From a virus: a stretch of 59,191 bases of DNA. The stretch covers positions 1-59,191 of IMG/VR virus record IMGVR_UViG_3300034026_000014; one strand, 5' to 3'. Shown here in pieces: positions 1-59,191 of this stretch; the first letter of the stretch is position 1; each line of letters opens with the position of its first letter. The notes under the pieces were generated by a model. The model was given only the letters and a program-made list of their open reading frames with translations. It ran no database searches and was not told the DNA's origin. The position numbers and the translations under genes were made by a program.

Positions 1-1047
1 CTAAATTTTCCGCAGATAAAAGACTGCCTGGTCGCCCTCGCCCGCCCTGTTCAGCTCCGCGGCGCGAGCCTCGAAGGCCGCGATCTCTTCGGCGGTGAAG
101 ACCGAGTTCGTCGGGTTGATAAAGTGCGAGCGCACGTCCGTAGTAAGTGGTATGTCTCGCAAATATTGTTCACTTCCCCAAAATTGGAAGCCCGTCGAGT
201 CGTAAACGACCGCGTCTACGGCGAAGCCGCCCTCCTCAGCCAGCGCCTTGAAGGTTTCGGCGGTGAAAAGAAAGAGGTGGCGGGGCGCGTCCATCTGGAC
301 CCAGTTCACCCCGTACTCGCGCCACGCTCGCGCCAGAAGGGGGATGCGGACGACCGCGTAGTGCCCGGGCTCCAGGAGTCGATGGATGTCGCGGAGCGCT
401 TGGCGCGTGTCCGGTAAGTGTTCGAGCGAATGGCTCGCCAGCACGAGCCCGAACAGCCGGCTCAAGTCCGACAGCTCCGCCTTCAGCAATCGCACGCCGT
501 TCTCGAATTCGACGTCCTTTTCAAGGAAGGGGTCTATCCCCACCAGGTCGCGGAAGCCGAAGTAGCGGAGCCACAGGAGTGTGTCGCCTGTCCCCGACCC
601 TACGTCGAGGACCCCGTCGGCGGCGCTGAACCCCAGGTCGACGGGAGCGTCCCGCAGGAATTCGGGTAAGCCCGACACGGCGCGCCACCCGCGGCCGGCC
701 AGGAGCCTGCCCAGCGGGTGACGTAGCTCCCCGAAACGACGGCGGCGGCCGCCGTAGTAGCTCACCACCCGCCGCCTGAGGAACGTGCCCGCACTGCGCA
801 AGAGTTTTCTCTTCAGCCCGCCGCCCGCCGTCGAGTCCACCCCTGACGTCCGCATGGAGTAATAAGCCGCCCCTCCGGCTCCCGCGTAATACGGCCCCAA
901 CTCGGGCACCTCTCGGATCTGCAAGGTGCCGCAGGAGGCGCACTCGATGTAGTCGAATTCGTCACGGGTGCCCTGGAGCATCTCGCGGGCGCGGTGGAGC
1001 TTGTTGCTGGTGCCGTTGTCGCAGACGCGGCAGACATCCTCACTCAT
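1..1047 (-). CDS. Class I SAM-dependent methyltransferase with N-terminal zinc ribbon
   Basis: Probably transfers a methyl group from SAM to a small molecule or sugar; the substrate is unknown. The N-terminus has two CxxC pairs (about residues 6-9 and 36-39), a zinc ribbon often found on nucleotide-sugar or polysaccharide-linked methyltransferases. Motif I (DVGSGTGD) lies near residue 145 and the downstream HSLEHL block near residue 208 matches the Methyltransf_11/23 fold. The start at 1047 is chosen over the upstream ATG at 1113 because GGAGAAGAAG precedes it. The stop codon is the first three bases of the window, so the gene is complete. It is probably a host gene. Fold confidence is high; substrate is not predictable. 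Confidence 0.8.
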   Translation of the reverse strand: MSEDVCRVCDNGTSNKLHRAREMLQGTRDEFDYIECASCGTLQIREVPELGPYYAGAGGAAYYSMRTSGVDSTAGGGLKRKLLRSAGTFLRRRVVSYYGGRRRRFGELRHPLGRLLAGRGWRAVSGLPEFLRDAPVDLGFSAADGVLDVGSGTGDTLLWLRYFGFRDLVGIDPFLEKDVEFENGVRLLKAELSDLSRLFGLVLASHSLEHLPDTRQALRDIHRLLEPGHYAVVRIPLLARAWREYGVNWVQMDAPRHLFLFTAETFKALAEEGGFAVDAVVYDSTGFQFWGSEQYLRDIPLTTDVRSHFINPTNSVFTAEEIAAFEARAAELNRAGEGDQAVFYLRKI

Positions 1048-1302
1048 CTTCTTCTCCGGGGCGTAAGGTCTCGAACTGTGAGTAGCGGTGACCAGTCTTA
1101 AATCACTCCACACGTTGCTGAGGGCGCAAAGTATATCAGCAACGAGGCGCGGGAGCCGACGTCGTCCACCCGAACAACTCAGGGAACGTCAGATATTTTA
1201 TCTGGGTGAACTCGTTCTTCAGAAGTTTAGTGAGGGTGAGCACGCCCCAGCCCGGGCGAGAAGCTTCCACCGGCACGGCCTCGTCTGTTAGCATCCCGCG
1301 GC

Positions 1303-1797
1303 ATGACACGTCAGGCCGGACTCGTCCCGTCGCCCGTCTTACTAATCTTAATTTTCTTCGGCCTCCTCAGCGGCCAGGTGCAGCTTCAGCGCCGTAACCC
1401 GACCGGCCGTATCGCCGTCATAAAGGGGGAATTGTCTTACCCAAGTGAGGGCATCCCCCCGGAACTGGTAGTTTGCGCAGAAGACCTGAGAACCGCGAGT
1501 GTGACGTGTCAACGGACGAACGACAGGGATAGACGGTATGATCTCACCTTCGAGCTGAGGGTGCCGCCGGGTAGTTACTTTATATTCACCACCCTCCCCT
1601 ATGATGCAGAAGATAACAAGGGGTCGTCACCCTCACAGCGCAGGTATCGAGCATATTATTCCGAGTATGTCAGGTGTGTCCGCAGGGAGGAGGGGCGGGG
1701 CGCCGAAATATGTTCTTCGCATGAGCCCGTGAGAGTGTCGGTGCGTGCCGGGCAGGTGGTCTCCGGCGTCGATCCCGGGGACTGGTACAATCACTAA
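1303..1797 (+). CDS. Secreted protein of unknown function
   Basis: About 164 residues. A hydrophobic N-terminal segment (about residues 10-24, PVLLILIFFGLLSG) looks like a signal peptide. The remainder is polar with four cysteines, suggesting two disulphides outside the cytoplasm. The C-terminal VSVRAGQVVSGVDPGDW resembles the end of carboxypeptidase-regulatory-like (beta-sandwich) domains, but this is only a resemblance. It stands alone, reads rightward, and is divergent from the methyltransferase. Probably host. Confidence 0.6.
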   Translation: MTRQAGLVPSPVLLILIFFGLLSGQVQLQRRNPTGRIAVIKGELSYPSEGIPPELVVCAEDLRTASVTCQRTNDRDRRYDLTFELRVPPGSYFIFTTLPYDAEDNKGSSPSQRRYRAYYSEYVRCVRREEGRGAEICSSHEPVRVSVRAGQVVSGVDPGDWYNH

Positions 1798-1882
1798 CAA
1801 AGATCACCCGGGATTACAACGAGACTTGGCGACGGGGCCTTCCATTGAGGATGTTGGGGCGCTCGCGGCCTGGCGGAAATGA

Positions 1883-2131
1883 TTACGTCCCTTTGCGTGA
1901 CCTGGGGCGCGCGGGCTTACCGCCATTGGCGACCGGCTTGATGAAGTCGTTCGGCGTACAGCCGTAGGCGTCGCAGAGAAGGGCGATGGTGTCTAACTGC
2001 ATTCTCGTCACGCCGCCCCAGAGCTGCCTGGCACGTGAATCGGTTATCTTCAGCCGCCTAGCCAGACGGTAAAATGTGGTATCGCCGTGTGCTGCGGCCA
2101 ACTCGCGCACGGCAAAAGTGTATACCGACAT
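1883..2131 (-). CDS. Small XRE-like helix-turn-helix protein
   Basis: About 82 residues. A region with the XRE pattern (YRLARRLKITDSRARQLW, then a second helix pair ending in DAYGCTPNDFI) suggests a DNA-binding repressor or antitoxin-like protein. The start at 2131 (MSVYTF) is preferred to the ATG at 2215 because the HTH begins soon after it and the extension is not protein-like. The tail is basic. No toxin partner is visible. It lies at the left edge of the regulatory block, so it may belong to the phage or to the host flank. Confidence 0.6.
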   Translation of the reverse strand: MSVYTFAVRELAAAHGDTTFYRLARRLKITDSRARQLWGGVTRMQLDTIALLCDAYGCTPNDFIKPVANGGKPARPRSRKGT

Positions 2132-2173
2132 GCCGCGCACTCTACCATAGGGATGGTTCCGTGAGATACTGCC

Positions 2174-2202
2174 TTGACAGGTAGTGTGCCAGAGAATAGT
2201 AT
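2174..2202 (+). promoter_or_regulatory. Sigma-70-type promoter with no obvious downstream CDS
   Basis: TTGACA at 2174-2179, a 17-bp spacer, and TAGTAT at 2197-2202. No plus-strand gene follows until 2729. A transcript from about 2209 would run antisense through the small secreted-peptide gene (2411-2644). It could make a small or antisense RNA, or be a chance match; a short AAGGCC/GGCCTT inverted repeat follows. Confidence 0.35.
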
Positions 2203-2410
2203 TTCGCCCGTGCAAGGCCGAGGGCCTTAGTGCTTGAGGTTTTAAATTGGGGCGTGTTAGATTCGCCGCGCTTCCGCCGGGTCTTACTAGCTGCCAAATA
2301 GTCTCGGAGGAGCATCTTGTTCAGTACGCACGCACACATCTCCCTTGCCACCAACACGTAATGTGAACTGGCAGCCAAACTTCAGAACTCCCCGAAAAAT
2401 GCGGCGTGTA

Positions 2411-2644
2411 TTACAGAGCCGCGAGCAGATTGGTGATGACCGAGCCTATGATCTCCACGAGGTCCGCAGGAAGTGTGGCCTCGGCGAGCGTCTGGGCGGG
2501 CGGTTCCGGTACCGGCTCGATGACGGACGGCTGTGTCACAGGCGTCGGCTCCGGCATCGGTGGCATAATTGGGTCGCCAGCTCGAACCGTCCCCGCGAAC
2601 AGACACATCAGCAGTACCAGGGTGGTTAGTCTCTTGATCGTCAT
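2411..2644 (-). CDS. Small secreted proline-rich peptide, candidate signal precursor
   Basis: 77 residues: a clear signal peptide (MTIKRLTTLVLLMCLFAG, cut near VRA-G), then a proline/glutamate-rich stretch, then a hydrophobic C-terminus ending in ITNLLAAL. AAGGAG lies six bases before the ATG, so the ORF is well supported despite its size. It is divergent from the TPR/Fis-HTH regulator at 2729, with an 84-bp gap containing a TTAGAA-N6-TTCTAA palindrome. A secreted small protein beside a TPR regulator recalls RRNPP peptide-signalling pairs (Rap/NprR/AimR types), but no family match is claimed. It could equally be an unrelated envelope peptide. Confidence 0.6.
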   Translation of the reverse strand: MTIKRLTTLVLLMCLFAGTVRAGDPIMPPMPEPTPVTQPSVIEPVPEPPAQTLAEATLPADLVEIIGSVITNLLAAL

Positions 2645-2682
2645 TTCTGACTCCTTACTGTTCGGTTATGAGTTGGTAGGAC

Positions 2683-2700
2683 TTAGAAGTTTTTTTCTAA
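2683..2700. promoter_or_regulatory. Palindromic operator candidate, TTAGAA-N6-TTCTAA (copy 1)
   Basis: A perfect 6-bp inverted repeat with a 6-bp T-rich centre, in the gap between the secreted-peptide gene and the TPR regulator. The same palindrome, with the same spacing and a near-identical A/T centre when reverse-complemented, recurs at 28640-28657. The Fis-HTH regulator next door is the obvious candidate binder; this is inference. Confidence 0.55.
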
Positions 2701-2728
2701 CGGCCGTAACGCGAGCCACATAATAGAG

Positions 2729-4078
2729 ATGCGGGGAGAGAAGCGTCAACAAACAGCCGGATTGGGGGACGTCTCTGGATGCTGCGATAGGGCGCGAGCT
2801 CTGGAGCAGGCCGGGCGTTACGAGGAGGCGCGCGAGCTTCTGTCCGACTGGTGGCCGGAAGTCGGCGAGAGGCCGATACTTGAAGGGTTGAATGAGCGCG
2901 AGGCGGTAGAGGTCAAGCTACGCGTCGGATGTCTGACGAGCTGGCTCGGGAGCGCCCGGCCGGTCGAGGGCGCGCAGGACTTGGCCCTCGACCTTCTATC
3001 GGAGTGCGCGCGGACGTTTGAAGACTTGGGACTGACTGAGCGTCAAGCCGAGGCAGAAATAGGCATGTCCCACGCCTATTTACGGAAGGCGTCATACGAC
3101 GAGGCGAGGGTCATTCTGAATTGCGTGCTCGGGAATCTTTCTCCTGGTGGGGAGCTGGCGTTGAGCGCCATCGCCATGTTGACTACCGTCGAGCGCGCCG
3201 CGGGCGCGCTGGATGAGGCGCTGCGGTTGCACGAGAGTTCAGCGCCGCTATTTGAAGGGGATGATGTGCCGCTGCGTCTCAAGGGTGTGTTCCATTACAA
3301 CTGGGCGGTCACACTTCGGAAACTCGGCCACATCGATGTAGCACTCTCACAGTACGACGCAGCCAAAGAATGCTTGGAGAAGGCGCGCGACACCTCTCGG
3401 CTGGCAATCGTTGAGACCAGTCTCGGCGTCATGTTCTATGAGCTTGGGGCATTCCCCGAAGCGGTAGAGCACACCCGTCAGGCAATCTCACTTTTCGAAG
3501 CGGAATCAAATCAGCGTGGCGTCGCAGAGGCCAATGAAACGCTCTCGCGCGTGCTGGTCGAGGTGGGTGATTACGGCGGGGCAGAGAGCGCGGCTCGCGC
3601 GGCGGTGAACACGCTGCGGGCAGGGGACGAGAAGGCTCTGCTGGTGGAAGCGCTAACGTGCCTGGGCACGGCACTGGCCCGCCAGGGACGCCGCCGCGAA
3701 GCGCACGTAGCCTTTGGAGAGGCAGAGGAGGAGGCGTCGAATTACGTCGGCCGCTCGGCGGCGGCAGTCGTCGTTATGAAGGTGCTGGAGGAGCTATGCG
3801 CACCCGCCTGCCTTGACACTGGCCTCAATCTGGAAGACCCCGTAAATTTGCTGGAGAAGGAAATAATCAGGTGTGCACTCCGAGACTCTAACAAGCAGAT
3901 AAAGGAGGCCGCGATAAGGCTCGGCGTCGAATATGACACGCTGCGATACATCGTCAACAACAGGCACTCTGAACTGCGCGAAGAACGCACAAGAGTATAC
4001 GCCCGCCCACATCGGGGAATCGTCAAGCAAGCTTCATCGAAGGTGAAGAGGATTCGCGACAGGCGGGGTAAGAGCTAA
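2729..4078 (+). CDS. TPR-repeat regulator with C-terminal Fis-type helix-turn-helix
   Basis: 449 residues. From about residue 20 to 350 the protein is a run of helical hairpins with TPR spacing (for example ALEQAGRYEEARELL and ALSQYDAAKECLEKA). It ends in a Fis-like HTH (about 378-420: EIIRCALRDSNKQIKEAAIRLG followed by a recognition helix) and a very basic tail. TPR arrays of this size in regulators often bind peptides or proteins, and the Fis-type HTH contacts DNA, so a ligand-controlled transcription factor is likely. It is divergent from a small secreted peptide gene and shares its stop-codon bases with the convergent CI-like gene. The ligand is unknown; it might instead sense a host protein. 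Confidence 0.7.
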   Translation: MRGEKRQQTAGLGDVSGCCDRARALEQAGRYEEARELLSDWWPEVGERPILEGLNEREAVEVKLRVGCLTSWLGSARPVEGAQDLALDLLSECARTFEDLGLTERQAEAEIGMSHAYLRKASYDEARVILNCVLGNLSPGGELALSAIAMLTTVERAAGALDEALRLHESSAPLFEGDDVPLRLKGVFHYNWAVTLRKLGHIDVALSQYDAAKECLEKARDTSRLAIVETSLGVMFYELGAFPEAVEHTRQAISLFEAESNQRGVAEANETLSRVLVEVGDYGGAESAARAAVNTLRAGDEKALLVEALTCLGTALARQGRRREAHVAFGEAEEEASNYVGRSAAAVVVMKVLEELCAPACLDTGLNLEDPVNLLEKEIIRCALRDSNKQIKEAAIRLGVEYDTLRYIVNNRHSELREERTRVYARPHRGIVKQASSKVKRIRDRRGKS

Positions 4079-4578
4079 CCAGAGCTCCGTTTTTTAGTGA
4101 CTGGCGGCGCCTCGGCTATAACATCTACTGCCACCAGCTTCAACAAAGCCTTTAACTTTCGGATCTCCGTCGGACGTAGTTCGCGACGCATGCTTATCAT
4201 GTGAGCGGCAAGCGCCTCAAGCGCATTACTCACTAGGCCCGCAATCAATTCTTGAGGCTCTTTCCCCTCAATGCCTGCGATCACCTCAATCGTCTCTCGA
4301 ACTGTAGGGTCGAGGAACTTGAGGATGTTGACGGGTTCCTCACCCTTCTCTTTCAATAACCAATCTGTCGAACATCCTGTATTTTCCGAAATGGAAATTA
4401 TTAACTGAGCGCTGTCCTCGAAGCCCTTTACCCTACCTCCTAGCACCTTAGACAGGCGCGCGTCTTTAATCTTCAAATTTTCGGCTATTTCCTTCTGCTG
4501 ACGGCCTCCATAAGCCTTCTTCACCCGCCGGGTAAATGCTTTCATGAATTCCGAGGCTTCTTCTTCCGATTTTCCCAA
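4075..4578 (-). CDS. CI-like phage repressor
   Basis: 167 residues. The N-terminal HTH (RRVKKAYGGRQQKEIAENLK, then DARLSKVLGG) followed by ISENTGCSTDWLLKEKGEEP is the signature of the phage CI-repressor HTH family. The C-terminal half is helical and lacks a visible S24 peptidase Ser/Lys dyad, so RecA-stimulated self-cleavage is not indicated. A TTG at 4578 is chosen as start because AGAGGAG precedes it by about nine bases; ATG 4545 is the alternative. It is divergent from the Cro-like gene at 4658, with operator-like repeats between them. It probably maintains lysogeny. Confidence 0.7.
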   Translation of the reverse strand: MGKSEEEASEFMKAFTRRVKKAYGGRQQKEIAENLKIKDARLSKVLGGRVKGFEDSAQLIISISENTGCSTDWLLKEKGEEPVNILKFLDPTVRETIEVIAGIEGKEPQELIAGLVSNALEALAAHMISMRRELRPTEIRKLKALLKLVAVDVIAEAPPVTKKRSSG

Positions 4579-4586
4579 ATCGAAAT
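4569..4586. promoter_or_regulatory. Repressor operator candidate O1
   Basis: An 18-bp copy of ATTTTCC-N5-GAAAT-type dyad. A second copy lies 33 bp away at 4602-4619, three helical turns. A third near-perfect copy is inside the CI-like coding sequence at 4381-4398. This copy overlaps the start of the CI-like gene. Confidence 0.5.
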
Positions 4587-4593
4587 TCTCCTC

Positions 4594-4622
4594 TTGACAG
4601 GATTTTCCGGAATGGATATTTT
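4594..4622 (+). promoter_or_regulatory. Cro-side early promoter overlapping operator O2
   Basis: TTGACA at 4594-4599, a 17-bp spacer, and TATTTT at 4617-4622. The spacer contains operator copy 2 (4602-4619), so bound repressor would occlude RNA polymerase. It points at the Cro-like gene starting at 4658. This is a clear phage right-promoter arrangement. Confidence 0.65.
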
Positions 4623-4657
4623 GGCGTCTACCAACTTGTTGGAGTGGCTTAGAGTAC

Positions 4658-4879
4658 ATGATAAGCGAAAAAGAGACAAAGATTATTTTAGAGATCCTCG
4701 GCATCAAGCCCGCGAGGGTGGCACCGGCCATAAATTGCGACAAGAGTGATCTCTCGAACGTCATCAACCGGCGCAAGCGTCTCCCGGCAGTGAATAAGGC
4801 GTTCGCTGAGTACGTCGGCCGTGAACTCACTACTCAACTCATCGAGGCCGGCGAGTCCGCCCCGCTTACTACCCCTTGA
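4658..4879 (+). CDS. Cro-like small DNA-binding protein
   Basis: 73 residues. ILGIKPARVAPAINCDKSDLSNVINRRKRLPAVNKAFAEYVG reads as a single HTH of the Cro/C1 class, with a serine/asparagine-rich recognition helix. It is divergent from the CI-like repressor and driven by the promoter at 4594-4622. The likely role is to repress lysogenic transcription and start the early programme rightward into the replication genes. Identity rests on position plus the HTH pattern. Confidence 0.6.
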   Translation: MISEKETKIILEILGIKPARVAPAINCDKSDLSNVINRRKRLPAVNKAFAEYVGRELTTQLIEAGESAPLTTP

Positions 4880-5215
4880 AATACTACTCTCTGAGGTAGG
4901 TGCGGGATGATAGCACCCGCGCCCGGGTCGGGCAATCAATTTCAGATTCGCGCCGAGATTTGAAAATTTATCGATATCGCGGCGGCTCGTCGAAGGGGCG
5001 ACCCGCCGCGGTGGGCGGCGAAGGCATGATTCTCCCCGGCCTTTCGCACGCTGTCGTGGGGCGGCGGCCGGGGGGCGGCCGCCGCCCGGGGGAGGGAAGT
5101 CTTTACGAAACAGTGAAGCCGCCCGGATGTAGCAAGCATCCGCGCGGCCTCTATTCGGTCTCGGGTTAAGGGGTGGTGAGAGTGGCTGCTCTCACCGGAG
5201 AAAAGGAAATCAACC
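4880..5215. other. Non-coding leader with three strong hairpins
   Basis: No convincing gene in 336 bp between the Cro-like and SWIM-like genes. Three inverted repeats stand out: 5060-5069/5077-5086 (ten GC pairs), 5118-5129/5137-5148 (twelve pairs with one mismatch) and 5175-5182/5189-5196 (GGTGAGAG/CTCTCACC, ending 19 bases before the ATG at 5216). None has a T-run, so simple terminators are unlikely. An antitermination or attenuation leader, or a structured RNA, is possible. Confidence 0.4.
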
Positions 5216-5644
5216 ATGCCAATGATACCAGTCGGAGACGTGACGGGCAATCAATTCTCTAAGGCCCGCCAGCTGCTCGACGTTCAAGTCGTAGCCTGCG
5301 ACTCCTGCACCTACCGCGTCCCGTCACACACCCGCGGCGAGAAGGATCACAAGGTTCAGCTCGACGACCCCGAGTTGCCGGGCATGCTCTCGTGCACGTG
5401 TGAGGCGGGCCTGATGGGGAAGCCTTGCTGGGCGATGGCGCGGGTGCTGATTGCGAGGGAAGTGATGCGGGCGGCTAACGTTTGGGTCTCCCGCGGCGCC
5501 GCTTCGGCCCAGGCCGGGTTGGAGATGGCGGGCGGCGCCCTTGTGCCTGTCGCCACGGCGACTTTCGACGCAGAGGGTAATCCGGTCCTGCTCTGGGGCG
5601 GTGAACCTCCGGTGGCCGGGCTGCTTTATTCGATTCCTAATTAA
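5216..5644 (+). CDS. Early phage protein with degenerate SWIM-like zinc motif
   Basis: 142 residues. LSCTCEAGLMGKPCWAMARV matches the SWIM pattern CxC-Xn-CxH except that the final histidine is replaced (CWA). An extra CDSC pair lies near residue 29. SWIM domains usually bind DNA or proteins. The C-terminal half has no recognised fold. It is the first gene after the structured leader and just upstream of the replication initiator. Compare the intact SWIM motif at 32457. Confidence 0.45.
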   Translation: MPMIPVGDVTGNQFSKARQLLDVQVVACDSCTYRVPSHTRGEKDHKVQLDDPELPGMLSCTCEAGLMGKPCWAMARVLIAREVMRAANVWVSRGAASAQAGLEMAGGALVPVATATFDAEGNPVLLWGGEPPVAGLLYSIPN

Positions 5645-5679
5645 CGACTTTCTATTCCCAGGGGACCAGGAGACCACGC

Positions 5680-6504
5680 TTGGCGCCAGCCTACGCGGCC
5701 GTACCGGATGAGGCGTTCCGCCGTCGGGCGGAACTGTCGAGTGGGGCGTTCGATCTCTATGAGCTTTACTGCAAGCACCGCAACCGCGCGACCGGCCGTT
5801 GCGATCCTTCGGTCGGGTATCTCGCCGCCAAGCTGCACCGCACTTATAAGCACGTCTCCGACCTCAAATGCGAGCTGGTCGAGAAGGGTTGGATCGAACG
5901 GCTGGGGAGGCGCGCCGTTGACCTCCTCGTCGGATTCAAGCCTCCGAAGGTGGTGGAGATCGGGCGCGCGAATTCCGGAAAAAATCCGGAATTGGGCGGG
6001 GGCGGGGGCGGGCGAATTCCGGAAAAAATCCGGAATTCAATTCCGGAAAAATCCGGAATTCAGTCGGCGAGTCCTTATAGTGAACATCTTAGTCAACCTG
6101 ATGATGATGAGGATACTTCATCATCAGCGGCGATTCTCGACTTCTACGTCGAGGTCATCGGCAACGATGTTCGTGACTCCGACCGGAGGGTTGCCGCCGC
6201 ACTCTCACACCACCCACTGCATCACGTCCAGCTCGGCATCGTGGTCTCGGCATACCGCGCGAAAACCCGCGCGAGCGGCAGGACCCGCATCAACTCGCTG
6301 GCCTACTGCGTCGGCGCCGTCGATGAGATGGTCGAGGGGAACGCGAGCGAGGACTACCTGACTTACGTCCTCGGCAAATGGGAGGAGCTAAGGCGGCAGG
6401 CGCAGCCGGCCCTGCCCGGAGTCGGGGCGGATGTGACGGAGGGGAACTTCGAGGCGGAAGAAGACGCGGCCGGGTCGCGGCGCGCGAACGGGGAGGGGCG
6501 TTGA
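5680..6504 (+). CDS. Lambda-O-like replication initiator (origin within gene)
   Basis: 274 residues. The N-terminal winged helix (about residues 12-80: SSGAFDLYELYCKHRNRATG, then YLAAKLHRTYKHVSDLKCEL and VEKGWIERLG) is the DNA-binding part. A low-complexity linker (about 97-130) is encoded by three palindromic iterons, followed by an acidic Asp-rich bridge and a helical C-terminal domain likely to recruit helicase or loader. This order, with DNA-binding domain, iterons in the gene and AT-rich flank, is that of lambda O and oriλ. The start is TTG at 5680 with AGGAG upstream; the next ATG would lose the winged helix. No separate loader or helicase was recognised next door. Confidence 0.65.
   Translation: MAPAYAAVPDEAFRRRAELSSGAFDLYELYCKHRNRATGRCDPSVGYLAAKLHRTYKHVSDLKCELVEKGWIERLGRRAVDLLVGFKPPKVVEIGRANSGKNPELGGGGGGRIPEKIRNSIPEKSGIQSASPYSEHLSQPDDDEDTSSSAAILDFYVEVIGNDVRDSDRRVAAALSHHPLHHVQLGIVVSAYRAKTRASGRTRINSLAYCVGAVDEMVEGNASEDYLTYVLGKWEELRRQAQPALPGVGADVTEGNFEAEEDAAGSRRANGEGR
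5971..6060. repeat. Phage origin iterons: three AATTCCGGA/TCCGGAATT palindromes
   Basis: Copies lie at 5971-5993, 6015-6037 and 6039-6060. Each has 9-bp arms AATTCCGGA and TCCGGAATT around an A5 (copies 1 and 2) or A4 (copy 3) centre. Copies 1 and 2 are separated by a G/C block; copies 2 and 3 abut. They lie inside the initiator gene, so they are the likely initiator binding sites. Confidence 0.65.
6098..6127. repeat. Inverted repeat next to origin iterons (possible unwinding region)
   Basis: CTGATGATGA (6098-6107) and TCATCATCAG (6118-6127) are perfect arms around a 10-base loop, inside the AT-richer stretch 6070-6130 just right of the iterons. It may extrude or melt during initiation. A similar GATGATGATGAGG run lies beyond the second initiator's iterons near 27435. 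Confidence 0.45.
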
Positions 6505-6683
6505 TGGCGATTCTCGTGAGTGACAGTGACGTTAGGCCGGCGCGTGATTACGTCACCCTCTGGCTCCGGCTCTGTGGCTTCGGAGGCCCACAGCCGTCGA
6601 GGGACAACCAGCGCGCCGACGAGCACGCGAATGACCGCCGGTACCGCGTCGAGGTCGAGGGCGATGTTGACAAGCTACCGTGA
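6504..6683 (+). CDS. Small early hypothetical protein
   Basis: 59 residues, starting at the ATG that overlaps the initiator's stop codon (ATGA junction), so translation is probably coupled. No domain recognised; mixed charged/aromatic composition. Confidence 0.45.
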   Translation: MAILVSDSDVRPARDYVTLWLRLCGFGGPQPSRDNQRADEHANDRRYRVEVEGDVDKLP

Positions 6684-6984
6684 GGCGGTTTGTTGGCTGG
6701 CCCGAAACGAAGGCGGCCTCCTCGTCGTGACCGAGGAGCGGGCGCGCCTGGTGGATGTGCTGCACCACCGCAACGAGGGCCTGAGCCTCCAGGCCGCGCA
6801 CGCCCTGACGAACGATTCTCACCGTGCGCTCTGGTTCGACACGCAGGCCGACGGAGGGCGAAGTCGGTTGAGTCTGAACGCCGAGGGGGCGAGGTATCAC
6901 CGTCGGCTGGTCGAACGGAAACAATGCCGCTGTCCGAAGAAAATGGAGGGGAGAAGTCATGCCGATGAAGGTCGTGAGGGGTGA
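6664..6984 (+). CDS. Early hypothetical protein
   Basis: 106 residues from the ATG at 6664, overlapping the preceding ORF by 20 bases. It contains an amphipathic region (LVVTEERARLVDVLHHRNEG) and a C-terminal cysteine pair. No family recognised. The tight overlap and shared strand support a real early operon gene. Confidence 0.4.
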   Translation: MLTSYREAVCWLARNEGGLLVVTEERARLVDVLHHRNEGLSLQAAHALTNDSHRALWFDTQADGGRSRLSLNAEGARYHRRLVERKQCRCPKKMEGRSHADEGREG

Positions 6985-7174
6985 CCGGTTGTTGATGGTC
7001 GTGCCGCCGGGCGAAGCGATCCAAGCTTCCACCTTCCCGGCCGAGGTTATCCGAGTGGACGAGAGCATGGTTACGTGCTCCGTATCCGTTGACCTTCCAA
7101 GAACGATGAGGTTCGACCGCCGAACGGGCTGGCGCGATGACCGTGAAGCTTTCCTGATCCGGGTGCCCGGATGA
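6959..7174 (+). CDS. Early hypothetical protein, small beta-rich
   Basis: 71 residues. A strong ribosome site (GGAGGGGAGAAGTC) precedes ATG 6959. Short alternating hydrophobic strands suggest a compact beta fold. Overlaps both neighbours by a few bases. Function unknown. Confidence 0.45.
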   Translation: MPMKVVRGDRLLMVVPPGEAIQASTFPAEVIRVDESMVTCSVSVDLPRTMRFDRRTGWRDDREAFLIRVPG

Positions 7175-7407
7175 ACGACTGGCTGCTGAGCAGATTCGAA
7201 AAGTTGAGGAGGGACCTCGCGGCGGCGGGGCAGATCAAGCCGTTCTGCGACGAGCTGCGGGCGCTGGTCTCTCCCGACGGCACGCTCTCGACCTACGAGG
7301 CGATTGACACTTCCACGCCTGACCAGTGGCGGGAGGCCGTCGAGAGGGTGAACTGGCGGCGGGACGCTCAGCTCGTTCTGCCCGCCGAGACCGGAGGTGC
7401 TCGATGA
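7171..7407 (+). CDS. Early hypothetical protein
   Basis: 78 residues, with a 4-base ATGA overlap with the previous gene. The N-terminal half (LLSRFEKLRRDLAAAGQIK) is helical. No domain recognised. Confidence 0.45.
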   Translation: MNDWLLSRFEKLRRDLAAAGQIKPFCDELRALVSPDGTLSTYEAIDTSTPDQWREAVERVNWRRDAQLVLPAETGGAR

Positions 7408-7736
7408 GCGAGGTAAGAGGGCCGGCCGGACGGTGCGAGCCTGAAGCCACACCGGGGCTTCGCATCTTCGCGCCCCCGGGGGCGAAAGTTTGTAAGTACC
7501 TCTGCTACTGGTGCGAACGCCTGTTGGTGTGCGATTGCGAGGGCGACACCGGCTGCGGGTACGACACGGTGGGACTACTCGACCGTCGCTGTCTGGCCGA
7601 AGGGGCACACTGCCATTATCCGAAGTTCTGTGTTGATTGCTACGAAGCTATCTATGCTCCGTACGAAACGCGGAAAACCATATTCAGTGCCCACGGCTCG
7701 CCCTTGGCGGAAGTCGAGCCGGCACTGACAGCTTGA
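7404..7736 (+). CDS. Cysteine-rich early protein, probable zinc binder
   Basis: 110 residues from ATG 7404 (ATGA overlap with the upstream stop). It contains at least nine cysteines, including CKYLCYWC, CDCEGDTGC and CVDC, fitting two or more zinc sites. No family recognised. Confidence 0.45.
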   Translation: MSEVRGPAGRCEPEATPGLRIFAPPGAKVCKYLCYWCERLLVCDCEGDTGCGYDTVGLLDRRCLAEGAHCHYPKFCVDCYEAIYAPYETRKTIFSAHGSPLAEVEPALTA

Positions 7737-7833
7737 GGGCCGGAGAATCAAAAAGCGGCGGGCGCGTCCCGGCCCTCAAGTAAATAGGGAGGCGCGCCCG
7801 CTTATCTTTATCGTTCCGACGCGGGGGAGATGA

Positions 7834-8292
7834 ATGGAAGGCGGGAAGAAATTCGACTGCGCGGACTGCGTGGCGTTCTGCTGCTCGAACGTCTACGAGG
7901 TGTTGTTGACGGCCGTCGAGGTGGCGCGCCTCTCGCTCCGGCTGAACGTGGGGCCGGCCGAGTTCAAGCGGCGCTACACCACCGACGGCTCGACGCTCGC
8001 CAAGAAGCCCGACCCCATCTTCGGCAAGGCGTGCGTCTTCCTCGACCTGGACGCGCGCCACTGCACGATCTACTCGTCGAGGCCGGGGGTCTGTAAGGTG
8101 TGGCCGCGCCCCGAGCACGCCGCACCCGGCGCCGAGGGCCGCTGCGGCTTCTACGACGTCTACACGCACCTGCGCAACGAGCTGGAGCCGACCGCCATGC
8201 CGCTCTTCCAGCTCGTGAGGGTGCAGGAGTCGGAGCACCCGGCGACGCGGCCGAATCCGGCGCGGGCCGCCGGCGCCGCAGGGGGTGAGTGA
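7834..8292 (+). CDS. YkgJ-family cysteine-cluster protein
   Basis: 152 residues. FDCADCVAFCCSN near the N-terminus, a central CVFLDLDARHCTIYSSRPGVC and KVWPRP make the cysteine pattern of the YkgJ / putative zinc- or iron-chelating domain family. The molecular role of that family is not well established. The start is ATG 7834; an overlapping ATG at 7830 is in another frame. It opens a second group of tightly packed early genes after a 97-bp gap. Confidence 0.7.
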   Translation: MEGGKKFDCADCVAFCCSNVYEVLLTAVEVARLSLRLNVGPAEFKRRYTTDGSTLAKKPDPIFGKACVFLDLDARHCTIYSSRPGVCKVWPRPEHAAPGAEGRCGFYDVYTHLRNELEPTAMPLFQLVRVQESEHPATRPNPARAAGAAGGE

Positions 8293-8780
8293 TGGGCGAA
8301 GAAGAGTTCGACCGGGGGAGGGCGGCGGAAGCGCTGGAGGAGTTGAGCGGACGCGTGATGGCTGCCTGCGCGCTCGTCGTCGGGCTGGGGTTCCGCCGGA
8401 GTCGCTGTCACGACTGCGCCTTCCGGCCCGGGAGCCCCGAGATGAAGGAGTTCCACGAGACCTACCCGTCGAAGATGGCGACGATCCACGAGGAACTCGA
8501 CTACTACCTCTCGGGCGAGGGCGGGCGCGTCCCCGTCTTCTTCTGTCACCAGGGCATGCCGACAGGGCCGAAGGGGCCGCCGGACTACCGGCCGCCGCGG
8601 GACGAGCGCGGCGTGCCCCTGGGGTTCCCGGTCTGCGCGGGCTTCCGCAAGCTCGTCGATTCGTGCGTCAGTGACCTTAACAACCGCCTCGACGATTTGG
8701 GCGGCGAACCCGGATGCTCGCCTCCGCCGCCGACGGTCGAGCCGGAGGTCTGCGACTCGCACGAGCCGGGGGCGGCCTGA
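8292..8780 (+). CDS. Hypothetical protein with paired cysteines
   Basis: About 162 residues. It has a CHDC pair near residue 40, a later FFCHQG and CAGF, and a proline-rich C-terminus. ATG 8292 overlaps the YkgJ stop. The cysteine/histidine pattern suggests a metal site; no family assigned. Confidence 0.4.
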   Translation: MGEEEFDRGRAAEALEELSGRVMAACALVVGLGFRRSRCHDCAFRPGSPEMKEFHETYPSKMATIHEELDYYLSGEGGRVPVFFCHQGMPTGPKGPPDYRPPRDERGVPLGFPVCAGFRKLVDSCVSDLNNRLDDLGGEPGCSPPPPTVEPEVCDSHEPGAA

Positions 8781-8792
8781 AGGGGGTCGGGG

Positions 8793-9008
8793 ATGCACGT
8801 CAAGCGGTCCACTGCCGGGCGCAAAGAGGACGTGAGGGAGAAGTGCTCGCGGATGACGGCCACGGCCATGAACGACTGCGAGAGGGTCTTCCTGGCCGCG
8901 CTCGCCGAGGGGCTCGCCGCCGGGCTCCCGATCCGGATCGGGAATGAGGAGTGGGTCGTCGAGCGAGACACGGCGCCCCAACCGACTGAGGTGAAGAATG
9001 CACTTTGA
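8793..9008 (+). CDS. Small early hypothetical protein
   Basis: 71 residues, same strand, 12 bp after the previous stop and overlapping the next start by 11 bases. A helical middle (CERVFLAALAEGLAAGLP) is visible. No domain recognised. Confidence 0.4.
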   Translation: MHVKRSTAGRKEDVREKCSRMTATAMNDCERVFLAALAEGLAAGLPIRIGNEEWVVERDTAPQPTEVKNAL

Positions 9009-9267
9009 TGAGTACCGGGCCGCGCCGAACGACAAGGAGCCCGACGGCCGCTGCGACCAGCTCTGGCGGCGGTGGGGCCGCGAAGACCCCTGCAAGAGTG
9101 CGGCGGAGAAGATCGTCGTCCTCGACCCCGGCCCGGGCTTCGCGGTGATGTGCGGGGAGCACTTCCGGCGTTTCCACCAGACGCAGGGCGGCCGCGGCTA
9201 CACGCACGAGCCTTACACGGCCGCGCGCGCCCGCCACCTGAAGGCGACAACGCCTGTAGGGGGTTGA
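8998..9267 (+). CDS. Small early hypothetical protein
   Basis: 89 residues, overlapping the preceding gene. It has three cysteines and a histidine-containing MCGEHFRRFHQ segment that could bind metal. Function unknown. Confidence 0.4.
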   Translation: MHFDEYRAAPNDKEPDGRCDQLWRRWGREDPCKSAAEKIVVLDPGPGFAVMCGEHFRRFHQTQGGRGYTHEPYTAARARHLKATTPVGG

Positions 9268-9268
9268 G

Positions 9269-9313
9269 ATGGCCGTACTCGACCGCCACGCGAAGAGGAG
9301 CAAAGACAGATGA
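9269..9313 (+). CDS. 14-codon mini-ORF coupling two genes
   Basis: ATG at 9269 lies two bases after the previous stop, and the mini-ORF's TGA overlaps the next gene's ATG (ATGA at 9310-9313). It encodes only MAVLDRHAKRSKDR. It may serve only to couple translation across the gap, or be chance. Confidence 0.25.
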   Translation: MAVLDRHAKRSKDR

Positions 9314-9525
9314 AAAACGAGACGGTAGTCGGCGCCCTCCGCGTCTCTGACGCGCGCCCCGGCGTAGTCGTCGGCGGTTCGACCAGGGGGGCGTGCGCCG
9401 ACTGCGGCGCCGCGGTCTGGGTCGCGCCGTCCTCGCGCAAAATCCTCCGCCTGAAGGGGGCCGTCTTGTCCCCTGTCAGCCGCGAGCAGGCGCGGGAGAT
9501 AGCGGGGCACCTCCGGAGGAACTGA
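9310..9525 (+). CDS. Small protein with CxxC zinc motif
   Basis: 71 residues. ACADCGAAVWVAPSSR gives a single CxxC pair, and the C-terminus is helical. Same early operon. No function assignable. Confidence 0.4.
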   Translation: MKNETVVGALRVSDARPGVVVGGSTRGACADCGAAVWVAPSSRKILRLKGAVLSPVSREQAREIAGHLRRN

Positions 9526-9530
9526 CGGCG

Positions 9531-9830
9531 ATGGTCTACGTCGTGAGCCTCCTCGTCGAGGGCGACAACAAAGAGCGGCTGCGCGCGTTCTTCGGCGAAG
9601 GGCCGGCGCGGCTCTACGTCGAGAGGTTAGGCGAGCGGCTGGGGCGGCTGACAGACGCCGGGCGGACGAACCTGTACCTCGCGCACGCCACGCTCTACAT
9701 CGTCGTCCGCACCGGCAGGCTCTCACGGCTCGATTCTTTCGACGGTCACGACCGCGGCGACGGCCTCTGGCACGGGTGGGAATCTGGGCTCCCGGCCGAG
9801 TTGTTTAGGTCTCATTTTCGGGTCCCTTAA
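9531..9830 (+). CDS. Early hypothetical protein
   Basis: 99 residues from ATG 9531, directly after the previous gene and 16 bp before the integrase. An amphipathic N-terminal half with YVVSLLVEGDNKERLRAFFG is visible. No domain recognised. Confidence 0.4.
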   Translation: MVYVVSLLVEGDNKERLRAFFGEGPARLYVERLGERLGRLTDAGRTNLYLAHATLYIVVRTGRLSRLDSFDGHDRGDGLWHGWESGLPAELFRSHFRVP

Positions 9831-9846
9831 TCGACTTGGACTATTA

Positions 9847-11127
9847 GTGAGAAAGGGTAAACACAATAGTATTCCGGGGGGCGGTCGGGGCGGCCCTAAA
9901 TCAGCCGCGGCGCTCAAATTAGCGCCCGCGGCCCCGCCCGCGGCCGCCCCCGGGCTCCTGCCGGAATTCGCCCCGCAAAAAGTAGCCCTTTTTCCGCCCT
10001 CGGCGCTCGGCAATTCCGCGCGCCTTTTCCTCTCAGGATTGTCCGCCTCGGCCCGGCGCTCGACGGCCGCGCGCCTCACAAAATTCACCTCGTTCTTCGG
10101 GCACACGGTGGACTCCTTCCCCTGGGCCGAGCTCAGCCCGGCCCACGTGCTCGCGGCCCGCGGGCTGCTGATAGAGACCGGGGCGGCGCCCCCGTCGGTC
10201 AACCTGCTTCTCTCACACCTGCGGGGCGTGGCGCGCACGCAGCGCCGCGTCCGGCCCGACCTGATGTCGGCCGAGACCTGCGCCGCCATCTGTGAGGTGG
10301 AGGGCGTGCGGGGGAAGTCGGCGCCGGCGGGCCGGGCCCTCCGCGAGGAGGAGATCGCGGAGCTCTCCCGCGTCTGCGCGCGCGACCGCAGCCCCGCGGG
10401 CGCGCGCGACCTGGCGCTGCTGTCTCTCCTCTATTACGTCGGCCTGCGGCGTGACGAGGTCTGCCGGCTGGAGCCCGACGACTGGCGCCAGCGAGACAAC
10501 CGCCTCCGCGTCATGGGTAAAGGCGCCAAGGAGGAGTTCGTCTACGTGGAGGCGAAGCAGGCGCGCCTGGCGCTCGGGCGATGGCTGAGGCGGCGGGGTC
10601 GGCGTCCGGGCTCGCTCTTCTGCTCGGTGTGGCGCGGCGGCCGCATCCGGGACGGCGCCGGCGCCGTCCGAAAGCTCTCGGGCGATGCCGTCTACAAACT
10701 CGTCGAGCGCCGCGCTCGTGAGGCGGGGCTGCGTCCGTGCACGCCGCACGACCTGCGCCGCTCGGCCGTCACGCACCTGCTGGAGCGCGGCGCCGACGCG
10801 CTGAAGGTGCAGGCGTTCGCCCGCCACGAGCAGCTCTCGACGACGACCCGCTACGACCGGCGGCGCGAGGAGGCCAAGCGCGAGGCCGCCCGCCGGCTCG
10901 CCGAACTCAAGCGCGTCCCGCCGGCGCCGCTCAAGCCCAGGCCGCGACGCGCGCGCCGAAAGGGTAAGAAGGGCCGCGGCGGGCGGCCGCGGCTCGCCCC
11001 GCTGGAGGCGCGGCCGCGCGCGGAGCTGCTGGCGCTCGCCCTCGCGCACGGGGCCGCGGCCCCGGAACGTGCGACGCGGGCGGAACTGGCCGCGGCGATC
11101 AGGGCGGCAGTCGGGGGCGGGGATTGA
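9847..11127 (+). CDS. Tyrosine recombinase (phage integrase) with SAP/HeH-like tail
   Basis: 426 residues, GTG start at 9847. The SAM-like core-binding domain spans about 55-140. The catalytic domain shows Arg in GLRRDEV (about 201), HDLR (H301, R304), H327 in ARHEQLS, and nucleophile Y336 nine residues later, a complete R-H-R-H-Y set. Beyond the catalytic domain an unusual basic extension ends in a helix-extension-helix (RAELLALALAHGAA...TRAELAAAIRAA), like the SAP/HeH or Rho-N fold, probably extra DNA contact. The stop codon lies inside a 24-bp sequence repeated exactly at 28593, so that repeat is a candidate att core. Confidence 0.9.
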   Translation: MRKGKHNSIPGGGRGGPKSAAALKLAPAAPPAAAPGLLPEFAPQKVALFPPSALGNSARLFLSGLSASARRSTAARLTKFTSFFGHTVDSFPWAELSPAHVLAARGLLIETGAAPPSVNLLLSHLRGVARTQRRVRPDLMSAETCAAICEVEGVRGKSAPAGRALREEEIAELSRVCARDRSPAGARDLALLSLLYYVGLRRDEVCRLEPDDWRQRDNRLRVMGKGAKEEFVYVEAKQARLALGRWLRRRGRRPGSLFCSVWRGGRIRDGAGAVRKLSGDAVYKLVERRAREAGLRPCTPHDLRRSAVTHLLERGADALKVQAFARHEQLSTTTRYDRRREEAKREAARRLAELKRVPPAPLKPRPRRARRKGKKGRGGRPRLAPLEARPRAELLALALAHGAAAPERATRAELAAAIRAAVGGGD

Positions 11128-11147
11128 TTAATCAATTTTTTTTCAAT
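11124..11147. repeat. 24-bp direct repeat, left copy (candidate attachment core)
   Basis: TTGATTAATCAA (a perfect palindrome) followed by eight T and CAAT. Identical, in the same orientation, to 28593-28616. It overlaps the integrase stop codon. Palindrome plus T-run also looks like a weak intrinsic terminator, which is the competing explanation. Confidence 0.55.
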
Positions 11148-11161
11148 TCGGGGGGTGGCTG

Positions 11162-11461
11162 ATGCGGATGACCGATGACGAATACCGGCAGACCCAGCGC
11201 AAATTGATGCGCCTCGCAGTCGAGGTGCAGGGGCTCGACTTCCAGGGCTTCCTGGAAAGGATCGCCGAGGCCGAATCGGCGGGCCCCGTCCTCGACCCGA
11301 CGCTCTACCGCCGCGGCGCCGCGGCGCTGGCCGCCGTGAAGGAGGTGGCGTTGGCGGGGCGCGGGATGAAGAAGGCTTACGAGGCACACCCGCGTGAGCT
11401 GATGCCGGCCGTGCTGGACGCCTTCACGGCGGAGGAACTCGCCCGCGCGGGAATCGTGTGA
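11162..11461 (+). CDS. Hypothetical helical protein
   Basis: 99 residues, beginning 15 bp after the left 24-bp repeat. Predominantly helical and charged (DDEYRQTQRKLMRLAVEVQG). No family recognised. Confidence 0.4.
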   Translation: MRMTDDEYRQTQRKLMRLAVEVQGLDFQGFLERIAEAESAGPVLDPTLYRRGAAALAAVKEVALAGRGMKKAYEAHPRELMPAVLDAFTAEELARAGIV

Positions 11462-11507
11462 CGGGCGGCGGCTTTGGCTAAACGGGACGCCGGGGAGGGC
11501 GTGACGC

Positions 11508-11717
11508 ATGGCGAGGAGAAACTTTGGCTGGCCCGACGGCGGTCGGACTGACGCGCGGCCGGCGCGGAAGAGGCTGAGGGATTACAACCAGGTCGAGGCG
11601 ACGCGCGCGGGGTCGGGCTGTCTGGAGACGTTCGCCGTCTGGATAGTCATCGGGGGCCTAGCCCTGGTCGCCCTGGCCGTCGCCGGCGCCGTCAGCGCCT
11701 TCAGGGCGCTCAGGTGA
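11508..11717 (+). CDS. Small single-pass membrane protein
   Basis: 69 residues. A basic N-terminus is followed by one hydrophobic segment (about 41-65, FAVWIVIGGLALVALAVAGAV). The N-terminus is probably cytoplasmic by the positive-inside rule. Function unknown. Confidence 0.45.
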   Translation: MARRNFGWPDGGRTDARPARKRLRDYNQVEATRAGSGCLETFAVWIVIGGLALVALAVAGAVSAFRALR

Positions 11718-11774
11718 TTCGGGCGGCGGGGGAAGGCGCTCTGCCGCGGATGCGCGAAAATCCAGTTGTTAGAA

Positions 11775-11987
11775 ATGGCGGGGATGCGGGATATACGCGC
11801 GCTGAAGGGGATGTGTGCCCGGTGCGGCAAGCGTCCACCTGTTGACGGTCTGCGCCACTGTCAGCCGTGCCTTGATTATCTCAGGGCGCAGGGCCAAGCG
11901 TGGAGGGAGCGGCAGCGTGCTGAAAGGAGCGAATCATGCAGGAGGGCAATACATTCAGGCTGCGCGGCGCTACCCACACCATCGTAA
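11775..11987 (+). CDS. Zinc-ribbon small protein, paralogue A
   Basis: About 71 residues. CARCGKRPPVDGLRHCQPCLDYLRAQ gives four zinc-ligand cysteines, followed by a basic helix (AWRERQRAE). A close paralogue (CRACLDYLRAQSQAWRERQR) occurs at 12810-13193; the two share strong DNA identity over about 50 bp. The 3' end overlaps the next gene. Start uncertain (TTG 11766 or ATG 11775). Confidence 0.45.
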   Translation: MAGMRDIRALKGMCARCGKRPPVDGLRHCQPCLDYLRAQGQAWRERQRAERSESCRRAIHSGCAALPTPS

Positions 11988-12307
11988 AGGTCTGGGACGA
12001 CGGGACGGTGTCGGCGCGCGTCGGGCGCGGCAGGGGGAAAGTAGTCACCTTGACGGCGGAAGAGTTGGCCGCCGTCAAGTCGGGCTCGATGGCCGACGCG
12101 CTGGCTTCCGCCGACCGGCTCATTAGCGAGCACGGCCTGTGCCTCTCCCTTGTCGGCCCGGAGGGCGGTTACTGGTACGCCGACCTCCACGTACCGGGAG
12201 GCGACGCCAACTTAGGCGAGGGGTATATACGAGCCCGCGACCGTACCGAGGCTCTGCGCTTGGCCGTCGAGCGGGCTGAGCGGGTGTTAGGCGCCTGCGA
12301 GCCTTGA
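11936..12307 (+). CDS. Hypothetical protein
   Basis: 123 residues. ATG 11936 has AAAGGAG upstream. The N-terminal third (FRLRGATHTIVKVWDDGTVSA) looks like a small beta-barrel; the C-terminal half is helical. No family recognised. Confidence 0.4.
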   Translation: MQEGNTFRLRGATHTIVKVWDDGTVSARVGRGRGKVVTLTAEELAAVKSGSMADALASADRLISEHGLCLSLVGPEGGYWYADLHVPGGDANLGEGYIRARDRTEALRLAVERAERVLGACEP

Positions 12308-12315
12308 CACCTATC

Positions 12316-12363
12316 GGCGGTGGGCGCTCCTCACCGCCTTAAAAGGCGGCGTCTCCGCGCCGC
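12316..12363. repeat. IS200/IS605-like hairpin repeat, copy A
   Basis: A GC-rich element with inner stem CCGCCTT-AA-AAGGCGG (12334-12349), flanked by GGGCGCTCCTC and GTCTCCGCGCCG. The same flanks and a related stem recur at 13123-13173. Short imperfect palindromes with this layout are typical of IS200/IS605-derived ends, but no TnpA or TnpB is present. Confidence 0.45.
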
Positions 12364-12389
12364 TATAACGTGAGGTAGTTTGGTGAACA

Positions 12390-12420
12390 CTCCCCGCGTT
12401 GAAACGCGGGAGGCTTCTCA
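12390..12420. repeat. Hairpin related to the IS605-like elements
   Basis: CCCGCGTT-GA-AACGCGGG followed by AGGCTTCTC, 27 bp after copy A. It may be the partner end of the same degenerate element, or a short structured RNA upstream of the zinc-ribbon gene at 12442. Confidence 0.4.
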
Positions 12421-12441
12421 AGTCTGTTACGGAGGTGAGAG

Positions 12442-12633
12442 ATGGGTGCGGAAATTTCGGTCGAAATCAAAGCCCGGTGCCCCCGGTGTGGCGTCCCGTG
12501 GGTATTTTCCGACGAAGACTTGCTCGCCCTGAGTGGTGACTTGCTTGTCTCCGTAGAGGCGCAGGCTTTCCTCTGCTCCGACTGCTCGACGGAGTTCGTG
12601 CGGCAGATGGGGAGTCCTAATTGTGAACATTAA
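12442..12633 (+). CDS. Zinc-ribbon small protein
   Basis: 63 residues. CPRCGVPWVF and, 30 residues later, CSDCS make a rubredoxin-type four-cysteine ribbon. The ribosome site GGAGGTGAGAG precedes the ATG. Overlaps the next gene. Confidence 0.5.
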   Translation: MGAEISVEIKARCPRCGVPWVFSDEDLLALSGDLLVSVEAQAFLCSDCSTEFVRQMGSPNCEH

Positions 12634-12817
12634 AGAGGTAGCGCGGCTCGCGGCCGAGTTCGTCAGGGCGTACGAGAACGCTCTCGCCGCCGAGCACTCA
12701 GCGAACGTCTTCCCGAAGGACGTGCTTATTGAGGAGATGCGCCGCCGTGAGGCCGTGGCCCGACAAAAGTACGCGGAGCTAAGGGCGGCAGTTATCGAGA
12801 GGGTAGAACGTGCCTAG
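12623..12817 (+). CDS. Small helical protein
   Basis: 64 residues, GTG start overlapping the preceding gene by 11 bases. Almost entirely helical and charged (EEMRRREAVARQKYAELRAA). No family recognised. Confidence 0.4.
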   Translation: MNIKEVARLAAEFVRAYENALAAEHSANVFPKDVLIEEMRRREAVARQKYAELRAAVIERVERA

Positions 12818-13193
12818 CAAAAACGGGTACCGCAGGCGTAGGGCTAAAGGTCTGTGCGTCGGCGGAAATTGCAAGCAACCGGCGCGGCCGGGGCGCGTCC
12901 TCTGCGACTCGTGCGCGGAAGACGAATCGCTCGCGCACAAGCGCGCGAGGTTAGAGCGCGCGGAGAGTAATAGTTGCGCGCGATGCGGCGGGCGTCCCAT
13001 CTGCCGCGAGCGGCGTTTCTCGACTAGCCGCCGCTTTCCGGCTCGCCACTGTCGGGCCTGTCTGGATTATCTCAGGGCGCAGAGTCAGGCGTGGAGAGAA
13101 CGGCAGCGGAACTTGGGGGCTACCGGCGCGGGGCGCTTCCTCCCCGGCCTAAAGGCCGAGGTCTCCGCGCCGGTAAAGGGAGGTTTGGGATGA
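12810..13193 (+). CDS. Double zinc-ribbon protein, paralogue B, tail altered by hairpin repeat
   Basis: 127 residues, GTG start. There are two cysteine clusters, an N-terminal CVGGNC...CDSC and a second CARCGG...CRACLDYLRAQ that is paralogous to 11775-11987. The paralogy ends at RERQR; the following residues (GRFLPGLKAEVSAP) are encoded by the hairpin element 13123-13173, so an insertion seems to have supplied a new C-terminus. Confidence 0.5.
   Translation: MPSKNGYRRRRAKGLCVGGNCKQPARPGRVLCDSCAEDESLAHKRARLERAESNSCARCGGRPICRERRFSTSRRFPARHCRACLDYLRAQSQAWRERQRNLGATGAGRFLPGLKAEVSAPVKGGLG
13123..13173. repeat. IS200/IS605-like hairpin repeat, copy B
   Basis: Outer arms CCGGCGCGG (13123-13131) and CCGCGCCGG (13165-13173) enclose an inner stem GGCCT-AA-AGGCC. 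Flanks GGGCGCTTCCTC and GTCTCCGCGCCG match copy A. It lies inside the 3' end of the 12810 gene. Confidence 0.5.
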
Positions 13194-13348
13194 AATTAAA
13201 TGAGGCCATCGGCGAGTTTCTAACCGGCTACTGCACTACGTACGGGCGCCGGCGGAAGACTGAAACGGCTTACCGCTCAGACCTGGCCCAGTTCCTGGCG
13301 TTCGCCGTCCTCGGGATTCCGCCGTCCCCGTATGCCGACAGGGCATAA
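13190..13348 (+). pseudogene. Truncated tyrosine recombinase, N-terminal domain only
   Basis: 52 codons: EAIGEFLTGYCTTYGRRRKTETAYRSDLAQFLAFAV is the start of a phage-integrase SAM-like domain (fixed-length core-binding helices), then a stop. The catalytic domain is absent. The break coincides with the start of an AT-richer block of minus-strand genes, so an insertion or deletion probably removed the rest. Confidence 0.6.
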
Positions 13349-13373
13349 GGAAATCTTGTTAATTCGCAGGTAT

Positions 13374-13628
13374 TCACAACGTCCGATAATATATATTACG
13401 TCTGTTGGGAGCTTTGTTGCAAAAGTCAGCGACTAGCTCAAATGTGACTCTCGCTTGGTGTATCTGACAGAGGTATATCTTTATCTTGGCGTGTCTTTTG
13501 TGGACGAACTTCTCAGTCAGAGGAGAGCCACACTTCCACTGCGAATGGTATCCATTCTGCTGTCTTAATTCTTCTAGTTCGGCTTCTTCGTCTACCGTTA
13601 ACCAGATTTCGGGGTCGGGGATACTCAA
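13374..13628 (-). CDS. Hypothetical protein of the AT-richer insert
   Basis: 84 residues. The N-terminus is acidic (LTVDEEAELEELRQQ) and the middle basic. Its base composition is clearly lower in G+C than the phage genes on the left, matching the next two genes. It abuts the truncated integrase. No family recognised. Confidence 0.4.
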   Translation of the reverse strand: MSIPDPEIWLTVDEEAELEELRQQNGYHSQWKCGSPLTEKFVHKRHAKIKIYLCQIHQARVTFELVADFCNKAPNRRNIYYRTL

Positions 13629-13702
13629 TTTTGTGAGGGGATTTGGTTTGTACTTTTAGTATGACAGATTCCAGGGATTGCTCAACTCCTTATATCCACA
13701 GG

Positions 13703-14179
13703 TTAATACCACATACTGACGTGGTAAGTAACCGGAGAGTACACTTCGCCCGCACTTGTGCTAGCAACTACCTGTAAAGCTGCGTCACTGACATCAGAAG
13801 AATGCCAAGAGACAATGATGGTGCCGTCACCACTAAGCGCGCTCACGGTATCAATTGAAGATGAAATAAGTCTTACATAGCCAGTCACAGAATCCTTTAC
13901 GACTGTTCCAGAAAATAACATTGTCGGCTGCACTTGCCCATTAATCGTAAATCCGGTGACAGTTCCGTTGATATGTACTGGCCTATCAACCACAGGTAGG
14001 TTCGGTGTCCACAACCCTTCTGAGGGGACACTAATACTAAAGTCCTTATGGTGACTACCTAAATTCCCGCTGCCAATTGGGTTTTGAGCTAACGCCCCAC
14101 CTCTGCCAGTTGCAATCAATATCCCGATAACTAAACCGACCAGTGCCGCGATAGTGATGCTGGAAGCTGTCTTCTTCAT
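13703..14179 (-). CDS. Membrane-anchored or secreted protein
   Basis: 158 residues. An N-terminal hydrophobic segment (TIAALVGLVIGILIATG, about 9-25) follows two lysines, so it is a signal peptide or anchor. The rest is beta-rich with Gly/Ser/Thr. GGAGGA precedes the ATG. Same low-GC block as its neighbours. Function unknown. Confidence 0.5.
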   Translation of the reverse strand: MKKTASSITIAALVGLVIGILIATGRGGALAQNPIGSGNLGSHHKDFSISVPSEGLWTPNLPVVDRPVHINGTVTGFTINGQVQPTMLFSGTVVKDSVTGYVRLISSSIDTVSALSGDGTIIVSWHSSDVSDAALQVVASTSAGEVYSPVTYHVSMWY

Positions 14180-14283
14180 TGGGTCCTCCTAAGGAAAGAT
14201 CACATCTGCCAATTTGTACCCCGTGTAAGTGACGCTGGTAGTGAACCTCTCGCACATACGCGCGCAATCTACACGCCTACAAG

Positions 14284-15873
14284 TTATGCAAGAAGTGAGT
14301 TTGCTGTGTCCGCGAGCAGTTGCGCACGCTCCTTGATGAAATCCCCGTACTTCACCAAAAGGCCCCCCTTTGGGATTAAGGCTGAGCGAAGTATGTCATC
14401 AACGCTTGCGGGAGGCATCATCTTCACGTAATCGGAGGGCGCCTTGTCTTGGATACTTCGATTGTCTTTCTGAGAAAGGAAGGCGAAATTCGCAAGCATA
14501 AATTGCTCGGCTTTGTCCGTAACCCCTTCCTTCGTTGCTAAATAGTTTTTCGGGAAGACGTGATGAAACTCGGTTCGATTACACGTCATGAGAACCTCAT
14601 CAAGGTCGACGTCGGCCGCTGAAAGGAATGATTTTGGTTTCGCCTGAGCCAAGAGCAGGATAAACACCTTAGTATTCACAGAGGTCAGCGCGAATACGTT
14701 GTCGGTAAAGTATTCTGGCGTCACTGTGAAATGACGCTTCTCAAGCTCTGTTGTGTTGCCGGCAAGTAGTTGCAGGATCGCTGCCATATCCTGTGCGATA
14801 GCGTTATCAACGCTGTTCGAGTATCGCCGCGAGAAGCTGCTATGCCAGAACCAATGCCGAAGGGCCGCGCGCTGCTTTGCGTCTGGGTGGAACCCCGCCG
14901 CCTTATCCGTTGCAAAGCATCGAGATAGCGGGATAATCATTGACTTATACGGAAGGATTTTAAGCGACGCCACGCCACAGTCCCGACGTAAGAACTCGAT
15001 AGCACCCAAGAGCCCGCGCCGAAAGACGGGGAAAGAATCGCGCACTTCCGAGCCCTTCAGGTCAACAATTGCGCGGGCTGAGGCATCGTTTCTTACAACA
15101 GCCGCACAGCACTTGAGTAGCAAGTCGGGGTCATCACGCAGGTCGTTGAAGCCTACCTCATCTAGCTCAGTGGCGAGCTCATCAAATTTCGTTCTGAGGT
15201 CGAAGTCGCCGCTCCACGTCCAAGCAGAGAGGAGTTGATAGGTATCTAACGGCACACCGCCCCGATTGATGCGCTCAAAAATGATCGCGATTTTCGAGTG
15301 CTCCTCCGTCTCGACGGTTTCGACAGGAATTACCGCCTCCTTGAACAGCGCTTGCAACTGATCAATTGCCCTCAATTGATCTTCGTCCTTAACTGTCCGC
15401 GTAAATTTGCCGAACTCGGTGACGTCGAAAAGTATTCTGAGCGGGACATGGTTTGGTTTTACGTCGGCGGGTTCGAGGGCAACGAACTGTGAGTCCTGCG
15501 CGCTGGCAGACGCCGAAAGGTCAAAGTAGATGTTAACCCATTTGACATGAGTCGCCGGATTCTGTTTTAGGTCTATCTGAAATGTAGAGAAGATCGAGGT
15601 TAGACGCTGCTGGCCGTCCAAGACGTAATCAATCGGGTACTCTTTCTTGGGCTCCGGCAGCGTAAAAGGACCAAGATCACGATCATAAGATAACTTTTCT
15701 TTGGTTCGCCAGAAAAGAACAGTCCCTATCGGATAGCCTTTGAAGATACTATCCATGAGGAATTGAACGCGGTCTGGTTCCCAAACGAACTCGCGTTGGA
15801 AAGCGGGGATACGGATTTCACCATCCGTAATTCTTTGTAGCAACTGCCGAATCGTGATAGTTGCGATTGCCAT
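14284..15873 (-). CDS. DUF262/HNH (GmrSD-like) protein, candidate anti-phage nuclease
   Basis: 529 residues. The N-terminal DUF262 (ParB/Srx-like) domain shows IPAFQREFVWEPDRVQFLMD and the signature DGQQR at 86-90. Near the C-terminus HHVFPKN (about 437) followed by an N-containing stretch is a DUF1524-type HNH motif. DUF262 plus DUF1524 is the architecture of fused GmrSD type IV restriction enzymes, which use nucleotides to cut modified DNA, and of related defence proteins. The gene stands alone in a low-GC insert next to an integrase remnant, consistent with horizontally acquired defence. Specificity cannot be told from sequence. Confidence 0.75.
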   Translation of the reverse strand: MAIATITIRQLLQRITDGEIRIPAFQREFVWEPDRVQFLMDSIFKGYPIGTVLFWRTKEKLSYDRDLGPFTLPEPKKEYPIDYVLDGQQRLTSIFSTFQIDLKQNPATHVKWVNIYFDLSASASAQDSQFVALEPADVKPNHVPLRILFDVTEFGKFTRTVKDEDQLRAIDQLQALFKEAVIPVETVETEEHSKIAIIFERINRGGVPLDTYQLLSAWTWSGDFDLRTKFDELATELDEVGFNDLRDDPDLLLKCCAAVVRNDASARAIVDLKGSEVRDSFPVFRRGLLGAIEFLRRDCGVASLKILPYKSMIIPLSRCFATDKAAGFHPDAKQRAALRHWFWHSSFSRRYSNSVDNAIAQDMAAILQLLAGNTTELEKRHFTVTPEYFTDNVFALTSVNTKVFILLLAQAKPKSFLSAADVDLDEVLMTCNRTEFHHVFPKNYLATKEGVTDKAEQFMLANFAFLSQKDNRSIQDKAPSDYVKMMPPASVDDILRSALIPKGGLLVKYGDFIKERAQLLADTANSLLA

Positions 15874-16295
15874 ATGCTCTTCAACCCTTTCGCGAGAAAT
15901 TAGAACCCTGTGCGCACGTTCGCACTCTGCTTTTCTTTAACTGTAGAAGTAAGGAACAGTAATAGCGGAGACTGCTTGAATCGAAGCAGCTTATATCACG
16001 TCACTCGGCACAGCCGATAGGAAAAAAACCAAGATCACATAAAAGACATTATCCGGCCTGATAATGAAAACGGGGCCCGATTCGAGACCCCTCATACAAG
16101 ATGTTGTGGCGGCCCTTTTCCCGCCGATGTCACCGGGGGTAACAAGCCGTCACCGAACGTAGCAGCTATTTCAAGATCGTCGAAAATTGCGTCCCAACAC
16201 AATTAGTGGTGGTGCCAATACGGATCACGCTAAGACAAGGAGGGACTACAGAAAGCATGTGACCTGGTGCTGAAGCCGCCGACGACGGTGACGAG
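15874..16295. other. Non-coding gap, AT-richer
   Basis: 422 bp with no convincing ORF. Contains the upstream region of the DUF262 gene and grades back to high GC near 16080. A T-loop-like GATTCGAG near 16080 was checked and does not sit in a tRNA fold. No regulatory site can be named. Confidence 0.4.
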
Positions 16296-16496
16296 ATGAA
16301 CGAGCGACAGCAGGCCAACATCGCCTATTACCTTGAGCGCCTCGAATACTGGAAAGGGCGTAGGCCTGTCCAGTCGACCGCGAGGCTGCTCGCCGCTAGG
16401 GACGCCGACGAGGCGCATCCGCTACGGACGGAGAAGGAGGCAACGGAAGTCGTAGAGTACCTGCCGCGGCTGGAGCGAGAGCGGACGGCCACATAG
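16296..16496 (+). CDS. Small helical protein, paralogue of 22548-22799
   Basis: 66 residues: MNERQQANIAYYLERLEYW, a basic middle, then ARDADEAHPLR. The copy at 22548 has MNERQQAHINYFLERVAYW and ARDADQAHPLR. The two copies bracket the methyltransferase-HEPN-nuclease module. Function unknown; the charged helical form may act as a protein adaptor. Confidence 0.5.
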   Translation: MNERQQANIAYYLERLEYWKGRRPVQSTARLLAARDADEAHPLRTEKEATEVVEYLPRLERERTAT

Positions 16497-16803
16497 TCTC
16501 TTACGTCTTAGCTCATTGCATCCCGGCTGGGGGGGCATCGCCCCCCCCGGCGTCGCCTTCGCCCTTCAGCGGCGGCGCTGGGGCGGACACATCCAGCGCC
16601 CGCCCCCGTGTAGCCGGGTTTATATCACGGGTTGGCGGCATCCTCAACAGTGAACTTCTCTCCCCCGGGCCTCCGCTGTTGGACTTAGCCGCCCTTGCCT
16701 CAAATGCGGCGCGGAAACACGTCACCCTGCGCCCAGTTCATGCCAGTGAACGATGGCACTTAGAATGGGTGCAGCGTCGCATATTTCAGGATGTGCCGCT
16801 TTG
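16497..16803. other. Non-coding gap with G/C hairpin
   Basis: 307 bp. Near 16530 a run of G, GCATCGC and a run of C forms a strong hairpin that may terminate the convergent transcripts. A weak minus-strand ORF (16513-16725) is not protein-like. Nothing else recognised. Confidence 0.35.
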
Positions 16804-17637
16804 TCAACGTCGAGACGGTCGAGGTAATCGGGAGAAACTGTGAGTTGCAGGGCGACACGGGGGAGATGTCAGCAGAACGTCCGCGAAATTCGTCGCGACC
16901 CGCAACGCCTGGTTCCGGCCCAGAATGAGAACGTTCTGGGTGCTCAAGGTGTTCTTGCCCACCGCGCCCATCTCCGCTAAGTACTCCCGGGCACGTAATA
17001 GGTCATTCATCCTGACCCAGTCCCAGGCCACGACGACGCCCACCCTGCCCAAGGTGGCGGCGTTAGTCATACTCCCAATCAAGTACTTGAGTTTCGCGTT
17101 GGCCCTCTCGATCTCCACCGCCATAAAGCAGCGAGCGTTCAGGTTATGCGAGCACAGGCTTTCCAAGTCGGGCGACGAGAAACTGCTTCCGAAACTGCGC
17201 AGGTTTCTCTGGAAGGCCCGCAGCATCGCCTCGAGCATTTCCGCATGCCTGTCGGCCATCCGGTCGTACGCGGTCACGTAGCCCCGGAGGGTGGCGAAGG
17301 GGCCTATCGCGAGATCGACCTCCGGCGCGTACATGATCCGGCGCCGAGTCCCGGGAGCCCATATCTCATCCCTGCGCATCGCCCCCCACTCTACGACGAC
17401 CTGGCGACGTCCCACGAAAATACGGCGGAGGGCAGTCGCGAGCTGTGCGGTGTAGGCCGGCACAGGCGACGAGCAAGCACCAGCAAACTGGTTCATGAGG
17501 GCGCGCGCGCCCTTCTCCTGCATTAGCATATAGGGGTGTGAGGTGAACTGCCCCCGGCGGAGCGGGGCTTGGCAGCGCATGAACTCCTCCGCCGTCGGCG
17601 CCGTGAGCTCAGGCTTTCTTTCCTTCCTCTTTCCCAC
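16804..17637 (-). CDS. PD-(D/E)XK-like restriction nuclease candidate
   Basis: 277 residues, GTG start. Two blocks fit a PD-(D/E)XK core: PEVDLAIGPF (105-114) as the catalytic Asp strand, and FMAVEIERANAKLKYLIGS (171-189) as the E-x-E/K strand and following helix, with NAATLGRVGVVVAW as the next helix-strand. Pro-Glu-Val-Asp followed by Val-Glu-Ile-Glu, where family members often have ExK, suggests a variant active site. It is the last gene of the operon regulator, DNA methyltransferase, HEPN, nuclease, 39 bp after HEPN. Likely role: the cutting subunit of a restriction-like system. This is a reading from motifs only. Confidence 0.5.
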   Translation of the reverse strand: MGKRKERKPELTAPTAEEFMRCQAPLRRGQFTSHPYMLMQEKGARALMNQFAGACSSPVPAYTAQLATALRRIFVGRRQVVVEWGAMRRDEIWAPGTRRRIMYAPEVDLAIGPFATLRGYVTAYDRMADRHAEMLEAMLRAFQRNLRSFGSSFSSPDLESLCSHNLNARCFMAVEIERANAKLKYLIGSMTNAATLGRVGVVVAWDWVRMNDLLRAREYLAEMGAVGKNTLSTQNVLILGRNQALRVATNFADVLLTSPPCRPATHSFSRLPRPSRR

Positions 17638-17676
17638 TTTTAGATCCTTCTAATAGACTTTAAGTGATAGAACCTA

Positions 17677-18180
17677 TTATCGAATCTCCTTCCAAATCTC
17701 AAGCGCGAATTTCCTGACTTCACGATAAGCTGCAAGGGCGTCCGACGTTGTTACCCTATTTTGGGGTAGGAGGTTCAATGTTTCGTTGTAGTACAAGGCA
17801 TCATTCCTGGCGACAACAGTTATGAAACGGCTTAACGTAGAGTGAATCGAGAAGTAGGGTTTAGTTCTGTCCGCCAGATCATTGAATAGTAAGATTTTGG
17901 CCTTATGAGAGGAGAGTTCAGTAATTTGTCTGGTTGGTGACGGGTAGTAATGAACTTTTTTACCGCTCGCGTTTATATAATGAGCCCTTCCCTCGGGCGG
18001 TACAGGATAGCCGCGGGCGGCGATGAGAGCACTCACGGCGCATTCATAAGCGTGATAGCAGTGGAAGAAGGCACCGTCGGGGTAAGAAGTCAGTAGAAGC
18101 GAAGCCATGCGCAGGTGACGCAAGGCTAGGCCGTACCACTTTCGCTCTGGGTGAAGGGGGCCTGCGGGAGGTGTCGTCAT
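17677..18180 (-). CDS. HEPN-domain protein of the methyltransferase operon
   Basis: 167 residues. WYGLALRHLRMASLLLTSYPDGAFFHCYHAYECAVSALIAARG is the first helix pair of a HEPN fold (usual pattern: A..LL...Y..A.FHAYQA.E.ALKALL). HEPN RNases carry Rx4-6H; here the equivalent RNDALYY ends in tyrosine, so catalysis is doubtful and a binding or neutraliser role is possible. ATG 18180 overlaps the methyltransferase stop (ATGA), so the two are translationally coupled. An ATG at 18255 is less likely. Confidence 0.6.
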   Translation of the reverse strand: MTTPPAGPLHPERKWYGLALRHLRMASLLLTSYPDGAFFHCYHAYECAVSALIAARGYPVPPEGRAHYINASGKKVHYYPSPTRQITELSSHKAKILLFNDLADRTKPYFSIHSTLSRFITVVARNDALYYNETLNLLPQNRVTTSDALAAYREVRKFALEIWKEIR

Positions 18181-20531
18181 ATACGGTCTAACAACAGAAC
18201 GCCAAGGTCCTCCTCCCGCTGGCTTTTTTTTGCGGAGGCTACTGCCCGCCGCCATTCTGAGGGTGTGAGCAGAGTGAACTGGAGAAGTATCTCTTCGTCT
18301 GCCAGCTGACTGAAGACCTTCTCGGCGATCTCCCGGTAGAGTGCGAAAGAGCGTTCCTCCGAACGCAGGACGATCTGTATTACTACTTCCTCGAACGGCA
18401 GGTTACGTAAATCTAGCCCGTGCCGCGCCCACTCTCCGACGGCGAGAACCTTTTCTATCTTATCCTCAAAAAAATCGGTCAGACTCTGTAGGGCGGTTTT
18501 GAGCACCTCCAGAAGCCCGCCTGACTGCCTCTCAAACTCATCATTCGCGGCGTTAACCTGGCGCAGACGATCAAGGAGGAGGGTAATCCCCTCGTAATCA
18601 GGAAGCAGGAGACCGCTCTTCGCGGCCTCCTTATCCTCTACCTTGTCGCGGATCTCGTCAGCCCTTGAGCGCTGGAAGAAGAGTCTAAGCTGCTTGTAGA
18701 GAGTTACCTTCTTAGGCTCGAATCGCCAGCGGCGCGGCGCCACCACCGTCCCGACGTGACGGAGGAGCGCCGACACGTCGACCGCCCCCATCTGCACGTC
18801 CGGCGCTTCAGAAAACCTTGTCAGGAGGTGCCTGTGGACATCGCCCTCCTTCGCCTCACCCTGCTCTCTCAAAAACTCGAAGACGTAATAACGGGCGCGG
18901 TCGATGGTCGGCAAACTGGGATCGAGCGTGCTCCCGGGATTCATGACCCAGGAGCTGGCGTCTTTATCGAGCTGCCAGATAGCGAAGCGCGGCGTTTCCA
19001 AAAGTTTTTGAATATCTTCTGTTAACTCCGCGGGGTTCTCGCGGTAATTCCTGAAGGCCCGGCTGTCGAGAATCTGCTGGATCACCCCGGAAACAATTAT
19101 TTTGATGTCCGCCCCCAGATAAGAGACTATCAGGCGCTCGATTTCCTTCTCAACGTAGTTGGGTTGAGTCGGCATGTCGAGCACGACGGCACGCGGGTAG
19201 AGGCGGTCGAATTTACGCTGGGACATCTTGCGGAAGTTAAGATACATGTCCCCGCTCGGGTTGATATTCGGATTCTCCCGCTGCCTGGTCGAAGTGATTT
19301 TAAGGTCCTGCCAGACGGCGTTGACATAGCGCAGCCCGCTCCGCTCACAGGCCGCCACGATGCTCTGCCACAGGCTCAAGTCGCGATGTTTGTAGACGAG
19401 GGTGAACCAGCGGTCGGGTTTTAGCGCCCGCGCAATGGCTTCCATCGACGCGGCGAACTCCTGCTCAAACTGCTGCCGTGTTTTAGACTCCGACCCGCCG
19501 ATCAGCAACTCGTCGCGCCGGGTCTCCGTAGTAATGTCAAGCCTCAGCCACGCGGCCCACAGCGCCGATAAATCAACGAAGTGGATGCGGTTGGAGTACG
19601 GCGGGTCGGTGAAGCAGTAATCTACAGTCCCCTCCCCCGTGACCTCGTGGATGCGTCTTGCCGGCACGTCCGCGAATGTGATGTTTCGTTCACTGTAACG
19701 CTCACCTATTAGCTTATTGGTCTCCTGTTTCGCCTCCAACACGTTCTTAAACATGCGGTCGAAGGTCGGCCAAACCAGCAGCTCATAAAATAGGGCCTCG
19801 GAAGCTGGTGAGTAACTGAACCGGCGGAAGACGCCTGCGTCACCCCGGTAAGGGGAGCGGCGCTTACCCTTATCGAAGGGGAGTATGTACGTCCTGTTGC
19901 AGTAACGGACCGTGTTCGCCAGCGCCATCATGAGCAGTTCGCGCAGCAGATGATCTTTCGTCTGCTCGATTGCTCCCCGAAGAATGCTCAGGCCCGCCAG
20001 CTGCCGCGGTGTATGAAGCTCATTAATCGTCTCGGCGCCGCCGGCACCACGCACGGACTGTGGGATTGGATCGCGCGGGTAGTCCAGCCTGAGGAGCAGG
20101 CCGGCCACCTCCGCGTCCGACATGTGATCCAAAGCTTCGATGGGTGCCAGGGCGGCGGCACGCACCTCATCGAAAGAGGCGCGCAAGGCGGCTACATCGA
20201 CCGGCGCCACGGCGGTCATGCGCGTTATGAACCTTGCAAACGGATTTATGTCGCTCGCGACCGTACGCCTACCGAGTACGAGCGCCTCGACGGGCGTCAC
20301 GCCGCTGCCCGAGAAGGGGTCGCACACGAGTTCGCCCGGGGAGGTGTAATGCTTGATGTACTCTTGTATGACGGGCCACGGCTTCTTAGCAAAGAACGGG
20401 GAAAATCCGAAGTGCCTTGAGGCGCCCTTGATGCGGGACCTGTAAGGGACGCTGTAGTCTATCGGCGTGTCGGTGACGTGAGGACGGTCGCCGGGCGAGG
20501 ATGCGTCTAAGTTGCGAGCGAGATTCGGCAT
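18177..20531 (-). CDS. Large DNA methyltransferase (DPFSGSG...DPPYSN) with C-terminal extension
   Basis: 784 residues. SAM-binding motif I VCDPFSGSG at 70-77 with acidic D94, then catalytic motif IV DPPYSN at 309-314: an amino-methylating (m6A/m4C) enzyme with motif I before IV, the order seen in COG1743/DUF1156-type methylases. The first 50 residues (FGFSPFFAKKPW) are typical of that group. Residues about 440-784 form a long non-catalytic helical region with no recognised fold, perhaps target recognition or partner docking. It is preceded three bases away by a MerR-like regulator and followed by coupled HEPN and nuclease genes. Probable modification subunit protecting self DNA. Confidence 0.75.
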   Translation of the reverse strand: MPNLARNLDASSPGDRPHVTDTPIDYSVPYRSRIKGASRHFGFSPFFAKKPWPVIQEYIKHYTSPGELVCDPFSGSGVTPVEALVLGRRTVASDINPFARFITRMTAVAPVDVAALRASFDEVRAAALAPIEALDHMSDAEVAGLLLRLDYPRDPIPQSVRGAGGAETINELHTPRQLAGLSILRGAIEQTKDHLLRELLMMALANTVRYCNRTYILPFDKGKRRSPYRGDAGVFRRFSYSPASEALFYELLVWPTFDRMFKNVLEAKQETNKLIGERYSERNITFADVPARRIHEVTGEGTVDYCFTDPPYSNRIHFVDLSALWAAWLRLDITTETRRDELLIGGSESKTRQQFEQEFAASMEAIARALKPDRWFTLVYKHRDLSLWQSIVAACERSGLRYVNAVWQDLKITSTRQRENPNINPSGDMYLNFRKMSQRKFDRLYPRAVVLDMPTQPNYVEKEIERLIVSYLGADIKIIVSGVIQQILDSRAFRNYRENPAELTEDIQKLLETPRFAIWQLDKDASSWVMNPGSTLDPSLPTIDRARYYVFEFLREQGEAKEGDVHRHLLTRFSEAPDVQMGAVDVSALLRHVGTVVAPRRWRFEPKKVTLYKQLRLFFQRSRADEIRDKVEDKEAAKSGLLLPDYEGITLLLDRLRQVNAANDEFERQSGGLLEVLKTALQSLTDFFEDKIEKVLAVGEWARHGLDLRNLPFEEVVIQIVLRSEERSFALYREIAEKVFSQLADEEILLQFTLLTPSEWRRAVASAKKSQREEDLGVLLLDRI

Positions 20532-20534
20532 GCT

Positions 20535-21017
20535 TTAGGCCGCCTTTCGGAGCTTCTCGACCTGCTCATGAATCGGGACTAAAAGCAGCATCTGCCCGTT
20601 GTGCTTGTGGATGTCAACCACCTCATTATTACTATTCGCATAGTAGACCGAGTATCCGTCGGTCAGGAGGTAGGTTTCGGGGGCGTCCAACCGGATCTTG
20701 TGCTCCTCCAGATTACGCGCTACCTTCTGCACCTGGCTGGGTGTGAAACCCGACCGCCGCAGGTGACACACGATTAAGGCTTTGATCACGTCCACGGCAG
20801 AGTAGAAGGAGGACGGCTTACCGGTCGGCGCATCCGAACGCCGCAACGTGGGGTTAAGGAGGCCGGTTTTATCCCAGTACGAGGCTTGCCTTCTGGTCAT
20901 ACCAGTCAGCCTAAGAAGCTCCGGCACAGTATATAGCCGCTTGCCGAATGGCTTCTTCTTCGGCAATGTAGTGTTCAGCCTGCTGAGACCTCTCGACGCA
21001 TCGCCTTTCTTTCTCAT
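20535..21017 (-). CDS. MerR-like transcription regulator of the methyltransferase operon
   Basis: About 160 residues. LYTVPELLRLTGMTRRQASYWDKTGLL is a MerR-type winged HTH, and SAVDVIKALIVCHLRRSGFTPSQVQKV is the second wing/helix. The C-terminal domain (LLTDGYSVYYANSNNEVVDI) is small and beta-rich, without the cysteines of metal sensors. ATG 21017 is preferred because a 30-bp perfect palindrome lies just upstream. As first gene of the operon it probably autoregulates it, a common way to delay nuclease expression in restriction systems. Confidence 0.65.
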   Translation of the reverse strand: MRKKGDASRGLSRLNTTLPKKKPFGKRLYTVPELLRLTGMTRRQASYWDKTGLLNPTLRRSDAPTGKPSSFYSAVDVIKALIVCHLRRSGFTPSQVQKVARNLEEHKIRLDAPETYLLTDGYSVYYANSNNEVVDIHKHNGQMLLLVPIHEQVEKLRKAA

Positions 21018-21027
21018 AGCACTTATC

Positions 21028-21057
21028 CATGAACAAATGTGCTTACATTTGTTCATG
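21028..21057. promoter_or_regulatory. 30-bp perfect palindrome, operator of the methyltransferase operon
   Basis: CATGAACAAATGT (21028-21040) and ACATTTGTTCATG (21045-21057) are perfect 13-bp arms around GCTT. It lies 11 bases upstream of the regulator's start and downstream of the promoter at 21080-21108, where binding would block elongation; the transcript would also form a strong leader hairpin. Confidence 0.65.
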
Positions 21058-21079
21058 GTAACGAACTTAGACCGTACTA

Positions 21080-21108
21080 GCAATATTTTTCTTTTCCAAA
21101 CCTCTCAA
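21080..21108 (-). promoter_or_regulatory. Promoter of the regulator-methyltransferase operon
   Basis: Minus-strand TTGAGA (21103-21108), 17-bp spacer, TATTGC (21080-21085). Predicted start near 21073 puts the palindrome at about +16 to +45. Divergent from the gene at 21155. Confidence 0.5.
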
Positions 21109-21154
21109 TTTCCAGCGTCGGATAACGTTTTATTATGACCGAAGGAGAGTGGGT

Positions 21155-21883
21155 ATGAGAGAGGCAGAAAAGATAGTCCGTGCGCTCGTCGAGAGCGTCG
21201 GCGGTGAGAGTAATGCTCAGCGCGTGGAAGACGGAAGCGCAGCCTACTCGCTCGGCGTCGAGCAGGCACAGACCGCGCTGGCGGAAGCCCTGACGCTGGC
21301 ACCCCGGCCGGGCTTCCTGATTTTCGTCGCCCTGGACTACGACCCGGTGACGTCCCAGTTTATCGCCGAGTTCGATGGCTTCCAGGACCTGACTTTATTA
21401 CAGGTGGTCATGAACCCTGACCTGTTCACCGACGACTTAAAGAAGGGGCGGAGGGGCAACGAGAGCTTCTGGCTCGTGGGACAGCCGGACGTCGAGTTGC
21501 GTGAGGCCGGGGAGAACGGCAAGGGCGAGAAACAGTTTCAGGTCGAGGTTCTCGGGTTCGATTATTACAACGTCAAGGAGGGTGCTATCGAATCCGGCGG
21601 CACCAACCGCATCGCCGTCTGGATGCTCGACACGAACTACGACGGCCGCAGCCTCTTCCCTCATCAGGTCTTCTTCCCGATGGCAGGCGAAAAGGACGGA
21701 TGGTCCCGCCTGGCTAAAAATCTGAAGGCTGAGATTGACGAGGAGAAAATCGAAGCCTATCGAGGCACCGTGTCTCTCCCCTTCACCGTCGGCAGCCACG
21801 GGCGCGTCGCCGTCAAAATCGTGGACGACCGCGGCATCGAGAGCGTGAGGTTGATTGAGTTCCCCTCCCATGTCTCAGGCTGA
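21155..21883 (+). CDS. Probable C-terminal remnant of a type III-like DNA methyltransferase
   Basis: 242 residues, GAAGGAG before ATG 21155. The stretches NESFWLVGQPDVEL, IAVWMLDTNYDGRSLFP, LAKNLKAEIDEE and EAYRGTVSLPF resemble, from memory, the C-terminal part of large adenine-specific (type III Mod-like) methylases. No SAM motif or DPPY is present, so this is either a broken methylase tail or a freestanding domain. It is divergent from the MerR-led operon and may mark an earlier restriction module replaced at this spot. Confidence 0.5.
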   Translation: MREAEKIVRALVESVGGESNAQRVEDGSAAYSLGVEQAQTALAEALTLAPRPGFLIFVALDYDPVTSQFIAEFDGFQDLTLLQVVMNPDLFTDDLKKGRRGNESFWLVGQPDVELREAGENGKGEKQFQVEVLGFDYYNVKEGAIESGGTNRIAVWMLDTNYDGRSLFPHQVFFPMAGEKDGWSRLAKNLKAEIDEEKIEAYRGTVSLPFTVGSHGRVAVKIVDDRGIESVRLIEFPSHVSG

Positions 21884-22085
21884 AATCCAGTACATCTACG
21901 AGGTCGGCTACATCACTCTCCGGAGGGTGCGCGGCGACTACTGGCCCGACAAGCTCGCCGACCGCGCGGCGCTGGTGGGCTTATGGGGCTGCGGCAGCTT
22001 CACCGAGGAGGAGTATGACCAAGTCCTGTTCGCCGCCGGCGCGCCGCCGTGGGGGCTCGGCCTGGCCGTGATAGAAGATGACTGA
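21870..22085 (+). CDS. Small hypothetical protein
   Basis: 71 residues, overlapping the preceding gene by 14 bases and the next by 8. Aromatic-rich (YIYEVGYITLRRVRGDYWP). No family recognised; typical of phage accessory operons. Confidence 0.4.
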   Translation: MSQAEIQYIYEVGYITLRRVRGDYWPDKLADRAALVGLWGCGSFTEEEYDQVLFAAGAPPWGLGLAVIEDD

Positions 22086-22551
22086 CAGGAGCAGGCTCGG
22101 CGAGAAATACGCCATCGTCCACACCTCGATTTACCGCGGCGTCCACTGGGACCGCCGCAAGGGCAGGTACCGCGCCGAGATTGAGGTGCGCACCAAACGA
22201 TATAAGCTCGGGTGGTGGAACGACGACCGCGACGCGGCGCTGGCCTACGACGTGGCCTGTGAGCGCCTGGGCGTCCCGGAGCGGCGCAACTTCGGCGCGC
22301 ACCCCGTCTACGACGAGCTGACGCTGCTGCGGTCGCGGATGGGCGTCTGCCCGACCTGCCGCGGGGCGTGCCAGACCGGGGGCGAATTCCACCCGCCGGG
22401 CGTGGCGGGCTCTCACGGCAGGTTCGTGCGGCTGGGGCGGTGGCGCGAGTGTGAGACCTGCGCCGGCGCGGGATACCTCGTGGACGGGAGGTCAGTCCCC
22501 TGTTCACCGAACCAGGATGCGCTATCCTTAGGAGTCGGGGGATGGGCATGA
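22078..22551 (+). CDS. AP2-domain protein with DnaJ-type zinc-finger tail
   Basis: 157 residues. Residues about 17-70 (SIYRGVHWDRRKGRYRAEI, then KLGWWNDDRDAALAYDVA) form an AP2/ERF DNA-binding domain with the YRGV and WxxxxxAA.AYD hallmarks. Bacterial and phage AP2 domains are usually fused to HNH homing endonucleases; here there is none. Instead the C-terminal half has CPTCRG and CETCAGAG, the CxxCxG repeats of DnaJ-like fingers. Probably a DNA-binding protein, possibly derived from a homing element. Confidence 0.7.
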   Translation: MTDRSRLGEKYAIVHTSIYRGVHWDRRKGRYRAEIEVRTKRYKLGWWNDDRDAALAYDVACERLGVPERRNFGAHPVYDELTLLRSRMGVCPTCRGACQTGGEFHPPGVAGSHGRFVRLGRWRECETCAGAGYLVDGRSVPCSPNQDALSLGVGGWA

Positions 22552-22799
22552 ACGAGAGGCAGCAGGCGCACATCAATTACTTCCTGGAGCGCGTCGCCTA
22601 CTGGCGGGGTCTGAAGCGCGACTACTGGGCGGCGCGAATGCTGGGGGCACGGGACGCCGACCAGGCGCACCCGCTGCGCAGTGAAGAGGAAGGCGCGGAG
22701 GTCTTCGAGTATCTCAGCCGGCTGGAGCGGGAGGAAGGCGTCGGGACCGCCGACCGCGACGGGCCTGCTCCTGCTGACGCTGTGCCGCCGCGGCCTTGA
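22548..22799 (+). CDS. Small helical protein, paralogue of 16296-16496
   Basis: 83 residues, ATG 22548 overlapping the AP2 gene's stop. Shares MNERQQ and the ARDADQAHPLR block with the copy 6 kb to the left. The 3' end overlaps the convergent gene 22714-22959 by 86 bases. Confidence 0.5.
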   Translation: MNERQQAHINYFLERVAYWRGLKRDYWAARMLGARDADQAHPLRSEEEGAEVFEYLSRLEREEGVGTADRDGPAPADAVPPRP

Positions 22800-22959
22800 T
22801 CTCGCTCGGGGTCGGCGGCGGCGGCGCGCCCAGCGCCTCGTGGAGGAGCACGTGGACGGCGTACGCGGCGCCGTGCTCCAGCAGCTCCGGGCGGCGGCGC
22901 GCGACGAGGCCCTCGGTCTCAGGCCGCAGCCGCATCTGTTTCCCCTGATGTTGACTCAT
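22714..22959 (-). CDS. Small protein, possible ribbon-helix-helix
   Basis: 81 residues. MRLRPETEGLVARRRPELLEHG is consistent with a short strand plus two helices. It starts directly at the stop of the upstream HNH-like gene (TAG then ATG), so it is coupled. Last gene of the minus-strand operon. Confidence 0.4.
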   Translation of the reverse strand: MSQHQGKQMRLRPETEGLVARRRPELLEHGAAYAVHVLLHEALGAPPPPTPSEIKAAAAQRQQEQARRGRRSRRLPPAPAG

Positions 22960-23562
22960 CTATTTATCCTCGGTTCGCTGCACCAATTTTTTCAGCGCGG
23001 AAATCGTCCCCGGACTCACCCTGTATTTCCTGGCCAGGTCCGCCCCTGACTTACCCTGACGCAGCTCGAGCAGGATGGCCGATTTGACGCCCGCCTCTAT
23101 CCCCCGGTGCCGGCCGGTCTGCTTGCCGAGGTGGAGGTGCTCGGCCGCTACGCAGTCCGCATTCCCGCACGTCGTCAGCACATCCCTGTCGGGGACCTCG
23201 CCGCGGGCGAAAAACCACGCCGCCTTACGCGGGCGGACGTTCTCGCCGCGCAGCTTGAAGCGCCCGCCGGCAGTCCACAGCAGACAGCCGCCCTCCCCCG
23301 CGGCCACTTTCTCGCGGAAGCGGGCCTCGTCGTCGCCGGGCGCGCGCGGCGCGGCTTTGGGGACGTCGGCGCCGGGCCGTGCCTCCAGATAGGCCAGGAG
23401 GAAGTGCACGAACGCGGGCGCGGAATCCACACGCTCCCACCGCTTCCACGTGGCCTCCGAGACGCGCACCGCGCGGCAGATGCCTTTGACCGACAGACCT
23501 AATTTCTCCCGCCGCAGGACGACCTCCGCGGCGGGCAGCTTCGGGTAATCCATCGGACTCAC
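22960..23562 (-). CDS. HTH-HNH-HTH protein, homing-endonuclease-like
   Basis: 200 residues. The N-terminal XRE-like HTH (LSVKGICRAVRVSEATWKRW) is followed by a phage-type HNH-like core (CLLWTAGG...RKAAWFFARG...CGNADCVAAEHLHLG). The C-terminal resolvase-like HTH is ELRQGKSGADLARKYRVSPG. The first catalytic His expected before the CGN block reads TTCGN, so activity is uncertain. Start GTG 23562 or ATG 23553. Overlaps the upstream gene by four bases. Confidence 0.6.
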   Translation of the reverse strand: MSPMDYPKLPAAEVVLRREKLGLSVKGICRAVRVSEATWKRWERVDSAPAFVHFLLAYLEARPGADVPKAAPRAPGDDEARFREKVAAGEGGCLLWTAGGRFKLRGENVRPRKAAWFFARGEVPDRDVLTTCGNADCVAAEHLHLGKQTGRHRGIEAGVKSAILLELRQGKSGADLARKYRVSPGTISALKKLVQRTEDK

Positions 23563-23843
23563 CTTGAGCGCCGCCGCCGCGGCGTGAAAGTCTGGTCATG
23601 ACCGAAATAATCGAGGATGGGGTGGTACGTGCCGGCGCAAGCGAGGAGCCTGGTCAGGTCCAGCGGCTCCCACCGTGCGGGCGGGTCGTAGTCGCCTGAC
23701 GCCGGCAGCGTGCGGCGGCTCGGCACACCACGGATGCGCGCGTATTGGTATCGGTGACGCGCGTTGTCGTGGGGGTCGCGCATCTGGAGGACGCCGTCGG
23801 GCAGGAGGCAGCCGCCGTACTCCGCGAGCCTGCGTGCGTTCAT
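23559..23843 (-). CDS. Hypothetical protein
   Basis: 94 residues from ATG 23843 (MNARRLAEYGG), with 4-base overlaps at both ends. Central DPHDNARHRYQYARIRG and C-terminal LACAGTYHPILDYFG. No family recognised. Confidence 0.45.
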   Translation of the reverse strand: MNARRLAEYGGCLLPDGVLQMRDPHDNARHRYQYARIRGVPSRRTLPASGDYDPPARWEPLDLTRLLACAGTYHPILDYFGHDQTFTPRRRRSR

Positions 23844-24145
23844 GACCGCCTCCTGCCGACGCGCACCAGCGTCGGCGCCTCTTTTGTCCCGCGGGCGAGG
23901 AAGTGCTTGCCGCACACGTCGCAGATGCGGTAGCCGGGGACGTAGCCGGCCTCGGCCCAGCGGACGGTGCCGCCGCACGCCGACGGGCAAGGCACGTCCG
24001 TCACGGCTGTCCAGTAGTCTTTCGCGGTCGGGTGTGGCGCGCCGTCCGGGTACATCTTCAGCGCGGCGGGAGGCATCGGGTAGACGCGGGCGCCCTTCCA
24101 CCCGCGCCCGTCCAGGTTGTGCTGCTCGACTCTGTATGCGCTCAT
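23840..24145 (-). CDS. Zinc-ribbon hypothetical protein
   Basis: 101 residues from ATG 24145. CPSACGGTV and CDVCGKHFLARG provide four cysteines of a ribbon; the N-terminal half (YRVEQHNLDGRGWKGARVYP) is beta-like. Coupled to the next gene by ATGA overlap. Confidence 0.45.
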   Translation of the reverse strand: MSAYRVEQHNLDGRGWKGARVYPMPPAALKMYPDGAPHPTAKDYWTAVTDVPCPSACGGTVRWAEAGYVPGYRICDVCGKHFLARGTKEAPTLVRVGRRRS

Positions 24146-24159
24146 CGTGCCAACCCCCC

Positions 24160-24726
24160 TTAATTCTCGCAGCCGCAGGAGTCGCAGCCGTCGTGGTGGA
24201 AGGAGCAGAAGCCGCTGCCGCAGGTGCAGTGGTGAGAGCGGTGGCACCAGCACTCGCACGGGCCGCCCGCCGCCTCGCGCTTCATGCGCTCGGCGTACTC
24301 ACGCAGGCCGTCGAGCGTCTGCGGCTTGCCGTAGCGCTTCGTGACGCGCGCCTCGGAGGCGGGTTTGAAAAAAGTCTTGGAGCCGTCGCGGAACATGAGG
24401 CGGACCCACGCGCCGCGGTCATTTGAGCCCTCGCCGACGAGGTAGTAGCTGTGGCCGTCGTACTCGGCGCGGCCGATGATGTTCTCGCGGTCACGCTCCA
24501 GGCGTTCGGCTGCCACGTCCTGAGAGGCGGGCATCGGCTTGGCGATCAGGCTCTCGATCCGGGAGCGCTTCGCCGCGCCGATCCACCACTGGCGGCGCTC
24601 GCCGTCCCAGTGGCACCCGGCCGCCTTGAGCGCGTCCTTGACCGCGTAGGTGTTGCCCGTCACGTAGAGGCGCTGCCCGACCTGCTCGACGCTGATGCCC
24701 GACGTGGTATGATTCGTGGTGGCCAT
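24160..24726 (-). CDS. Protein with N-terminal small beta-alpha domain and Cys/His cluster tail
   Basis: 188 residues. LYVTGNTYAVKDALKAAGCHWDGERRQWWIG matches a domain often seen at the N-terminus of phage/plasmid proteins (strand, helix, then W-x-W strand), of uncertain function. The C-terminal 30 residues hold about ten cysteines and several histidines (CECWCHRSHHCTCGSG), surely metal binding. First gene after the operator-promoter at 24815-24843, so it heads the operon. Confidence 0.55.
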   Translation of the reverse strand: MATTNHTTSGISVEQVGQRLYVTGNTYAVKDALKAAGCHWDGERRQWWIGAAKRSRIESLIAKPMPASQDVAAERLERDRENIIGRAEYDGHSYYLVGEGSNDRGAWVRLMFRDGSKTFFKPASEARVTKRYGKPQTLDGLREYAERMKREAAGGPCECWCHRSHHCTCGSGFCSFHHDGCDSCGCEN

Positions 24727-24762
24727 GACTCAATCTCCTTAACCGGTGTGAGTTGTGGTCGA

Positions 24763-24794
24763 GAGCCCGGCGGGGTCGCCGCCCCGGCGGGCTC
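24763..24794. other. Strong leader hairpin in the minus-strand operon
   Basis: 13-bp GC arms (24763-24775 and 24782-24794, one mismatch) with a 6-base loop, lying between the promoter at 24815 and the start codon at 24726. No T-run follows, so it is more likely an mRNA-stabilising or translational element than a terminator. Confidence 0.45.
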
Positions 24795-24814
24795 ATTTCG
24801 TTGTCAACGGGGAT

Positions 24815-24843
24815 AAGATACAGGATGGATGCCATCCTGTCAA
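24815..24843 (-). promoter_or_regulatory. Sigma-70 promoter with palindromic operator in the spacer
   Basis: Minus-strand TTGACA (24838-24843), exact 17-bp spacer, TATCTT (24815-24820). A perfect palindrome, ACAGGATGG-N3-CCATCCTGT (24820-24840), fills the spacer, so a dimeric repressor would block RNA polymerase. It drives the operon ending at 22714. The binder is unknown. Confidence 0.75.
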
Positions 24844-25019
24844 GAACTATTTTCGCTCCTCTCTTCCCCGCCTTCCGCCTTCGGCCGCGACTCGTCGGCC
24901 GTCTCCTCCTGTAGCAACTCCCGGTCACACCGCAGGCAAATAGGCTCGCCCCGGTAATCGAGACGGCCCCGGTCGGCGTAGCCGATCTCCTCCCCGCATT
25001 GGGCGCATACAGCAGCCAT
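24840..25019 (-). CDS. Small zinc-ribbon protein
   Basis: 59 residues from ATG 25019: CAQCGEEIGY and CLRCDRELL form a four-cysteine ribbon like DksA/TraR-type or LIM-like fingers, followed by an acidic tail. Its stop codon overlaps the downstream promoter. Confidence 0.5.
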   Translation of the reverse strand: MAAVCAQCGEEIGYADRGRLDYRGEPICLRCDRELLQEETADESRPKAEGGEERSENSS

Positions 25020-25101
25020 ACGACAGTGACTAACCAAACCTAAAGGACTTTGTGTTGTTTAACTACTTGAGTATGTCAAGGACTTTATCAGACGTGGCAG
25101 G

Positions 25102-25428
25102 TCAGGCCGCGGCGAACCACCTCGCTTCGAGCTCCGCCGCGTGGCGCGGGCTGCGCCTCCGCACCTCCTCGATGTGAGCCCGGCGGTCGCGCGTGAGTCT
25201 CTCCAGCCGCTTCCGCCCGCGAGCTTCCCTCCCCACGGCGCGCCGCTCGGCCGCGGTCTGAAGGTGATGAGGATCCTCCGTCGGCAAAGCCTCGAACGCT
25301 TCCCTGCCCGCGCCGTCGGCGACGAGGCGGCGGCCGTGACAGCGTCCGCCACACCTGCACCTGCACTGTGAGGCCGGGGTCGTGGCCGCCTCGCACCGCT
25401 CGACGTGTTCCTGGCTGTTGGCGCGCAT
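25102..25428 (-). CDS. Cysteine-rich small protein
   Basis: 108 residues. The N-terminus has CEAATTPASQCRCRCGGRCHG, a dense cysteine/histidine cluster; the remainder is Arg/Glu-rich helix. Probably metal binding. No family recognised. Confidence 0.4.
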   Translation of the reverse strand: MRANSQEHVERCEAATTPASQCRCRCGGRCHGRRLVADGAGREAFEALPTEDPHHLQTAAERRAVGREARGRKRLERLTRDRRAHIEEVRRRSPRHAAELEARWFAAA

Positions 25429-25510
25429 CTCGATCCCCTTCCCTGCTGTTAATTCCCGAAGACGAGTAATTATCTCGCTTGCGCGCTAGTTTGTCAACGA
25501 AATATTTTAC

Positions 25511-25539
25511 TTGCGGAATAATTTCCCGTGAGGTATAAA
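25511..25539 (+). promoter_or_regulatory. Promoter of the HTH-ParA-initiator operon, leaderless start
   Basis: TTGCGG (25511-25516), 17-bp spacer, TATAAA (25534-25539). The predicted start, near 25546, coincides with the ATG at 25547, so the first message is probably leaderless. Confidence 0.55.
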
Positions 25540-25546
25540 GTCCGGC

Positions 25547-25753
25547 ATGGAACTGCTAACTACCGAGCAGGCCGCCGAACGCTTGCACGTCACGCCGTCA
25601 CGCGTCCGGGTGCTGATCCGCGCAGGCCGCCTGCCCGCCGAACCGTTCGGACGCGCGTACATGATCCGTGCCGAGGACCTGAAACTGGTCGAGAATCGCA
25701 CCGTCGGCAGACCCTCGGACAAATCCAAGGCTGGTAAAAACGGCGCGAAGTGA
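25547..25753 (+). CDS. Excisionase-family helix-turn-helix protein
   Basis: 68 residues. [43 protein letters not shown] is the compact MerR/Xis-type HTH (DNA-binding domain, excisionase family). Immediately upstream of parA it may act as the operon repressor or centromere-binding partner, or as a recombination directionality factor for the integrase. Confidence 0.65.
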
Positions 25754-25778
25754 GCGCCCCCGGAAGGAGGGTGTCCCC

Positions 25779-26573
<795 letters not shown>

Positions 26574-26698
26574 TATCGAACCCGTCCGGGTGAGCGAACA
26601 TGACCAGGAGTCCGTGAGGCGCGTGCTCGGGAGACTCTCGGGCCGAGTTCCCTTCTCCGAGGAGGCCGACGATTCTGAAACGAATGCGGCCGAAGCAG

Positions 26699-26907
26699 AC
26701 CCCCCCCGCAACTCGCCTGCCCCCGGCAGTCAACCTGCCCCCGGCAATGCATCTGCGGGGGGCGACACATCTGCCCCCCGCAACAACATTGCCCCCCGCA
26801 GCTCATCTACCCCCCGCAGTGCATTTGCCGGGGGCACACCACCTGCTCCCGGCAAAACTGCCGCCCCCCGCAGGCAGACTGCCCCCCGCAGTGCAAGTGC
26901 AGGGGGT
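26699..26907. repeat. Iteron cluster 1 of the second replicon (about 12 copies)
   Basis: Eleven-base units of the form TGCCCCCCGCA, or its reverse complement, or the variant TGCCCCCGGCA, recur every 15-20 bp inside the initiator gene. Examples start at about 26719, 26736, 26772, 26790, 26844 and 26880. Both orientations occur. The density and the link to an initiator gene support Rep-binding sites. Confidence 0.65.
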
Positions 26908-27261
26908 AAGCAGACGCCCGTGGCCGGAGACGTATCTCCCCAACGTGACTTCACGAAGACGCCGAACTCCATCCTGCGTGATGTCCTCAGGCACGGTCTC
27001 TTCCGGGGCAAGTCGCGCGACATCTACGACTACCTCTACTCGCGGACCCGGGGCGCCATCACGCCGCGCAGGTCGGCGCTGCTGACCTCGGCCGAGATTA
27101 TGCGCGGGGCCAACGTAGGCTCAGACAACACGCTGCGCGTCAACCTGCGCCACCTGATGCACGTCGGCCTCGTCGACCGCAAGGTGAATTCCGGCGCGCA
27201 GGAAGGCAACGAGTATTTTGTCTACCTTCCTGAGGAGGTGAATCTTCCGTTTGACCGTGAA

Positions 27262-27370
27262 GGCACCCCCCTGCAACTGACCAGCCCCCCGCAGGCCGAC
27301 TGCCCCGGGCACCCGGTGCAGAAACTGCCGGGGGCACCGGGGGCAGAAATTGCGGGGGGTGCCCCAGGTT
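27262..27370. repeat. Iteron cluster 2 of the second replicon (about 6 copies)
   Basis: Related units (GCCCCCCGCA, TGCCCCGGGCA, TGCCGGGGGCA, TGCGGGGGG) after the winged-helix-coding part of the same gene. An AT-richer stretch with GATGATGATGAGG follows at 27400-27450 and is a candidate unwinding region. Confidence 0.55.
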
Positions 27371-27821
27371 CATCGGCAGACGGCTCAACGACTTACGACG
27401 GGTCTAAGACTTCTTTTAAGACAAATACTGAGCATGATGATGATGAGGCTTACGCCCGATTTCTCGCGCGCCTGAAGCAGGCCGTGAGGGAAGTGACCGG
27501 CAGGGACTCGTCCGCGGCCGAGGCCGAGCGCTGGGAACAGCTCGCGGAGCTGCTCGTCACCGAGCTGAAGATCGCGGCCGGGCGTACGACCGTCTCCAGC
27601 GTGCCGGCGTTCCTGACCGAGCACCTGCGCCGTAGGCTGTGGAAGAAGGATAAGCGCCAGGTCGAGGCGGAAAGCGCCTCCGAGGGGCGCCTGGCGCCCG
27701 CAAAGGCCGTTACGGGGGACTTCTCGAAGTGCCCGGACTGCTTCGGCACGGGGATGTGGTACCCGGAGGGCTTCGACAAGGGCGTCGCCAGGTGTGCGCA
27801 TGAAAAGTTGGAGCGTGAAAT

Positions 27822-28013
27822 TTGAGTGAGTCGCGGGAGGCAGCTGGGCCAAGCGCGATGGGGATTTTCTTAAGGCGGTTTGTTGTCCCCATCGCGGCTT
27901 GGATATTGACGTTCGCCGTCGCCGGTGCCTGTGGCCTTACGGTTGACTTGCGGTTGATGCTCGTCGTGTTCACTTACTACACAATCAACGCCGTATTTTC
28001 CGGCAAACAATGA
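27822..28013 (+). CDS. Small membrane protein
   Basis: 63 residues with two hydrophobic segments (FVVPIAAWILTFAVAGACG and LMLVVFTYYTINAVF). TTG start overlapping the initiator's stop; ATG 27858 is an alternative. Possible role in exclusion or holin-like function; not assignable. Confidence 0.45.
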   Translation: MSESREAAGPSAMGIFLRRFVVPIAAWILTFAVAGACGLTVDLRLMLVVFTYYTINAVFSGKQ

Positions 28014-28028
28014 AATCGGGGGACAGCG

Positions 28029-28541
28029 ATGAGTCGGGAAGGTGAGCAGGAAGAATACGAACGTGGCTACATTGAGGGCGAACGCCGCGCCTACCTGTCA
28101 GTGCTCAGACATGTCCGCTCGCATTTCGATCATGAGGGCGAGACGAAGGAACTCAACTGGCTCATCGAGCGGCAGGAGGCCGTCGGCGTGCTGCGCGGCC
28201 TGTGCGCCCAATTCGGCGACAACGACTGGCCGGATAACCTGTACCTCTACGACGTACTTACCAAACACCTCGGGGATCACCTCGAAGAGGACCTCGAAGG
28301 GTGGAGCCGGGACGAACCTGCCGAGGGGGGGTTCTACTGGGTGAAGGATTACATCCTCGCCGACGGCGCCATCCGACGTTTCCCGGTCGTCTGTCATGTC
28401 CGAGTCGAGTCAGGGGACGACAGCGTCGTCCTCTTCACGGGCGACGAGATGCCACACCGGCTTTCTGAAGTCGTGGGAGGCACTTGGTGGGGGCCGCTCA
28501 CGGCGCCCGCGGAAGTGGCAGCCGACGGGGCTAACTACTGA
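28029..28541 (+). CDS. Hypothetical protein
   Basis: 170 residues, acidic. Begins with a repetitive Glu/Tyr/Gly segment (EEYERGYIEGERRAY) and ends with an aromatic beta-like region (GGFYWVKDYIL, GTWWGPL). No family recognised. Its stop codon is inside a heptamer tandem repeat. Confidence 0.45.
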   Translation: MSREGEQEEYERGYIEGERRAYLSVLRHVRSHFDHEGETKELNWLIERQEAVGVLRGLCAQFGDNDWPDNLYLYDVLTKHLGDHLEEDLEGWSRDEPAEGGFYWVKDYILADGAIRRFPVVCHVRVESGDDSVVLFTGDEMPHRLSEVVGGTWWGPLTAPAEVAADGANY

Positions 28542-28575
28542 CTACTGACTACTGACTACTGACTACTGACTACTG
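28534..28575. repeat. Tandem heptamer ACTACTG x6
   Basis: Six perfect 7-bp units. Each carries TGA at its junction; because 7 is not a multiple of 3, the array places stops in all three frames. It ends 17 bp before the right 24-bp repeat, so it may belong to the junction. Confidence 0.8.
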
Positions 28576-28592
28576 TTGACCGACCGTCGTAT

Positions 28593-28616
28593 TTGATTAA
28601 TCAATTTTTTTTCAAT
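28593..28616. repeat. 24-bp direct repeat, right copy (candidate attachment core)
   Basis: Exact copy of 11124-11147 in the same orientation. Together they bracket 17.5 kb containing ParA, the second replicon and the defence-type genes. Confidence 0.55.
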
Positions 28617-28639
28617 CCCGGACTCCGCTCCCGACGGGC

Positions 28640-28657
28640 TTAGAAAAAACCTTCTAA
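28640..28657. promoter_or_regulatory. Palindromic operator candidate, TTAGAA-N6-TTCTAA (copy 2)
   Basis: Same arms and spacing as 2683-2700. A consensus -10 (TATAAT, 28711-28716) follows without a good -35, so this site, centred about 75 bp upstream of the likely transcript start, could be an activator site for the gene at 28747. Confidence 0.5.
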
Positions 28658-28710
28658 CTTTACCCGCCCTCCCTCTTCCTATTTTGGAAGTAATTCCGAA
28701 CGATTGACCG

Positions 28711-28716
28711 TATAAT
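28711..28716 (+). promoter_or_regulatory. -10 element before the 28747 gene
   Basis: Perfect TATAAT 30 bp before the start codon; no recognisable -35 at 16-18 bp. This suggests an activated promoter. Confidence 0.4.
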
Positions 28717-28746
28717 CCGGGCAGACGTCTCCCGCAGCTGCCCGTC

Positions 28747-29139
28747 ATGAGAGCGTCCTACCTCGCCAGCAACCCGCTCACCGCCCTCGTCCTCTGCACT
28801 ACGTGCGCCCGCCGCAACCTCTTCGACAAGAAAACTTGGGAAGAGGCCGGCTTTCTCCGTTGTGACAACTGCCGCTCGAAAATCTGCTACAAAACAATGC
28901 GGGTAATTCCGGCCGCGTGGGAGGGAGGCATGGCAGAGGGCGAACTGGAGGAGTTGCGGGCGGTCGAGGCGGAGGTGCGTGCCTTCGTGAAATACTTCGA
29001 TCACCACGTCAAGGCGGCCGAGGACAGGGGGAGCAAGCTGCACCCGTTCGCGCCCCGCACCGTCGAGATGGTCGAGAGCTTCAGACCGGCTCTGGAACGC
29101 CTTGACCGGCTGCGCCAAGGCGGGCCGCAGGCCGGCTGA
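28747..29139 (+). CDS. Zinc-ribbon protein, candidate late regulator
   Basis: 130 residues. CTTCARRNLF and CDNCRSKICY give a four-cysteine ribbon near the N-terminus; the C-terminal half is helical. It is first in the rightward late half, behind an operator and just before the first late promoter block. That position fits a late transcription regulator, but no motif proves it. Confidence 0.5.
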   Translation: MRASYLASNPLTALVLCTTCARRNLFDKKTWEEAGFLRCDNCRSKICYKTMRVIPAAWEGGMAEGELEELRAVEAEVRAFVKYFDHHVKAAEDRGSKLHPFAPRTVEMVESFRPALERLDRLRQGGPQAG

Positions 29140-29156
29140 GGGCTCCGCGCGTCGCA

Positions 29157-29193
29157 CCCCCTCACGGAATCAACCATATCCCCGATGTTATAC
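29157..29193 (+). promoter_or_regulatory. Late promoter-like block, copy 1
   Basis: CCCCCTCACGGAATCAA (29157-29173), then TTATAC at 29188-29193, 17 bp after GGAAT. The upstream block is identical over 17 bp to those at 30292 and 37628. The predicted start falls within a few bases of GTG 29202, implying a leaderless or very short leader message. Confidence 0.55.
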
Positions 29194-29201
29194 AAACGCT
29201 C

Positions 29202-29762
29202 GTGAGAGGGCGTGTGGACAAGCGGGGCGGGCTTTTCCCGAATGACCGACGGCGCAAGAAGCCCGTGCCGTCGGAGTTCCTCCCGCCGAAGGTGGCCGAG
29301 AACGGCCGCGGCGGCGTGCGGTCGCAGATCCTCAAGCTGCTCCAAGACGCACACTTCCAGGTCGCTGTCACCGACTGTAGTACCGTCCAGACCGTGAACG
29401 GCGAACGCCAGCTCGTCTACCCGGCCGGCTGGCCCGACGTCACGGCCGTGATCCCGGTCACGGGCCGCATCTGGGTCGTCGAGGCGAAGACCGAGGACGG
29501 CGGCGTCAGGCCCGCTCAGGAGGACAGGCTGCTGGAGCTGACCGCCTCCGGGGCACTGGTCACGCTCGCGCGCTCGGCCGACGACGTGGCCGACGAGCTG
29601 AAGAAGCAGGTCGAGTACCTGTGGCAGCACCACAGGCGCGCGTACCAGAACTACCTGACGGCGATCACCCTGCAACGCGAAGCGGCAAGGAAGCGGGCGG
29701 CCGAGCGCAGGGAACGTCAGTCATCCACCCGACAGGGAGTCTCCCGCTCCCGCAAGAGTTAA
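29202..29762 (+). CDS. VRR-NUC-like nuclease
   Basis: 186 residues. GWPDVTAVIP (catalytic Asp) then GRIWVVEAKTEDGGVRPAQEDRL (E-x-K followed by R..Q) is the core of the VRR-NUC / Holliday-resolvase-like PD-(D/E)XK branch. Phage members are thought to resolve branched DNA or process packaging substrates. The C-terminus is a long basic helix. GTG 29202 lies directly at the promoter start; GTG 29214 is the alternative. Confidence 0.7.
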   Translation: MRGRVDKRGGLFPNDRRRKKPVPSEFLPPKVAENGRGGVRSQILKLLQDAHFQVAVTDCSTVQTVNGERQLVYPAGWPDVTAVIPVTGRIWVVEAKTEDGGVRPAQEDRLLELTASGALVTLARSADDVADELKKQVEYLWQHHRRAYQNYLTAITLQREAARKRAAERRERQSSTRQGVSRSRKS

Positions 29763-29776
29763 AGGGGACTCACCGG

Positions 29777-30274
29777 ATGTCCGTAGCAGTCAGAGAGGTC
29801 TCGCCCACGCCGGAATCGTCGCGCAGCGAGTACAAGCGCAACTGGCGGCATAAAAAGAAAGAGGCGAAGCGCGAGGCCGCGCGCGCCGGCCTCACGGCGC
29901 AGCAGGCGGAGGCCGCGGGCCTCGCCGACCTCATCCGCTCCCACTCCTCACAATTCCCGACGCTCAAAATCGAGATCAACGACTTCCTGGCGATGCTGCA
30001 CAAGCGGTCGCACCAGAGCCCCGACGTCGTCGGGGCCGGCGTCTGGAAGGCACTGGAGTGGCCCGGGTCGCTCGAAGACATCTGCGAGGCGACGGGGTTC
30101 GCCGAGTGGGCCGTGCTCCAGGTCCTCGAAGGCATGCGCAGCCTCGGCACGGCCGAGGAGGTGGAGTGCGGCTACAAGGCCGAGGAGACGGACGGGCCTA
30201 AAGGCTGCCGCGCGAAGCGCACCCTGTGGCGCCGCACCGGTAAGGCCCCGCGCACGCTCCACGTCCTCCCCTAG
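29777..30274 (+). CDS. Winged-helix DNA-binding protein
   Basis: 165 residues from ATG 29777 (AAAGGGG upstream). A basic coiled N-terminus (EYKRNWRHKKKEAKREAARAG) and a C-terminal winged helix (VWKALEWPGSLEDICEATGF, AEWAVLQVLEGMRSLG) are visible. Possibly a regulator of late or packaging genes. Confidence 0.5.
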   Translation: MSVAVREVSPTPESSRSEYKRNWRHKKKEAKREAARAGLTAQQAEAAGLADLIRSHSSQFPTLKIEINDFLAMLHKRSHQSPDVVGAGVWKALEWPGSLEDICEATGFAEWAVLQVLEGMRSLGTAEEVECGYKAEETDGPKGCRAKRTLWRRTGKAPRTLHVLP

Positions 30275-30280
30275 TCCCGC

Positions 30281-30328
30281 CGCCTGTCGCCCCCCCTCAC
30301 GGAATCAAAACTCTATCCGGTCTAGTCT
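30281..30328 (+). promoter_or_regulatory. Late promoter-like block, copy 2
   Basis: A 30-bp sequence starting CGCCTGTCG and ending TCACGGAATCAAAA (30281-30310) is identical to 37617-37646. After 12 bp, TAGTCT (30323-30328; extended TAGTCTCG) is also shared. GGAAT to TAGTCT spacing is 17 bp. Heads the lysis-to-portal gene run. Confidence 0.65.
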
Positions 30329-30433
30329 CGCGCGCGTGGCGGGAGCGGCCGCCGAGCACTCATAGCGAGGCGAAGCCGACCAACCTACGTGACCTGTCGC
30401 CCTGTGCCTTGGCCGCGACCGCCCGGAATACTT

Positions 30434-30682
30434 ATGGTCAAAGAGAAACTCGACGAACTCTTCTGCGCCGCCCTGGACCAACTCATGCGCGCGCTCTTCG
30501 CGCTGCGCGAGATGGCGTGGCTCAACCGCCGGATGACGGCCCGGGGCCTCGTCCTCGCCGTGGCCTTCGTCGCCGCGCGCCTCGGTTTCGAAATCTCCCC
30601 GGCCACCCAGGCGACTCTCGGCACCCTTTTTATCCTCTATCTCGGCGTCGTCGGCAGGGACAGGCACCGGAAGAGTCTCTAG
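30434..30682 (+). CDS. Small membrane protein, holin-like
   Basis: 82 residues. An N-terminal amphipathic helix is followed by hydrophobic segments (GLVLAVAFVAARLG and LGTLFILYLGVVG) and a basic C-terminus. Size, two segments and position before another membrane protein and the terminase genes fit a holin; no endolysin is adjacent, so this is tentative. Confidence 0.45.
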   Translation: MVKEKLDELFCAALDQLMRALFALREMAWLNRRMTARGLVLAVAFVAARLGFEISPATQATLGTLFILYLGVVGRDRHRKSL

Positions 30683-30714
30683 GAAAGTAACCAGTGGACG
30701 GAAGGGAACACCCG

Positions 30715-31026
30715 ATGACAGGCGGCGGCCTCCTCGCAACGGCTTTCATGATGGCCGTCACTTACGCGTCGGGCTGGCTGCTCGACGTCTCCGGCAGGCT
30801 GGGCGACGCCTGGGCGCACATCACGCCCGGACAGGCGGCGTTCATCATCGGCCTGCTGACCTACTGCACCCACCACGGGAAAGAGCCGGCGCGCAGGGTG
30901 ACCGCGTGGGCCGCGGGGCACGCCGTCGGCGCCTTGAGGAGGGCGCCCCTGGCGTGGCTGAGCGCCGTGACGGTCGTGGCCCTCGTCGCCATCGTGTTGC
31001 TCGCGCGCGCGGCGTTCGGCGGGTAA
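30715..31026 (+). CDS. Membrane protein, possible second holin/spanin-type
   Basis: 103 residues from ATG 30715 (GGAAGGG upstream). Three hydrophobic segments (LLATAFMMAVTYASGWLL, AAFIIGLLTYC, AVTVVALVAIVLLARAA). The pair 30434/30715 resembles holin pairs of siphophages. No enzymatic motif. Confidence 0.45.
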   Translation: MTGGGLLATAFMMAVTYASGWLLDVSGRLGDAWAHITPGQAAFIIGLLTYCTHHGKEPARRVTAWAAGHAVGALRRAPLAWLSAVTVVALVAIVLLARAAFGG

Positions 31027-31029
31027 CCC

Positions 31030-31218
31030 GTGCGGATGAATCACCTTGCCGTCGAGTGCCCCGGCTGCCGCGAGTGGATGTCGCTCTCGCAGTTCGACCT
31101 GACCTGGACGGCGCGCGAGGGGTTGACGGTCGCGGGCGAGATCGAGTGCCCGAACCCGGACTGCGAACTCGTCTTCGCCGTGGAGCGGGGCGAGGCGGTC
31201 TACGAGGCCAAGGGATGA
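31030..31218 (+). CDS. Small zinc-ribbon protein
   Basis: 62 residues. CPGCREWMSL and CPNPDC give a four-cysteine ribbon around a beta hairpin. GTG 31030 or ATG 31036 start. Overlaps the HD-GYP start (ATGA). Confidence 0.5.
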   Translation: MRMNHLAVECPGCREWMSLSQFDLTWTAREGLTVAGEIECPNPDCELVFAVERGEAVYEAKG

Positions 31219-31805
31219 GAGAGGCCCTCGAAGCGATGACCCGCGCCCTCCTCGCCGCGCAGACGACGCGCGACCTGGAGACCGGCGGGCATACGCCGCG
31301 CGTGCGGCGCCTCGCGCTGCGCCTGGCGCGCGAGTTGTCCCTCACGGGCGACGACCTGCGCGCCGTCGAGTACGGCGCCCTCCTGCACGACATCGGTAAG
31401 ATCGGCACCCCCGACCGCGTGCTGCGAAAGCCCGGGCCCCACACGCCCGCTGAGAAGTCCGTCATGCGCGGTCACGTCGCCGCCGGCGCCCTCCTGCTCC
31501 GCTCCCTCGGCTTCCCCGAATCAATCGTCACGGTCGTCGAGCAGCACCACGAGCGCTGGGACGGCGCGGGCTACCCCCGGAGCCTCCGGCGGTACGAGAT
31601 CGCGCCGGCGGCGCGCTGCTTCCAGGTGGCCGACGCGCTAGACGCGATCCTGAGCGACCGCGTCTACCGGCGCGCCCGCTCGTTCGACGCCGCGCGCGCC
31701 CAGATCGAGCACGGCGGGGGCAAGCAGTTCGACCCGGAGGCGGTCGCCGCGTTCCTGCGCGTCCCGCAGGCCGAGTGGCTCGAGCTATTCCACGGCGGGG
31801 GGTGA
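31215..31805 (+). CDS. Stand-alone HD-GYP phosphodiesterase
   Basis: 196 residues. All main HD-GYP residues are present: HDIGK (58-62), H87, HH (111-112), GAGYP (117-121) and D140 in QVADALDAI. HD-GYP enzymes hydrolyse cyclic di-GMP or other cyclic dinucleotides at a two- or three-metal centre. There is no sensory domain and no membrane segment, so it is a minimal soluble enzyme. It is embedded in the late operon between membrane proteins and a metallopeptidase, overlapping its upstream neighbour, so it is phage-expressed. Possible roles: lowering host c-di-GMP, or destroying signals of cyclic-nucleotide-based immunity. Confidence 0.85.
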   Translation: MREALEAMTRALLAAQTTRDLETGGHTPRVRRLALRLARELSLTGDDLRAVEYGALLHDIGKIGTPDRVLRKPGPHTPAEKSVMRGHVAAGALLLRSLGFPESIVTVVEQHHERWDGAGYPRSLRRYEIAPAARCFQVADALDAILSDRVYRRARSFDAARAQIEHGGGKQFDPEAVAAFLRVPQAEWLELFHGGG

Positions 31806-31810
31806 GGGCG

Positions 31811-32455
31811 GTGTTAGAAATCGTCGAAGAATACCCGCTGCCGCCGGAAGAATTGCGCGTGCCCGGCTACGAGATGGAAAACGCGCCGGAGGTCATCGAG
31901 TGGCTGCGCCGAATGTTCATCAACGAAGACGCCCCGATGATGAACCCGGAGCACGCGCACCTGCGCAAGGCCGACCTGGTCGCGGTCTGGACGAACAAGG
32001 TCTACGTCGAGGGCGGCGTCCCGGTGGTCGGGCAGGCGGAGATAATCAAGCCTTCGGGGAAGCCCTGGGCCGTGGTGGACAAGGTGGATCGCCTCTGCAT
32101 CCTCCACGGGAAGATACCGCAGGCGCGCATCTGGATTTACGGCCCGGCGTGGTTCGAGCGCGGGTTCTGGCGCGCCTGCGCCGTCGGCGAGCACGAGCTC
32201 GGACACTTAGAGCAGAAGGTAGACGGCGAGGGCGAAAAGGTCTACGACGACGAAAAGAACGGCCGGCCGGTGCTGTGCATGCAGGCCCACGACGTCGAGG
32301 AGAACGTCTACATCATGCAGCGGTACGGCCCCGACTACTGCGCGGGGAAGAGCAGGGAGTTCGTCGAGGCGGCGCTGCGGCCGCCCCTCTTCGCCCCGCC
32401 GTCCCCCCCCTTCGAGTCGCGGCCTTACGCGTGCGGCTGCGGAAAGAAGGTGTGA
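31811..32455 (+). CDS. Putative phage metallopeptidase
   Basis: 214 residues, GTG start at 31811. GEHELGHLEQK supplies the HExxH-like zinc site variant (HELGH), and a downstream AHDVEENV may add the third ligand. This is the pattern of the phage putative-metallopeptidase family, usually found just upstream of terminase genes, as here. The target is unknown. The C-terminus has a CGCGKK pair. Confidence 0.7.
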   Translation: MLEIVEEYPLPPEELRVPGYEMENAPEVIEWLRRMFINEDAPMMNPEHAHLRKADLVAVWTNKVYVEGGVPVVGQAEIIKPSGKPWAVVDKVDRLCILHGKIPQARIWIYGPAWFERGFWRACAVGEHELGHLEQKVDGEGEKVYDDEKNGRPVLCMQAHDVEENVYIMQRYGPDYCAGKSREFVEAALRPPLFAPPSPPFESRPYACGCGKKV

Positions 32456-32456
32456 C

Positions 32457-32738
32457 GTGGACGTTGACGGCGAGAGGCTGGGCAGGGTCGCGCAGGCCGC
32501 CTTCGACCGCGTCGCCGGCGACCGGCGCTGGGAGCTGGCCATCGCCAGGGCCAAGGCCCAGATCGAGGAGAACCCCTACATGTACTTCGAAGGGGGCGCG
32601 CTCCTGGTGCTGAGCCCGTCGGGCAATCTCTACAGCGCGGGGCGGGCGTGCCAGTGCAGGGCATACCTCAACCGCCGGCCGTGCTGGCACAGGGCGGCCG
32701 CGCGACTGCTGGAGCGGTATTTCGAGCGCGGCACCTGA
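32457..32738 (+). CDS. SWIM zinc-finger protein
   Basis: 93 residues, GTG start two bases after the previous stop. ACQCRAYLNRRPCWHRAAARLL has the full SWIM pattern CxC-X8-CxH. SWIM domains bind DNA or partner proteins. It lies next to the small terminase and could assist packaging; that is inference. Confidence 0.65.
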   Translation: MDVDGERLGRVAQAAFDRVAGDRRWELAIARAKAQIEENPYMYFEGGALLVLSPSGNLYSAGRACQCRAYLNRRPCWHRAAARLLERYFERGT

Positions 32739-32760
32739 CCGCAGGCGAAACGTTGAAGTC

Positions 32761-33144
32761 ATGGCAGACGGGAGGAGAACAAACGGCGGCGCGCGCCCCG
32801 GCGCCGGCCGCAAGGCCAAGGCGACCGAGGCCGACCTTCAGAAGCGGCTGAAGAAGGCCCTTCAGGCGGACGGGAAGGACCGCCTCGACCGCATGTTCCA
32901 GCTGTGGGTCGAGGACACTGAGGCCGAATCGTTCAGGATACGCCACGCGGCTCGCACGTCGCTCGCCGCCTACCTCTACGGTAAGCCCGTGCAGCGGGTC
33001 CTCGTCGAGGAAGACCCGCCCGACGAGGGCCGCGGCCCGGTCGATCTTTCACAACTGAATAATGAGGAGTTAGACGTCCTTGAGCGCGCCGGCGAAATCA
33101 TTACCAGGGCTCGACGAAGTAAGGGCCGAAAAGGCAAGGCGTAG
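32761..33144 (+). CDS. terS: Terminase small subunit
   Basis: 127 residues. The N-terminal NGGARPGAGRK is typical of small terminase subunits, followed by a helical central domain (FRIRHAARTSLAAYLYGK) and a basic tail. It recognises the packaging site and hands DNA to the large subunit encoded next, whose start overlaps this gene by 65 bases. Confidence 0.75.
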   Translation: MADGRRTNGGARPGAGRKAKATEADLQKRLKKALQADGKDRLDRMFQLWVEDTEAESFRIRHAARTSLAAYLYGKPVQRVLVEEDPPDEGRGPVDLSQLNNEELDVLERAGEIITRARRSKGRKGKA

Positions 33145-34783
33145 CCTCGCCTCCTTCGTCCGTTACAGCTGGCACGTCCTGGAGCCCTCGACGCCTCTGG
33201 TCTGGAACTGGCACATGGACGGCGTTGCGCTCCACACTCAGGCCGCGCTAGAGGACTGGATGGAGGCGCAGCGCTGGCTGGCGCGCGAGCAGGAGCGAAC
33301 AGAGGAGAGACCAGACGAAGAGCCCGAGCCGCCCTTCGTCCAGCGCATCAAGGACCTCCTCTTCAACGTCCCGCCGGGCTCGGCGAAGTCGCGCATCATC
33401 AGCGTCTGCACGCCGGCGTGGATGTGGCTGAAGTGGCCCGAGTGGCGCGCCATCTTCCTCTCGTCCAACCCGCGCGTCGCGCTGCGCGACAGCGGCTACT
33501 GCCGCGACCTCATCGAGTCCGAGTGGTACCAGACTTCGTTCAGACCCGACTGGCAGATTCGGCCGGACCAGAACGCGGTCGGGCTGTACCGGAACACGCG
33601 CGGCGGCTTTCGCCAGGCGCTCGGCTTCCTGGCGAAGATCACCGGCGACCGCGGCGACGCGCTCTTCATTGACGACCCGAACGACCCGGAAGAGGTGCAT
33701 TCTGAGACGATACGCACCTCGGTGAACGACCGGTTCACCTCGACGATCTACAACCGCGTCAACGATCTCCGCACCTCACTGCGCATCGGCATCCAACAGC
33801 GGCTGCACGAGGACGACTTCAGTGGCCACTGGCTGAAAAAGAAGCGCAACGTCGTTCACGTCTGCATCCCGATGCTGTTTGAACCCGCGCGCTACGAGTC
33901 CGAAGCGGACCACATCCCCCGCGAGACTCCGATCGGCTGGAGTGACCCTCGTACCGAAGAGGGAGAGCTGCTCGATCCGAAGCGCTTCCCCACGGAGGTA
34001 GTCGAGGAGGAGAGGGAGCGGCTCGGGAGTTTCGGCTTCGCCGGCCAGCACCAACAGCGCCCGTCGCCCGCCGGCGGGGGCATGCTGAAAGACCACTGGT
34101 GGCGTTACTGGGTACCCAGAGGGGCGACCCTGCCGGGCGGCAAGCCGTACCCGCCCGTCGAGGCCAAACTCGAAGACGGCACGCCCTTTCACTGCCCTGT
34201 CGTCGAGCTGCCCGACGACTTGGAGGAGCTGCTCCAGTCTTGGGACATGACATTCAAGGACACGAAGGCTTCGGCCTACGTCGTCGGCCAGGTGTGGGGC
34301 CGCAAGCTCGCCGACCGGTTTCTCCTCGACGAGGTCCGCGAGAAGATGGACTTCCCCAAGACGCTCAAGGCCGTCTTGGATGTAACGGAAAAGTGGCCCG
34401 GGGCCGTCCTCAAACTCGTCGAGGAGAAGGCCAACGGCGCCGCCGTCATCCAGACGCTCCGGAGCCACGTGTCGGGACTGGTGGCCATCGAGCCGGATGG
34501 CTCGAAGGAGGCGCGCTGCGCGGCCGTCTCGCCCGTGATCGAGTCGGGCAACGTCTACCTGCCGCACCCGATGCTCTACCACTGGGTGTACGGATTCACA
34601 GGAGAGTGCGGCGTCTTCCCTAACGGCACCTACAAAGACCGGGTGGACGCGATGACGCAGGCGCTCAACCGCTGGGGCGGGCCCCGCCCCTCGATCTCGG
34701 TCGGCTCGACGACGGGCGGGCCGCCGGCCCAGCAGGCGTCGCCGCTCGCGTCCATCCTCGGGCGGCTGAGAGGACAGTCATGA
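33080..34783 (+). CDS. terL: Terminase large subunit
   Basis: 567 residues, TTG start. FVRYSWHVLEP is the usual N-terminal block; the Walker A variant NVPPGSAKS lies at 96-104 and Walker B ALFIDDP near 195-201. The C-terminal RNase H-like nuclease begins at SWDMTFKDTKASAYV. It is the ATP-driven motor and nuclease that packages phage DNA into proheads through the portal. Confidence 0.9.
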   Translation: MSAPAKSLPGLDEVRAEKARRSLASFVRYSWHVLEPSTPLVWNWHMDGVALHTQAALEDWMEAQRWLAREQERTEERPDEEPEPPFVQRIKDLLFNVPPGSAKSRIISVCTPAWMWLKWPEWRAIFLSSNPRVALRDSGYCRDLIESEWYQTSFRPDWQIRPDQNAVGLYRNTRGGFRQALGFLAKITGDRGDALFIDDPNDPEEVHSETIRTSVNDRFTSTIYNRVNDLRTSLRIGIQQRLHEDDFSGHWLKKKRNVVHVCIPMLFEPARYESEADHIPRETPIGWSDPRTEEGELLDPKRFPTEVVEEERERLGSFGFAGQHQQRPSPAGGGMLKDHWWRYWVPRGATLPGGKPYPPVEAKLEDGTPFHCPVVELPDDLEELLQSWDMTFKDTKASAYVVGQVWGRKLADRFLLDEVREKMDFPKTLKAVLDVTEKWPGAVLKLVEEKANGAAVIQTLRSHVSGLVAIEPDGSKEARCAAVSPVIESGNVYLPHPMLYHWVYGFTGECGVFPNGTYKDRVDAMTQALNRWGGPRPSISVGSTTGGPPAQQASPLASILGRLRGQS

Positions 34784-35052
34784 GCGAACAGAAACACGCG
34801 CCGGAGTTCAGCGTCGCGGGCTGCGTCCCAGAGCCGGTCGCCGTCGAATTCGCCGACGGCGTCAGGCAGGTGCCCGGCGCCGTCGTCCGCGAGCTGGGCG
34901 GCGGCGAGGCCCTGAAGAAGATGTCGGCGCAGCTCGGCCGGCTCACGTACGCGGACTTCATGCGCGCCTACGGCGACGACCGGGCCGGCCGGGCAGTCTC
35001 CGCGGCGCTCAACTCAATGGTCGGTCAGCACTTAAGGATGTTCACGCGATGA
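34780..35052 (+). CDS. Small protein between terminase and portal
   Basis: 90 residues, ATGA overlap with terL and 4-base overlap with the portal gene. Ends in a helical segment (ALNSMVGQHLRMF). No family recognised; position suggests a head-related role. Confidence 0.45.
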   Translation: MSEQKHAPEFSVAGCVPEPVAVEFADGVRQVPGAVVRELGGGEALKKMSAQLGRLTYADFMRAYGDDRAGRAVSAALNSMVGQHLRMFTR

Positions 35053-37076
35053 GCATAGTGGGCAGGGTGATTACGGGAGCGCGGTCGCTCGCGGCGGGGG
35101 CGCTGGCCCTCACGGGCTGGCCGGGGGAAGAGAAGTCCCTCGACGACCAGATGATGGGCGGCGTGACGGCCAACCAGGGCGGCGCCGCGATGGTCGTGCT
35201 GCGGAACGCCCCCGCCGACTTGTCGCGCCTCTTCGCCAAGCGCAGGGTGCTGCTGCTCAGGCAGTACGCCGAGCACTCCGAGACCGTGCGCGCTGCCATC
35301 GACATCTACCGCGACCTGATCGAGCAGGCCGAGTGGCAGGTCACGCCCTACGACCGCACGCGCCCGATGGACGAGGGGGTCCGCGCCGAGATCGAGGAGC
35401 TGCTCTCTAGCCCGAACGGCTTCGAGCCCTACAGCACGACCAAGGCGAAGTGCCTCGTCGAGGACTTCCTCGTCGTCGGGCACGGCGGCGTCGAGCTGGG
35501 CATCCGCCGGGACACCACGCCCTGGGGACTCTTCCCCCTCGACGCCGAGCGCCTGGCCTTCGTGCCCGGCTGGGACGGCACCGACCCGACGCTCCCGCGC
35601 TACGCGGAGCTCGACTTCGACGGGCGGGTCCGCCGCTGGCTCCCCGACCAGATGTGCATGACGCTGGTCAACCGCCCCCGCTCCTACGACCCCCTCGGGC
35701 TCTCGCACGTCGAGGTCCTCGACACGGCCATCCGCGCGCTCCTCCAGGGCAGCGACCAGTTCCTCCAGCAGATGATAGACCGCACCCCGGGCGGCGCCCT
35801 CGACCTGGGCGAGGGGTACACCAAGGAGCAGCTCGACGCGTTCCGGCAGGAGATTCAGCAGATCAGGAATTTCTTCGCCGTCGTCTCGAGCGGCAAGGCC
35901 AAGTTCGTCCCCTTCAACGCCAGCGAGCGCGACCTGAGAGCGCTCGACAAGATGCTCTTCTTCAAGCGCATGGTGGCGGCCATCTTCCAGCTCCCGCTGG
36001 CCATGCTCGGCGAGCTGGTGGACTCCTCGCGCGCCAACACCGAGGCGCTGCTGGAGAACGCCGACCGCGGCCCGGGCGCGCTGCTGTGGCGCATCCGGGG
36101 TGCGGAGAACCGTCACCTGGTGCTGAGGTGGGGGCCGTACGCGAAACATAACTGCATGGTGGATTACCCCATCATGTCGCGGCGGGACGAGAAGCAGCAG
36201 GCGGAAATCTCTTCCACCCAGACGGGGAAGAGCGCCTGGGCCTCGACCAACGACGCGCGGCGCGCCTCCGGCCTCGAGCCCCTGGACCTCCCCATCGCCG
36301 ACGAGGTCCTCGTGCCGACGAAGGCGGGCCGCGTCCCGCTCGCCGCGTTGAACGCGCAGTATTTCGATGGCAAAAAGCTCAGGGAGCCGGCGGACGAGGC
36401 AGGCGGCGAAGGGGATGAAACGGGCGAGGCTGACGAGGACGACCGCGGGCCGGAGGGCAAGCGCCTGGCGGTGCGCGCCGGCCGGGCGAAGAACCTCAAG
36501 GCCCCGGTGCGCGTCGTCTCCGGCGGCGGGCGTTTGTTGCCGCGCGCGGGGCTCCCGCTCGAGCACGCCGTCGGGAAGTCCCTGCACAAGTATTCGACGA
36601 CGCAGGTTGACCTGCCCGAAGACGTCGCCGACGAGATCACGGCCTTCGGCGAGGACATCCCCGACGAGGACTTGGCCGACGGCGGCCGCGAAGGCTTCCC
36701 GCACGTCACGGTCAAGTACGGGCTGCACGCCGACGGGGCGGGCGAACTGAAGGAGCTGCTGAAGGGCGTCAAACCCTTCCAGATCACGATGGGGAAGACG
36801 GCCATCTTCGAATGCGAGGACTTCGACGTCGTCATGGTCGAGGTCAAGGGCGCCGCGCTCCGGAGGCTGAATAAGAAAATCGCCGGCGCGCTGGAGCACA
36901 CCGACACGCACCCCGAGTACAAGCCGCACGCGACCGTCGCCTACGTGAAATCCGGAAAAGGGGAGTTATACTCCGGAGACAATTTCCTCCAGGGGACAAA
37001 GGTGAAGGTAGAGGCCGTAACGTTCTGCAACAAAGCGGGGAAGAGGACGATCATTATGCTCGACGGAGGTGAGTAA
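35049..37076 (+). CDS. Portal protein fused to a 2H phosphoesterase domain
   Basis: 675 residues. Residues 1 to about 430 have portal features (ETVRAAIDIYRDLIEQAEW, LDTAIRALLQGSDQFLQQMIDRTPGG, AAIFQLPLAMLGE). The last about 150 residues carry the two HxT motifs of the 2H (2'-5' RNA ligase-like) superfamily: HVTVKYG (H552) and HATVAYV (H627). Fusions of portal-like proteins with 2H domains are related to Acb1, which cleaves the cyclic nucleotides used by CBASS. The portal part forms the DNA entry ring; the 2H part may be cleaved off, or display an anti-immunity enzyme. A basic, Gly-rich linker (about 470-500) separates them. Confidence 0.8.
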   Translation: MSIVGRVITGARSLAAGALALTGWPGEEKSLDDQMMGGVTANQGGAAMVVLRNAPADLSRLFAKRRVLLLRQYAEHSETVRAAIDIYRDLIEQAEWQVTPYDRTRPMDEGVRAEIEELLSSPNGFEPYSTTKAKCLVEDFLVVGHGGVELGIRRDTTPWGLFPLDAERLAFVPGWDGTDPTLPRYAELDFDGRVRRWLPDQMCMTLVNRPRSYDPLGLSHVEVLDTAIRALLQGSDQFLQQMIDRTPGGALDLGEGYTKEQLDAFRQEIQQIRNFFAVVSSGKAKFVPFNASERDLRALDKMLFFKRMVAAIFQLPLAMLGELVDSSRANTEALLENADRGPGALLWRIRGAENRHLVLRWGPYAKHNCMVDYPIMSRRDEKQQAEISSTQTGKSAWASTNDARRASGLEPLDLPIADEVLVPTKAGRVPLAALNAQYFDGKKLREPADEAGGEGDETGEADEDDRGPEGKRLAVRAGRAKNLKAPVRVVSGGGRLLPRAGLPLEHAVGKSLHKYSTTQVDLPEDVADEITAFGEDIPDEDLADGGREGFPHVTVKYGLHADGAGELKELLKGVKPFQITMGKTAIFECEDFDVVMVEVKGAALRRLNKKIAGALEHTDTHPEYKPHATVAYVKSGKGELYSGDNFLQGTKVKVEAVTFCNKAGKRTIIMLDGGE

Positions 37077-37077
37077 A

Positions 37078-37287
37078 TTGCAAGTTGCAGAAGTCAAGGC
37101 GTTAGAGCCACTGGCGGAGGTCGTCGAACTCACACCGCAGGCGCGGTACGTCATCGTCCTGCCCGATAATGTGACCCAGCAATCGGTCGAGGCGCTGCGC
37201 AATGCGATACTGAAGCAAGGAGTCGAAAACATAATCGTAGCCGGTGTCGGTGACGTGCATATTTATGAAATCCGCAGTGACTCCTGA
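37078..37287 (+). CDS. Small hypothetical protein
   Basis: About 69-72 residues. GGAGGTGAG at 37065-37073 favours TTG 37078 over the overlapping GTG 37069. ARYVIVLPDNVTQQSVEALRNAI resembles a small alpha/beta fold. Overlaps the next gene. Function unknown. Confidence 0.45.
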   Translation: MQVAEVKALEPLAEVVELTPQARYVIVLPDNVTQQSVEALRNAILKQGVENIIVAGVGDVHIYEIRSDS

Positions 37288-37582
37288 CGCCTTCACGATA
37301 GGTAATAAAGCCGCATACGACCGCGCGGCCGCGGAAGGCGCCACCAAAGTAGGGCGCACCGACGGCTACGACGGCGGGGCTGTCTGGCCGACCCGGGAGG
37401 AAGCCCGGAGGTGGCTCGACGAGCGGGGCGGCTGCATCTCCTTCGAGGGGCGCCCGCCCGTCCCGTGTGCCGTCTACGGCCTCATCCTGCCCCACGGATG
37501 GGACTCGGACGTGGACAGCTCTCACTACCGCGAGGAGGGCTTTCACCGGCTCATAAACGACGCGCCCATCGTCGCACTCTGA
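37265..37582 (+). CDS. Hypothetical protein
   Basis: 105 residues from ATG 37265. Mixed alpha/beta (VWPTREEARRWLDERGG, CAVYGLILPHGWDSD). Last gene before the third late-promoter block. No family recognised. Confidence 0.45.
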   Translation: MKSAVTPDAFTIGNKAAYDRAAAEGATKVGRTDGYDGGAVWPTREEARRWLDERGGCISFEGRPPVPCAVYGLILPHGWDSDVDSSHYREEGFHRLINDAPIVAL

Positions 37583-37616
37583 ACCCCTGACGCCGCGCAC
37601 ATTTATCCCCCCGCTC

Positions 37617-37664
37617 CGCCTGTCGCCCCCCCTCACGGAATCAAAATTTAACATGCTTTAGTCT
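37617..37664 (+). promoter_or_regulatory. Late promoter-like block, copy 3
   Basis: Same 30-bp block as 30281-30310, then 12 bp, then TAGTCT at 37659-37664 (extended TAGTCTCG). Lies 88 bp before the protease-scaffold gene, the first of the head genes. Confidence 0.65.
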
Positions 37665-37751
37665 CGGCCCCGCACGCGCAGGGGGAGGCGACCCTGCACT
37701 CCGCACCGCCAAACGAGCGGAGAAGCGCCTCCCGCCTGCGCACCCGAGACG

Positions 37752-39188
37752 ATGAGCGAGAACGAGCAGCAGCAGCAGAACTGTGGCATCCCGCGCTGGA
37801 CGCCCGACCTCGACCTGGCGGGGTTCGACGTGCAGGCCGTGCTGCGTCAGGCGATGACGCAGAAGAAGAGCGCCTTCAAGGTGCTCAAGGCCGCCGGCTA
37901 CCCAGTCCAGAAGTTCATTTCTAACGAGACACTCTCGTTCAAGGCCGCCGGCACGGGCGACGAAGAAGTCGCCTGCGTCACCCTCACGGCCTCGTCCACG
38001 GCCGACGACCTCGCCGACGACGACTTCGCCGAGAGCGCCATCGAGCAGATGCGCGCCCAGGCGAAGGGCATGTGCGTTTTCCTCAACCACAGCTACGTGC
38101 TGCCCGAGGACCTCTTCGGCACGGTCGAGGACGTCATCGTCGAGCGGCGCAAAACTCACAACCGCATCAGCGGCGCCGAAGAGCAGCACCTCTGCCTCGA
38201 CCTCCGCATCCGCCCCGTCTCCGAGGAGGAGAACCCGCGGGGCTTCAGGGTCTACAAGATGATCCGTGACGGGCGCCGCAAGCTCGGCAGCTCGGTCACC
38301 GTGCTCGTGCTGCGCTCGAAGAAGAAGGCGAGCGGGGGGAAGCACATCACGGACGTCTTCCTCGTCGAGGACTCTATCGTCGGCATCCCCTGCAACCAGA
38401 CAGCCTGGACGCACGACACCGAAGGCAAGTCCGCCGGCCTGACGGGAGGCGGTGAAGAACAGACGGAAGGGACAGTCATGAGTGAAGAGACGACGGCCGT
38501 TCAGGCGGCCACGGACCAGACCCCCGCCCCGGCGGGCGCGCAGAAGGCCGCCGCGCCGGCGGAGCGGAAGCAGTTCGAGCGCGGCCTCTTCAAGGGCCTC
38601 TTCCAGGACGAGGTTGACGAGCGCGTCAACTCCGTCAGCTTCATCGTGGACCGCCTCATCGGCGCGCTCTACGAGTGGAAGCAGCGGGAGGCCGACGACG
38701 CCGCGCTCGACGAGCTGCTCGCCGAGTTCACCGCCGCGATGAAGGTGGCGATGGCGCGCGACGAGAACGCCGAGCCCTACATGGTCTTCTACTCGCTGAA
38801 CCGCGCCGCCTTCGAGCAGGTGTCGAAGGCTGGCGCTCGCAACGGCGAGGCCAACCTGGCCCTACTGGAGAAGATGCACGACACGCTCGCCGGGCTGGGC
38901 GTCGAGTGCGAGAGAGTTCACGGCGGGGAAGGCGACGCAGCCGCGAAGTCGGCGTCAGCCGCCTCCCTGGCCGAGGCGACGAGCAAGGCGGCCGAGCTCG
39001 AAGTCAGGGTGACGGCCCTGACCGCCGAGAAGGCCGCGCTGGACGAAGGACTCCGGAAGGCGCTCGACACGGTCGAGTCGCTGGAGGAGCAACTTGGGGT
39101 TGAGAAAGCCACCAGCCTGGCCGCTGTGACGGCGCTCGAACGGTACGGCCGCGAGCCTCTGCCACGCGCGGGCGTGAGCGTCAGCTGA
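37752..39188 (+). CDS. Prohead protease-scaffold fusion
   Basis: 478 residues. The N-terminal half (SAIEQMRAQAKGMCVFLNHSYVLPEDLFG) resembles a phage head maturation protease of the XkdF/HK97-protease type, with a conserved FLNHSY histidine and VTVLVLRSKK/EDSIVGIP strands. The C-terminal half is a coiled coil (about 395-465) typical of scaffold or delta domains. The protease probably trims scaffold and capsid after assembly. An in-frame internal start at 38478 would give the scaffold alone. Confidence 0.7.
   Translation: MSENEQQQQNCGIPRWTPDLDLAGFDVQAVLRQAMTQKKSAFKVLKAAGYPVQKFISNETLSFKAAGTGDEEVACVTLTASSTADDLADDDFAESAIEQMRAQAKGMCVFLNHSYVLPEDLFGTVEDVIVERRKTHNRISGAEEQHLCLDLRIRPVSEEENPRGFRVYKMIRDGRRKLGSSVTVLVLRSKKKASGGKHITDVFLVEDSIVGIPCNQTAWTHDTEGKSAGLTGGGEEQTEGTVMSEETTAVQAATDQTPAPAGAQKAAAPAERKQFERGLFKGLFQDEVDERVNSVSFIVDRLIGALYEWKQREADDAALDELLAEFTAAMKVAMARDENAEPYMVFYSLNRAAFEQVSKAGARNGEANLALLEKMHDTLAGLGVECERVHGGEGDAAAKSASAASLAEATSKAAELEVRVTALTAEKAALDEGLRKALDTVESLEEQLGVEKATSLAAVTALERYGREPLPRAGVSVS
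38478..39188 (+). CDS. Nested in-frame scaffold protein
   Basis: 236 residues. An internal ATG with GGAAGGGA eight bases before it begins exactly between the protease domain and the scaffold region (MSEETTAVQ). This copies the lambda C/Nu3 arrangement, in which one gene gives both protease-scaffold and free scaffold. Confidence 0.55.
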   Translation: MSEETTAVQAATDQTPAPAGAQKAAAPAERKQFERGLFKGLFQDEVDERVNSVSFIVDRLIGALYEWKQREADDAALDELLAEFTAAMKVAMARDENAEPYMVFYSLNRAAFEQVSKAGARNGEANLALLEKMHDTLAGLGVECERVHGGEGDAAAKSASAASLAEATSKAAELEVRVTALTAEKAALDEGLRKALDTVESLEEQLGVEKATSLAAVTALERYGREPLPRAGVSVS

Positions 39189-39240
39189 CCCTTAAGGACT
39201 GACTAACCACAAATTCTTTCAGAGGAGACTGACGCACATC

Positions 39241-40698
39241 ATGAGTGAAGTGAACCGTAACGAGCCGAGTCCGCTGGAGCGGCTCGATGTCATCACGAAG
39301 CGGCTGGCCGGCGGCGACGCCGCCGCGGCCGCCGCCAACCCGACCGAGCAGCCCGCGCCCGAGAGCAAGGACGCCTCGGCGGCGGCCGACGCCCGCCTTG
39401 AGCAGACCTCGCGCGTGGGCCTTGCCAGGGGCCTGGAGCGCCTCGCGCGCGCGTCGAAGAACTTCCGCCACCTCGGCGCCGACCGCGTCCTGGACGACCC
39501 GCGCGCCTTCCTGCGGCAGAAGAACGCCGCCGGCGCCTTCGTCGTGCAGGACCACGAGCTGGAGGTGATGATGCAGACCCTGCTCGCGCAGAAGGCGAGC
39601 GACGACGTCACGCCGGTCTCCGACGAGGTGCGCACCGGCTTCCTCTCGGCGGCCTCCAAGGGCGCCTTCGGCGCGCGCAGCGAGGTGCTCAGCCGCGCGC
39701 TCGACACGGGCGGCTCGGGCGCGACGCTCATCCGCACCGACCTCGACCCCTTCCTCTGGGAGTCGTACCTGCGCACGTTCCCCGTCGCCGAGCGCTTCGC
39801 GCGCGTCCCGGCCAACGGCCTGAAGCACACCTACGAGGTGCGCACGGCCATCCCCGACGGCTCGACGACGAACGACATCGGCGACTTCTCGGGCAACTTC
39901 TCGAACTCGACCTTCGTGCGCGAGGAGTCCACCCGGATCGCCATCATCGTCTCGCCCGTCGCCATCGGCCTCAAGCTGGCGCTCGCCGTCCAGCAGTCCG
40001 GCATGGGCTTCAACCTCCAGGGCTCGGACAACCTGGAAGTCATGGGCGCGATGCGCGGCATCGCGCGCAAGAAGCAGACGCTGCTCTGCCAGGGCAACAG
40101 CTCCACCGCCGCGCAGACGCTCGACGACGAGGACGGGCTGTACGTGGCGACCGACCACGACGGCCTGCGCACGCTCCTGAAGGGCGGCTCCACGTCGCTC
40201 ACGAAGGACGACGCCCAGTCGTACCGCCGCACGCTGCGGCGCGTCTCGGCGCAGATCCGCAACGCCGGCGGCGAGGCGCGCAACATCATCGTCCTCGTCT
40301 CGGAGGGCGTCGCCATCGTCATCGACGAGGAGCTGGAGGAGTTCTACCGCATCACGAACGGCCGCCCCGGCGGCGGCGTGGACACGAACCTCTCCGCCAA
40401 CGGCATCCGCCTCGGCAGTGACGTGCTCTCCGAGATCGTGCCCGTCCCGGCCGACGCCCAGAACCGCGGCCTCGGCCACTACACCTTCGGCGGCAACCCC
40501 ACCGAGGACATGTACGTGCTCGACGCCACCGGCGTCCGCATCCCGTACCTCGGGAGCCCGACCCCGTCCATCCTCGAGCTGCCGATGGGCTTTGACCTGA
40601 AGCTGGCGCGCACCTTCGTCCCCTTCGAGATGTCGGGGCTGATGGTTCACGTCAAGGGCTTCCACCGCAAGGTGCGCGTGCCGAAGCAGACGGTCTAA
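39241..40698 (+). CDS. Major capsid protein, HK97-like
   Basis: 485 residues. A disordered, charged N-terminal arm (1 to about 115) precedes the HK97-like core (ATLIRTDLDPFLWESYLRTF, IAIIVSPVAIGLKLALAVQQ, LMVHVKGFHRKVRV). It follows the protease-scaffold gene with AGAGGAGA upstream, the standard order. Long N-terminal arms can act as an additional delta domain. Confidence 0.8.
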   Translation: MSEVNRNEPSPLERLDVITKRLAGGDAAAAAANPTEQPAPESKDASAAADARLEQTSRVGLARGLERLARASKNFRHLGADRVLDDPRAFLRQKNAAGAFVVQDHELEVMMQTLLAQKASDDVTPVSDEVRTGFLSAASKGAFGARSEVLSRALDTGGSGATLIRTDLDPFLWESYLRTFPVAERFARVPANGLKHTYEVRTAIPDGSTTNDIGDFSGNFSNSTFVREESTRIAIIVSPVAIGLKLALAVQQSGMGFNLQGSDNLEVMGAMRGIARKKQTLLCQGNSSTAAQTLDDEDGLYVATDHDGLRTLLKGGSTSLTKDDAQSYRRTLRRVSAQIRNAGGEARNIIVLVSEGVAIVIDEELEEFYRITNGRPGGGVDTNLSANGIRLGSDVLSEIVPVPADAQNRGLGHYTFGGNPTEDMYVLDATGVRIPYLGSPTPSILELPMGFDLKLARTFVPFEMSGLMVHVKGFHRKVRVPKQTV

Positions 40699-40810
40699 CC
40701 CCGGGGCCGAACCCGGCGGGTGTTCAACGGGGGACGCCCGGCGCGCGACTGCGGGGAGCGCGCCGGGCACGTCCCGGAAGTCAACAGTTCTAACGGCAGG
40801 AGAAACGGTC

Positions 40811-41089
40811 ATGGGCAGAGTGGGCGAGAAGAACGTGGGCGCCAGCCATGGCGGCCAGCCCGGGCGGGACGGCGGGCAGGGCCAGGCGGCCGAGGTGAAG
40901 AAGGGTGTCCTCGACGGGGCGCAGCTCACCTCCGGCGCCAGGCTGCGGGTCGGCGGCGGCTTCAGAGGTTACTACCGCGACGCCCAGTTCGGCGACGACG
41001 GCGTGAGCGTGGGGGCGGTCTCGGCCGAGACCGAGGCGGCTCTGCGCTCGCAGTTCCCCAACGCAGAGATTGCGGCCGTCGAAGGCTAA
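40811..41089 (+). CDS. Small structural-region protein
   Basis: 92 residues, preceded by GGCAGGAGAAACGGTC. Gly-rich start and a beta-like middle (GARLRVGGGFRGYYRDAQF). It may be a minor head protein or decoration protein; not assignable. Confidence 0.45.
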   Translation: MGRVGEKNVGASHGGQPGRDGGQGQAAEVKKGVLDGAQLTSGARLRVGGGFRGYYRDAQFGDDGVSVGAVSAETEAALRSQFPNAEIAAVEG

Positions 41090-41093
41090 GCCC

Positions 41094-41109
41094 GCCCCCG
41101 CGCGGGGGC
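41094..41109. terminator. GC hairpin after 41089
   Basis: GCCCCC/GGGGGC arms with a 4-base loop, five bases after the stop codon. No T-run. Possible attenuator that lowers downstream expression relative to the capsid gene. Confidence 0.4.
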
Positions 41110-41149
41110 GTCACCGTAGGACAAAACTTGCATTCACGAGGATTCGAGC

Positions 41150-41707
41150 ATGAAGCACAGATTGAGCCCGGCGGCGCCTTTGCTGGCCGCCGCCCTCTTC
41201 GTCATCACGGCGCTGAGCACGTTAACCGGCTTCGAGCCGCGCGCGGGCGCCCAGTCCGCCGGCGACCCGCAGCACGTCGTCGCGGTCGCCTCCGGGCCGA
41301 AGCTGCCCTCCAGCTGTAGCCCGACCTCGGGCAAGGTCTACTTCAACCTGACAGTCGCCGCCTCGGGGCGCGCCGTCGGCCTTTACCGCTGTAGCGCAAA
41401 GGACACCTGGACCGGCCCCGGCGTCTTCGCCAACGTCTACAAGGGAAGCGCCGCGCTCGATTTCGGGGCGACGGCCGCGGGCTCCTGCGACGCGCTGACC
41501 ATCACTGTCACCGGCGCCGCGTCGGGCGACGTAGTCTCCCTGGGCATCCCGGCGGCGCTCGCGGGGGCGGACTCCTACCAGGAATTCTGGGGCTATGTCT
41601 CCGCGAGCAACACCGTCACCGTCAAGCGCTGCAACCCGACGAACTCGACCACGGCACTCTCGAACCCGGCCGCCGCGACCGTGACGGCCGTCGCCACGCG
41701 CCCGTAA
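41150..41707 (+). CDS. Protein with signal peptide in the head gene cluster
   Basis: 185 residues. The N-terminus is a textbook Sec signal (about 1-34, cut after RAGA-Q). The rest is beta-rich, with six cysteines. GLYRCSAKDTWT is echoed by [10 protein letters not shown] in the fibre at 54229. Finding an exported protein between capsid and connector genes is unusual. It may be an outer decoration or a receptor-related factor added outside the cytoplasm, or a lysogenic-conversion protein. Confidence 0.55.
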   Translation: MKHRLSPAAPLLAAALFVITALSTLTGFEPRAGAQSAGDPQHVVAVASGPKLPSSCSPTSGKVYFNLTVAASGRAVGLYRCSAKDTWTGPGVFANVYKGSAALDFGATAAGSCDALTITVTGAASGDVVSLGIPAALAGADSYQEFWGYVSASNTVTVKRCNPTNSTTALSNPAAATVTAVATRP

Positions 41708-41711
41708 CCGG

Positions 41712-42377
41712 ATGCCGCTCGAACTCGACAACATCCTCGGAGCGCTCTACCTGAGCCCGGAAGACTTCAGGAAGCGCGCGAGCGCCTTCGGCGCTCGCGT
41801 GGCCCTGCCCGAGGACGAGGACGAACTGAAGGCGCACCTGGCCGGCGCCTCGCGCGCCATCGACGCCTTCTGCGGCCGCCCCTTCTCCCCCGAGGCGGTC
41901 ACCGAGACACACCGCCTCGACGCCGAGACGCGCCGCGTCTCGGTGAACCGCCCGCCGGTGTTGGAACTGACGGGCTTCACGATCCTCTCGGGGCCAGACC
42001 GCTCCTTCGCGGTCGAGACCTCCCAGGTCTTTGTCAACCGACAGGAGAACTACCTGGAGGTGGTGAGTTGGGGCGCGCTCATCGGCCTGGCCGCCGGCGC
42101 CGGCTCGCTCGGCATCATCGAGCCGCAGGCCGAGGTCACCTACAAGAGCTACCAGGACGTGCCGCAGGCCGTGGCCGCCGCCTGCGGTTATGCCGCGGCG
42201 AAGTTCATGAACCAGGCTTACGCCAGCGGGCAGCTGCCCGACGGCATCCAGCGCGTGAGGCTGGGCAACAGTTTCGAGATCACGCGCGGCGCCGTCGGCT
42301 TCGGCGCGGGCGAGATCGAACTGCCGGCCATCGCCCAGTCACTGCTCGCGCAGTACAGGCGCATCGCCGTCGGATGA
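41712..42377 (+). CDS. Head-tail connector (gp6-like adaptor)
   Basis: 221 residues. AHLAGASRAIDAFCGRPFSPEAVTETHR and a DVPQAVAAACGYAAAKFMNQA helix are the pattern of adaptor proteins that sit under the portal ring. Four-base gap after the previous gene. Position between capsid and neck genes agrees. Confidence 0.7.
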   Translation: MPLELDNILGALYLSPEDFRKRASAFGARVALPEDEDELKAHLAGASRAIDAFCGRPFSPEAVTETHRLDAETRRVSVNRPPVLELTGFTILSGPDRSFAVETSQVFVNRQENYLEVVSWGALIGLAAGAGSLGIIEPQAEVTYKSYQDVPQAVAAACGYAAAKFMNQAYASGQLPDGIQRVRLGNSFEITRGAVGFGAGEIELPAIAQSLLAQYRRIAVG

Positions 42378-42381
42378 AGTC

Positions 42382-42765
42382 ATGAGTACCTTGGGGGCGC
42401 TATTTACGGGGATGGCAAGGCTGGCGGGCGACCTCATCAACTCGATGCCGTTCCGCTGCTTCGTCGAGGAGAAGCAGCTCGTCTCGGACGGGCACGCCGG
42501 GAAGCAGGGCGAGTGGGCGGCGACGACTCAGGAGGCGCTTCCGTGCAACTACCTGCCAGAGTCGGGCTCGGCCCACGTCGAGGGCGACGTGCCGAAGTCG
42601 AAGACGGTTGTCACCGTCATCCTCAAGGCGGGGGCCGGGGTCACCGGCTCCATGCGCATCCGGCTGCTCGCGCACGCCGGCGAACCGGAAAGGCTGATCG
42701 AGGTCAAGAACGTCCTGCCCGCCGACGGGGTACTCGTCCAGGTCGTGGGACTGACGAACATCTGA
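42382..42765 (+). CDS. Head-closure (neck) protein candidate
   Basis: 127 residues. The C-terminal beta region (RLLAHAGEPERLIEVKNVLPADGVL) resembles head-closure/stopper proteins. Coupled to the next gene (ATGA). Assigned mainly by position. Confidence 0.55.
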   Translation: MSTLGALFTGMARLAGDLINSMPFRCFVEEKQLVSDGHAGKQGEWAATTQEALPCNYLPESGSAHVEGDVPKSKTVVTVILKAGAGVTGSMRIRLLAHAGEPERLIEVKNVLPADGVLVQVVGLTNI

Positions 42766-43166
42766 TGCCTTCAAAGCTAGTCAGTAACATCCCCGGGATC
42801 GTCGCGCGGATGCGCGCGGGCGCCGCGCGCGTGGCGCGCAAGTCGGCCTCGAACATCGCCGCCGACGTCAGGACCAGCATGGGTGGCCACAAGCACGGCC
42901 GGGAGTACACGCGGCGCGGGAAGAAACATCGGGCTTCCGCCCCGGGCGAAGCCCCCGCCATCGAGACGCCGGAGGGCGGGTACGCTCAGACGGTCCGCAC
43001 CGCGAAGGTGGACGAGTTGACGTTCGCGGCCGGGACGGACGACCCGCGCGGCCCCGCGCTGGAGCTGGGGGGCGGCCGCGTCGCGGCCCGCCCGCACTTC
43101 GGCCCCGCCTTCGAGCGGGAGGCCGAGAATTTCGGCGAAGGTTTGAAAGGGCTCTTTGAGGGGTGA
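42765..43166 (+). CDS. HK97 gp10-like neck protein
   Basis: 133 residues from ATG 42765. A basic N-terminal helix, then APGEAPAIETPEGGYAQTVRT and GGRVAARPHFGPAFEREA, typical of the gp10-like tail-component family that links head and tail. Overlaps both neighbours. Confidence 0.75.
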   Translation: MPSKLVSNIPGIVARMRAGAARVARKSASNIAADVRTSMGGHKHGREYTRRGKKHRASAPGEAPAIETPEGGYAQTVRTAKVDELTFAAGTDDPRGPALELGGGRVAARPHFGPAFEREAENFGEGLKGLFEG

Positions 43167-43597
43167 GCAACGTACGCGAGGCGCTGTGCAAGGCGATCCA
43201 GGGTGACACGGGCGTCGGCCGCGTCATGGAGCTGGCGAAGGACGTCTACCCGAAGTCCCCTCCGGAGGGCGTCAACGAGTATCCCTTCGTCGTCGTCGCC
43301 GCGCACCGCGCACCGCGCGGTGAATTCACCTTCGGCGGGCTCGACCACGAGGAGTCCATGTACCTGGTCAAGGCCGTGGACGAGAGCGACTCGCCGGCGC
43401 GCGCGGCCGAGTTGAAGAAACGCATCCGCGCGCTCCTCGACCCCGACGGCACCGGCGATGCCGAGCTGGAGGTCGAAGGTCACGGCACACTCTTCGTCTC
43501 GTGGGTGCAGGACGTCGAGTACGACGAGACGGCGGAGGGCGGCACCAAGTACCAGCACGAGGGTTGCATTTTCGAAATCTGGGTGGAGCCTAATTAA
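43163..43597 (+). CDS. Tail terminator candidate
   Basis: 144 residues, GTG start overlapping the previous gene. VREALCKAIQGDTGVGRVMEL, then FVVVAAHRAPRG and LVKAVDESDSPARAAELKKRIRALL, then GCIFEIWVEP match the fold order of siphophage tail terminators (gpU-like), which cap the tail tube. Confidence 0.65.
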   Translation: MSNVREALCKAIQGDTGVGRVMELAKDVYPKSPPEGVNEYPFVVVAAHRAPRGEFTFGGLDHEESMYLVKAVDESDSPARAAELKKRIRALLDPDGTGDAELEVEGHGTLFVSWVQDVEYDETAEGGTKYQHEGCIFEIWVEPN

Positions 43598-43599
43598 TC

Positions 43600-43788
43600 A
43601 TGGCGAGCCGAACAAACAAAACGAAAGAGCAGCAGCCGGCCGAGGTCTTCGTCGTGGTGAATCCCATCACGTTCGGCGACCCCGAGGTCCGGCACGAGGC
43701 GGGCGCGGAAGTGACGGACGTCCCTGCCGCGTCCGCCGTGTGGCTGCTGGAGCAGGGGCACATCAAGCGGAAGGGCGGTGAGCGGTAA
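43600..43788 (+). CDS. Small tail-region protein
   Basis: 62 residues. Lys-rich start; VFVVVNPITFGDPEVRHEAGAEV resembles a single beta motif. Overlaps the following tail-tube start by one base. Unknown. Confidence 0.45.
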   Translation: MASRTNKTKEQQPAEVFVVVNPITFGDPEVRHEAGAEVTDVPAASAVWLLEQGHIKRKGGER

Positions 43789-44525
43789 TGGCCAAGCACG
43801 GGCGCCACGTCAGAATCTTCTTCGAACAGTTCCGCCTCTCCGCGCACATGCACTCGTTCTCGCTCACGCACGAGGCGCCGGCGGAGGAGTGCACGGTCTT
43901 CGAGTCGGTCACCAAACAGTTCACGCCCGACGCCGCCGGCGGCAACGCGAGCTGCGAGGGCTACTACCGCGGCACGGAGGAGGACGCCGACGCTTACCTC
44001 GGCGAGGCCCTCGGCTCCGACACGCAGGCGAACCTGATGATCGCGCCCGAAGGCTGGTCGGCCGTCGGCAAGCGCGTCTTCATGATGCTCTGCGACGTGA
44101 CGAAGAAGTCGGCGAAAACGATAGCGACCGCGCTGGTCTCCATCTCGGCCGACTTCCTCTCCTCGTCGGGCGTCAACACGGGCGTCATCCTGCACCCGCG
44201 CGAGGCAGAGGCGGCGACCGGGGCGGAAGGGACCTATCACGACCACGGCGCGGCCACGGCCAACGGCGCGGTGGCGCAGCTCCACGTCGAGGAGGCCAGC
44301 GAGGTCGGCGACGAGTCCCTGGTCTCCGTCGTGCAGCACTCGGCCGACCACGCGGTCTGGGTCGACCTCATCACCTTCGACGCGGCCTCCGCCCCGGGGA
44401 CGCAGCGCAAGAGCGTCGCGGGCGCGGTGAACCGCTACACGCGCGAGCGCCACGCGGTGGCAGGCTCCGCGCCGTCGTTCACGTACGCGGTCGGCTTCAG
44501 CCGGCTGAAGCCTTCACAGGTCTGA
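43788..44525 (+). CDS. Major tail (tube) protein 1
   Basis: 245 residues. MAKHGRHVRIFFEQFRLSAHMHSF and the later FTYAVGFSRLKP fit a siphophage tube protein. The start is paralogous to that of 44590 (MAKHGRKAHI). Longer of the pair, so it may carry an extra outer domain. Confidence 0.65.
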   Translation: MAKHGRHVRIFFEQFRLSAHMHSFSLTHEAPAEECTVFESVTKQFTPDAAGGNASCEGYYRGTEEDADAYLGEALGSDTQANLMIAPEGWSAVGKRVFMMLCDVTKKSAKTIATALVSISADFLSSSGVNTGVILHPREAEAATGAEGTYHDHGAATANGAVAQLHVEEASEVGDESLVSVVQHSADHAVWVDLITFDAASAPGTQRKSVAGAVNRYTRERHAVAGSAPSFTYAVGFSRLKPSQV

Positions 44526-44589
44526 GGCGCCGCCCGCCGCTGCCGGCGGCGAGTTCTGCGGCTAGTTCAATTTAAGGAGTAGAGACGAC

Positions 44590-45024
44590 ATGGCGAAACA
44601 CGGCCGCAAGGCCCACATCGAGCTGGACAACCTGGCCGGCGTCCTGACCAACATCACGCGCAAGTCCACGTCCATCAACCTCGACCGCGACGTCGAGAGC
44701 GAAGAGACGACCGCCTTCGAGGCCACGAACAAGGAGTGGACGCTCGGCTTCAAGGACGCCAAGGCGACCCTCGAGGGCAACTCCGACGCCGCCATCGCGC
44801 AGCAGCTCAACGAAATCCTCGGCGAGACCGAGCCGACCGGCGGCGCCGCCGAGGAGGGCTTCGACATCGTGTGGGGCCCCGAGGGCAACGCCGCCGGCAA
44901 GCGCAAGTACTCGGGCAAGGTCTACGTGACCAAGTTCACCGAGAACGTCGGGGCCAAGAGCAGCAACAAGTTCACCGCCGAGGTGCAGTTCGTCTCCGAC
45001 CTCACGGTCGGCGTCTACGCCTAA
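44590..45024 (+). CDS. Tail tube protein 2
   Basis: 144 residues. MAKHGRKAHIELDNLAGVLTNITRKSTSINLDR and FTAEVQFVSDLTVG are classic for small major tail proteins. AAGGAG precedes the ATG. Two tube paralogues in tandem may mix in one tail or serve as tube plus terminator-side collar. Confidence 0.7.
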   Translation: MAKHGRKAHIELDNLAGVLTNITRKSTSINLDRDVESEETTAFEATNKEWTLGFKDAKATLEGNSDAAIAQQLNEILGETEPTGGAAEEGFDIVWGPEGNAAGKRKYSGKVYVTKFTENVGAKSSNKFTAEVQFVSDLTVGVYA

Positions 45025-45036
45025 CGGGACCGTCGG

Positions 45037-45065
45037 CCGGCGGCCCCCTGTTAAAGGGCCGCCGG
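45037..45065. terminator. Intercistronic hairpin after tail tube gene
   Basis: 10-bp arms CCGGCGGCCC/GGGCCGCCGG with a 9-base loop, 12 bases after the stop. No T-run. May protect the abundant tube message or reduce read-through into the chaperone genes. Confidence 0.45.
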
Positions 45066-45144
45066 TCCCGGCGGGCGGGCGGCGCGGGGCGAAGTGCTCC
45101 GCGCCCGCGCCGCCCCTCATTTAAGTAAGCAGACAGGAGCACAC

Positions 45145-45528
45145 ATGCTGGACTTAGAGATCATCAAGGAGAAGCCGGAGGAGCTCACATTCGAGTTCGC
45201 CGGCGAGAAGGTGACGGGGACGTGTTACCCGTTCAAGGTGACCCCCACTTACCTGGCCGAGCTTCGTAAGTTGTCGGGCAGGGCCGCGCCGGCCGCGGAA
45301 CAGGCAGCCGAGGGCGAAGGTCAGCAGGCTGAGACGCCGGTCAAGAGCTCCGACGCTCAGATGATCCACGAGATCGTCGGCGGCTGGGACGTGGTCGCCG
45401 GTGGCAAGCCGTTCCCGCCGACGATCGGGAACCTGCTAGGTGCGCCCATCTCGTTCCTGGCGGCGACGGCGCTGGCCATCCTTGAACTGGTGGGAAAGCT
45501 CTCGACGACGAGCGAGTCGAAGAGTTAG
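45145..45528 (+). CDS. Tail assembly chaperone G
   Basis: 127 residues, CAGGAG before ATG 45145. EELTFEFAGEKVTGTCYPFKVTP and a helical C-terminal half are followed by a -1 slippery heptamer near the end. In siphophages this gene gives a short G protein and a longer frameshifted GT, both needed to load the tape measure before tube assembly. Position between tube and tape measure is exact. Confidence 0.75.
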   Translation: MLDLEIIKEKPEELTFEFAGEKVTGTCYPFKVTPTYLAELRKLSGRAAPAAEQAAEGEGQQAETPVKSSDAQMIHEIVGGWDVVAGGKPFPPTIGNLLGAPISFLAATALAILELVGKLSTTSESKS

Positions 45529-45758
45529 CCATCTACCTGGCTACCTCGGGAGAAGAGGGGACTCTCCACCCCCTCTACCCGCTCGTCAGGGCCGCCAAGT
45601 ACTTCGGCGTCGGGCCCTGGGAGCTCTACGCGCAGGGCGACCACTGGATCAGCCTCGGCCTGGCCTTCGAGAAAGCGGACGCGCGCGCCGCCGAGATAGC
45701 CCGCGAAGAAGAGGAGGCGGGCAAAAAGAAGGACGAGGACGACGAGGACGACGAATGA
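45145..45758 (+). CDS. Tail assembly chaperone GT (-1 frameshift product)
   Basis: About 204 residues. After GGGAAAG (45492-45498) the -1 frame reads ALDDERVEELAIYLATSGEE, then LHPLYPLVRAAKYFGVGPWE, and ends in an acidic EEEEAGKKKDEDDEDDE stop at 45756-45758. The frame is open and protein-like, has no start codon of its own, and ends just before the tape measure. Confidence 0.8.
45492..45498 (+). promoter_or_regulatory. -1 programmed frameshift site GGGAAAG
   Basis: Same heptamer as the lambda G-GT site, in the correct phase (G GGA AAG), 30 bases before the zero-frame stop. Confidence 0.85.
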
Positions 45759-45763
45759 GTGAG

Positions 45764-45802
45764 ACGCCGGAGGATGAAGGATGAGGCTTCACCCTCCGGC
45801 GT
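45764..45802. other. Hairpin between chaperone GT and tape measure
   Basis: 10-bp arms ACGCCGGAGG and CCTCCGGCGT with a 19-base loop, ending 21 bases before the tape-measure ATG, which has no clear ribosome site. It may regulate tape-measure translation. A nine-codon ORF (MSETPEDEG) starts inside at 45755. Confidence 0.4.
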
Positions 45803-45823
45803 TCGGCCTTCCGGCCTGAATGT

Positions 45824-48800
45824 ATGGCGCTCGACCTGTTCAAGCTCTACGGCGAAGTGAGCATCACCGGCCTCGACTCGGCCGAGCGGGGACTCGTGCG
45901 CCTGGAGGGCAGGGCCAAGGGGACGGCCAAAGGCTTAGACCAGGCGGGCGGCTCCGCGCGCAGGCTGACGAAAGACCTCGCCGCCGCCGGGGCCCAAGGG
46001 TCCATCGTCGGCCGGGCGCTGGAAGACCGGCTGGGCGGCGTCGCCTCGCGCGTCCCGCTCATCGGTCAGCCGCTGGCAGAGGCGACGCGCGAGATGTTCA
46101 ACCTCGGCACGGCCTCCGAGAAACACCTGGGCGGCATCGTCAGGGACGCGGAGCGCGCGGCCCAGAAGCTCGCCCTCGCCCAGGCCCAGGCCGCCAAGGT
46201 CAGGGACACCCTCGCAACGCGCCGGTCTGATTTCGGGGAGAACCTGAAGATCAATTACGGGGGGAAGCTCGACCCCGACTTCCTCCTCCAGTTCAGGCAG
46301 GCCGAGGACGCCGCCCGCCGCCTCCAGCTGCTGACCGAGAAGGGCATTGACCCGTCCTTCATGACGAGGGTGGAGCGGTCGGCGTTCCAGTTCTCGAAGC
46401 TGGAGCGCGACGGCGTCAAGGCCGTCACCGCCGTCGAAGACAAAGTGGGTCAGGCGGCGACGGCCCTGGCCGGCTACGAGGCGGCGGCCGAAGGGGCGGC
46501 CGCCGGGACGGGCGCGCTGGCCGGCGCGAGCGCCGGCGTCGTGGTCGGCGTCGGGCTGGTGGCCGCCGCCGCCATCGCGTCCGGCGCGCTGGTCCTCAAG
46601 AGCGCCAAGGACTACAGCGATTACGCGGGCGCGATTAAAGACGTCGCCCAGGAGAGCGGTCTCGCCGCGCCGACGGTCTCCACCGTCGGCGCCTACGCGC
46701 GCCTCGCCGGCACCGAGGTCGGCCGGGCGGCCTCCGCCGTGGAGGTCTACTTCAAGAACATCTCCTCGGCGGCACACGGCAACCGGGAGATGTCGAAGAC
46801 TTTCGAGCGCTTCGGCATAGACGCGAAGAAGGCGCTCACTGACCCGGACCAGGCGGCGCGCGATCTGTTCGACCACCTGGCGAAAATCCGGAACCCGGCA
46901 GAGCGCCTCGAAGTCGCGTTCGGCCTCGCGGGTAAGAGCGGAAAGGTGCTCGCCAACATAGCCCAGGAGATGGGCGGGAGCTTCGCCGACGCCGAGCGCG
47001 CTGCGCACGAGTGGGGCGTCGTGCTCTCGGACGAGGACGTCGAGGCGGCCGACAAGTTCGGCGACGGCCTTGAGGTCCTGAAGATGAGGGCCGAGGGCGC
47101 CCTCTACCGCATCGGGAAAGTCGCCATCCCGGAGTTGCAGCACGACATCGAGAGCCTCTCGGCGACATTTATTTCGAACAGGGGTGTGGTCGAGGGGTGG
47201 GGCGTCGGGGTGGTGGACGTGATGCGCGGCGCCCGCCTGGCGGTCGAGTCGGACGTCGGCGCGATGATCGCCAAGGTCCTGTATTTCTCCAGCATCCTCG
47301 GACAACTCGGCCAGCTCAAGGCGGCGGCGCCAGAGTGGGCCTCCGAGGGGGGCATCGCCCTACTCAACCCCGCGTGGGCGCTCGCGCGCAACCTCGGGCG
47401 GGCCGGCGCAGCGGACCGCGCCCTCGATCAGGACTTGGCGAACGAGACCGCCCGCCTGCAATCAAAGAACTCCGGAGCGGTCGCGCCGCCGGCGGGCATC
47501 CCCCACGTCGGCGGCGGCGGGGGCGGCCGGAAAGGGGGCGGCGGCAAAAAGTCGAAAGACCTCACCTCCCTCTACGAGGCGCTGAGCGACGCCGAGGCGG
47601 GGCGCCTCATGGCGGGCCTCACGTCCGACGTGACGAAGCTCAAGGCCGGGCTCGACGCGCAGCAGTCGGTGCTGGACGCCGGCCTGCGCGCGCAAACCGT
47701 CAGCGTGCGCGACTACTGGGAGGAGCGCGAGCGCATCACCCTGGCCGGGCTCGACGCCGAGATCACCTTACTCCGCAGTCAGAAGCGCTCCGCGGCCGAA
47801 GGGTATCAAGAGAAGTTCGCGGCCATCGGCGCCGACAAGAAGCTCTCGGCCGAGGAGCGCACGCTGAAGCAGCAGCAGGAGTCGGCGCGCTGGGCGGAGA
47901 AGAACTACCAGCTCGAAGGGCAGATCGCCGAGGCGGTCGAGCGCCGCTCGGCGGCGATGAAGACCATCCCGCTCGAGGCGGCCGCGGCCGCGCGCGAACT
48001 CGAGAAGACGATGTCGGGCGTGCGGGCCGACTTCCTGGAGGCCGGCGGCGACACGGTCGGGGCCGCCTACGCGCGCATCGCCGACAAGTTCCGGGAGATG
48101 CACGAAGTGGCGCGCGCCAACGGCCAGCTCTTCCCCGACGCCGACAAGTGGGTCACGGCCCTGGAGCGCTCTGAGAAGCTGGCCGCCAACCTCGCCCGCC
48201 TGGGCGAGCGCGCCGACTTGGGGCGCGGCCACCTGAGCCTGGAGACCGCCCGCATCCAGGACAGGATTACCGACGGCGTCGTGAGCGAGCGCGAGGGGCG
48301 CCGGCAGATTTACGAGCTGGAGCTGAAGTACCGCGACTTGCTGCGCGGCGTTCTGGCCGAGTCCCTGGCGGTGGCGAAGGTCAAGGGGGACGAGAAGGCG
48401 ATCCTCTCCATCGAGGAGCAGATCCGTGAGACCGAACGCCTCGGGCACGTCATAGATTCCACCAAGGCGAAGGCCCGGGGCATCTTCGAGGGGGCCTTCT
48501 CACACGGACTGGATGAGTTAAAGGGCGGGCTCGGGCACGCCGCCGCGACATTCGGCATAGACCTCGTGGACGCCGTGAAGCGGGAGATGGACGCCCGGCT
48601 GACGAAGGTCATCAGCGAGGCGCTCTTCGGCAAGAACGATGAGTTCGGGTCGGATTCGGGGCTGATCGGGAAGGCGCTTGAAAAGATCGGGCTCGGCGGC
48701 ATCTTCGGCGGTAAGGGAAAAGGGAAGACCGAAGACCCGAGCGCGAAGGTCAGCGCGACGCTGGAGAAGACCGCGCAGGAGACGCAGGGCGCCTTCGAGC

Positions 48801-49453
48801 GCACGTCCGGCGACCAGATTTCAAACAGGGACTGGAACACCGACCGCATCCTCGACGCGCTGCGCCAGCTCGACGAGACGATGGAGAGCATGCGGCCGCA
48901 GCAGCAGGGCTTTTTGAGCGGGCTCGCCGGCGCCGCGCTGGGCGGCTTCGTCGGCAGCCTCGGCTCGGGACTGGCGTCGCGGGTCGGCGGCGGCCGCCGT
49001 GAGTCCACGCAGGGTTACGAGGTGGACGAGGACACGGGCACCTACACGCGCCCGCGGCGGGTGAATCCCCCCCCGGGCCACGCCCTGGGCGCGATGGTCT
49101 CGGCGACGGCCGGCGGCAAGCTGATCCGGGTCGCCGAGGGCGGCTACGACGAGCTGGTTTTGACCACGGACCCCCGCCACCGCGCGCGCAGCGAGGCGCT
49201 GCTGGCCTCCTACATGGCGAGGACGGGCATCATCCCGCACTTCGCCGCCGGCGGCTACGCCGGCGCCGGCGCGGGTTACGTCCCGCCTCCGGTACGCGTC
49301 GGTGACTCGCGCCGCCCGGGCGGCGGCGGGCGCGCCCCGGTCTACGTGGACGTCAGACTTAACCGCGACTCGCAGGGCCGAATAAGGTCGAAAGATCAAG
49401 TCCAGGTAGAGATATACCAGGGCTCGGCGGATAGCGCCCGGAGGAACGGGTAA
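45824..49453 (+). CDS. Tape measure protein
   Basis: 1209 residues, long and helical. A hydrophobic segment (about 228-255, GVVVGVGLVAAAAIASGALVL), a TMP-like core (KDVAQESGLAAPTVSTVGAY, KNISSAAHG) and long coiled coils (about 590-900) are visible. Near the end GGYDELVLTTDPRHRARSEALLASYMA is a common tape-measure C-terminal block. It sets tail length and is ejected first. A siphophage tail of about 180 nm would be expected from 0.15 nm per residue. Confidence 0.85.
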   Translation: MALDLFKLYGEVSITGLDSAERGLVRLEGRAKGTAKGLDQAGGSARRLTKDLAAAGAQGSIVGRALEDRLGGVASRVPLIGQPLAEATREMFNLGTASEKHLGGIVRDAERAAQKLALAQAQAAKVRDTLATRRSDFGENLKINYGGKLDPDFLLQFRQAEDAARRLQLLTEKGIDPSFMTRVERSAFQFSKLERDGVKAVTAVEDKVGQAATALAGYEAAAEGAAAGTGALAGASAGVVVGVGLVAAAAIASGALVLKSAKDYSDYAGAIKDVAQESGLAAPTVSTVGAYARLAGTEVGRAASAVEVYFKNISSAAHGNREMSKTFERFGIDAKKALTDPDQAARDLFDHLAKIRNPAERLEVAFGLAGKSGKVLANIAQEMGGSFADAERAAHEWGVVLSDEDVEAADKFGDGLEVLKMRAEGALYRIGKVAIPELQHDIESLSATFISNRGVVEGWGVGVVDVMRGARLAVESDVGAMIAKVLYFSSILGQLGQLKAAAPEWASEGGIALLNPAWALARNLGRAGAADRALDQDLANETARLQSKNSGAVAPPAGIPHVGGGGGGRKGGGGKKSKDLTSLYEALSDAEAGRLMAGLTSDVTKLKAGLDAQQSVLDAGLRAQTVSVRDYWEERERITLAGLDAEITLLRSQKRSAAEGYQEKFAAIGADKKLSAEERTLKQQQESARWAEKNYQLEGQIAEAVERRSAAMKTIPLEAAAAARELEKTMSGVRADFLEAGGDTVGAAYARIADKFREMHEVARANGQLFPDADKWVTALERSEKLAANLARLGERADLGRGHLSLETARIQDRITDGVVSEREGRRQIYELELKYRDLLRGVLAESLAVAKVKGDEKAILSIEEQIRETERLGHVIDSTKAKARGIFEGAFSHGLDELKGGLGHAAATFGIDLVDAVKREMDARLTKVISEALFGKNDEFGSDSGLIGKALEKIGLGGIFGGKGKGKTEDPSAKVSATLEKTAQETQGAFERTSGDQISNRDWNTDRILDALRQLDETMESMRPQQQGFLSGLAGAALGGFVGSLGSGLASRVGGGRRESTQGYEVDEDTGTYTRPRRVNPPPGHALGAMVSATAGGKLIRVAEGGYDELVLTTDPRHRARSEALLASYMARTGIIPHFAAGGYAGAGAGYVPPPVRVGDSRRPGGGGRAPVYVDVRLNRDSQGRIRSKDQVQVEIYQGSADSARRNG

Positions 49454-50145
49454 TGTCCGCGCCCTTCTACGAGATCAGCTTCCCTCACCGCATCTGCCGC
49501 GGCAGCGAGGTGACCATCCGCCACAAGACCGGCGTCATCACGGCGGGCGGCGGCCAGGAGCGGAGGAACAAGAAATGGTCGGGGCCGCTGCGGTGGGCGG
49601 ACGTCACCCGCGGCATCCGCAACAACGAGGACCTGGAGGAGGTGCGCGCCTTCAACCTGGTCGTGGGCGGGATGCACGCCGGGTTCCGCTTCAAAGACTT
49701 CTCCGACTTCAAGGTCGTCGGCCAGCAACTCGACACCTCGGCCGGCGGCTCCGTCTTCCAGCTCCGGAATGGCTACCGGGCCGGAGACGTCACCACGTGG
49801 CGGAAGATCACCAAGCCGGTCAAAGGAACGGCGCGGCTCACGCTCAACGGCGCCCCGCTGATAGTCCTCGAAGACGGACAGGGGCTGGAGGGCTACCTGC
49901 CGCTCTACGGGGAGCTGCTCTACGGCGAGAGCCCGGAGGCGGCGCCGCGCGTCAGGCTCGACACGACGACGGGGCTGGTCACGGTCGAGCAGCCGGCGGA
50001 GCTGACGGGCGCAGACTCACTCGTCGCCTGGTGCGAGTTCGACATGCCGGCGCGCTTCGCCTCCGACGACTTCAAGGTCCGGGCCCACTCGCGCGGTAAG
50101 AACTGGGAGTACCCGACCATCATGGTCAAGGAGCTGAGGCCGTAG
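49453..50145 (+). CDS. DUF2460-type distal tail protein (GTA gp12-like)
   Basis: 230 residues, ATG overlapping the tape-measure stop. ISFPHRICRGSEVTIRHKTGV and the FRFKDFSDFKVVGQQLDTSAGG block are the hallmarks of the TIGR02217/DUF2460 family, which forms the distal tail ring. Confidence 0.8.
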   Translation: MSAPFYEISFPHRICRGSEVTIRHKTGVITAGGGQERRNKKWSGPLRWADVTRGIRNNEDLEEVRAFNLVVGGMHAGFRFKDFSDFKVVGQQLDTSAGGSVFQLRNGYRAGDVTTWRKITKPVKGTARLTLNGAPLIVLEDGQGLEGYLPLYGELLYGESPEAAPRVRLDTTTGLVTVEQPAELTGADSLVAWCEFDMPARFASDDFKVRAHSRGKNWEYPTIMVKELRP

Positions 50146-50146
50146 G

Positions 50147-51046
50147 ATGCCGGTCACGAACCCCACCAGGTCGGTCAGCCCCGAGCTGCTCGCCGCACTC
50201 GCCGCCGAGTCGTCGACGCTGACGGCCTGCATCCTCATCGAGCCGGAGACGGCCGACGCCGTCGGCTTCACCGCGCACGACAAGGACGTCACCTTCGGGG
50301 GGCACACCTACCACACGGACCCGGGGCTCTCGGCGACCGAGCTGGCGGCCGCCATCGAGTACTCCGTCGATAACCTGGAGATCACCGGCGCCCTCAAGGA
50401 GGGCCTCGTGACCCGCGGGGACGTGGACGGCGGAGTCTTCGACGAGGCCCCGTACTCCATCATCGTCTTCGACTACGAGAGCCCGGGCTACGGCTCGATG
50501 ACGGTGCAGCGGGGGACTCTCGGCAACGTGGGGAGGGAAGACGAGCGGTTCACCTTCGAGCTGCGCTCTCAGTCGCAGAAGCTCCAGCAGACGCGCGGCG
50601 AGCTGACACAGCCACTCTGCCGCGCCGACATCTTCGACGGGAGGTGCACGCTCGACCCGGCCGACAACCACCCGACGCTCGGCATCCCGTACCGCTACGC
50701 GGACGTCGAGGTGACGGAGGTTCTCTCGCGCTTCGCGTTCAGGGCCGTCATCTCCGGCGTCCTCATCCCCGCCGGCTACTTCCGGGCCGGCCTGCTCGTC
50801 TGGGGCGCGGGCGCCAACGAGGCCCAGGCGTCGGAGGTGAAGACGCACACGGTCGCCGGAGACGTCCACACCATTACGCTCCAGGAGCCGGCTTACCGCG
50901 CCTTCGAGGAGGGCGACCTGTTCACCGTGCGCAAGGGCTGTCTGAAGACGATGGACGCGTGCGCGGACGTCGGGAACGCGGCCAACAAGAGGTCCGAGGA
51001 TTACCTGCCGGGATTGAACGAGATGATGAGGAGGGCGGGGCAGTAG
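50147..51046 (+). CDS. DUF2163-type tail hub protein (GTA gp13-like)
   Basis: 299 residues. ACILIEPETADAVGFTAHDKDVTFGGHTYH and QPLCRADIFDGRCTLD match the BR0599/DUF2163 family, the hub between distal ring and tip. A conserved cysteine cluster near 170-190 and 265-285 may bind iron or zinc, as in other hub proteins. Confidence 0.8.
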   Translation: MPVTNPTRSVSPELLAALAAESSTLTACILIEPETADAVGFTAHDKDVTFGGHTYHTDPGLSATELAAAIEYSVDNLEITGALKEGLVTRGDVDGGVFDEAPYSIIVFDYESPGYGSMTVQRGTLGNVGREDERFTFELRSQSQKLQQTRGELTQPLCRADIFDGRCTLDPADNHPTLGIPYRYADVEVTEVLSRFAFRAVISGVLIPAGYFRAGLLVWGAGANEAQASEVKTHTVAGDVHTITLQEPAYRAFEEGDLFTVRKGCLKTMDACADVGNAANKRSEDYLPGLNEMMRRAGQ

Positions 51047-51093
51047 GGCGCCCGGCCGCGCGGCGGTCCGAACCAGAGTTCTTTTCTCTACCG

Positions 51094-51549
51094 ATGACCG
51101 AAGAGTTCACACCGAGGGAGATCACGGGCGCGGACGTCGTCGCGCAGGCGCTGCTGTGGCGCGGCGTGCCCTACAAGCAGGCCGGCGCGACGCGCGAGGG
51201 CGTCTGCTGCGCGGGGCTGCCGTTCGGCGTCGGCAAGGAGCTCGGGCAGATACCTCCCGGCGCCAGGCTCCCCGCCCACAACCCGCTCAGGCCCAACCCG
51301 CGCGTGCTCGTCGAGACCGTCCGCTCCTTCGGGGTAGAGGTCGCGCTCTCGGAGGCGCGCCCCGGCGACGTCGTCGTGCTCAGCTTCGAGGGGCGCAGGC
51401 TCCCGCGCCACCTCGCCATCCTGACGGACGCGGGGATGATTCAACTGTTCCCGGCCCAGTCCATCAGCCGCGTCTGCGAGCACGGCGTGGACGCGGCGTG
51501 GGCCGCCATGATGCTTACGGCCTACCGTTTCAAGGGGGTGAAAGACTGA
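51094..51549 (+). CDS. NlpC/P60-like tail peptidase (GTA gp14-like)
   Basis: 151 residues. LLWRGVPYKQAGATREGVCCAGL carries the catalytic cysteine; GDVVVLSFEGRRLPRHLAIL supplies the histidine. It probably cuts peptidoglycan peptides during DNA entry. Order gp12-gp13-gp14-gp15-like is that of GTA-type tails. Confidence 0.75.
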   Translation: MTEEFTPREITGADVVAQALLWRGVPYKQAGATREGVCCAGLPFGVGKELGQIPPGARLPAHNPLRPNPRVLVETVRSFGVEVALSEARPGDVVVLSFEGRRLPRHLAILTDAGMIQLFPAQSISRVCEHGVDAAWAAMMLTAYRFKGVKD

Positions 51550-53745
51550 ATGCCCCCGGCCATCCTCATCCCCGCAGCCATCAGCGCCGCCTTCTCGGCC
51601 GGCCAGTACGCCATCTCCTACGCGCTCGCCGGGTCGCAGAAGCAGCCGACGCAGGACAACGCGCGGACTGTAGACAACCGGGTGCAGGGGAGCCGCTACG
51701 GGCAGATGATCCAGCGGCTCTACGGGACGGTCGAGACGGCGGGAGTCGTCATCTGGGCGACGGACTTCCGCGACGACCCGACGCTTATCCGCGGCCAGCG
51801 CTCGAAGCGTGGCTCCACGCCCGACCAGCTCCACCACACCTACCGGCGCTCCTTCGGCATCCAGGTCTGCGCCGTGCCCGAGGGCGGCGCGGTCCTCGGA
51901 GTGCGCCGGATCAAGTTCGACGATAAGACCTTCGCCGACGCCGGCCCGGGGCTGCTCGCCACGTCCGGCGCCAATTACGAGATCAAGCTCGGCGCCGAGG
52001 ACCAACTCCCGAACACCTGGTACGAGGCCGACAAGGGCGTCGGGCGCGTCAGCGCCCACCGCGGCTACGTCACCCTCTGGTTCCACGACGTAGACCTCGA
52101 ACCCTTTGGCGACCGCATCCCCAACGTGCGCGCCGAGGTGGTGCAGGCCGTTGACCCTGCGCTCTCCGACGTCGTCGCGGCCGAGTGCCGGGTGGCGAAA
52201 CTCTCCGCCGCGGACATCGACGTTACCGAGTTGGCGGGGCTGGCCGTCTCGGGCTACTTCGTCAACACCCAGGGCCCGGTACGCGCCTCCCTCGAACAGC
52301 TCTCGTCTGCCTTCCTCTTCGACGGACCCGAGTACGACGGGAAGATTCACTTCCGCACGCGCCCGCGCGCGGCCGTCGCCACCGTCGCCTGGGACGAACT
52401 GGGCACGGCCGAGGGAGAGGAGTCGGCCGGCGGTGATGAGCCCGCGCCGCGGCTTTCGGTGAAGAGAATTCAGGGGGCGGAGATCGCCTCGGAAGTCTCC
52501 GTCTCTTACTTCGCGCGCTCGCGCGATTACGAGGAGGGCACGCAGACCTTCCGCCGCCAGAACCTCACCTCCGGCGCGCCCGTGACCGTCACCTACAACC
52601 TCGTCCTCGAAGACTCGGAGGCGCTGCGCCTGGCGAAGATTCGGGCCGTCGTGGGCTGGGCCGAGCGGCTGCCGGGGGAACTCGCCCTCCCGCCCGAGTT
52701 CTTCGCCTACGTCCCAGGCGACGTGCTGCGCGTGCCCCTGGACGAGTCCGGAGAGGAGTTCATCGACTTCCGCATCGAGAAGATGAACTTCTCCACGCCC
52801 GGCGTCGTCCGGGTCGCGGGGCGGCGACAGTTCCAGGAATCTTACGACCAGAACGGCGACGAGGCCGGGCCGGGCGAGGCGCCGCCGGAGCCCGACCCCG
52901 TCACGACCCCCTGCCCGACGCGCCTCTGGGTCAACGACCGGCCGCCCTTCAGGGCCGGCGAGATGGGCCGCCCCGGCCACTACGTCGCGGCCTCGCCCGA
53001 GGAGGGCTGCGACCCGACCGCCGGCGGCTCCTGGTCCGGCACGGGCGTCGTGCGCGACGTGGACGGCGCCGGCGACATGCGCCACCACGCTGTCATCACC
53101 GAGGCGGCGACGATGGGCTACGCGCTCACCGCGCTCGCCGGCGGCGCGGGCCTCGACACCACGCACCACGTGGACGTGCACCTGACCTCGGGCCAGGCCG
53201 CCTCGATCACGGACGACGCCTTCGAGGCCGACCGGACGTTGATGCTGTGGGCCATCGGCGGCGAGACCTGCCAGGTGCGCGACGTCGAGGACCTGGGCGG
53301 CGGCGACTACCGCCTCTCGCACATCCGGCGCGAGCTGTTCGACACGGACTCGGCCGGCCACGTCATAGGCGAGGACGTCGTGCTCTTAGACGCCAGGGTC
53401 GTCCGCGTCGAGCACAACCTGGAGGAGGTCGGCCAGAGCTTCGACCTCTACCCGGTCACCTTCGGCGACACGGTCGATAACACGACGCCGACGAACTTCA
53501 CCTACGGGGCGCGCGGCGTCGAGCCCGGCGGCGACGTGCCGGGCGAGGTGCAGAACGACGCGGTCGTCGCCTTGAACGGCACGAACGTCCTCCAGTGGGA
53601 GCCGCCGCTGGAGAACACGAACACGCTCTCGGGCTACCGCGTCACGGTCTTCTCCGACCCGGGGATGACGACGCCCGTGGCCGGCTTCGAGGACGTCCTG
53701 GTCTCAGGCAACCAGTGCCTGCTGCCCGGCGTGGAGGCCCTCTGA
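51550..53745 (+). CDS. Tail tip protein (GTA gp15-like), upstream part of a split gene
   Basis: 731 residues. An N-terminal tip-attachment region (QYAISYALAGSQKQPTQDNAR) leads into MIQRLYGTVETAGVVIWATDF, the usual gp15-like start. A central region with VSYFARSRDYEEGTQTFRRQ is followed by a fibronectin type III domain that stops in mid-fold at ...LLPGVEAL. The missing strands are in the next frame at 53747. See the frameshift site at 53733-53745. Confidence 0.75.
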   Translation: MPPAILIPAAISAAFSAGQYAISYALAGSQKQPTQDNARTVDNRVQGSRYGQMIQRLYGTVETAGVVIWATDFRDDPTLIRGQRSKRGSTPDQLHHTYRRSFGIQVCAVPEGGAVLGVRRIKFDDKTFADAGPGLLATSGANYEIKLGAEDQLPNTWYEADKGVGRVSAHRGYVTLWFHDVDLEPFGDRIPNVRAEVVQAVDPALSDVVAAECRVAKLSAADIDVTELAGLAVSGYFVNTQGPVRASLEQLSSAFLFDGPEYDGKIHFRTRPRAAVATVAWDELGTAEGEESAGGDEPAPRLSVKRIQGAEIASEVSVSYFARSRDYEEGTQTFRRQNLTSGAPVTVTYNLVLEDSEALRLAKIRAVVGWAERLPGELALPPEFFAYVPGDVLRVPLDESGEEFIDFRIEKMNFSTPGVVRVAGRRQFQESYDQNGDEAGPGEAPPEPDPVTTPCPTRLWVNDRPPFRAGEMGRPGHYVAASPEEGCDPTAGGSWSGTGVVRDVDGAGDMRHHAVITEAATMGYALTALAGGAGLDTTHHVDVHLTSGQAASITDDAFEADRTLMLWAIGGETCQVRDVEDLGGGDYRLSHIRRELFDTDSAGHVIGEDVVLLDARVVRVEHNLEEVGQSFDLYPVTFGDTVDNTTPTNFTYGARGVEPGGDVPGEVQNDAVVALNGTNVLQWEPPLENTNTLSGYRVTVFSDPGMTTPVAGFEDVLVSGNQCLLPGVEAL
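53733..53745 (+). promoter_or_regulatory. Candidate +1 programmed frameshift site (RF2-like)
   Basis: GGAGG (53733-53737), two bases, then CTC TGA (53740-53745). This mirrors the prfB site, where an internal Shine-Dalgarno sits three bases before CTT TGA. A +1 shift on CTC reads GAA GTG CCG and joins the two halves of the FnIII domain ([18 protein letters not shown]). Confidence 0.6.
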
Positions 53746-53746
53746 A

Positions 53747-54226
53747 GTGCCGACGTTCTACTACAGGATCGTGGCGGTCAACGAGCTCGGCGAGTCGGTC
53801 GAGAGGACGGGGTCGTACGACCCCGAGGCCCCGACGAGCGGCAGCTTCACCGAGTCGGGCGGGGCGACGCTCACCTACGGCAGCATCCCGGACGGCTCCA
53901 CGCTCAGGCGCAGCGGCACGGCCGTCGTGGGCTACACGCCGGGCGCGGTCGCGCGCACGGTCACCCACGTCAGCGCCGGCGCGACGCTGCTCTCCTCGGC
54001 GCAGGTAGTCCTCGTGGACACGACGGCGGGGGACGTGACGCTGACGCTGCCCTCGGCGGCCTCCGCGGCCGAGATCACGGTCAAGAACTACGCGGGCGCG
54101 CACAAGGTCATCCTCGACGGCAACGGCGCGCAGACAGTAGACGGCTCCGCGACGGTCGAGCTGGCCGCCGGCGACAAGGCGACCTGCCTGGCCGACACGG
54201 TCAATTCCAACTGGCAGACGGTGTGA
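53747..54226 (+). CDS. Downstream part of the split tail-tip gene (C-terminal domain)
   Basis: 159 residues if begun at GTG 53747, but [19 protein letters not shown] is the last strand pair of an FnIII domain. The remainder is a Thr/Ala-rich beta region ending NSNWQTV, typical of phage fibre tips. More likely it is fused by frameshift to 51550. Reinitiation at GTG with GGAGG nine bases upstream is the alternative. Confidence 0.6.
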
Positions 54227-54228
54227 GC

Positions 54229-55545
54229 ATGAGAAGATTTTTACTTTTACCACTACTTTTACTTATGGCTTCGGCGCAGGCGGAGGCGCAGAACCCCTCC
54301 GCGGCTAAGCGCATCGCGTACAACACGACGCTGCCGGCGACCTGCGACCCGTCCACGGGTGACGTCTACATCAAGATCGGGGTTACGCCGACGGAGGAGT
54401 ACCTGTGCACGGCCACTAATACGTGGACGAAGCTCACGACGAAGACGGAGTTGGACGCGCACACCGGCAACACGTCGAACCCGCACTCGGTGACGAAGGC
54501 GCAGGTGGGCTTAGGCTCCGTCACGAACGACGCGCAGCTCAAGATCGCCTCGAACCTCTCCGACCTGAGCAGCGCGGCGACGGCGCGCAACAACCTCGGT
54601 TTGGGGACGGCGGCCGTGAAGAACGCTGCGGCCGCCGGCGTCGCCGGGGGCGTGCTCAATTCAGACGACCCGACGACGACGAACTCGCGCGCGCCGACCG
54701 CGCACGCCTCGACGCACGCCTCGGCCGGCTCCGACGCCGTCACGATCTCCGAGTCTCAGGTGACGAACCTGACGACGGACCTGGCCGGCAAGCAGCCGGT
54801 TGACCCGACGCTGACCGCGCTCGCCGCCCATAACGCGAACGGGCTACTGACGCAGACGGCCGCCGACACGTTCGCCGCGCGCAGCGTCGCCGCCGGCACC
54901 GGCATCAGTGTTGCGAACGGCGACGGCGTCGGCGGCAACCCGACGGTGACGAACACGGGCGTCACCTCGATCACGGGTACGGCCAACCAGGTCACCGCCT
55001 CGGCCTCGACCGGGGCGGTCACGCTCTCCCTCCCTCAGTCCATCGCCACCTCGAGCAGCCCCACGTTCGGCGGCCTCTCCGTCAGCGCCGCGACGCCCAC
55101 CTTCAACTTCATCACGACGGGCACCACGGGGCGGGGCCGGCTCTTCAGCGTCGCCGGCAACTGGTTCGGCATGTCGGCCAACGCGACGTTCAACGGCACG
55201 AACTGGGTCGCCGACGACGCCGCGGTCCCGAGCTGGGTCTTCAAGCTCGACGCGCGCAACAACACTGCCTTCGACCGCTTCGAGGTCGGCCGCATCGCCG
55301 CCGGCGGCACGCCCGCGGCGGGCTACACCTCCCACCTCGCCGTGACGGGCGCGGGCAGCGTCGTGCTGACGTCGGGCTCCGTCTCGACCGGGGCGACCGA
55401 CGGCTTCGTCTACATCCCCACCGTGCCGGGGCTGCCCACGGGGACGCCTACGAGTCAGACCGGGCGCGTGCCCCTCGTCTACGACACGACCAACTTAAAG
55501 CTGTGCATCTACGCGGGCGGCGGCTGGCGCTGCGTCGCGTTCTGA
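54229..55545 (+). CDS. Tail fibre with signal peptide and phage tail repeats
   Basis: 439 residues from ATG 54229. A Sec signal ([20 protein letters not shown]) precedes [15 protein letters not shown]. The [20 protein letters not shown] block is the collagen-like phage tail repeat seen in many fibres. The C-terminus resembles a small trimeric tip ([20 protein letters not shown]). The signal peptide is unexpected for a cytoplasmically assembled fibre. Confidence 0.7.
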
Positions 55546-55570
55546 ACTTCAGCCACGAGGATAAGAGACC

Positions 55571-58048
55571 ATGTGTAAATTAATCACCCGCCTCCTTTTG
55601 CTTCTGGTCCTGGCCGCCGCGGCCGCCCCCCGGGCCGCCGCGCAGGACACGCCCGGGACGGTCAAGTTCCCCCCGGCACTCGACACCGCGGACTCCCTCT
55701 TCCGCGCAGCCGACGGGGCCTCCTCGACCCTCTCCGCCCCCATCGGCAACTCCGACACCTCGATGACTCTAGCGAGCGGGGCCAAGTTCCCGACGTCCGG
55801 CGCCGTCGTCGTCGGCACGGAGATCATCTACTACACGGGCAAGTCCACGAACACGCTGACGGGGCTGCTGCGCGGGCGCGAGGGCACGGCCGCCGCCTCC
55901 CACCTCGCCGCCGCGGCGGTCAGGCTCCCCATCCTCTCGTCGCACCACAACACGGTCGTCCAGTCCGTGATCGCCACACAGGCGAAGCTCGGCTACGGGG
56001 CCTCGACGCCTTCCCTGGGGACGGTCCTGCGCGGTGTGGGCGCGGGCCAGAGCTTGTGGGGCACGCTCACGGCCTCAGAAATCCCTAACCTCGACGCGTC
56101 GAAGATCACGACCGGCGCGCTGGGGAGCGCGCAGATACCCTCGCTCGACGCCGCGAAGATCACGACCGGCACCTTCACCAACGCGCGCACGACCGCGACC
56201 ACGTCGGCCACGGCCGCCACCATCGTCGAGCGCGACTCCGGCGGCGCCGTCAACGCGACGGCCTTAAAGGTCAACGGCACGCAGGTCGTCGGCGCCCAGG
56301 GTTACAAGATTGCCGACCCGGAGGCGACGGTCGAGTCGAACACGGAGGCGATCAAGGAGCTGCTTACGCTCCTGCGGAACTGGGGCGCGGTTGGGACGCT
56401 CTCACGCTCGACGCTCAACGACTCCTTGATCTCCCTCTGGATGATGAACAACGTCAACGACTCGCACGGGTCGAATCATCTGACGAATAACGGCGCGGTC
56501 ACCTTCGACTCGGCCGGGGCCAACTTCAGCGGGTTGAATCACCTCTCCGTCGCGAACAACTCGACCCTCGATCCGACGACCTACCAGAGCTTCACCTACG
56601 CCGCGCGCTTCCGGCTCAACAGCAAGGCGACGACGCAGTCGATCCTGTCGAAGACCGACGGGGCGAGCGCCAACGAGTACGCGCTCAACTACGTCTCGGC
56701 CGCGGACGGGTTCGACAGGTTCAGGTGGAATGTCTATCCCGGAGGGAACACGCAGGTCGGCGTCACGGCCTCCTCGGCCGGCGCCCCCTCGGCCGGCGTG
56801 GACTACCTGGTCGTCGCTTGGTACGACGCTCAGACCGTGCAAGCCTGCATCCAGGTCAACGGCGGGACGGCGGACTGCACCTCCGTCGCACTCATTCCCC
56901 ACCCCTACACCTCGACGCTCGCCATCGGCGCCACCCTCGCGCCGGGGGCGGCCCTGCGCCTGAACGGCTCCGTCAGGTTCGTGGGCTTCTGGGGGAAGGC
57001 GCTCACCTCCGAGGAGCGGGCCGAGCTTTACGAGAATCAGGCGGTGCTCTCCTACCCCCTGAAGGACGAGACGACGGCCCGCCTGGAGCACGTCATCCAG
57101 CCCTACAGCCTTTTCGACTCTCGCGCGCCCGCGCACGCCAGCGCGCAGCCCGGCGGGTTCACCTACGCCCTGCCCTACAGCCGGGCGATCTTCACCACGG
57201 CGGCGACCTCGATGGACGTCCAGGTCTACACCTCCAACAACGAGGCGCTGGCGCGGGGGCGCTCGTTCAACGTCCGCGTCAACGGGGCGGACTACGCCCT
57301 GGTCGAAGCGCCGCAGAGCAGCAGCGCCGTCGCCACCCTCACGGTCGCGCTGCCCGCGGGTCAGAAGACGGTGGAGGTGTGGTCGGGGACTCAATTCCTG
57401 CAAGTGACCACGCTCGTCGGGACGTGGCTCCGCAAGGTGACCTTCAACGCCCCGGCGCAGATCAAGGCGGTGAGTAACAGGCAGCCGCATCTCGTCGCGT
57501 ACGGCGACTCGATCACGGTGGGCGACACGCGGGAGGGGTGGACGATGCTGCTGCGTGACGTCTACCCCGGCTCGGTGGCGCTGGAGGCATGGGGCGGGCG
57601 CTCGCTGGTGCAGGACGCGCCGAACGCGCCGGCCCGGGCCACGCTTGTCAACCAGATAGCGACGCAGAGCCCGGACGTGATCTGGCTCGGCATCGGGACG
57701 AATGACTACGGCGGCGTTGGTTTTGGGGAGCAAAGTGCGGCCAGCTTCGGCACGGCCTACGCCGCGCTCCTCGACGAGTTGCACGTCGCGCGCCCGACCG
57801 CCGCGATCTACGCGCAGTCGATGACGCCGCGGGCGAACGAGGCGGCGAACAACTACGGCAACACCCTGCCGCAGTATCGCTCACAGGTTCAAACGGCGTG
57901 CGCCGCCCGCCCGTGGTGTAATTTTGTGGATGGCACCGCGATACCAGGATGGAGCAACGCCACCGACCTCACGTTTGACGGGGTGCATCTGAGCACGGCC
58001 GGGAACCAGAAAGCCTTCAACTACTTCAGGACCTTCTTGGGGCTGTGA
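55571..58048 (+). CDS. Tailspike-like protein with LamG and SGNH hydrolase domains, signal peptide
   Basis: 825 residues. Signal peptide (about 1-25, cut at AAA-Q); a repeated SEIPNLDASKITTGALGSAQ linker with phage-fibre character; LamG/concanavalin-like lectin domain (about 285-490); beta domain; and a C-terminal SGNH/GDSL hydrolase with block I GDSI (about 645), block III GTND (about 709) and block V DGVHLS (about 803). SGNH enzymes on spikes usually deacetylate surface polysaccharide. It may act on capsular glycans during adsorption, or remodel the lysogen's surface. Confidence 0.8.
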   Translation: MCKLITRLLLLLVLAAAAAPRAAAQDTPGTVKFPPALDTADSLFRAADGASSTLSAPIGNSDTSMTLASGAKFPTSGAVVVGTEIIYYTGKSTNTLTGLLRGREGTAAASHLAAAAVRLPILSSHHNTVVQSVIATQAKLGYGASTPSLGTVLRGVGAGQSLWGTLTASEIPNLDASKITTGALGSAQIPSLDAAKITTGTFTNARTTATTSATAATIVERDSGGAVNATALKVNGTQVVGAQGYKIADPEATVESNTEAIKELLTLLRNWGAVGTLSRSTLNDSLISLWMMNNVNDSHGSNHLTNNGAVTFDSAGANFSGLNHLSVANNSTLDPTTYQSFTYAARFRLNSKATTQSILSKTDGASANEYALNYVSAADGFDRFRWNVYPGGNTQVGVTASSAGAPSAGVDYLVVAWYDAQTVQACIQVNGGTADCTSVALIPHPYTSTLAIGATLAPGAALRLNGSVRFVGFWGKALTSEERAELYENQAVLSYPLKDETTARLEHVIQPYSLFDSRAPAHASAQPGGFTYALPYSRAIFTTAATSMDVQVYTSNNEALARGRSFNVRVNGADYALVEAPQSSSAVATLTVALPAGQKTVEVWSGTQFLQVTTLVGTWLRKVTFNAPAQIKAVSNRQPHLVAYGDSITVGDTREGWTMLLRDVYPGSVALEAWGGRSLVQDAPNAPARATLVNQIATQSPDVIWLGIGTNDYGGVGFGEQSAASFGTAYAALLDELHVARPTAAIYAQSMTPRANEAANNYGNTLPQYRSQVQTACAARPWCNFVDGTAIPGWSNATDLTFDGVHLSTAGNQKAFNYFRTFLGL

Positions 58049-58079
58049 TGGGGGATTGACCTCACACATTGCTCAGGAT

Positions 58080-58115
58080 AGAGAGGGAGGGAGCCGCGGG
58101 GCTCCCTCCCTCTCT
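58080..58115 (+). terminator. Strong terminator after the late operon
   Basis: Perfect 16-bp arms (58080-58095 and 58100-58115) with a 4-base loop, then GTTTA. It lies 32 bases after the spike stop codon and closes the late transcript. Confidence 0.8.
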
Positions 58116-58167
58116 GTTTAGCGGCTTTGAGTTTTGACTCTGTCAATATGAAATTCTGGCCGTTATC

Positions 58168-58425
58168 GTGAATCAAGCCTCGCGATTATCGTTTTTGCGC
58201 GCAGAGTTCCGCCTCGCGGGCCACGCGCGCCTGCGCCCCGCCGTCGAGGTGGACAACGTGCTCAACCAGACTGTCTTCACCTTCGGCGCCGAGTTCGTCA
58301 ACTTCAACGCGCTCCGCCCCGGCGCGACCGACGCGCAGCGCCGAGCCTTCGACGACACCTTCCTCGTCCCGACGCGCACGCTCCGCCCGCGGACGGTGCG
58401 CGTCGGGCTGCGCGTGGACTTTTAG
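58168..58425 (+). pseudogene. 3' fragment of an Oar-like TonB-dependent receptor
   Basis: 85 codons. VEVDNVLNQTVFTFGAEFVNF and a final ...RTVRVGLRVDF (aromatic C-terminus) are the last strands of an outer-membrane beta-barrel. The plug, and most of the barrel, are missing, so this is the tail of a host gene cut by the phage end or an old deletion. It marks the likely chromosome junction at about 58,120-58,185. Confidence 0.65.
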
Positions 58426-58463
58426 ACGGGGCTGGATATGTTCGGCCTGAGGCCCGCGTAAAA

Positions 58464-58504
58464 AAGAAGAGCACGCCCCCGCCAGCGGGAGGCGTGCTCT
58501 TCTT
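58464..58504. terminator. Bidirectional terminator between convergent genes
   Basis: 14-bp arms AAGAAGAGCACGCC/GGCGTGCTCTTCTT with a 13-base loop; A-rich and T-rich ends work on both strands. Lies between the receptor fragment and the convergent secreted protein gene. Confidence 0.8.
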
Positions 58505-58525
58505 GAGTAGGGAAGTCGCCCGCGG

Positions 58526-59131
58526 TTACGGGACGACGTCGAACGACACCGTGTTGGAGTCGGCCGGCTTGCCCTTCCACTGCGAGTAACGCCGGAGCGT
58601 TAACTCGTAGTGCCCCGGCTCCAGCCTCTCGAACCAGCGTTCGAGGTCAAACGACTCCACCTCCGTCGGATTGTTCGGGGTGAGCGTCGTCGTGAACCGC
58701 GGGCCGCCGAGGCTGGAGCCGGCCTGGTCTTTGGCGCGCATCAGTTCGACCACCCCTTTGCGGTAGTGCTGCGGCTGCCCGTCCTTCAGCAGCCGCAGGC
58801 GGTGGCGCAGGTAGCCGTCGCCGGTCTCAACTTCCAGAGACGCGTCGCCCGTGTTGAGCATGGTGAGCCTGACGATGACCTTCTCCCCGGCCTTGAAGGT
58901 GGCCGCCGCTTCGTACCCGTAAGACTTGCGGCTGTAGGCGACGGGGGTGATCGTCAGTCGAACGTCCCGCACCTGCTTCTCCTCCCTCTGCGCCGCCTCG
59001 GCGCTTTTCGCCGGCCGGGCGGCCTGCGTCCCCGCGTCCCCCGGACGCACTCCGTTCGGCGTGGCAAGGACGGTGGTCAGGAGCACCGAAAGTGCCAGCA
59101 GCGACAGCACAGGTAGCGTGCGTAAGAACAT
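58526..59131 (-). CDS. Secreted beta-sandwich-like protein, host
   Basis: 201 residues from ATG 59131, chosen because GGGAGGA precedes it; the upstream in-frame ATG at 59191 adds a basic leader. Signal peptide (LRTLPVLSLLALSVLLTTVLA). The body (KVIVRLTMLNTGDASLEVETG, ERLEPGHYELTLRRY) looks like an Ig-like or DUF-type periplasmic domain. Probably a chromosomal gene outside the phage. Confidence 0.6.
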   Translation of the reverse strand: MFLRTLPVLSLLALSVLLTTVLATPNGVRPGDAGTQAARPAKSAEAAQREEKQVRDVRLTITPVAYSRKSYGYEAAATFKAGEKVIVRLTMLNTGDASLEVETGDGYLRHRLRLLKDGQPQHYRKGVVELMRAKDQAGSSLGGPRFTTTLTPNNPTEVESFDLERWFERLEPGHYELTLRRYSQWKGKPADSNTVSFDVVP

Positions 59132-59191
59132 GCTTTTTCCTCCCCTGCGGGGGCGCGCGGCCCCCCTCGATTTCTCCATCATGACTTTCAT

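Follow-up and report, generated by a model that had tools for sequence, protein, structure and literature searches.

A MerR-type regulator, a single-chain DNA methyltransferase and a HEPN protein are encoded by what comparison of two copies indicates is a conserved three-gene unit, which in the window analysed here (the complete 59,191-base IMG/VR virus record IMGVR_UViG_3300034026_000014) appears as cargo of a probably temperate phage. In the window the unit is followed by a fourth gene, which had been taken as part of the same restriction-type operon and whose product, of 277 residues, had been proposed to be a nuclease. All four linked genes of the minus strand are borne out as open reading frames, and so is their tight spacing, with a 3-bp gap after the regulator, an ATGA overlap between the methyltransferase and HEPN genes and a 39-bp gap before the last gene.

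We scanned 84,980 species genomes with an alignment of the methyltransferase and found, among the matches listed, one close relative, on contig JAHFUG010000564.1 of a Blastocatellia MAG (locus L092). The contig carries the regulator, methyltransferase and HEPN genes in the order seen in the window and with the same ATGA overlap, and the proteins are 51%, 62% (over the full 784 residues) and 49% identical to their window counterparts, respectively. In all three genes, third codon positions are close to random between the two copies (identity of 0.30-0.35) while first and second positions keep an identity of 0.62-0.80, and the codon comparison therefore points to purifying selection on all three since a distant split. 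Downstream of the HEPN gene, L092 has a convergent reading frame whose translation, as we read it, resembles the tail of a DegT-type aminotransferase, and the 277-residue gene is absent both from this position and from the whole genome. The predicted linkage thus stands for regulator, methyltransferase and HEPN protein but not for the fourth gene, which we leave out of the core because it is missing from L092 and no relatives of it were found. The aminotransferase tail and the lack of any recognised phage gene on this 4-kb contig hint at a chromosomal location; a nuclease encoded farther downstream or upstream would lie outside the contig. Searches of viral contigs with the HEPN and methyltransferase sequences returned no further copy of the cassette, and L092 was the sole convincing match when 396 Acidobacteriota and 158 Blastocatellia genomes were searched with the HEPN protein. 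We did not count a weak HEPN match from a Blastocatellia genome (G1209:C49); it is located at the end of a contig, and the stretch that was read there contains no neighbouring methyltransferase.

The regulator gene (positions 20535 to 21017, minus strand, with a longer alternative extending to 21056) matches Pfam MerR_1 (E=2e-8), in keeping with its prediction as MerR-like, and gives a weak PADLOC match to mad1 (E=8.7e-6); the C-terminal part of the protein, YLLTDGYSVYYA...EVVDI, is conserved. The conserved start of the L092 regulator aligns with Met14 of the longer window form, and we favour 21017 as the likely start codon, which would therefore place an inverted repeat upstream of the coding frame, in the leader. 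This repeat, originally described as a perfect 30-bp palindrome, has two perfectly matching 14-bp arms separated by 4 bp (32 bp, positions 21027 to 21058) just upstream of the likely start, and it is a plausible candidate operator at which the regulator would act, probably keeping expression low and self-adjusted. No similar repeat was found upstream of the genes in L092. The claim of one promoter for the operon is not supported, with promoter-like sites at chance level (2 found versus 1.8 expected) and none upstream of the operon on its own strand.

The methyltransferase (784 residues, positions 18177 to 20531, minus strand) matches Pfam N6_N4_Mtase (E=4e-13) and the PADLOC MTase_II and PglXI profiles. 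The two motifs first noticed are where they were reported, DPFSGSG starting at residue 71 and DPPYSN at residue 309, and in the METHYLTRANSFERASE motif I stands ahead of motif IV by ∼230 residues, which we take to be the order of the alpha-class amino-methyltransferases. Both motifs are intact, as in the methyltransferase of a Type II restriction-modification system, and the enzyme would probably methylate host DNA as "self". While the core (residues 36 to 440) matches more than 100 open reading frames in the loci fetched, the C-terminal extension (residues 440 to 784, ∼345 residues) matches the L092 enzyme only in the same loci, with one weak match of residues 440 to 600 to L093 (E=0.004). 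An extension that occurs only with HEPN-linked enzymes (n=2) is suggested by these matches, as a lead and not as proof.

A tree of 38 relatives groups the enzymes of the window and L092 in a 10-member clade (support of 100/100) together with L093, L200 and six enzymes of Acidobacteriota type; outside the HEPN-linked pair, most members of this clade are fused to nucleases or putative nucleases of various kinds or lie next to them. L093 has a C-terminal fusion that matches Type II restriction endonuclease profiles (REase_II, E=1e-6), L200 and L201 have an N-terminal fusion resembling HSDR_N (with a sub-threshold Pfam match in L201 only), and the upstream adjacent gene of L096 encodes a VPVEIKR motif, with similar motifs in L094, L097, L202 and L203 and no Pfam match; L095 starts at the very edge of its contig and is uninformative. 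This varied nuclease company supports a restriction-type role for the operon of regulator, methyltransferase and HEPN protein, as had been proposed. More distant relatives on plasmids have an AAA ATPase and a DUF2357-PDDEXK_7 pair as neighbours, and other distant relatives lie amid ordinary chromosomal genes with no nuclease. We also observed a separate family of methyltransferase relatives of ∼840 to 880 residues on chromosomes of several phyla (L102, L107, L108, L112 and L113), located beside ordinary genes with no visible nuclease and, by reading, with a RadC-like neighbour in L107, L108 and L112.

The HEPN protein (167 residues, positions 17677 to 18180, minus strand) matches the Pfam HEPN profile below cutoff (E=0.011). 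Its AlphaFold model, built from two sequences, has a mean pLDDT of 69 and a pTM of 0.71, and the top six PDB matches to this model in Foldseek are all HEPN-T-type structures (3o10, 1ufb, 1wol and 2hsb) at a probability of 1.00, with a best E value of 1.6e-3 and none below 0.001. The four/five-helix HEPN fold is well supported by this model. As first reported, RNDALYY is found at residue 125 and no Rx4-6H motif is present anywhere in the protein; the R, D, L and YY of R-x-D-x-L-Y-Y, together with several histidines, are common to the window and L092 proteins. HEPN-T members without the usual histidine are known and may use another one, and HEPN proteins without Rx4-6H have proved toxic, while domains that lack the motif may also be non-catalytic (PMC3710099). 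The protein may cut or bind RNA.

We tentatively favour, as a reading that falls somewhat short of probable, a PrrC-like coupling between a HEPN effector and a modification enzyme carried by the prophage, with an optional extra effector. The MerR-regulated cargo would have as its core the methyltransferase translationally coupled to the HEPN-T protein. The methyltransferase would modify cellular and prophage DNA, and its C-terminal module, specific to the HEPN-linked clade, would bind and restrain the HEPN protein. An incoming phage that disables the methyltransferase or presents unmodified DNA would then release the HEPN protein, which once freed would block growth by RNA cutting or binding, as PrrC does beside PrrI, and the 277-residue protein would be the optional extra effector, perhaps a DNase of the window copy. 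The PrrC logic has been proposed for HEPN-restriction pairs (PMC3710099) and restated for BREX-related systems (PMC12839542). Against a guard reading of this kind, the canonical RNase motif is absent from the HEPN protein and the core is present in two copies among the matches listed.

An ordinary restriction-modification system, in which the 277-residue protein would be the endonuclease that cuts unmodified DNA and the HEPN protein a minor accessory, is a serious alternative that we nevertheless consider rather unlikely. The related methyltransferases come with a nuclease or putative nuclease (L093, L200/L201, L096, L094, L097, L202 and L203), and the gene in question (positions 16804 to 17637, minus strand) lies 39 bp downstream of the HEPN gene, and most of its length is coding. 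The PEVD and VEIE blocks on which its nuclease prediction rested are present, at residues 105 and 174, in an order that could suit a PD-(D/E)XK enzyme, but they are weak evidence alone, a loose PD-(D/E)XK-like pattern being found in 9.8% of shuffled versions of this protein. The gene is, however, absent from L092 and its genome, and no homology was detected between its product and either the nucleases that accompany the methyltransferase relatives (by hhalign) or any family. It gave no meaningful match in Pfam, PADLOC, NCBIfam or PHROGs and chance matches only in a sequence search of the PDB. No relatives were found in 396 Acidobacteriota, 399 Pseudomonadota, 246 Planctomycetota and 55 other genomes, in viral contigs searched with the peptide and two degenerate motif patterns, or by tblastn in plasmids and phages, and the weak matches that we inspected were chance alignments. 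The single-sequence AlphaFold model (mean pLDDT of 33.8) is not interpretable, and the identity of this orphan as a PD-(D/E)XK nuclease is unproven.

The C-terminus of the 277-residue protein also looks frameshifted. The last ∼20 codons of its reading frame score as strongly non-coding, and there the +1 frame takes over the coding signal and stays open to ∼16722; we therefore consider a frameshift likely, either real, with a truncated gene, or a sequence error from a mis-called base, near a C5 run at ∼16860 to 16866, and the natural C-terminus is perhaps at ∼16722. The conserved-looking residues of the protein are upstream of the frame change. The same shift could be read as the mark of degrading cargo, with the fourth gene a pseudogene and the locus no longer working, but this is improbable since the remaining three genes are all intact and constrained and a single-base sequence error at the C5 run explains the shift equally well.

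Removing the endonuclease altogether gives a second form of the guard, in which the methyltransferase itself would guard the HEPN protein through its dedicated C-terminal domain with no need for a restriction endonuclease, and loss or titration of the methyltransferase by a phage would free the HEPN toxin. We regard this form as unlikely, but if it were true, the Blastocatellia copy, with no nuclease directly downstream, would represent the minimal form of the system.

It is also conceivable, but quite unlikely, that no killing is involved, and that the methyltransferase shields phage DNA from host restriction with the HEPN protein as a non-catalytic partner or an RNA-binding regulator. Phages often carry solitary methyltransferases, many related methyltransferases with a long C-terminus lie beside chromosomal genes with no visible nuclease, and L092 has no nuclease directly downstream. 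The place of L092, with the aminotransferase tail hinting at a chromosome, and the nuclease linkage of the nearest methyltransferase relatives argue the other way. The missing Rx4-6H motif can be read in both directions, since such HEPN domains may be non-catalytic but motif-less HEPN proteins can still be toxic (PMC3710099).

Returning to the favoured reading of a methyltransferase coupled to a HEPN effector, we compared the operon with described systems. As claimed in the original prediction, no named system in PADLOC corresponds to the whole operon, and a non-exhaustive search of the open-access literature returned no description of a regulator-methyltransferase-HEPN operon. The word "undescribed" was nevertheless too strong, as HEPN proteins, HEPN-T included, were reported with restriction-modification operons by Anantharaman et al. 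2013 (PMC3710099), where the HEPN-T type (PF05168) is recorded as clustering with them. The HEPN fusions reported in that work are to nucleases and helicases and not to methylases, whereas in the window the HEPN gene overlaps the methyltransferase gene.

PrrC-PrrI resembles the window operon in placing a HEPN protein and a DNA methyltransferase in one operon and in its proposed logic of a guarded backup RNase, but PrrC has an ABC ATPase and stands with a full Type I hsdMSR, whereas the window operon has a single-chain methyltransferase, no ATPase and at most a putative restriction subunit. Instead of the HEPN-ABC ATPase fusion beside hsdMSR that marks PrrC-like systems, we found a single-domain HEPN protein of 167 residues and no hsd genes in the operon. 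By analogy, it is possible that the operon works like PrrC. The two-gene or fused restriction-modification systems of the same clade (L093, L094, L096, L097 and L200 to L203) share the homologous methyltransferase core (clade support of 100/100) but have unrelated nuclease modules and are without a HEPN gene, a MerR regulator or the C-terminal extension.

With a methyltransferase gene placed after that of a small HTH regulator, the operon recalls MADS, and there are weak matches to mad1 (E=9e-6) and mad2 (E=3e-7), but the HEPN and 277-residue proteins match no other PADLOC component and the mad2 score is far below those of the generic MTase_II profiles; with only these two weak matches among the operon proteins, membership in the mad1-mad8 operon was rejected. 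BREX was likewise rejected: the methyltransferase core is similar to PglXI (PADLOC, E=2e-27), but the operon proteins match no PglZ, BrxC or other BREX protein in Pfam or PADLOC. Tha of Staphylococcus aureus prophages is also a HEPN effector on a temperate phage, but it consists of one protein, in which RxxxxH is intact, senses tail proteins and has no methyltransferase (PMC11087260). No minimal nucleotidyltransferase, the adjacent partner in HEPN-MNT toxin-antitoxin pairs, is present in the operon.

HEPN proteins with restriction genes are therefore of an already known kind, and the window operon looks like a real but rare variant, set apart by a single-chain methyltransferase whose C-terminal half is private, a HEPN gene that overlaps the methyltransferase gene, and carriage by a temperate phage. 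The prediction that HEPN proteins serve as backup toxins of restriction systems is more than a decade old, but the physical link is, PrrC aside, mostly unknown. The locus offers a very small case, made up of a single regulator, a single HEPN protein and a single methyltransferase that has a private C-terminal domain, and direct restraint of a HEPN toxin by a modification enzyme is therefore directly testable.

The plus strand of the window encodes a large terminase, a portal, a tape measure and tail proteins. A tyrosine integrase (positions 9847 to 11127, plus strand; Pfam Phage_integrase, E=5.5e-27) makes the window phage probably temperate; the integrase has a counterpart of 61% identity in a related phage. 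The window phage infects bacteria, its host is probably Acidobacteriota-like, and it joins the carriers of HEPN-methyltransferase cargo. The nearest relative found is this related phage, IMGVR_UViG_3300045837_000211 (G001, 55.7 kb), whose terminase is 79% identical. Two blocks are colinear between the phages, one at 9.99 to 10.89 kb of the window and 50.88 to 49.98 kb of G001 and the other at 22.98 to 24.67 kb and 45.11 to 43.32 kb, respectively, and the distance separating these blocks is 12.1 kb in the window versus 4.9 kb in G001. The difference of ∼7 kb agrees with the stretch at 13.7 to 21.1 kb of the window, which holds a GmrSD-like gene and the operon and across which the G+C content drops from 62-70% to 49-59%. 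Because of the extra ∼7 kb, the lower G+C content and the lack of a methyltransferase match in G001, the segment is, on comparative grounds, inserted phage cargo beside the integrase. Its reading as host DNA flanking a prophage was ruled out, since genes homologous to those of G001 lie on both sides.

The GmrSD-type gene (positions 14284 to 15873, minus strand), which we do not count in the operon, encodes a single-chain protein (Pfam GmrSD_N, E=1e-31; PADLOC PDC-M55C, E=2e-59) with a DUF262 domain, an intact DGQQR and a C-terminal HHVFP HNH-like stretch. It is of the modification-dependent Type IV and shares the inserted segment with the methyltransferase operon; a modification-dependent nuclease in this place would have to spare the product of the methyltransferase.

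Two paralogous short phage genes flank the operon in the same orientation (positions 16296 to 16496 and 22542 to 22799, both plus strand), with 64.5% protein identity and 69% DNA identity to each other. Neither was found in G001, and they could have served as recombination sites for insertion of the operon. Adjoining the cargo segment, a small protein (positions 22078 to 22551, plus strand) contains a DNA-binding domain of AP2-like type (Pfam AP2, E=4e-5, sub-threshold), and just outside the segment there are a 65-bp direct repeat (positions 11853 to 11917 and 13044 to 13108, 85% identical) and further repeats within 12.3 to 13.2 kb. Elsewhere in the window, a portal-like protein (positions 35049 to 37076, plus strand) carries a C-terminal 2'-5' RNA ligase/LigT-like domain (Pfam, E=7e-11); such a fusion is uncommon and might represent a virion-delivered nucleotide-degrading activity. 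In G001 (L180/L181), the interval corresponding to the cargo segment holds a different gene (positions 46998 to 48887, minus strand), by reading a HerA/FtsK-type ATPase with the Walker A motif GKTGAGKSSALRH, and the interval may therefore be a variable cargo site.
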